Below, one piece after another: positions 1-20,843 of a stretch of 20,843 nucleotides of DNA. The notes under the pieces are model-generated. The model worked only from the letters and a program-made list of their open reading frames with translations, was not told where the DNA came from and searched no databases. Numbering within the stretch: position 1 is the first letter of the stretch; each line of letters starts with the position of its first letter. Made by a program: the position numbers and the translations under genes. Source of the stretch: a virus; the IMG/VR virus record IMGVR_UViG_3300023180_000497, positions 1 through 20,843 of that record; one strand, given 5' to 3'.

Positions 1-1806
1 CACGATCGTGATGAAAACATCGGCGAACTTCGTAAAACCCTTATCACCACCTCCGAAAAAGTTAGAGAATATGCTCTTAATTTCTTTAAAAAGGTTGTCA
101 AGAGCTCGGCTAACTCCTCGTGGATTTTTAATTGAATCAAAAAACACTTGAAACGCTCTAGTCACTCTGTTCATGTTGGATGTTATACGACCAGGAGCAA
201 AGAAGTCAGACATTGACTTAAGCATTCCCTTTACGCCCGGGAAGGATTTGACAAATGCTCTACCAATTCGAATTCCAGCGAGCTCAACTGTTCTTAATGA
301 GGCTTTAAGGTTTATCATGAGAGTTCTAAATTCTGAGGTTCTTCTTACACCCTTTTCTATTCCCCCTGTAAATGCTGCCCAGAAAGATTCATATTTAGTT
401 CCTTCACTAAATTGTTTTTCAATATTTTTAGAGAGTTCTTTAAGAACTTTCGTCTGTTCTATCTGGTTTGCCTGAGCTTTGTTGGCAGCTTTTTGTGCGT
501 CTGTTAGTTTCTTTTGTCGATTCCCCTTGCCGAACATCACAGCAGCTTCTTGAACACTCATCTTGAGATTAGCAGCAAATGCTTTTTGTTCGATCCTGCT
601 CATTCCTTCAAAAGACTTTCCAGTCTTTTTAAACTGCTCTCGAAGATATTCTTGACGCTCGGCGGCATTCATCGTCATCATCTTTCGAGAATCAATCATC
701 ATGCCGAACTGTCTTCGGAGCATTGCTGCAGATCTTGCAGCATTTTCAAAGTTATCAAAATGATCAACAATGCCCTGCAAGGTTTTCATCTCAATGCCCG
801 TTCTTCTCATCGTTGCAGAAAGGGCACCTAACTGTGCTACACTCATACCTCCGAAGTGTTCCATGCTCAAAGACATTTGAGTGATATCTCTTCCGATGCC
901 TTTCGAAGATAAATTAAACTGTTTACCTAGCTGAATCGACATATTGCCTATCTGGTGCAAATTCTTGTTGACATCTTCGCCGGCGGCGCTCATCTTTACA
1001 GCAAACTTAGCAGCTGTCTCTGCAGATAACCCCAACCCTTTCTGGTATTTGGTGAAGTCTCCTATGCCTTTTCCGATATCGACTATGAACGTTTCGAAAT
1101 AGGGACCCATGGATTTCGCTATTTCTAAAGTATCAGCAAGAGCTTTCGCCATTCCCTCCGGTCCGTAACCGAACACTCTTCCAAAACTAACCGCACTTGA
1201 TTTAGAATCATTAAAGCTTTTTCTTATGCTGTAAACAGCGTCTTTAGTTGCTGCTGCAGGGCCCTCAGTAAAGTCTCCCAACTCTTTTCTTAAGTTCTCA
1301 AGCTCCTTTCGAAAAGGTGAAATCCCTTGCTTGTTCGCCATGCTTATCATTCCACTCAATATTTGGAACGGAACCATTATGATTGCTTTACCTAGCTTGA
1401 ACAAGGATTTTACTACACCGAAGATTGCTTTCCCAAATCCCTTGATTATATTAGTACCTAATTTAAAACCTCTATTAAAACCTTTTAAAGCAGAAGTAAT
1501 AACAGCAAGTTTTGAAGCTTTTTTGTAGACTTTTTCAAGAACTTCTGATGTTTCTTCTGACTTTTCGTTAAGGCGATCCAAACCATCTCTGGCCTGATTA
1601 GCAGCATCTGTAAGTGCATTTTTAAATGATCCGGCTGACTTTTCTAAATTTTTGAGTCCATTGCAGTCAAGAGAGCTACACATCGAAGATGCTAGATCGG
1701 CCTGCTTTCCCAAAAGTTTTGAGTTGTTTTCTAAGAGTTTTTGGCGCTCTTTTAGTGCTTCATTGATCTGTAGTTGAACTTTGAGTTGATTGCCTAAATC
1801 TGCCAT
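1..1806 (-). CDS. Tail tape measure protein, N-terminal 602 residues (3' end off the left edge)
   Basis: An uninterrupted frame runs from an ATG at 1806 to the window edge, so only the first 602 residues are visible. Tape measure proteins fill the tail tube, set tail length and are ejected with the DNA. The evidence is position (directly after tube and tail-chaperone genes), length, and composition: a charged N-terminal region (roughly residues 1-110) rich in Lys, Glu, Asn and Ala, a hydrophobic stretch around 135-157 (IIMVPFQILSGMISM), then a long Ala/Gly/Lys-rich helical region with Met clusters. No enzymatic domain is seen in this part. The other ATG four bases upstream, at 1810, is in another frame and stops after 16 codons. 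The ribosome binding site is weak (GTGTGG just upstream), so translation may be coupled to the chaperone extension ending at 1880. Family assignment is by context and composition, not by a specific motif. Confidence 0.8.
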   Translation of the reverse strand, partial: MADLGNQLKVQLQINEALKERQKLLENNSKLLGKQADLASSMCSSLDCNGLKNLEKSAGSFKNALTDAANQARDGLDRLNEKSEETSEVLEKVYKKASKLAVITSALKGFNRGFKLGTNIIKGFGKAIFGVVKSLFKLGKAIIMVPFQILSGMISMANKQGISPFRKELENLRKELGDFTEGPAAATKDAVYSIRKSFNDSKSSAVSFGRVFGYGPEGMAKALADTLEIAKSMGPYFETFIVDIGKGIGDFTKYQKGLGLSAETAAKFAVKMSAAGEDVNKNLHQIGNMSIQLGKQFNLSSKGIGRDITQMSLSMEHFGGMSVAQLGALSATMRRTGIEMKTLQGIVDHFDNFENAARSAAMLRRQFGMMIDSRKMMTMNAAERQEYLREQFKKTGKSFEGMSRIEQKAFAANLKMSVQEAAVMFGKGNRQKKLTDAQKAANKAQANQIEQTKVLKELSKNIEKQFSEGTKYESFWAAFTGGIEKGVRRTSEFRTLMINLKASLRTVELAGIRIGRAFVKSFPGVKGMLKSMSDFFAPGRITSNMNRVTRAFQVFFDSIKNPRGVSRALDNLFKEIKSIFSNFFGGGDKGFTKFADVFITIV

Positions 1807-1879
1807 TCATCCACACTTTAATAGAAATAAGTTACTACTTGTAATTATCCTGTAGAGCAACTTTAATCAGGTGGGTATT

Positions 1880-2134
1880 TTACGTAAATCTTCTTAGGCG
1901 GGCAGGTGCATCTGGCCTTAGGCCCATTAAGGCTCGTTGTTCAGGAGAATTTGCATGTGTTGCTTTGGTAGGAGCTTCTCCCTTCGAATCTTTGAACTCC
2001 TTCATGGTTCTTTCCAAGAACCATTGACGCTTCCAGACAGGTAAGTTGTAAGCATCATGATAAGTAAAACCGATATAATACATTAAAGTCCATATCTGGT
2101 CGAGAAAAATCTCCTTATCATTCGGTGTCAGGCC
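1880..2134 (-). CDS. Frameshifted C-terminal extension of the tail assembly chaperone (gp51-like)
   Basis: This frame has an ATG at 2083 that would give a 67-residue protein, but there is no Shine-Dalgarno sequence at a usable distance: the nearest, AAGGAG at 2111-2116, lies 27 bases away. The frame stays open upstream of that ATG through sensible sequence (GLTPNDKEIFLDQIWTL) to the T7 run at 2135-2141, and the first stop in this frame is a TAG just beyond it. The simplest reading is an 84-residue extension made by +1 or -2 frameshifting out of the preceding gene, giving a fused product of about 363 residues. The core YHDAYNLPVWKRQWFLER resembles, from memory, the small T4-like gp51/gp26-partner proteins. 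The position between tube and tape measure is where phages keep frameshifted tail chaperones (G/GT in lambda). An independent 67-residue protein is the alternative. Confidence 0.7.
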   Translation of the reverse strand, partial: GLTPNDKEIFLDQIWTLMYYIGFTYHDAYNLPVWKRQWFLERTMKEFKDSKGEAPTKATHANSPEQRALMGLRPDAPARLRRFT

Positions 2135-2972
2135 AAAAAAACGAAGCCCCTAAGGGCAAATTAACCTCCGTATGCTCATCACAAGATTCACACTGCATCC
2201 ATGATTTCATCTCAATCCCAGGTTCGTTAGAATCGATATATTTTCTAAGTGCAAGAGAATCTCTAGCGGGCATATTCCTAATAAAAGTTCCAATCTTTGA
2301 TTTGTCAGTTACACCGTCGACTGAGACTACAGAGAAATTAAGTCTAGACGTCACAAGATTATCTGTCTTGAGTCCTTGCTTCTTTTGTCTTTCTGAAATA
2401 GTGCTCATTTCCTGTTCGTCTCTTCCTGTAAGGAACTTGAAATGAACTTTCTTTTTTGTAACTGGGAGTGTAAATTCAAAAAGGTTGGCTCCCTCTGTAA
2501 TAGGACTTATTTCTAGTCTCTTAATAGGAAGGTCAGTCAACATAAATGTTTGCTTGTTTCCAGCGCCGCAATCCGGACAATCAACTTGAACAGTGTAGTC
2601 AGAACCATAGCCGGTAATTCTTAAAGCCGTCATTACTGCATTTCTGTCGCCGCTTATCATTGCATCTACGTCGACAGTTTTGTCAATCAGACAAGACTTA
2701 ATCAGTTCAGTTATAACTGTTCCTTTTTTGATCAATGCTCTAGATGTTAAAATATCTTCTTCTTTAGCAGTCATCGACTTTATCTCTAAAGTCTCTTTAC
2801 CGTGTAGACCAGTCTCTTGGTCATAGATCACTCCATTGGATGGAAGAGGAACAGCTTCAACTGGAACTTCATATCCAAAATCATCCTTCATTACATTCCG
2901 AATTTGAAAACCAGCCTGTTGTGCTTGGTTTGCACCGAATACTTCGTTTCCTTGTCTTTGTTCGTTCGACAC
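2118..2972 (-). CDS. Tail assembly chaperone / T4 gp26-like protein
   Basis: A 284-residue protein starting at GTG (2970-2972), with GAGGT five bases upstream. It resembles the T4 gp26-like family found across T4-like phages: an N-terminal PLPSNGVIY segment (42-50), the block IKSMTAKEEDILTSRAL (64-80), and GDRNAVMTALRITGYG (108-123). Two CxxC pairs (C132/C135 and C261/C264) could form one zinc ribbon joining distant parts of the chain. In T4, gp26 is annotated as a baseplate hub assembly protein. Here the location between tube and tape measure fits a G-type tail chaperone that binds the tape measure during assembly. The C-terminus ends GASFFWPDTE, and the T7 run coding F278-F279 is the likely frameshift point. 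The chaperone role is inferred from context; membership of the gp26-like family is the firmer claim. Confidence 0.75.
   Translation of the reverse strand: MSNEQRQGNEVFGANQAQQAGFQIRNVMKDDFGYEVPVEAVPLPSNGVIYDQETGLHGKETLEIKSMTAKEEDILTSRALIKKGTVITELIKSCLIDKTVDVDAMISGDRNAVMTALRITGYGSDYTVQVDCPDCGAGNKQTFMLTDLPIKRLEISPITEGANLFEFTLPVTKKKVHFKFLTGRDEQEMSTISERQKKQGLKTDNLVTSRLNFSVVSVDGVTDKSKIGTFIRNMPARDSLALRKYIDSNEPGIEMKSWMQCESCDEHTEVNLPLGASFFWPDTE
2135..2141 (-). promoter_or_regulatory. Candidate slippery site for +1/-2 programmed frameshift
   Basis: Seven consecutive T on the minus strand lie six codons before the chaperone stop and are read TCG TTT TTT TGG in the zero frame. A P-site Phe-tRNA can re-pair fully after slipping by +1 or -2 because every base is U, and both slips enter the open downstream frame beginning GGC CTG ACA. 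Overlap of the two frames is confined to the bases between a TAG upstream and the TGA at 2118-2120, so the slip must occur in this short stretch. RNA polymerase slippage on the homopolymer would give the same fusion. Confidence 0.6.
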
Positions 2973-3004
2973 GTTTTACCTCACGTTCATTATGATGTTA
3001 AATT

Positions 3005-3012
3005 TATTTCTA
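3005..3012 (-). promoter_or_regulatory. Possible T4-type late promoter box
   Basis: The minus strand reads TAGAAATA, one base off the T4 late consensus TATAAATA. It lies about 33 bases upstream of the chaperone GTG and downstream of the preceding terminator. An AT-rich region will produce such matches by chance, and whether this phage uses a gp55-like late sigma cannot be seen here. Confidence 0.3.
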
Positions 3013-3048
3013 AAATTCAATACGTAAAAATTTTATTCTCGTCATAGA

Positions 3049-3077
3049 ATAATATATACACATTCTTAAAATCACAA
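3049..3077 (-). promoter_or_regulatory. Possible sigma70-like promoter for chaperone and tape measure genes
   Basis: The minus strand carries TTGTGA (3072-3077) and TATTAT (3049-3054) separated by exactly 17 bases; these match the -35 and -10 consensus at 4/6 and 5/6. It sits between the tube terminator and the chaperone start, where a new promoter is needed. The -35 hexamer overlaps the foot of the small hairpin at 3076-3094. Only sequence resemblance supports it. Confidence 0.35.
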
Positions 3078-3212
3078 CAGCTGGGCAAGCTGTTTATTTT
3101 GCTTTCTAAGACATATTTTTTTCTCTTATGATGAATTGTACAAAAAATTTTCAGTAATGTCACAGAATTAAATTGTGAGCGTCTTTACGATAAGATTGAC
3201 ATGTTTTTAAAC

Positions 3213-3241
3213 AAAAAAAAATCCCGCCTAGGCGGGATTTT
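3213..3241 (-). terminator. Rho-independent terminator after the tail tube gene
   Basis: A perfect 24-base palindrome (3218-3241) folds to a GC-rich stem, CCCG paired with CGGG, with flanking A-T pairs and a CCTAGG core. On the minus strand it is followed by a run of nine T. It lies about 34 bases after the tube stop codon, ending the neck/sheath/tube transcript. The tail on the plus strand is only four T, so it is mainly a minus-strand terminator. Confidence 0.9.
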
Positions 3242-3274
3242 CCAACTCTCAATTTATCAAATAAATTAAAAAGA

Positions 3275-3763
3275 TTAGTACTGAAGTACGCAGTTATCGA
3301 AACGAATTGTGAGAGAGATCTCAGTTGGATCGGATGCGCCGTAATCCAAGTCACCGAATGAAGCAGCTGTTAAGAAAGCTCCCTTGATATCCCAGAGCTC
3401 AACAACGGTACCTACTGGATCGAGAAGCTTGAGTTGACAATCTCTCTTGTAGAAATCTGCATATCCTGCTCGACCTGAAACTGATTCGAAATGAGTTCTT
3501 ACCCACTCCATAACCTGTTGTGCACCAGATGGCGCGATCGGGTCATGCAATGTAACTGACAGAGTTTCAAACTTTGTCTTTCCTGCGACGTATCGTGTGT
3601 GATTGATGAAAGGAACTTCTGTCTCCTCTGTTGTAATAGAAGGACGCGCTGCTGTCTTCATCAAGAATGAATCGATTCCCTCTATAGCAAAAACCCATCT
3701 GAACTTTCGTTTGGGTTCAAACTTATTTGGGAGCATGTCGGTAACTGATAGTGTCTCTGCCAT
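3275..3763 (-). CDS. Tail tube protein (gp19-like)
   Basis: A 162-residue protein, the size of the T4 gp19 tube subunit (163 residues). It stacks as hexamers to form the inner tail tube through which DNA passes. The sequence has the expected all-beta layout: NKFEPKRKFRWVFAIEGID near the N-terminus (13-31), a central segment with ETLSVTLHDPIAP (66-78), and a C-terminus with YGASDPTEISLTIRFDNC (141-158) typical of tube proteins. The start ATG has AAGGAG ten bases upstream. It follows the second of two sheath genes, as 19 follows 18 in T4, and is the last gene before a strong terminator. The assignment is by fold pattern, size and order. Confidence 0.92.
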   Translation of the reverse strand: MAETLSVTDMLPNKFEPKRKFRWVFAIEGIDSFLMKTAARPSITTEETEVPFINHTRYVAGKTKFETLSVTLHDPIAPSGAQQVMEWVRTHFESVSGRAGYADFYKRDCQLKLLDPVGTVVELWDIKGAFLTAASFGDLDYGASDPTEISLTIRFDNCVLQY

Positions 3764-3818
3764 TTTTTATTGTCTCCTTGAGAGCGTTTCTTTTAATAAA
3801 TATTCACTTAATGTGTTT

Positions 3819-6800
3819 TTAGATTTCAGCACCTGCATTCGTTACAACAAAGTCGAGAGAGATGAACTCAACAGATCTGGTTGGTTGCAAGTAAATCTTT
3901 CCTCTAATTGTATTGTTTTCAACGTCTGCCTGTGTTGTAGTTGTTGTATCGATCTGTACTCTAAATCTATCCAAACCTTGTTGTTGCTGTATTCTTCCCA
4001 ATATCGGAGTCACAGCATTGCTGAACTTAGCTAATGTTGATTCTCTGTTCGGCTCGAAGAGAAGACTATTAGCAATATTTTTAACTTGACGTCTAACGTC
4101 AATCAAGAGTCTTCTCACGTTAACTCTATCCAGCGCGCTTTGTCCTGCCAACATTGTCTTTTGTCCCCAGATAACTACGCCCGGAGTTGACGGGAAAGAA
4201 GTAATTGGGTTGATGTCAGAATCGTATAAATTGTCCAAGTTAGATCTGTTGAGTTTAACCTGTTCTTCAATCACTGTTGAAAGTGAACCACGATTAAAAC
4301 CAGCCGGTGCGTACCAGGGATGTGCTACTGAGTCGTTGAAAGCAAACGCTCCAAGAACTGCAACAGATGGGGGACATTGTACATTCGTTAATGTCGCCCT
4401 GTCTTGAATCACAACATCTGGGAAGTAAGCAGCTGCAAAAGAAGTATCGAAGTTTCTAGATGCATGACGATCAACTGTGTTCCTAACATTAATGATCGAA
4501 TCAGATCCAGTTACTGCATTGTTCAGCGTATCTCTTTCCTCAATGTCCATGATATACAACGCATCGAATCTTCTTTCTACTGATTCAATCGCAAAATCTG
4601 TAACAGATTCATGTCTAACACCGGGGATTGCCAAAAGCTGGATGTCCACATCGGACTTCTCTTCCATGACTCGGATTGCTTTTCTGTATCCAGCAACTGT
4701 AGGACCGGATACACCGCCCTGATTTGCCGCGTCATCCATTTCTCTTCTCAAAGCTGCATCATTGAACTTTGCCTTGTCTTCGTCAAAGATATTGACGCCA
4801 TCGAAGCCTCCCTGAAGGGGGAACGTAAACTTAAGGTACCTTCTAGTCGGAAGATGTGCAAAGTCTGTAGAGGGATTCAAAAATCTTGTTTTTGTTGATG
4901 CAGTTCCATCAATATCTGTCATAGATCCAAGAACACCGTTTCGCCTGTATGCTGCGACAGCCCACTGTTTGTCGTCTGGGCGATCGCCAGATCCTGTTAT
5001 GACCTGGACTCTTTCAAGAGTAAAAATGTTATTATTGAATCTATCAGCGTCAAGGATTGACCCTCCGACGTCGGGTGTTCCTTCGTTTCCTCCAACAACT
5101 GGTGACTGCCAATCTGTGTGGAAGTCAGGCATGTAACGAACAAAACTTCTGATTGATTCGTTAAGTTTCTGATGTTTGTTGGGCTCTGTTAATGAATCTT
5201 TCTGTTCGAACTGTACACCCCATGTAAGTTTAGCATCCGCAACTTTCTTGGGTGAAGATCCCTTCGCAACTGTCTCTCTAAATGGGACAGGAGGCTGAAC
5301 GATTCTTCGAACGTCAACCGTCTGAGGTCCGGCAGTGTAAGAACCCCCTCGGGTATTCCAATCAGTTCCTGAAAGAATTGAGTTGGATCCTCCAGACGCT
5401 GAGCCTGAAGTGACTAGGTGATTAAGCCCTCTAAAACCTACAGGAAGTGCTGTATCGTTAAGAGCATTGTCCCTCAGATCACTTGAAAGCTCAATCCTTA
5501 TGTAATTTGATACATTTGGATAAGATCCATCAATGACCAACTTTTGACTTCCGGCGGATTTGTCAAAATCGTAGTATGTATGTGTATCACCGATTCTTCT
5601 TGCAACGAAATTATCACTTGATGGATTGAGATCAAGTCCGGCAAATCTTTCTAGAACAACTGGCTCTGAATCGCTATCAGCGAAATACCTAACTGCGAGG
5701 TCGAAGGTGCCGTAAGGATTATTTTCGTTAGTAGATGCTTGGATGTTTTCAATTGTAATCTTAAAAGCATCTGATCCGGCTCTGCCGTCGTCTAAGGCGT
5801 GTATCTTAAAGATGTTCTTGTTAACACCACCAAATTTTTGTGATATCACAAAAGGTGAGTATGCAGTTCTAAATCGATCCTCAAAGTTTTCAAAGCTAGG
5901 AACTCCTACTTGTGTTGATGTAGTAGATGATCCACTGTTTCTATTAGCTGATCCTGATAAGAGAAATGCTGCTTCAACTGACCCAGTGTATCCGGCGACG
6001 AGTGTGTCGTCATGTCCTGTTACACCTGATGCCGTTATGACACATTGTGTCTGATAAATATCGTATGAGCTATAAAGGTAATGCCCCATCTCTTCGATAC
6101 GTGTAGCATCTGTATTAAAAACCTTTGCGAAATAATTCGGTGCCTGTGGATCAAACGATGCTGTTATCACGTTTGTAGATGTGTCTGATTCTACATGACC
6201 GTTCAACATTAAAGAAAATTCTTGTTTAGAAGATGCTGTTTCAACGTCACCAAACGTTGATCCACCTGGAGTTGTTGCATTTGGAATGTTTTTGGTGCCC
6301 GCTACAATTGACCCGAGGGTCGCAAGAACGCCGCTGGGCGTCATTATAATTCCTCTTATAAGAGGATGAGCGTCGTCAGTCTGAATTCCTGCATCTTGAA
6401 GAAAGTTACTTCCGTTTGACTCAGAGTGGAAAGCACCTAAAAAGTAAGTTCTACCCAAGGAACCTCCGGAGGTTGCGTAAGGATTTGCTCCGACGTTTCC
6501 ATTACCCTGGACTTGCTCAGACCCTACGACGAACCCAGCATTCGTAACTTTACCAGAATTATCTCCTGACGAAGTTCTTTTCTTTGCGTCTCCAACACCA
6601 AGAAGTCTAACATATGTTCCTGCATTTGCGTTATTCAACCACTCACGCATAGCAAGAGGACCAAACTTTTCTCCGTCTGAGTTTCCGAATTTTGAAATGA
6701 AATCCTGAAACGTCGCGACCGTAATAGGCACGAAAGCAGGACCTCGAACTGCTGTTCCTATAACACCAGCTGGAACACCGGTAGGTTGAATTGCAGTCGG

Positions 6801-6860
6801 GCCACTTAAGTCTATTTCCCTAGTGCTTACGCCCGGACTCTTGAATGTTAGTTGTGTCAT
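3819..6860 (-). CDS. Tail sheath protein, copy A (gp18-like, 1013 residues)
   Basis: This is a contractile tail sheath subunit. The N-terminus (FKSPGVSTREIDLSG, then PAGVIGTAVRGPAFVP at 30-45, then KFGPLAMREWL) is the conserved start of phage sheaths. The C-terminal domain has WYAPAGFNRG, INPITSFPSTPGVVIWGQKTM and ALDRVNVRRLL (about 908-918), followed by the final strand VEFISLDFVVTNAG; these regions make the linked mesh of the contracting sheath. It is well above the 659 residues of T4 gp18, the extra length being in the middle (roughly 95-600), which probably forms outward-facing domains. AGGAG lies eight bases before the ATG. It is colinear along its whole length with the 1034-residue gene just upstream, so the two arose by duplication. 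Which copy makes the bulk of the sheath cannot be told. Confidence 0.93.
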   Translation of the reverse strand: MTQLTFKSPGVSTREIDLSGPTAIQPTGVPAGVIGTAVRGPAFVPITVATFQDFISKFGNSDGEKFGPLAMREWLNNANAGTYVRLLGVGDAKKRTSSGDNSGKVTNAGFVVGSEQVQGNGNVGANPYATSGGSLGRTYFLGAFHSESNGSNFLQDAGIQTDDAHPLIRGIIMTPSGVLATLGSIVAGTKNIPNATTPGGSTFGDVETASSKQEFSLMLNGHVESDTSTNVITASFDPQAPNYFAKVFNTDATRIEEMGHYLYSSYDIYQTQCVITASGVTGHDDTLVAGYTGSVEAAFLLSGSANRNSGSSTTSTQVGVPSFENFEDRFRTAYSPFVISQKFGGVNKNIFKIHALDDGRAGSDAFKITIENIQASTNENNPYGTFDLAVRYFADSDSEPVVLERFAGLDLNPSSDNFVARRIGDTHTYYDFDKSAGSQKLVIDGSYPNVSNYIRIELSSDLRDNALNDTALPVGFRGLNHLVTSGSASGGSNSILSGTDWNTRGGSYTAGPQTVDVRRIVQPPVPFRETVAKGSSPKKVADAKLTWGVQFEQKDSLTEPNKHQKLNESIRSFVRYMPDFHTDWQSPVVGGNEGTPDVGGSILDADRFNNNIFTLERVQVITGSGDRPDDKQWAVAAYRRNGVLGSMTDIDGTASTKTRFLNPSTDFAHLPTRRYLKFTFPLQGGFDGVNIFDEDKAKFNDAALRREMDDAANQGGVSGPTVAGYRKAIRVMEEKSDVDIQLLAIPGVRHESVTDFAIESVERRFDALYIMDIEERDTLNNAVTGSDSIINVRNTVDRHASRNFDTSFAAAYFPDVVIQDRATLTNVQCPPSVAVLGAFAFNDSVAHPWYAPAGFNRGSLSTVIEEQVKLNRSNLDNLYDSDINPITSFPSTPGVVIWGQKTMLAGQSALDRVNVRRLLIDVRRQVKNIANSLLFEPNRESTLAKFSNAVTPILGRIQQQQGLDRFRVQIDTTTTTQADVENNTIRGKIYLQPTRSVEFISLDFVVTNAGAEI

Positions 6861-6901
6861 TGAGCTTTCTCCTGGAATTGCTTCATATTCTTACTTATTC
6901 T

Positions 6902-9900
6902 TTACTCGAAGGTTACGCCGCTGTTTGTTATGACAAAGTCGATTGAAATAAATTCTACCGCTCTCGTTGGAACAACAACGATTCTACCATTCATTCTATT
7001 TTGTTCTGCATCTTGTGCTGTGTTATTCGTGCTATCGCAAATAACTTTAAATTGCTCTATTCCTGCCTGTAACTGAATTAACGCAAGAAGAGGTGTTACT
7101 TGATTCACAAATCTTGAGCGAGTTGCTGCGTTATTAGGCTCAAACAAGAATCTATCAGCCGCACTTGACACCTGACGCTTGATCTCCAACATGAGACGTC
7201 TTACGTTCACTCTATCTAGAGCAGATTTTGCAAACTGGAGCGTCTTCTGGCCGAAAATCACGAAACCATTGTTCGGGAAAACGGCTATCGGATTGATTCT
7301 TGCGTCATACAAAGTGTCTCTGTCTGCAGACGTCAATCTAGACTCAACATTAGAGACAAAGTCCATTCCTCCTCTGTTGAAACCTGCCGGTGCATACCAA
7401 GGAAATGATACTTTATCGTTGAAAGCAAGAGTTCCCATAGCTGCCACAGACGACGGAACTTTAACAACTCTGTTGTTAACTGGATCTTCTATGTGTACAT
7501 CCGGGAAGTACGTTGCACCGTAATTATTGTCAATTGCTCTACTTTCAAACTGTTCAGAAGTTTCTCTAACATCAACCTTCGCTGTACTGTCATCGTAAAG
7601 TCTATTTCCGGCTTCGTCGTACTTCAATGAATCTAAGAGATAAATGGCTTTTGAATAATCTCTGACTTTTTCCAGTGCATGGTCTGTTACGAAAGTCTCT
7701 CTAACACCTGGGATTGCAAGTATGTTGATATTTGAGGACATTGGATCAGTCATGATATCAACAGCACTTCGAAGAGTGGCATTAGAATTGCTCTTTCTTC
7801 CGAAACCACCTTGATTTTTATTTCCCACTAAAGGCATCCCAGTCGGTCCTGTTGATTCCTGAGATAGACCTCCTGTATCCGAAGAAAATGCTCTGTCACG
7901 GAGAAGATAGAGGTCCTTGTCAAGGATGTTAAGACCATCGAAGCCCCCGTGGAAAACATTAGTAAACTTAGCGTATGTTGTGAATCTATTGAACAGGACT
8001 GCATTCTTGTGAATCAAAGAAGCTAGCGTAAATCTGTTGCTAACTGTGCCATCCGAAACTGTGTATGTATTTCTATCAGGCGCTCCGTTTCGGATGTAAG
8101 CAGCTTCAAGCATGTGTTCGCTCGAAGAACCTGTGAATGCTGTGTCCAAATCGCTGAGCGTGTTGTTCGAAGTTGCATTGTAAAAAGCTACTCTTGCAAG
8201 TGTAAACTTATTAGAATTGAACTCATCTGCACCCGATCCTGTCACTAAGCTGTCAAGCTTTTCGATTCCTTGAAATTTCGTGTAAGATCTTACCAGTTCA
8301 TTTACTGTGTTACCCACGTTGGAATTTAACACTGGGTTGGTAACAGCATCAGATGTGGGTATTCTATGAACGTTAACACCCCAGTAGAATCTTCCGTCCA
8401 CTCTCTCATTTGTGCCGGGTTGCCCTGGCCAAGTCGCTGAGGCATTTCCTTCACCTCGAGTGACTTTAAATCTGTGTGGAAGAGGAGGTACAATTGCGTT
8501 AGCGAGATCCGCCGCTCCTGCGGAGGTGTGCAGACGATCCGTCCCGGCGTTTCCTATCGGCTTTCCGTATGTACCGGTAAGAGCTGTGAGTGAATCTGTG
8601 AGTGAATCTGTTGTCTTTATGACAGGAATCCCCTTAAATCCAAAAGGAAGTGCGTCTCTAGGAACCTCACCACTTTCAACTTGTGAATTCATCTGAATTC
8701 TTATTCTTGAAGAGATGTTCGGATATTTTCCTGAAATAACAAGACGACGTTCAGCAGGATCTTCTTGATCAAAATCGTATCTTACTTTTTTGTCACCAAT
8801 AACTTTGGCGACATATCTTTCGCTTCTTGGATTGAGGTCACATTCAGAATACCTCTCAATTATCTGTGTGGATGTATCCTTGTCATCAAAAGCTCGAAGC
8901 TGGACTTCAAAAGTTCCAAATGGATTGTTTGGATCTGTAGACGCTCTCAAATTCGCTATCGATATCTTAAATTTATCGTTAGCATACGCTCCGTCTGTAA
9001 TGGTCTCGAAGTGAAAGAGATCGTATTCCTTCTTTCCGTAAGGCTGTGATATGAAATTAGAAGTTTTCGGTGTTGTGTATCTCGTATCATATCTTCCGTA
9101 AACGTGCTGAGCGTTAAATCCACTGGCTAAGGTTGACAAAGAACCCGATGCTAATCCAACTGTATCAACGCCGGCGGACGCTTTAATAGGAGCAAGTTCA
9201 TGTTCGACTGCATAGTCAAGATAAAGCAAATGTTTTGTTTCCTGAAACTTAAGAGGATCTGTGTTCAAAACTCTGCTGATGTAATGACCGTCTTTTGGAT
9301 CAAGTGAAGCTGTGAGAATTCTAATCCCTGGATTTCCATCGTCGTTAGAAAATGATGCTCCAGAAGCACTTACCACCATTTTAAAATATTTGGTCTCAGA
9401 AAGCTGACTTCCGATTTTACCTACTTCAGCTCCAGCTACTTTGGCATCTGTTGTCGTGTACTGTTGATCATGATCAAGTAATTGGATTGTTGCATCTGTT
9501 GTCGTAAAAATCACGCCTCGAACGAGTTGAACATCGGCGTCTCCAGTACTTTGATTGTCTGTAAAGACTGAATATGCAGCTGCTTCATGTGTGACAGGTT
9601 CATGCTCAGCTGTTAAAAAGAAAACATCACCCTTAGAAGAATTGTTGGCAGTTACTTCTGATCCTGAGATTCTGAATCCTGCATTTTTCACGTAGCCATA
9701 TTGTTCTGTATTTCCAATGTCTGCGATAGACTCATTGGCGCCGGCGCCTAGGACTCTCATATAAGTCAATGATGTTCGATGCTTTAAAAATTCTCTTACA
9801 GCATACGGACCAAATCTATCTGGGTGTAGTGTTCCAAATCTAGATTCGAAATCTGCGAACGATCCTACAGTTACGGGGACAAATGCAGGACCGAATTCTG

Positions 9901-10006
9901 CAGTGCCAATTACACCTGCAGGGGTTCCGACAGGCGTTATTTGTCTCGACGAGAGATCTATCTCCTGTTCAAAAAAACCGGGTGATCTAAATGTTTGCTC
10001 AGCCAT
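6902..10006 (-). CDS. Tail sheath protein, copy B (gp18-like, 1034 residues)
   Basis: A second full-length sheath protein immediately upstream of copy A, separated by about 41 bases with its own AGGAG before each start. The N-terminus (FRSPGFFEQEIDLSS, PAGVIGTAEFGPAFVP at 29-44, RFGPYAVREFL) and C-terminus (WYAPAGFNRGG, INPIAVFPNNGFVIFGQKTL, ALDRVNVRRLM near 929-939, VEFISIDFVITNSG) carry all the conserved sheath elements, so it is not a decayed copy. The middle also aligns with copy A, for example DPNNPFGTFEVQLRAF against ENNPYGTFDLAVRYF, but with many changes and indels, including a 12-base tandem repeat coding TDSL twice. The divergence points to an old duplication kept by selection, perhaps for a mixed or layered sheath, a distinct collar or baseplate-proximal ring, or alternative outer surfaces. 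Confidence 0.92.
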   Translation of the reverse strand: MAEQTFRSPGFFEQEIDLSSRQITPVGTPAGVIGTAEFGPAFVPVTVGSFADFESRFGTLHPDRFGPYAVREFLKHRTSLTYMRVLGAGANESIADIGNTEQYGYVKNAGFRISGSEVTANNSSKGDVFFLTAEHEPVTHEAAAYSVFTDNQSTGDADVQLVRGVIFTTTDATIQLLDHDQQYTTTDAKVAGAEVGKIGSQLSETKYFKMVVSASGASFSNDDGNPGIRILTASLDPKDGHYISRVLNTDPLKFQETKHLLYLDYAVEHELAPIKASAGVDTVGLASGSLSTLASGFNAQHVYGRYDTRYTTPKTSNFISQPYGKKEYDLFHFETITDGAYANDKFKISIANLRASTDPNNPFGTFEVQLRAFDDKDTSTQIIERYSECDLNPRSERYVAKVIGDKKVRYDFDQEDPAERRLVISGKYPNISSRIRIQMNSQVESGEVPRDALPFGFKGIPVIKTTDSLTDSLTALTGTYGKPIGNAGTDRLHTSAGAADLANAIVPPLPHRFKVTRGEGNASATWPGQPGTNERVDGRFYWGVNVHRIPTSDAVTNPVLNSNVGNTVNELVRSYTKFQGIEKLDSLVTGSGADEFNSNKFTLARVAFYNATSNNTLSDLDTAFTGSSSEHMLEAAYIRNGAPDRNTYTVSDGTVSNRFTLASLIHKNAVLFNRFTTYAKFTNVFHGGFDGLNILDKDLYLLRDRAFSSDTGGLSQESTGPTGMPLVGNKNQGGFGRKSNSNATLRSAVDIMTDPMSSNINILAIPGVRETFVTDHALEKVRDYSKAIYLLDSLKYDEAGNRLYDDSTAKVDVRETSEQFESRAIDNNYGATYFPDVHIEDPVNNRVVKVPSSVAAMGTLAFNDKVSFPWYAPAGFNRGGMDFVSNVESRLTSADRDTLYDARINPIAVFPNNGFVIFGQKTLQFAKSALDRVNVRRLMLEIKRQVSSAADRFLFEPNNAATRSRFVNQVTPLLALIQLQAGIEQFKVICDSTNNTAQDAEQNRMNGRIVVVPTRAVEFISIDFVITNSGVTFE
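8585..8608. repeat. 12-base perfect tandem duplication inside sheath copy B
   Basis: The plus-strand unit TGTGAGTGAATC occurs twice in a row, adding one copy of the four-residue unit TDSL within the protein (TDSLTDSLTAL). It keeps the frame and lies in the variable middle domain, where the two sheath copies differ most. It probably arose by replication slippage. Confidence 0.8.
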
Positions 10007-10061
10007 CGTATCTCCTAGAGCTTTCTATGCATTTTTTAATTATCATGTTCGTATCAAAAAT

Positions 10062-11348
10062 CTAATCAAGAACTACTCTTAAGACAGTCTCACCTTTTCT
10101 GTTTGTTCTCGTTTTGACGTGAACCTGTTTGGTGATATTCTTTCCTGTGAGTGGATCCTGTTCGTATTCAACAATCCTTGTCCTGTTGTCATCGGAGTAA
10201 GCGCCACCGACTAAGGCATTAGTTTCCAAATCAGGGTTTTGCGCGCCTCGTCTTCCATTAAATATACTACGAGAATCTGAAGCTGCAAACTTTTGTCCAG
10301 TTATACTTTGTCCCGGGAGAGGCTCATCAACAGACCTTAAATCTTCTAGAATATAGTCATTCGGATTATTTGAAGAAATGCCGGCCGGGATGTTAGGATT
10401 AAATTCCTTGTTATCAGATATGATTCCCTCAAATTTTATCTCCGGAGAGGAATAGTATCGTCTTAGAGCACTTTGACTCCCTGGAAACTTTGGATTCACA
10501 ATGTAACCCGGAACTGTCATTGTAAAAGAGTAACGGATTAAGCGCTCATTATCCGTGAACTCATCGAAATTGTTTCCGGGACTTAGATCATCTGAAGCGT
10601 ATCCAACAAACCAATATCCTTTAGGCGTCTCTAGCTGAAAAGTCCTTTGTGAGTATGATTGATACAGTGACATCATTGCTGTTATCATGTCATTCATTTG
10701 CAGCGTATACTGCGCCCATAGCGTAACTTCATATGAAGCAGTAAAATATTTGGGAGGGGGCATCTCAATTATTTCGTAGATGTTCTTTCCAAGACCCGGG
10801 TCTAGAGATTTTTCTGTATCTGGAAAACCTGTGTCTCGTCTTGATGCATTCTTTCCTGGAGCTGCATGTTGGTTAGGATTGTTTTCTCTGTCTTGAAAAG
10901 AATTCGAAGAAGGTAAATCATCAGAATTCTTAAGTCCCATTTTGTTTAATAAACGCTGGTATGTAGGATCTTTTTTTGAAAGCTTTTTCCTAATAACCAT
11001 AGGGACGTTCTGAGCTGTCCCTGCGCCCATGGTCGGTGATTGAGAAATTCCTGTCCTCATTATTGATATCAGGGGAAGGATAAGGGCACCTGCCTTGTCT
11101 CTTAAAGGTTCTTTTCTCCTCAGAACGGCAAATCTCTCTCCTGATGCGAAAATTACCGGTGCTCTTTTTGTCCCCTGTTTATGCTCGTATGTAAATGGCA
11201 TTTGTTTATCAAACAGATCAAAAAGAGCTCTATCAACATCTTCGATTGTGCAAGAAGGAATATCAAAATCATCTGGTATATTTGACCCTTCATACCCAGC
11301 ATTTTGTGAATATGAATCGTTCTTGTTTTTATAATACCTTGTAGACAT
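10062..11348 (-). CDS. Tail terminator / sheath stabiliser (gp15-like)
   Basis: A 428-residue protein read as a member of the T4 gp15 family, the hexameric ring that caps the finished tail and binds the neck. The shared pattern is PVIFASGERF (64-73), LPLISIMR (91-98), a later core with YEVTLWAQYTLQMNDMITAMMSLYQ spread over 206-230 (the T4 protein has a similar YELSIFTRYEDDM segment), and a final strand region RYSFTMTVPGYIVNP. It is longer than T4 gp15 (272 residues) because of an insertion around 110-190 rich in Asn, Asp and Ser and a C-terminal tail of about 130 residues. Its ATG overlaps the stop of the gp14-like gene (TAATG), so the two are translationally coupled. The order 13-14-15-sheath-tube agrees, although the terminase genes that separate 15 from 18 in T4 are absent here. 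Confidence 0.75.
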   Translation of the reverse strand: MSTRYYKNKNDSYSQNAGYEGSNIPDDFDIPSCTIEDVDRALFDLFDKQMPFTYEHKQGTKRAPVIFASGERFAVLRRKEPLRDKAGALILPLISIMRTGISQSPTMGAGTAQNVPMVIRKKLSKKDPTYQRLLNKMGLKNSDDLPSSNSFQDRENNPNQHAAPGKNASRRDTGFPDTEKSLDPGLGKNIYEIIEMPPPKYFTASYEVTLWAQYTLQMNDMITAMMSLYQSYSQRTFQLETPKGYWFVGYASDDLSPGNNFDEFTDNERLIRYSFTMTVPGYIVNPKFPGSQSALRRYYSSPEIKFEGIISDNKEFNPNIPAGISSNNPNDYILEDLRSVDEPLPGQSITGQKFAASDSRSIFNGRRGAQNPDLETNALVGGAYSDDNRTRIVEYEQDPLTGKNITKQVHVKTRTNRKGETVLRVVLD

Positions 11349-12019
11349 TACTCATCTCCGTAAAATGAAGACTTTATAGCATCTTCGTCATCAGATGACT
11401 TTTTAGAAACTTCTTTCGGTCCAGATATTGGAGCGTCAAGAATTCCGTCTTCTTGAAGTTGTCGCTTATCTTCTGTTTTTCCTAACCTATTTTCCTCAAA
11501 CCCTCTCTGCTGAACAAATGTTTCTTGGACTGATCCTTCGTCTGTGTATTGTTCGCTAGTGGGGCCATGAGGAGTTTTGTCAATCTGGCCTATTCGTGCT
11601 TGCTTTCCTGTCACCTTTACACCGATTGCGTGTTCAATCTGGCCGAACGCATTTGATTCGACAACAGCACTAGTTATTTCGAAAAACACGTCACCATAAC
11701 TAAAATAGTCTCCAGATCGAACATCGATATCTCTGTCAAGCAGATCTCTTTCATGAAAAAAGACATTGATCGTGTAGAATTCCTCGTTACCAAAACGATT
11801 CGTTCTTATTTCTTCTGGAAGATATTCAACCCTCGCTTCTATTTCTACGGGTGGGTCAAATATCTTATCAGGAGACTCTTCATAGACATCGTGAACGTTG
11901 CTTAGTTCCTCTCGGACCCTATAATAATAGACTTTTTGTCCCGAGACATCCTTTATTACCTCTTTAGTAAGATCAGATATAAGATCTATTTCCCTAGGAG
12001 TTATGAAAAGTCTTGCCAT
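11348..12019 (-). CDS. Neck protein (gp14-like, head closure)
   Basis: A 223-residue protein between gp13-like and gp15-like genes. Residues about 30-140 are a compact beta-rich domain: KVYYYRVREEL, then FYTINVFFHERDLLDRDIDV (81-100), then SGDYFSYGDVFFEITS (102-117). A statement of orientation or depth such as GDYF..GDVFFEI is usual in head-closure and gp14-type neck proteins. The last 70 residues are acidic and look disordered (RQLQEDGI, KSSDDEDAIKSS). In T4, gp13 and gp14 form the platform joining the filled head to the tail. The call rests on this domain and on being placed exactly between 13-like and 15-like genes. The stop overlaps the next ATG by one base. A generic head-tail connector is the alternative. 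Confidence 0.65.
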   Translation of the reverse strand: MARLFITPREIDLISDLTKEVIKDVSGQKVYYYRVREELSNVHDVYEESPDKIFDPPVEIEARVEYLPEEIRTNRFGNEEFYTINVFFHERDLLDRDIDVRSGDYFSYGDVFFEITSAVVESNAFGQIEHAIGVKVTGKQARIGQIDKTPHGPTSEQYTDEGSVQETFVQQRGFEENRLGKTEDKRQLQEDGILDAPISGPKEVSKKSSDDEDAIKSSFYGDE

Positions 12020-12024
12020 CTATA

Positions 12025-13194
12025 TTATCCCATCGAAATAGCTTTGCCGTTAGGCATAGGAATTTGTCTAAGAATTCTTTGTAGATTTTCTGCTGCAGAA
12101 GCTTCTGACTCTAGCATCTTATCATAAGTCAACTCTTCAAGCATATCGCCTAACTTTGTTTTCAAGTTTTCTTTATCTTCTCTTCCTTGGGATATCAGAT
12201 CTGATCCGTTAAGCTGAAGATCTGCTCCTGGTATTGGAACAGAAGTAAACTTGGATCTTATCAATCCTAAGAGCTCTCTAGAGAGTGCAAGTGCATATTG
12301 TCTGATCCACTGCCTACCAATAGAATTAATTCTATTGTATTGTAGTCTCCCATAAGGTATGTTAGAAAGATTACTAATTCCCTCAATAGATGCATCAGAA
12401 AAAGAAGGATTTAAAGGGTCGGGAGAAAAATGAACTCTGATGAATAGGTTTTGCGGTTCAGAGTTTGTAGGCGTTGGAAAAATTCTGATCTTTGTGCCTG
12501 TTATCTTGTAAGAATAATTGCTCCTTCTTACTCTTGAAGACATATCTAGCATTCCGCCTCTAAGCACATCTTCGAAAACCGGAAGAACATAAAATACTGT
12601 CTCTGGAGTAAATGATTCGAAGCTAAACTCGTTGTTTAAGTAGTTTATAGCAGATGTTGTATCAAAAAATCTATAAGCTGCCTGTGGACTGAAGTGAAAA
12701 ACCTCCATAACCTTCATCTTAGTTTTTGGGTTATTTTTCTCGTTGTCAAAAAGTGCAGTACCTGCTGAATCCTTTAGATCAGAATACAGATCATAATCCT
12801 GCTTTCCCTTCTCTAGCGCAATGGAACCAGAAAGCATATTATAAGAACCACCCATTCCTGCTTCCATAGAATAAGGTTCTGCTCTTCTAAGCATGAACTC
12901 TAGATTTTCTCTAGGGAACTTCTGCTCTGATCCGTCAAGCGAACCAGTTGGCCCTCCAAGAAGATTGGCTAACTGTGATTTAGCTTGATACTGATTTATG
13001 ATTGAACTGTATTCTAGAGCAGATTCTTCTAGGCATGCCCAAATCTGTCTCTTGGTAAGTTCTACACTTAAGATATCATCACCCAGCTTTCTTTTAACAA
13101 ACGTGACAATAGAATCAGCTTCTGACTGAAAGTCGTTATCAGAATCGAAGAAACCAAAGGGCGTAGGATTTAAAATATCAACAAATCTAGACAT
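12025..13194 (-). CDS. Neck protein (gp13-like)
   Basis: A 389-residue protein from the ATG at 13194, chosen over an earlier in-frame ATG at 13221 because GAGG sits five bases before it and MSRFVDILNPTPFGFF reads as a normal N-terminus. The match to T4 gp13 is at both ends: VKRKLGDDILSVELTKRQIW (33-52) parallels the T4 segment with LRRLGAP..NVELT, and RQWIRQYALALSRELLG (about 294-310) followed by IPGADLQLNGSDLISQGRED parallels the T4 segment with DYATALAKELNG and DGQRLIEEA. gp13 binds the head-completion site under the portal. The middle (about 60-280) is larger than in T4 (309 residues in all) and carries VFHFSPQAAYRFFDTTSAI and FVYVLP-like strands. It is first in the 13-14-15 series and ends six bases before gp14-like. 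Confidence 0.8.
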   Translation of the reverse strand: MSRFVDILNPTPFGFFDSDNDFQSEADSIVTFVKRKLGDDILSVELTKRQIWACLEESALEYSSIINQYQAKSQLANLLGGPTGSLDGSEQKFPRENLEFMLRRAEPYSMEAGMGGSYNMLSGSIALEKGKQDYDLYSDLKDSAGTALFDNEKNNPKTKMKVMEVFHFSPQAAYRFFDTTSAINYLNNEFSFESFTPETVFYVLPVFEDVLRGGMLDMSSRVRRSNYSYKITGTKIRIFPTPTNSEPQNLFIRVHFSPDPLNPSFSDASIEGISNLSNIPYGRLQYNRINSIGRQWIRQYALALSRELLGLIRSKFTSVPIPGADLQLNGSDLISQGREDKENLKTKLGDMLEELTYDKMLESEASAAENLQRILRQIPMPNGKAISMG

Positions 13195-13213
13195 GGAAAC
13201 CTCACTAACTATA

Positions 13214-13222
13214 ATTATCACA
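13214..13222 (-). promoter_or_regulatory. Weak extended -10 promoter candidate before gp13-like gene
   Basis: The minus strand reads TGTGATAAT, a TGn extended -10 with a hexamer matching 5/6. No convincing -35 lies upstream. It sits in the 112-base gap between the coiled-coil gene and the gp13-like start, about 20 bases from the ATG. Nothing else is recognised in that gap. Confidence 0.25.
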
Positions 13223-13306
13223 CTTGACGTGACTTACACATGAGTGATCAAAACAAATCGTGTGGACATTTCATTAAGATAAAAATGTTTGCTCTGTTTT
13301 TGAAGA

Positions 13307-13639
13307 TTATTGCATAAATTTTTGAGACCAAGCCCAAAGTGCCATGAGAAACTGCACGACTGCAAAGGTCGTGATTGCCTTCGTCTTAAACATCTTAAGA
13401 TCCTCAACTTCTTTAACTAAAACAGAGAGTTGAGTAGGTGAAACGACATCATCGACTTTTTCTTTCCAGGCTCGAAGCTCATCGACCTTGTCTTCCCTTA
13501 CCTGCATCTTTGCAATTTCTTGCTTGACTTCTTGAAGCTCTTCTTTCAATCCGTCAATATTGCTAGCAAGATTCTCAAGCTCCTTCAGGACTAACCGTGA
13601 ATACTCGTTCCATCCGTTCTGATTCGAATCACTTGACAT
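13307..13639 (-). CDS. Small coiled-coil protein with C-terminal membrane helix
   Basis: A 110-residue protein of unknown function. The start is the ATG at 13639, five bases after GGGAGG; a GTG one codon earlier is too close to the ribosome binding site. Residues about 12-84 form a long heptad-rich coiled coil (EYSRLVLKELENLASNIDGLKEE..., VKEVEDLKMF), and residues about 88-106 are a hydrophobic segment (AITTFAVVQFLMALWAW) with a short tail, so it looks like a C-tail-anchored membrane protein. There is no signal peptide and no lipobox. Small phage proteins beginning WxEYxRLVLxxLExL and ending in such a helix are familiar to me, but none has an established role that I know. The gene overlaps the end of the PAS-domain gene by 11 bases, suggesting coupled translation and a shared job. 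A holin-like or spanin-like role is possible but the long coil argues against a simple holin. Confidence 0.85.
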   Translation of the reverse strand: MSSDSNQNGWNEYSRLVLKELENLASNIDGLKEELQEVKQEIAKMQVREDKVDELRAWKEKVDDVVSPTQLSVLVKEVEDLKMFKTKAITTFAVVQFLMALWAWSQKFMQ

Positions 13640-14189
13640 CACTTCCTCCCGCGGTCATTAAAGAAAATAGTTGACTTTTGCCAATCGCCTCGTTCACCTT
13701 TTTCAAAATATCTTCATGAGTTCCAGATTTTGACTCTGTGAGACTTTTAATCTCTATCAAGGTGTTTAATATGAAGTTGTTAGAAGAGACATCCCACGCA
13801 ATTCCAGAAACTCCTATGACCGTGTCGTGATCATCTCTCCTGGGTGCGATGGTCACATAGTAAGATCGATCGGCTTTTTGGACTAGAATACTGTTTGATG
13901 ACTTGGAAGAATTGATGTGTGTTTTCATGATCTTATCACCAAGATCAGGACAGTCAAAAACCTCCAGAAGAGTTTTTCCTTCTTTGCAAAAGAATCCTTT
14001 GTTTCTCTTTGTTAAAATTTCTCCGGACAAATTTGCAGACCACATACTGACAGGTACGGGAAAGTTTTCTAGGAAATCCTCAAAAAGTCGAAAGTCTCTT
14101 TTGATCTGTACATCTCTATCAGTAAGTACGTCAACCAGAGATTTTAACTCTCCCAATACAGATTGTGTTTGTTTGAATTTCTTAGGCAT
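13629..14189 (-). CDS. PAS-domain protein
   Basis: A 186-residue protein with one PAS-type sensory/interaction domain at about 36-137. The signature runs FEDFLENFPVPVSMWS (strand A, with the usual PxP), GEILTKRNKGFF (strand B and start of the helices), GKTLLEVFDCPDL, then SYYVTIAPRRDD (strand H) and the classic ending VIGVSGIAWDVSS (124-136). PAS domains bind small ligands, haem or flavin, or dimerise. No histidine kinase, GGDEF or DNA-binding domain follows, only helices (NTLIEIKSLT, HEDILKKVNEAIGKSQ). H91 and C68/C80 are present but nothing proves a cofactor. The helical first 33 residues could extend the dimer interface. It is the first gene after the capsid terminator, with only a weak GAG near the ATG, and overlaps the membrane coiled-coil gene. 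It is not a recognised T4 structural protein; acquisition as a signalling or virion accessory gene is inferred. Confidence 0.8.
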   Translation of the reverse strand: MPKKFKQTQSVLGELKSLVDVLTDRDVQIKRDFRLFEDFLENFPVPVSMWSANLSGEILTKRNKGFFCKEGKTLLEVFDCPDLGDKIMKTHINSSKSSNSILVQKADRSYYVTIAPRRDDHDTVIGVSGIAWDVSSNNFILNTLIEIKSLTESKSGTHEDILKKVNEAIGKSQLFSLMTAGGSDVK

Positions 14190-14202
14190 AACTCTTTTAA
14201 GT

Positions 14203-14229
14203 ATGATAGATTTTTCAGTCTCTTCTCAA
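14203..14229 (-). promoter_or_regulatory. Possible promoter between capsid terminator and PAS gene
   Basis: TTGAGA (14224-14229) and TATCAT (14203-14208) on the minus strand each match sigma70 hexamers at 5/6, but the spacer is 15 bases, shorter than ideal. It overlaps the end of the T tract of the terminator, and lies 14 bases before the PAS start codon, so the leader would be very short. Position is the main support. Confidence 0.3.
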
Positions 14230-14260
14230 AAAAAAAGGGGCGTCCTTTTCAGGACGCCCC
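14228..14260 (-). terminator. Rho-independent terminator after the major capsid gene
   Basis: On the minus strand a nine-pair perfect stem (GGGGCGTCC with GGACGCCCC), a six-base loop TGAAAA and nine T follow the capsid stop codon by about 25 bases. This is a textbook intrinsic terminator and closes the head-gene transcript, separating very highly made capsid mRNA from the neck and tail genes. Confidence 0.95.
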
Positions 14261-14285
14261 AGATACATTTTGATCTAAATTTTTA

Positions 14286-16175
14286 TTAGATCACGCTCAT
14301 GTCGGCGCATGTAACGGTACCGTAGAAGTCACTTCTAACCATCTTCTTACCGTAGCGAGTCATGACACCCTTACGTGGGGTGAAGTCCTCTGGTGCGAAG
14401 ATCGTTGGAGTAACGATCAGCGGTACGTACGGAGCGTAAACGTATCCTGTCTCCAGGTAGCTTCCGCCCTTGTAACCAACAAGAACCTTGTTGCGTGGGA
14501 AGTAAGGGTCCTTGTAAACCGTGAAACGATTTGAAAGGGTACCAACCTTCTCAGCGCCGATTACCATGCCACTAACCTGTCCGTCTCCGTCGAGGCTGTA
14601 TGATGGCTTGTAAAGAACGCTTGCTTCAAGGATAGTAGCAACGTCTGGTCCAACAACAATGAAGTTAGCGGAACCACGAAGTGTCTTTCTGTGGATCTGG
14701 TTTGCGACGTCGATGATCGTCTCTACGAGAGTCTCATACCACTCACGAACTGTACCAGTGAAAGTACCAACGCTAGAAACCGCACCTGTTTCCTTGTTCA
14801 AGAAACGACCTGGTGCACGTGACCAGTAGTAGTTGGCAGCACCAGCTTGTGTGAGAAGATCGTTAAGAACCTCTCTGTCGATCTCAAGAGCAATCTGCTC
14901 TGAAAGGATCTGGGTCAACTCAACCTCAGCGTCAAGGCTGTGGTAAGCGTTAAGATCCTGAGCAAGCTCTGGTGACCAACGTGCTCTCAACTTACGTGTC
15001 TGGGCAACAACTGGAAGTGCCTCGACCTTGATATCGATCTCTGGGATCTCAGGTGAAGGATCTGTTCCGAAGTTAGATTCGAAAGCAGGAACAACCAATG
15101 AGCTACCATCAGATGAAGCAAGTTCTGCAGACATCGGATATGCTAATGTAACCTTGCCGTCCGCCGGTCGGTCCTTATCGTTGTCAACTGCACCTGACAC
15201 AACCATCAATACAGCTGCATCAGCGTGGGTAATTGAAACAAGAGGATCAGGAGTAAAGACACCACCTGAGAATCTTCCAAGTTGATTCAAACGTCTGACG
15301 TTCAGAACAGCAGTACCTTCCTGGATCGGATTGCCGTTTGCATCGTTTCCGATCGGCTTGAGTTCGACTGCTGCTTCATCTCCGTCTGTTGCGATAGCAG
15401 CAACTTCCTTCACAAGAGTTCCGTCGAGATTTGGCATAGCAGCTGTATCAACGATCATGAACTTGTATGTACCATTACCCGGTGCAATACCTGGATTTGC
15501 ATTACTCTCGATCGCGGCAAGGATCTGCGGGTCAAACTGCAAAAATTTCGCGTCTGATCCTGTAGCGTGTAGACATGTTGCGTCTCGATTCCCACTTAAA
15601 GCGGCGTCCGATCCAAATGATCCAGTGAACAAAATTTCCGCTTTTAGAGCTGTGTCTGTCTTGTGTGCTCTAGAGAAAGCCAATCCCGCAAGGTCAAACT
15701 GACCTCCGACAGCATCAGATCCTGCTTGAACTGAGGATCCTACTGGACTATTATAAACTGATGATCCAGTATTATACTTAGCTCCTTGGCCCGAAACATC
15801 ACCTACGACTGTTCCTCTTGTGTAGTCCAAGTAGAACAACAGTCCTGAAGGAAGGCTCATTGGCTGAATGCTTACGAGATCGTTAGCAATAAGGCCTCCG
15901 AAAACTCTTCTTACGATCGGGAAAGCAATGTTCGTGAAACCACGCATGTCGCCGCTGTTGGCAAGGTTTCCCCCACCTGTTGAGAGAGATGATTGCTCTT
16001 TAAGAACCTGGCTTGCCTGATTCTCCATGAGACGAGCCATGTTCTCTCTTTTGACTCCATCGAGTCCTCTAAGAAGACCCGTACGAGCCCACTTTTCTAC
16101 GAGCTGAACGTTCTGAGATCCGAGATGTCTCTGGCGGATTCCTTCAGTCAGCTGCTCCAATGAAAACGTTGACAT
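14286..16175 (-). CDS. Major capsid protein (gp23-like)
   Basis: A 629-residue HK97-fold capsid protein of the T4 gp23 family. Clear landmarks are MARLMENQ (46-53, the ENQ motif of the N-terminal arm), FTNIAFPIVRRVFGGLIANDLVSIQPM (80-106), the RKLRARWSPELAQDL and LDAEVELTQILSEQIALEIDREVL stretch (about 390-440, near identical in pattern to gp23), and the C-terminal PTIFAPEDFTPRKGVMTRYGKK. In T4 the gp21 protease removes 65 residues after an LxE site; here LKE at 58-60, followed by QSSLSTGG, sits in the same place. The protein is about 100 residues longer than gp23, with extra sequence around 130-380 that is Gly, Ser and Asp rich. AAGGAG precedes the ATG, ten bases after the scaffold stop. Flanking parts use C-ending codons and CGT/CGC, while roughly 134-212 uses more AAT, TAT, TTT and AAA. 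Confidence 0.95.
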   Translation of the reverse strand: MSTFSLEQLTEGIRQRHLGSQNVQLVEKWARTGLLRGLDGVKRENMARLMENQASQVLKEQSSLSTGGGNLANSGDMRGFTNIAFPIVRRVFGGLIANDLVSIQPMSLPSGLLFYLDYTRGTVVGDVSGQGAKYNTGSSVYNSPVGSSVQAGSDAVGGQFDLAGLAFSRAHKTDTALKAEILFTGSFGSDAALSGNRDATCLHATGSDAKFLQFDPQILAAIESNANPGIAPGNGTYKFMIVDTAAMPNLDGTLVKEVAAIATDGDEAAVELKPIGNDANGNPIQEGTAVLNVRRLNQLGRFSGGVFTPDPLVSITHADAAVLMVVSGAVDNDKDRPADGKVTLAYPMSAELASSDGSSLVVPAFESNFGTDPSPEIPEIDIKVEALPVVAQTRKLRARWSPELAQDLNAYHSLDAEVELTQILSEQIALEIDREVLNDLLTQAGAANYYWSRAPGRFLNKETGAVSSVGTFTGTVREWYETLVETIIDVANQIHRKTLRGSANFIVVGPDVATILEASVLYKPSYSLDGDGQVSGMVIGAEKVGTLSNRFTVYKDPYFPRNKVLVGYKGGSYLETGYVYAPYVPLIVTPTIFAPEDFTPRKGVMTRYGKKMVRSDFYGTVTCADMSVI

Positions 16176-16185
16176 TTTTTTCTCC

Positions 16186-17748
16186 TTATTTTTTAATGTC
16201 TTTAGTTAATCCAGCTAGAACTGCCCATCTATCCGCCTCAGACCCACTGTTTGCCGGCGTTGGTGCTGCCGAACGGGTTGATCTGGAAGAAGATCCGATA
16301 GTTCTCAATGATCCCTCAGTTAACTTTTTAGAACCAGTTCGTCGGTTGAGGGACTCCGTCAAACTCTTAAAAAGAAGCTTTGCTTCACGAAGGGTCTTAG
16401 CATTATCCAGAGCCTCGACAATAGCCTTCTGCTGCTTCATGGTTAAATCTTTGTTTTGCATCAATTTGTTGGCGTAAAGAAGCTTAGCGTTGAAAAGATT
16501 CATTTCAACAAGCTGACCCTTAAGATCTGCAACTGCTTCCTTGTATTGAGCAATTTCTTTACGTGCTTCAGTAAGTGCTCGTGATCCGGATCTTCTTCTT
16601 GGTCGTCTAGACTCAGAAACTGATCCTAACTCATCAGCAAGAGCGTTAATCAAATCATCTTCAGAGATATCTAGAAGAACGTCACCAATCTCTTCGCCAC
16701 CGTGTGCAAGAACAGGGTCAGCATCAGCTGCTGCCTCTTCGTTCATCATGGAAGCAAGTTCTCTTCGAAGCATGTTTTCGTCAATTTCATAGACTTCGTC
16801 CATGTCTTCACCTTCGTCCATGTGACCCATCTCAAGCATATCGCCTTCTTCAAGATCAGTATCTTCTTCTTCGCCTTCTTCGGCTTCGATAGGCTCTTCC
16901 TCGCCCTCTTCTTCCTCACCTTCTTCTCCGCCTTCTTCAGCGCCGGCAAGTTCAAGAGAAATATCACCTAAGATATCCTCGAGAGCTGTGTTTACTGCAT
17001 CTGCATCTTCTGCAGATGCAAGTTCTTCCTGTTCGTCGGCCGATAGCTCAAGGGAGAGCTCGGCCTCTTCGAGTTCCTCTACTTTCTTCTTCTCATCTTC
17101 AGCTTCGAAGAGGAAGTCGAAAATATTGCGACGATTTGACTTCGACATGTTTCTTATCTCCTTAATTGTTTCTGTCAGTCTTCGCTCAAGCCTCTCTTGA
17201 GTCGTATTTTCTACCAAAATTACCTCAGACTTCAGCTTCATAGCTTCTCTAAGACAATACATATAACTTAAATTTAATCTTTTAATCTGTTGTTTTGTAA
17301 GGTGACGCTTATCAACAGATTCTAATATAGAGGAAAGTTTTGAAACGTTTTCTGATAACTTATCAAGCTTTGTTTCAAACTCAGATTTTTGAGGTTCTTC
17401 TCCTCTAATTAACAAAGACAAAGCCTCAGCCATGGCTTGATCCATTACGAGGTCTTCATCATTGCCTTCAATTTCCAAGTCAATCTCAACATTCCCATCT
17501 ACTTGAATGTTCACAGCAGGAGAATCTTCAGGTTCGATCTCGACTTCTACTTGATCTTCGACCTCTAGATCTTCCATTGATGGCATTTCGTCATCAACAT
17601 CTAGATCTTCACCCAGTATTTTTTTGTTAATCATATCTCTAATTTGAGGCATGACAGCTTCAACGACTCTATTTTTTGCCGTTTCCTCAGCTAGCTCTCT
17701 GAGTTTATTAGCATCTGCTACAGCTTCTTCAAACAATGTTTTGCTCAT
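16186..17748 (-). CDS. Prohead core scaffold protein (gp22-like), very acidic
   Basis: A 520-residue scaffold placed directly before the capsid gene, as T4 gene 22 is. The N-terminus FEEAVADANKLRELAEETAK with VVEAVMPQIRDMI is helical, as in large-phage scaffolds. Residues about 268-330 are a nearly pure Glu/Gly/Asp tract. The C-terminal part holds NLFNAKLLYANKLM (417-430) with a following KAIVEALDNAKTLREAK, which I recognise as a recurring block in T4-like scaffolds, and the tail ends DRWAVLAGLTKDIKK, a likely capsid-binding end. LTE sites at 392-394, 463-465 and 476-478 fit the gp21 protease rule, so the core could be chopped and expelled as in T4. An internal ATG at 17148 with its own ribosome binding site may yield residues 201-520 as a second product. 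Confidence 0.88.
   Translation of the reverse strand: MSKTLFEEAVADANKLRELAEETAKNRVVEAVMPQIRDMINKKILGEDLDVDDEMPSMEDLEVEDQVEVEIEPEDSPAVNIQVDGNVEIDLEIEGNDEDLVMDQAMAEALSLLIRGEEPQKSEFETKLDKLSENVSKLSSILESVDKRHLTKQQIKRLNLSYMYCLREAMKLKSEVILVENTTQERLERRLTETIKEIRNMSKSNRRNIFDFLFEAEDEKKKVEELEEAELSLELSADEQEELASAEDADAVNTALEDILGDISLELAGAEEGGEEGEEEEGEEEPIEAEEGEEEDTDLEEGDMLEMGHMDEGEDMDEVYEIDENMLRRELASMMNEEAAADADPVLAHGGEEIGDVLLDISEDDLINALADELGSVSESRRPRRRSGSRALTEARKEIAQYKEAVADLKGQLVEMNLFNAKLLYANKLMQNKDLTMKQQKAIVEALDNAKTLREAKLLFKSLTESLNRRTGSKKLTEGSLRTIGSSSRSTRSAAPTPANSGSEADRWAVLAGLTKDIKK
17146..17168 (-). promoter_or_regulatory. Internal ribosome binding site and start within the scaffold gene
   Basis: The minus strand reads TTAAGGAGATAAGAAACATG, a full AAGGAG nine bases before an in-frame ATG (17146-17148). 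It is as strong as the sites before the capsid and 95-residue genes. The protein from here begins MSKSNRRNIFDFLFEAEDE, an N-terminus that reads like a natural scaffold start, and would be 320 residues. Confidence 0.6.
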
Positions 17749-17774
17749 TTAATGTCACCTTGTCTGTTCACTAA

Positions 17775-18368
17775 TTATTCACCATAGAGCCTAAAGTTAC
17801 CAGTCTCTATCTCCAGTTTTTTGACCAGATCTTCTAAATTAAATATTACGTTGTCTTCATCGTTAACATTTTTGTCATATTTTATTTCAGGAGGAGCCGT
17901 TGCATATCCTTTTTCAGAGCCAGTTCTTCTAAAGTTTTGTGACGATATCGCGCCTGACCCAACTCTTGTGCCACCGGAGAAATTGCCTCTTTTTTTTGTC
18001 ATTCCTGGAATAGGAACCAAAGAGTTTGATAAAGCATGCACTTCTTCTAAGATCTCATCAGTTCTGAAAAAACAGTCGGACAGCTTCGTGTTTCCAGCTG
18101 CAAAATAAAAAGGATTTGTTCCCTTCTTTGAGTACGGATCAGATTTATGATGTTGCGGAATTTTTGAATCTATTGCTCCTTGAGAGTCTTCATCTTCCCA
18201 ATCAGTTTCTACATCAAACTCAGATTTTTCTTGATATGGGTAAGATCCTCCCATTGATCTAGATTTGTGAAATTTTGCCGTGGTCCTTCCATATCCCAGG
18301 TCGTTTCTAGAGTCGTATCTAGAAAAAGAAGGTTCACTAACTGATTTTGCGATTCTTGTTTTCGGCAT
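17775..18368 (-). CDS. Hypothetical protein, 197 residues
   Basis: I do not recognise this protein. It is hydrophilic, has no membrane segment or signal peptide, and is probably disordered over the first 80 residues (many Ser, Arg, Lys, Asp, Tyr). A more ordered segment is GTNPFYFAAGNTKLSDCFFRTDEILEEVHALSNSLVPIPGM (83-123), which looks helical, and the C-terminal 30 residues (VIFNLEDLVKKLEIETG) form a probable amphipathic helix. The stop lies 26 bases before the scaffold start and the start is five bases after the previous stop; GGAG is 13 bases upstream of the ATG, which is far. Being in the gp21-to-gp22 interval suggests a head-interior, core or vertex role, as for T4 gp67 and gp68, but no homology to these is visible. 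Confidence 0.8.
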   Translation of the reverse strand: MPKTRIAKSVSEPSFSRYDSRNDLGYGRTTAKFHKSRSMGGSYPYQEKSEFDVETDWEDEDSQGAIDSKIPQHHKSDPYSKKGTNPFYFAAGNTKLSDCFFRTDEILEEVHALSNSLVPIPGMTKKRGNFSGGTRVGSGAISSQNFRRTGSEKGYATAPPEIKYDKNVNDEDNVIFNLEDLVKKLEIETGNFRLYGE

Positions 18369-18373
18369 GTTTT

Positions 18374-18889
18374 TTATTTGGCTCCAGAAGATCCTTTAAC
18401 TCCTGGGACAGACACACTTTGTTTTGCAATAGAGGGAGCAGCGTCCTTAGGAGAAACATCCGATCCTGCTCCAGAACCCGGAGGAGTACTAGGAGATGTG
18501 GGGTCAACCATGGCATTTGAGGCTAAATCGTCGAGATTTATGGTTGCAACATTAGGACCCTTCCCTGAAGCGACCACGGTTGATCCGGGTTCTCCAGGTT
18601 TCGCTTCTCCCTCTGGCGGTTCCGTGTTTGGAATACTGGGAGAAAGAGAATAGTCGTAATTGCTTTCGTTGAATTCCGAGTCAGGAGGAAACTCTCCGTT
18701 TAAAACTTCTTCTTCGTACCAAGTTTTAATTCCATCGTCAGAGAAATCATCAATGTGTGTACCTTTTCCCGAATAGATCGGGCTGTTAGGATAGGCACTT
18801 CTCAATCTTTCGTTATTAGACGTGGAATGAACTCCTGTCTCCTCGTACCTAGGAAAAGATGATTGCAACATATTTTGTTTTGTTGACAT
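18374..18889 (-). CDS. Hypothetical Pro/Gly/Ser-rich protein, paralog of the next upstream gene
   Basis: A 171-residue protein of unknown function. A short ordered N-terminal segment, NSPIYSGKGTHIDDFSDDGI followed by KTWYEEEVLNGEF, leads into a long linker rich in Pro, Gly, Ser and Glu (about 80-150) and a C-terminal motif DVSPKDAAPSIAKQSV. The same two blocks at the same ends occur in the 157-residue protein encoded immediately upstream, so the pair is a tandem duplication. There is no enzyme motif or membrane segment. Location between the protease and scaffold genes points to a minor head protein or core component. AAGGAA precedes the ATG. Confidence 0.8.
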   Translation of the reverse strand: MSTKQNMLQSSFPRYEETGVHSTSNNERLRSAYPNSPIYSGKGTHIDDFSDDGIKTWYEEEVLNGEFPPDSEFNESNYDYSLSPSIPNTEPPEGEAKPGEPGSTVVASGKGPNVATINLDDLASNAMVDPTSPSTPPGSGAGSDVSPKDAAPSIAKQSVSVPGVKGSSGAK

Positions 18890-18899
18890 TTCTTATTCC

Positions 18900-19373
18900 T
18901 TAGGAAGAACTCTTACCTAGACCGTATTGCCCCAAAGTCTGTCTCGAAATTGCTTCGGCTGCTGCTTTTGGTGATAACTGAGACCCTACGCCGGTGAAAG
19001 GAGTTGCTGAAGGTGTCGATCCAAAACCGTCAGGTGCTTTGGCTTGATCAGATGGATCTATAGAACCTTCTCCTGGCGAAACTGGGTTTGGTACGTACGG
19101 ACTAGCAGGCAGTCCGCCTCCGCCGGTCTCGACATCTGTCAAATCGGGTGCGTCTACATAGTTTGGATCATACGTACCAAATGTGTGGCCACCATCGTTA
19201 ATGACTCCGTCCAAGACATCCTTTTGATATTGTTCTCTTATTGAATCAGCAGTCAAGTCTCCTGTATGTATTGGGCTTGATGCAAAGCATGCTTTTAGAT
19301 CGTTCGATCCTGCTCTTCCCATAGCTCTATCTGTGATAGGTGGCTCGACAGTTCCTTGCTTGTGTGAGGCCAT
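18900..19373 (-). CDS. Hypothetical Pro/Gly/Ser-rich protein, paralog of the next downstream gene
   Basis: A 157-residue protein of unknown function. The N-terminal block SSPIHTGDLTADSIREQYQK then DVLDGVI matches the downstream protein (SPI-aromatic/His, Thr/Ser-Gly, later D-x-I-x-x-x-Y-x-x-x-VL-D/N-G), and so does the C-terminal block QLSPKAAAEAISRQT (S-P-K-x-A-A-x-x-I-x-x-Q). Between them is a low-complexity linker with GGGGLPASPYVPNPVSPGEG. Such a two-peptide architecture separated by a flexible linker suggests tethering of two partners, for example capsid shell and core, but this is inference. AAGGAG lies seven bases before the ATG. Confidence 0.8.
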   Translation of the reverse strand: MASHKQGTVEPPITDRAMGRAGSNDLKACFASSPIHTGDLTADSIREQYQKDVLDGVINDGGHTFGTYDPNYVDAPDLTDVETGGGGLPASPYVPNPVSPGEGSIDPSDQAKAPDGFGSTPSATPFTGVGSQLSPKAAAEAISRQTLGQYGLGKSSS

Positions 19374-19383
19374 TTTTTACTCC

Positions 19384-19671
19384 TTAAATTTTATCTGCTA
19401 TTCTTTTGCTTAGAAGATTTTTAGCTTCTTTAATTTTCTTAATCTTTGACATCAGTCTAGCTTCATGTATTTTAAGTGCTTTGATGTAATCAATATCTTT
19501 CTCAAGAGAACCTGCGAGTTCATCTGCATCTACTTCTTCAGCCTTTACTTTCTCGATCTTTTCAACACCTGCTGCGATTGGATCAGAAGTTTCAACCTGT
19601 AGTTTCCTTGCTTCTTCTTGAATCATTCTCTTGAGAGAATTTGCTGTGAGTTTTCTTACCCTTCTAGACAT
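19384..19671 (-). CDS. Small helical head-gene protein with KLTxxxLKxxxxE N-terminus
   Basis: A 95-residue, highly charged, all-helical protein. The N-terminus RRVRKLTANSLKRMIQEEARKL shares the pattern KLT-x3-LK-x4-E with the gene upstream. Short N-terminal helices of this kind (often ITKSxLKxIIxEE) are common on T4-like phage head proteins. The rest (EKIEKVKAEEVDADELAGSLEKDI, HEARLMSKIKKIKEAKNLL) reads as one long coiled-coil hairpin. An IQE at 17-19 fits the gp21-type cleavage rule L/I-x-E. A prohead core or internal protein is likely; proof is lacking. AAGGAG precedes the ATG. The 68-base gap upstream contains no obvious terminator. Confidence 0.82.
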   Translation of the reverse strand: MSRRVRKLTANSLKRMIQEEARKLQVETSDPIAAGVEKIEKVKAEEVDADELAGSLEKDIDYIKALKIHEARLMSKIKKIKEAKNLLSKRIADKI

Positions 19672-19739
19672 CTTTTTTCTCCTTAAAATGAACAGGCAAC
19701 AGAATTACCCTCTAATCTATACATATTCTCAAACCGAAA

Positions 19740-20168
19740 TTATCGATTCTTCTTTTCTGCAAAAGCTAACTGAGACCAGTTTGAAGAAGCATCGTTGAAC
19801 AAGTTACCTAAATCTATACCTGCAGAATCGCCTGACATCATTTCTGGTGTTGGTTGGCTCATAGAAGAACCAGGTCGAGAGTCATGTTGCATCTGCTCCT
19901 GGAGAGTGGTTTTAGCAGTATCAGCAAAAATAGACTGCATTATCGGATCGTCAGTGAGTTCGTTAACTGTGTTGTCAACTTTTACTTCAAATTTTTTCCG
20001 ATGCTGTTCCAATCTTTTCTCTTCTGCTCGTCTTCTTGCTTCTACGTTTATAGATGATTTTTTCACGTCTTCTTGCAAAGTTGAAGTTGATCCGATTCCT
20101 TCAGCGAGAATCTCGACCAAGCATTCCTTCACAAGAGATTTAAGTGCGGTTTTGGTTAACTTAGCCAT
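19740..20168 (-). CDS. Putative prohead core/internal protein with capsid-targeting-like N-terminus
   Basis: A 142-residue protein beginning with an amphipathic helix, KLTKTALKSLVKECLVEILAE (3-23), followed by GIGST. This matches the form of T4 capsid-targeting sequences, short N-terminal helices ending L/I-x-E that the gp21 protease removes (T4 internal proteins end theirs FIAE). A charged helix follows (about 40-70, with EARRRAEEKRLEQHRKKFEVK), then a Met/Gln/Ser/Pro-rich region (PGSSMSQPTPEMMSGDSAG) and a short C-terminal segment LFNDASSNWSQLAFAEKK. Position just after the protease and a beta-rich virion gene supports a head role. Function is inferred; the family is not one I can name. The start has AAGGA overlapping the previous stop codon. 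Confidence 0.8.
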   Translation of the reverse strand: MAKLTKTALKSLVKECLVEILAEGIGSTSTLQEDVKKSSINVEARRRAEEKRLEQHRKKFEVKVDNTVNELTDDPIMQSIFADTAKTTLQEQMQHDSRPGSSMSQPTPEMMSGDSAGIDLGNLFNDASSNWSQLAFAEKKNR

Positions 20169-20177
20169 TTTCTATCC

Positions 20178-20528
20178 TTACGCGACTGTTCCGTAATCGT
20201 CCTGATCATGCTGGTCAAGGTGTTTTGCTTCGATGCCTGTTAGAGAAGCACAAACACTGGTTGTCACTCCTCCTGCAGAAACGACTACTATTTTTTTACA
20301 TCTCACTCGAAAAGTTGATAAGCCCGCGGGCAATGTGTAAGTTGTTGAATCTACGTCTCCAAAGTGAACAGTGCTTCCTACACCTGAAGTATTTATTTGG
20401 ACTTCCGACGTTACATAGCTCAAAGTAGCTGTTTTAGTTGCTCCAGCGCCAACTACGAAAACAAAAGGAGTTCCTGAGACCTGATAAGATCCCACATCTC
20501 CGATACCTGGTCCTACCCATTGTCCCAT
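20178..20528 (-). CDS. Small beta-rich virion-type protein (GPGIGDVGSYQVSG family)
   Basis: A 116-residue protein starting MGQWVGPGIGDVGSYQVSGTPF. Proteins with this GPGI-x2-VGSYQVSG-x-PF opening are, to my recollection, recurrent in marine T4-like phage head clusters, where they are unnamed or called structural. The sequence alternates short beta strands (ATLSYVTSEVQI, STTYTLPAGLSTFRVRCKKIVVVSA, SVCASLTGIEAKHL) as in a jelly-roll or Ig-like sandwich. It has no signal peptide or membrane segment. A capsid decoration or vertex protein is the likeliest role. The ATG overlaps the protease stop (TAATG) with GGGAG eight bases upstream, so it is translated together with the protease. Confidence 0.75.
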   Translation of the reverse strand: MGQWVGPGIGDVGSYQVSGTPFVFVVGAGATKTATLSYVTSEVQINTSGVGSTVHFGDVDSTTYTLPAGLSTFRVRCKKIVVVSAGGVTTSVCASLTGIEAKHLDQHDQDDYGTVA

Positions 20529-20843
20529 TAGTCATTCTCCCAAGAAATGATATCGTTGATCAACCTATCAACTCTATCGGTTTTAGTAAAGTGTCTGTTC
20601 AGATCTTCCCGCGTAAAATCTTTTCCTTCTTTCATCATGAAGGCGCCTGGCGTAGAAGGTTCTGAAACGAAATCCCAACAAATCAGTTGAAAATCGTCTT
20701 GAACCACATCGTAATCACCTTCACGGCGAGTTGATCCAACGCCTCTTGATGAGATTCCTAAAGTTACGCCTGATTCTACCAGACTTTGTAATATCTTTCC
20801 GCTTGGTGTATCCAGCAGTTCCACAACTCCGTAACATACACCA
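20528..20843 (-). CDS. Prohead maturation protease, C-terminal part (gp21-like; 5' end off the right edge)
   Basis: Codons stay open from the stop at 20528 to the window edge, giving the last 104 residues of a longer protein. A GTG at 20824 exists but is internal: the preceding residues GVCYGVVELLDTPSGK continue a typical protease strand. The core LVESGVTLGISSRGVGS carries the SSRG motif holding the expected nucleophile serine of T4 gp21-type (and related herpes/HK97-like) proteases, and VVQDDFQLICWDFVSEPSTPGAF is the matching strand-loop after it. The catalytic His should lie upstream, outside the window. The enzyme acts inside the prohead, cleaving scaffold, core and capsid proteins at L/I-x-E sites, then digests itself. 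The gene order protease, core proteins, scaffold, capsid follows T4 21-22-23. Confidence 0.9.
   Translation of the reverse strand, partial: GVCYGVVELLDTPSGKILQSLVESGVTLGISSRGVGSTRREGDYDVVQDDFQLICWDFVSEPSTPGAFMMKEGKDFTREDLNRHFTKTDRVDRLINDIISWEND

Follow-up and report, generated by a model that had tools for sequence, protein, structure and literature searches.

Two overlapping reading frames

This locus raises the question of how two overlapping reading frames, the first of them a gp26-like gene, are turned into protein. It lies in a window of 20,843 nt, the whole stretch of DNA that was analyzed (positions 1 to 20,843 of IMG/VR record IMGVR_UViG_3300023180_000497), and comprises the following elements.

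3275..3763, minus strand: tail tube protein (gp19-like), upstream of gp26, matching phrog_4542 (E 8.3e-33)
2118..2972, minus strand: gp26-like gene, 284 aa, the short frame-0 product and presumed G-type chaperone
2133..2141, minus strand: predicted +1 slip site TTT TTT TGG, with P-site UUU at 2138-2136, A-site UGG at 2135-2133, and T2135 as the skipped base
2118..2120, minus strand: frame-0 stop TGA, 6 codons past the P-site codon (4 to 7 across all +1 loci)
1880..2134, minus strand: +1-frame extension, presumed T domain, 84 aa (GLTPNDKEIFLDQIW...RRFT), with third-position substitution bias
2081..2083, minus strand: first ATG of the extension frame, with 17 conserved codons upstream and no Shine-Dalgarno (SD) sequence at a working distance
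1..1806, minus strand: long open reading frame (ORF) directly after the extension, 602+ aa and running off the window, placed at the tape-measure position by its position only

The gp26-like gene starts at GTG 2972, preceded on the minus strand by GAGGT. Its product matched the Pfam family T4_baseplate (PF12322; E 5.3e-15; 56.1 bits, above the curated cut-off of 24.5) and the PHROGs baseplate hub family phrog_150 (E 7.6e-20). The 3′ end of the frame reads ...GCT TCG TTT TTT TGG CCT GAC ACC GAA TGA, and the protein ends FFWPDTE-stop. The T7 run occupies 2141-2135 of the minus strand, and the same T7 was found in two more IMG/VR contigs with an identical extension. TTTTTTTGGCC occurs once in the window, compared with 0.01 copies expected from shuffles.

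The extension frame, which carries GLTPNDKEIFLDQIWTLMYYIGFTYHDAYNLPVWKRQWFLER..., is open from 2149, just past TAG 2152-2150, to TAA 1882-1880. The initial annotation had noted that this frame lacks a ribosome binding site near ATG 2083 and is open back to the T7, and the sequence bears out both points. A perfect AAGGAG is present at 2116-2111 (minus strand), inside the extension just past the gp26 stop; it lies 27 nt from ATG 2083, and no usual in-frame start codon stands at a fitting distance downstream of it. The extension had no Pfam or PHROGs match and, as sole query, found no relative among annotated phages.

Gene order at the locus runs from sheath through tube, gp26, and extension to the long ORF in the tape-measure position. 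By position, gp26 and the extension thus lie between the tail tube and tape-measure genes, as is annotated in the immuto phages, SP-15, and LIS04. The long ORF matched no Pfam or PHROGs family in the window, and an annotated tape measure sits at its place in the immuto and LIS04 phages. Two tandem tail sheath genes are present at 3819-6860 and 6902-10006 (minus strand; 1,013 and 1,034 aa; 35% mutual identity), and their similarity to the sheath family is mostly in the last 300 residues, leaving each with a long N-terminal part. A strong inverted repeat of terminator type, AATCCCGCCTAGGCGGGATT between runs of A and T, lies at 3210-3245, between the tube gene and gp26.

Judged from sequence comparison, the two frames very probably encode a T4-like phage's pair of tail assembly chaperones, made via programmed +1 ribosomal frameshifting. 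Most ribosomes would end gp26 at TGA, giving the short protein (G). Some would pause while peptidyl-tRNA-Phe sits on UUU and UGG occupies the A site; the tRNA would then slip one base forward onto UUU, and GGC would be read next, giving a long protein (GT) of 363 aa.

Relatives with the +1 layout

IMG/VR was scanned with the gp26 protein, which gave 80 loci, and with the extension, which gave six more; isolates were searched by tblastn, and every gp26 3′ end was read. The +1 arrangement was found in 87 non-redundant loci, at identities down to about 22%, and the extension was in the +1 frame in all of them. The P-site codon was UUU or CUU in 87 of 87, with UGG next in nearly all. Among the loci tallied by site sequence, TTT TTT TGG CCT accounted for 58 and TTT CTT TGG CCT for 10, the remainder being single variants. 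Where the P-site codon encodes Phe it was TTT in 77/77 cases, though 32% of the Phe codons in those genes are TTC; the naive probability of this is 1e-13, a figure that ignores, and is inflated by, shared ancestry. Conservation of the site, of the frame relation, and of the lack of a ribosome binding site, by which the initial annotation had proposed to judge the frameshift, extended across these 87 relatives, far beyond chance.

Isolates with this layout include Microcystis phage Mel-JY01, the Flavobacterium immuto phages, Rhodothermus RM378, Bacillus SP-15, Listeria LIS04, Streptococcus GXN1, and Streptomyces BRock and LuckySocke. It was also present in seven contigs binned into MAGs (Flavobacteriales and other bacteria), one of which reads TTT TTT TTC (L229). 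The +1-group records that were checked either leave the extension unannotated or list it as a small ORF of its own. Metagenomic contigs may contain errors, and there was one odd case: contig L057 of the +1 clade (3440-3500) reads TTC TTC TGG, its extension is in the -1 frame, and a slip at A_AAU_UUC is possible; this may be either an assembly error or a recent, real switch of direction.

A sister group with a -1 heptamer

Homologous parts would be joined at the same place by the canonical heptamer U_UUU_UUY in a second group of 67 non-redundant loci. A gp26 frame ending NNT TTT TTY with a -1-frame extension was found in S-PM2, P-SSM2, HTVC008M, KVP40, EniLVp02, and Atu_ph07, as well as in PA5oct, RaK2, Munch, XacN1, RAS14, and many marine contigs. 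The -1 layout spans cyanophages, a pelagiphage, KVP40, Aeh1, and jumbo phages. In the cyanophages and KVP40, gp26 and a short gp51 are the same two parts in the same order as in the window, and the window extension is homologous to their small "gp51" ORF; they are annotated as two genes and carry the -1 heptamer U_UUU_UUC, in many cases accompanied by a 3′ hairpin, whereas the window has the +1 arrangement. The canonical -1 pattern X_XXY_YYZ is present in this sister group and absent from the window, where the extension is in the +1 frame. In profile comparisons, +1 and -1 fusions were collinear through the junction (E 3e-35), and the -1 extension matched the +1 extension (prob 97.2). Since other phages of the T4 superfamily appear to slip by the ordinary -1 at the same place, the +1 slip would be typical of only part of the family.

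The codon before TTT ended in a wobble T in 67/67 loci (AGT, AAT, TCT, GCT, GAT, CAT, or CGT), and TTC followed in 64 of the 67, compared with 19% TTC in the gene body. Among 20 representatives, partly related to each other, 3′ structure was strong (mean z -2.76; control stretch, -0.57), and 65% of sites vs 26% had SD-like sequence upstream. Hairpins of unrelated sequence stood at about the same place in S-PM2, the P-SSM2 group, Atu_ph07, PA5oct, and KVP40; covariation in the P-SSM2-type hairpin was too limited to count. LR756511 has T_TTT_TTC too. Contig L092, an apparent exception, was rejected as such, holding T_TTT_TTC with an open -1 frame.

Selection ahead of the first ATG

The extension might instead be a separate small gene, translated by re-initiation or coupling past the gp26 stop. 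The records of cyanophages and Mel-JY01 annotate gp51 as a gene of its own, and in 61/67 -1 loci a start codon falls within the first 12 extension codons, in most cases as an ATG right past the stop; in -1-group members with an ATG near the stop, re-initiation could be an additional route. Against this, in the -1 frame of Aeh1, PA5oct, RAS14, and XacN1 no ATG stands near the stop, and the slip heptamer is kept at silent positions. In the +1 group, 55/87 loci lack an ATG in the first 20 extension codons, and 67/87 lack any ATG, GTG, or TTG in the first 12. Homologs whose second gene has a strong ribosome binding site and start of its own, which the initial annotation had set against its reading, did not turn up in the +1 group: a start codon with a 5-nt SD was found in the first 20 extension codons of 0/87 +1 loci.

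Substitutions speak against a separate gene as well. We examined 28 independent pairs, picked by gp26 identity, at extension codons 8-17, which lie past the frame-0 stop and before the usual first ATG. Codon changes were synonymous in 89 cases and non-synonymous in 55, and the third position accounted for 125 of 214 base differences (58%). By this measure purifying selection acts on the residues ahead of the first ATG, in agreement with the earlier claim that these codons read as real protein, and a separately started gene is an unlikely explanation. The locus thus has what defines G/GT systems, two overlapping frames that, on this evidence, would be joined by a programmed slip into a short and a long product.

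Direction of the slip

The initial annotation had allowed a slip of +1 or -2 on TTT TTT TGG. A -2 ribosomal slip on the T-run, as in Mu, is possible on T7 and reaches the same frame in 69 loci. Six loci, however, have UCU, UGU, or ACU at the -2 position but allow cognate +1 re-pairing, and the conserved UGG in the A site suits a ribosome that stalls and slips forward. The +1 half of that claim thus stood and, given the site variants, the -2 half did not, at least as a shared mechanism; we consider -2 slipping very unlikely. T-runs about T7 long can slip in bacteria, and RNA polymerase slippage on the run would give a mixed mRNA pool. The same frame relation occurs without a long run, however, in ten TTTCTTT sites and at TTC TTT CGT, CTG TTT CGC, and AAC TTT CTA, which leaves polymerase slippage less probable still. 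A T7 that is a sequencing error in what is really one fused frame, which a T6 would restore, is scarcely credible and is refuted as a general explanation by isolates and metagenomes of many laboratories, in which the frame breaks at one and the same codon, run-less sites included.

We infer that the shared mechanism is +1 ribosomal frameshifting, rather than -2 or polymerase slippage, because the six variants forbid -2 re-pairing and the ten CUU sites break the T-run. Those ten loci have CUU_U, which would allow a prfB-like forward slip, and +1 re-pairing at the P-site codon is possible in all loci but one. The LIS04 site, TTT TTT AGT, allows only poor +1 re-pairing at its second codon and counts against a +1 reading. 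Common to the +1 sites is a P-site YUU followed by U or C, with a conserved UGG in the A site in nearly all; UGG may be decoded slowly there and so contribute to the slip. Stimulators at the +1 sites were weak, with a 3′ structure z of about -0.6 and no upstream SD enrichment.

T4 gp26 and gp51

The initial annotation had taken the locus for a gp26-like gene joined to a gp51-like extension. The joined parts held up, with the correction that only the last ~50 residues of T4 gp51 match the extension. T4 gp26 and gp51 are indeed separate genes, as had been stated, but profile comparison makes them paralogs (prob 99.35) and not the two halves of a fusion. PF12322 matches both T4 gp26 (215 bits) and gp51 (178 bits). 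The -1 fusion profile matched T4 gp51 collinearly to the C-terminus (prob 99.05) and T4 gp26 up to the FF junction, where the alignment stops (prob 99.5); the +1 profile matched gp51 directly only weakly (68.7). On these comparisons T4 gp26 is the apparent counterpart of the short product and gp51 that of the full-length fusion, homologous to it through the C-terminus. In T4 the two lie on opposite strands with no frameshift, in contrast to the joined frames of the window. RB43 has gp51 and gp26 in tandem, overlapping, and on one strand (L221, 1501-2794).

Copy numbers follow the same division. Two PF12322 genes were found in T4, RB43, Aeromonas 31, and phiP4-3 and one in every other phage matched; two +1 phages fell below the PF12322 search threshold and had one gene each by tblastn. 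Phages with a slip site thus have one PF12322-type gene and T4-likes two. In a tree, the gp26 and gp51 of T4-likes formed sister clades (100/97), each supported, nested in a set with KVP40, Aeh1, and EniLVp02, all of which have the -1 layout (98/91). Slip direction changed at least twice on this unrooted tree. Taken together, the data suggest that T4 resolved an ancestral frameshift by gene duplication while its relatives still frameshift.

We think it likely that the whole T4 superfamily has gp26/gp51 as its G/GT tail chaperone, the two products being obtained in three interchangeable ways at one homologous site (the -1 slip, the +1 slip, and gene duplication in T4), and that the role of gp51 is that of the GT form. 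In relatives both products would come from a -1 slip at these same codons; in T4 they would come from duplication, with gp26 as G and gp51 as GT. The T4 literature lists gp26 and gp51 as hub assembly chaperones and describes gp51 as essential, of unknown function, and absent from the particle (PMC3004832); an essential T4 protein would gain a testable role. It has been reported that gp51 is missing only in Aeh1 and that cyanophage gp51 has only about 20% of the usual length, the short form being left unexplained (Sullivan et al., PMC3037559). The three-way reading would account both for a cyanophage gp51 one fifth as long as that of T4 and for the apparent absence in Aeh1. Aeh1 was checked as a test of this idea and has GAT TTT TTC GAC TGA followed by a -1-frame extension, RFFRLTLVNDSVYDLFNVNYEMHKEGWTIEELETTTPFERAIY..., with no early ATG. 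A gene pair found in very many marine phages would have its annotation corrected, and the family would offer a natural series in which slip direction changes at one site.

Comparison with known systems

A review calls the G-T frameshift conserved in long-tailed phages "except T4" (PMC5009743); if the three-way reading is true, this supposed exception disappears. No earlier report of a frameshift in the gp26 family was found in searches of an open-access library. Gene position, the logic of two products, and the T4 record of gp26 and gp51 all point to a tail chaperone, and gp26 with its extension most likely serves the T4 superfamily as its G/GT tail assembly chaperone. The initial annotation's view of the T4-like pair as a G/GT-type system with a less common slip direction gains support from the site, the frame relation, coding upstream of the ATG, the missing ribosome binding site, and homology to the gp51 C-terminus. 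If lambda is a guide, G in large and GT in small numbers would cover the tape measure, recruit tube subunits, and then depart.

As here, lambda G/GT and its relatives in HK97, P2, and Mu have two overlapping frames between the tube and tape-measure genes; the slip site is close to where the first frame ends, and the short and long products share their N-terminus. They slip -1 or -2, whereas the clade of the window would slip +1, and the gp26-like first domain is larger and has C..C motifs; the likeness is one of layout, with no sequence relation found. Searches of gp26 and gp51 against PDB chains by sequence gave nothing beyond chance level. We modeled gp26 with AlphaFold2 (pLDDT 88.7) and folded a T4-like gp51 as well. 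The top VIA-align row for the gp26 model was the tail assembly chaperone HK97 gp13 (2ob9), at a Z of 4.7 that ties with 5ir0 and is below the level that means much; the match covers 93/104 residues at an rmsd of 3.9 (Foldseek E 4.1) and is suggestive only. The gp51 model had no good fold match among PDB chains.

At prfB (CUU_UGA) and other +1 sites, as proposed here, the P-site tRNA slips forward from YUU to UUU or UUC at a slow next codon. The prfB site has a stop codon in the A site, whereas the window clade has the sense codon UGG and no upstream SD enrichment. The tail chaperone of HSTV-2, an archaeal myovirus, is also thought to use +1 (PMC5009743), a likeness in direction to the window that we draw from its description.

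Follow-up and report, generated by a model that had tools for sequence, protein, structure and literature searches.

A PAS-domain protein gene is linked to the gene of a conserved coiled-coil membrane protein in a family of uncultured T4-like viruses

Here, we describe two overlapping viral genes, one encoding a PAS-domain protein (the partner) and the other a small coiled-coil protein with a C-terminal membrane helix (CC). The window, i.e., the whole stretch of DNA analyzed, spans an entire IMG/VR record (20,843 bases). CC is the conserved element of the pair and defines a new family, as yet unnamed and confined to viruses; the PAS domain is optional, with a short non-PAS helical protein found instead in about one-third of the relatives sampled. 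Our leading interpretation, which we hold tentatively, is that the pair constitutes a two-protein membrane module in which a tail-anchored hub and an exchangeable cytosolic regulator would act by contact on a late membrane event, lysis timing being the first candidate.

Both genes are carried on the minus strand. The CC gene (13307..13639; ORF from ATG) encodes a coiled coil of 110 amino acids with a C-terminal membrane helix, and an alternative GTG start lies one codon before the ATG, moving the gene start to 13642. With the ATG start, its ORF overlaps by 11 bases that of the partner gene (13629..14189; ORF and predicted structure), which encodes a 186-amino-acid PAS protein without an output domain. 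The flanking genes, which we place outside the module, encode the gp23 major capsid protein (14286..16175, minus strand; Pfam PF07068, 4.3e-77) and a gp13-type head-tail adaptor (12025..13221, minus strand; phrog_211, 2.3e-10, a match that we take to be T4 gp13). An intrinsic terminator after gp23 (14237..14260, minus strand; 10-bp stem with 8 G-C pairs and a T9 tail) parts the pair from the capsid gene. An earlier note on this DNA had described the 11-base overlap and the position after the capsid terminator, between head and neck genes, and all of these features were confirmed. No Rfam match or tRNA was found in the window, and TATAAATA, presumably the T4-type late promoter motif, was not enriched there (16 matches versus 19 expected). 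Farther along the same strand, two adjoining tail-sheath-like genes (3819-6860 and 6902-10006) each encode more than 1,000 amino acids; the median identity of relatives' best matches was 34% for the former and 58% for the latter, figures in which cross-matching between the two genes is possible.

The window PAS protein alone scored too low for the Pfam cut-off of PAS_4 (E = 0.074), and the same family was matched by 16/25 of its relatives (E up to 0.1; best 5e-5). Structure prediction from the single sequence gave a pLDDT of 37, and an alignment of 25 relatives was used instead; the resulting AlphaFold2 model of the 186-amino-acid partner had a pLDDT of 83.1. The model consists of a long N-terminal helix (residues 5 to 41; 14067..14177, minus strand; pLDDT about 70), a PAS core (residues 45 to 134; 13788..14057, minus strand; pLDDT mostly about 90), and C-terminal helices (residues 135 to 180; 13650..13787, minus strand). 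Foldseek matches of the model in the PDB were mostly PAS and LOV proteins (best E = 2e-5), and VIA-align returned Z scores of 10.9 to the PAS domain of SrrB (rmsd 2.6, 82 residues) and 10.8 to that of ThkA. Stand-alone PAS proteins of uncultured phages, about 170 amino acids long, were also similar to the model (BFVD A0A6J5KZZ3 and A0A6J5RGP7; Foldseek E = 9.5e-6 and 1.2e-2, respectively). We conclude that the partner carries a PAS fold, which is predicted with confidence and further supported by the conservation of its core. No other domain was found in the 186 residues, in agreement with the original description of a PAS domain lacking an output domain.

The N-terminal helix, here termed the RD helix, is marked by conserved residues L15, L18, L22, R25, D26, and K30. 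It is the only part common to PAS and non-PAS partners, and profile matches in the non-PAS partners are confined to it. In the PAS core, W50 and G129 are conserved, and C80 and H91 are present in most sequences: among 40 window-type PAS proteins, C80 occurs in 34, H91 in 34, and the pair C80-P81 in 28, with 24 sequences having all three residues. The helix preceding the third strand of the core contains H91, and it is in this region that haem-PAS proteins such as FixL carry their axial histidine. Judged from the residues, the C80-P81 and H91 pattern could fit haem or redox sensing, and we treat it as a lead only. A tblastn search of phage records with the window PAS protein gave no match; a PAS_B query gave one, in an unannotated Pseudomonas phage record (E = 2e-12).

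CC begins with an N-terminal signature (residues 7 to 24; 13568..13621, minus strand), defined by conservation across 110 representatives, in which W10, E12, Y13, S14, L16, V17, L21, and L24 are invariant (110/110). The coiled-coil stretch (residues 17 to 57; 13469..13591, minus strand) rests on this conservation and on heptads read from the sequence, with a/d residues unbroken from V17 to M45 in the window CC. Past the coiled coil, K59 and P68 are near-invariant, and W58 and Q96 are again invariant (110/110), Q96 sitting inside the C-terminal membrane helix (about residues 86 to 106; 13322..13384, minus strand; hydropathy and conservation). A strong hydrophobic helix (mean hydropathy ≥1.5) ends within 12 residues of the C terminus in 107/110 relatives, followed by a median of 4 residues; the best 19-residue stretch of the window CC is weak (mean hydropathy 1.30) and falls at the low end of the family range. 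The coiled coil ending in a membrane helix that the earlier note described is confirmed.

Relatives of CC were found in at least 315 IMG/VR contigs (315/326 stretches confirmed in one scan), and further scans confirmed 254/303 and 313/335 stretches in overlapping sets. The gene is single copy in 36/36 whole records (up to 289 kb). Among stretches from cellular genomes, 1/148 contained CC, a contig in a Prochlorococcus single-cell assembly. This contig (L103; QCKH01000014.1, Prochlorococcus sp. AG-409-L21) is a phage contig with CC and a third type of PAS partner, and its CC shares 94% identity with the CC of the viral contig L157. The assembly hints at a Prochlorococcus host for this branch or at a co-sorted virus. 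A search of 50,697 INPHARED phage records at tblastn sensitivity returned no convincing CC relative. The window CC found only two Vibrio matches in phage records (E = 0.2), and two further CC queries (L119 and L039) found no match. The distant CC L221 matched 82 records, for the most part of T5-like Klebsiella phages and with E values no lower than 0.04, which we took as chance, since the Sugarland protein lacks the signature and shows no clear membrane helix. Matches of L044 in Xanthomonas phages were coiled-coil matches within structural proteins. Likewise, matches of CC to Pfam, NCBIfam, and PHROG families (FlgM, Rad50, ZapB, DivIC, CENP-F, and others) were rejected as coiled-coil noise. 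The DUF7201 coiled coil (PF23831) was matched by 3/37 CC members with E values of 0.01 or lower, the best being 2e-4, which may reflect coiled-coil bias.

To return to the pair, a scan with the PAS alignment that made no use of CC yielded 42 loci, and CC starts within 21 nt after the PAS gene in 41/41 usable ones; the remaining locus (L308) ends inside the PAS gene. The co-occurrence of the two genes is therefore conserved in PAS-led loci, and the lack of linkage that would have refuted the earlier note was not observed. Partner profile matches were detected in 21/36 whole records, always adjoining CC (10 at full length, 11 over the RD helix and the start of the next part only). Partner types were assigned for 111 of 115 CC representatives, which came from four scans (the best 80 in three of them) and one genome contig, the other 4 being cut at a contig edge. 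A PAS partner accompanies 58 of these (41 of the window type, 13 of a classical PAS_3 type, and 4 of a third type near PAS_9), a short helical partner 36, and no detected partner 17; these proportions are not population frequencies because of the scan sampling, and most records are fragments. In this tally, L038, L183, and L165 were labeled by visual inspection, and L115 counts as PAS_B. The PAS_3 type rises above the Pfam cut-off in L046, L049, and L124 (1.4e-17), starting soon after the RD helix. Where gp13 lies downstream (47 loci), 38 loci have the window PAS type, 5 have a short partner in the same slot, and 4 are edge-cut. On the CC tree, which is poorly resolved with many unresolved branches (110 columns, 110 rows; L125, with a short CC, left out), the partner labels need at least 14 changes versus 61 in shuffles (L115 counted as PAS_A).

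The two genes also differ in how fast they change. In loci with gp13, CC shared a median identity of 67% with the window (n = 47), gp23 65% (n = 32), the neck protein 71% (n = 47), and the PAS protein 36.5% (n = 38). Median dN/dS was 0.049 for CC and 0.165 for the partner (40/78 pairs with usable values), and both genes are under purifying selection. Given these identity and dN/dS figures, CC has the constancy of a core gene, and the partner can change but is still under selection. Since 36/111 partners have no PAS domain and 17/111 representatives have no detected partner, sensing cannot be the core function.

The pair occurs in several genomic settings. In the first, that of the window, the order is gp23-PAS-CC-gp13. 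In the second, gp20-x-PAS-CC-x-gp21-gp22-gp23, the order was established from L110, where portal and protease were confirmed, and from L118, and is indicated in 13 loci by gp21 and mostly also gp22/gp23 relatives downstream of CC (L125 is cut); T4 carries genes 67/68 at the place of the pair. In the third, CC lies away from head genes. Among 35 records, gp23 was matched in 26, with CC within a few kilobases in 11, far away in 14, and one match being a fragment. A hairpin terminator stands just before the partner gene in 25/32 window-type loci versus 9/300 random segments, a contrast flattered by the mostly coding control; the pair therefore seems to start its own transcription unit.

Several other genes were noted around these loci. 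Two gp23-like capsid genes stand in tandem in four records (G001, G002, G019, and G028). Members of a protein family of about 130 to 210 amino acids, starting MPKVKYT..KGLVQS.G.G, recur as insertions on either side of the pair (L012, L022, L031, L035, L066, L158, and others) and may be head surface proteins. In L031 (9384-10547, plus strand; Pfam Tubulin, 6e-5) and L078, a tubulin/FtsZ-like GTPase of 388 to 393 amino acids (GGGGGTGSA) lies between CC and the neck gene, about 1.3 to 2.5 kb after CC. Tubulin-like proteins occur in 13/35 records, with frames of about 800 amino acids in three. A role of CC as an anchor for the tubulin of L031 and L078 was considered and dropped, as tubulin is encoded mostly elsewhere in those 13 records.

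The head-cluster settings bear on what we consider an unlikely explanation but rank second, namely, that CC serves head assembly as a membrane tether or chaperone, replacing gp40 without being homologous to it and keeping the portal initiation complex at the inner membrane, with the partner adapting CC to scaffold or host and PAS serving as a dimerization or interaction fold. T4 head assembly begins on the inner membrane and requires gp40 (PMC9958956). This head vertex assembly chaperone resembles CC in being a small membrane-associated protein, and some members of the CC family have the pair within a head cluster; unlike the pair, gene 40 sits between uvsX and 41 in T4. Relatives of gp40 (PF11113) were absent from 33/33 CC records (T4 control, E = 4e-30), the pair is found inside the head cluster in two different gene orders, and CC is as conserved as the head proteins, all of which are consistent with such a stand-in. 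However, CC is far from gp23 in the 14 of 26 gp23-matching records given above, the terminator parts the pair from gp23 in 25/32 loci, and CC has no similarity to the T4 prohead core proteins gp67 and gp68 (hhalign probability 0.1).

The fast change of the partner raises another explanation, to which we give somewhat less credence: the module would act on the host, by blocking or hijacking a membrane or signaling system or by excluding superinfection or defense, and the partner would track host variation. PAS domains are common in host kinases, the partner has been exchanged repeatedly, and no phage-encoded kinase was found in 33/35 records. HATPase_c is absent from the pair itself and present anywhere in the phage in only 2/35 records; hence, a phage-encoded kinase partner is not the rule. 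Against action on the host, the CC signature is extremely fixed across contexts, unlike typical arms-race proteins, and there is no known host target.

In the third setting, CC can follow an endolysin. The endolysin of L053 (Amidase_2, 2.1e-16; peptidoglycan-binding domain, 2.4e-6) is encoded upstream of CC on the same strand, and an endolysin of this type lies within 8 kb upstream, on the same strand, in 16 of the 32 CC loci whose partner is short or lacking; for several of the remaining 16, the upstream sequence is shorter than 8 kb. In whole records, an amidase was found in 20/35, with CC 2 to 6 kb after it in 11 and far from it in 9. The latter include G006, the sole record of the window type that has CC next to gp23 and a clear match over the full length, and the 11 former are not independent because the CC tree groups them on about three branches (LRshort, L148, and L190). 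The genes between endolysin and CC are mostly metabolic and point in the same direction (L053, L057, L074, and others), including glutamine synthetase (Pfam 1e-21 in L053) and, as identified by eye, thioesterase-like and ThyX-like genes. In L101, the order is endolysin, thioesterase-like gene, 63-amino-acid ORF, short partner, and CC; in L074, it is endolysin, glutamine synthetase-like gene, short partner, and CC. Given these metabolic genes, the proximity could be incidental, and the loci are also mutually related. The proximity supports a link to lysis without proving one.

An endolysin upstream in part of the family is also what might be expected if CC alone were a one-helix holin of an undescribed family, with an antiholin-like partner in which PAS only dimerizes, a proposal that we consider improbable. 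CC has a single membrane helix and is single copy, and the T4-type holin T family was absent from 33/33 records (T4 served as the positive control). Single CC members gave weak collinear matches through the membrane helix to the holin/hemolysin profiles phrog_689 and phrog_937 (E = 8e-4 to 8e-3); the best of these (phrog_689, 8e-4) came from a distant member and is at noise level for a coiled coil with a membrane helix. However, no recognized holin family in Pfam or PHROG matched CC at a meaningful score, and with a median of 4 residues after the helix, CC has no periplasmic part like that of T4 holin T, which consists of an N-terminal helix and a periplasmic domain. Spanins are recognized by an N-terminal membrane helix with a periplasmic coiled coil; the CC helix is C-terminal in 107/110 relatives, and no Rz family match was obtained (phrog_13 only, E = 0.24). 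CC is thus not a member of a recognized holin or spanin family, membership of which the earlier note had named as a refuting result. A nonhomologous protein such as CC could replace either holin T or gp40, and the two absences favor neither.

That the two genes are mere neighbors with separate functions is highly improbable: 17/111 CC representatives show no partner and small overlapping phage genes are common, but linkage in one direction is 41/41 and extends across unrelated gene orders, and L165 keeps a partner-like gene nearby despite an intervening gene.

We therefore return to the membrane module, in which CC would be the hub, its N-terminal signature and coiled coil facing the cytoplasm. 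It would be held in the inner membrane by the single C-terminal helix with its invariant glutamine, probably as an oligomer, as suggested by an invariant polar residue in a membrane helix together with the heptads. The partner would bind the hub via its N-terminal RD helix, and the region after this helix would be the exchangeable regulator: PAS in the window, another PAS type or a short helical tail in relatives. The state of the PAS domain (ligand, redox, or dimer state) may then change hub assembly, most likely by direct contact because no kinase, DNA-binding, or cyclic-nucleotide output is attached. PAS domains commonly relay signals by dimer rearrangement through flanking helices, and here the relaying helix would be the conserved RD helix. 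We infer the contact between the RD helix and CC, the topology and oligomerization of CC, the sensing, and the output in lysis. A hub with adaptors most simply explains why the membrane protein is fixed, the partner's first helix is its only constant part, and the regulatory domain has been exchanged repeatedly. The process controlled would most likely be a late membrane event. We favor lysis timing, given the small size and membrane helix of CC, its position after an endolysin in part of the family, and the lack of a T4-type holin; membrane-based head assembly is ranked next on the strength of the two settings within head clusters. The soluble sensor with a membrane-tethered partner originally envisaged stands in part. 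The exchangeable domains on a shared RD helix and the position of CC 2 to 6 kb after the endolysin in 11/20 amidase records speak for it, but the PAS domain is not obligatory, with about a third of relatives having a short non-PAS partner. A fuller version seems to us doubtful as a whole: a lysis or late-membrane clock with a fixed tail-anchored hub and an RD-helix partner swapped between PAS types and sensor-free forms, the window-type PAS possibly binding haem or reporting redox state through C80-P81 and H91.

Known systems resemble parts of this module. XhlA-type holin accessory proteins combine a short coiled coil with a membrane helix at the C terminus, as does CC; unlike them, CC has a fixed WNEYS signature, and Pfam XhlA was not among the reported CC matches. 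RIII, which acts on T4 holin T, is not known to have a PAS domain. In T4, antiholins gate the holin and the timing of lysis depends on a signal (PMC8385771). Holin T with RI and RIII is similar to the arrangement proposed here, in which a partner protein would gate a one-helix membrane protein, and differs in that its family was not found in the 33 CC records. A new class of one-helix lysis protein in mycobacteriophages has its helix at the N terminus (PMC13056207). VqmA of vibriophage VP882 is likewise a phage-encoded PAS protein, and its structures (7dwm and 6ugl) were among the fold matches of the partner. It is a PAS quorum-sensing receptor tying host state to phage lysis via DNA binding (PMC8284805). 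VqmA has a C-terminal DNA-binding domain and acts in transcription in a temperate phage, whereas the pair described here has no output domain, a membrane partner, and a T4-like phage background. In open-licence papers on PAS domains in T4-like, jumbo, or uncultured phages, we found no description of the pair.

Lytic phages are usually thought to follow an internal timetable, and a well-known phage PAS sensor is a transcription factor of a temperate phage. If the membrane module is correct, a lytic phage would read the state of the cell and act directly at the membrane via an exchangeable sensor partner. The WNEYS signature of CC is a marker for a large group of uncultured phages, and in these viruses the pair may make a late stage of infection responsive to the condition of the host cell.
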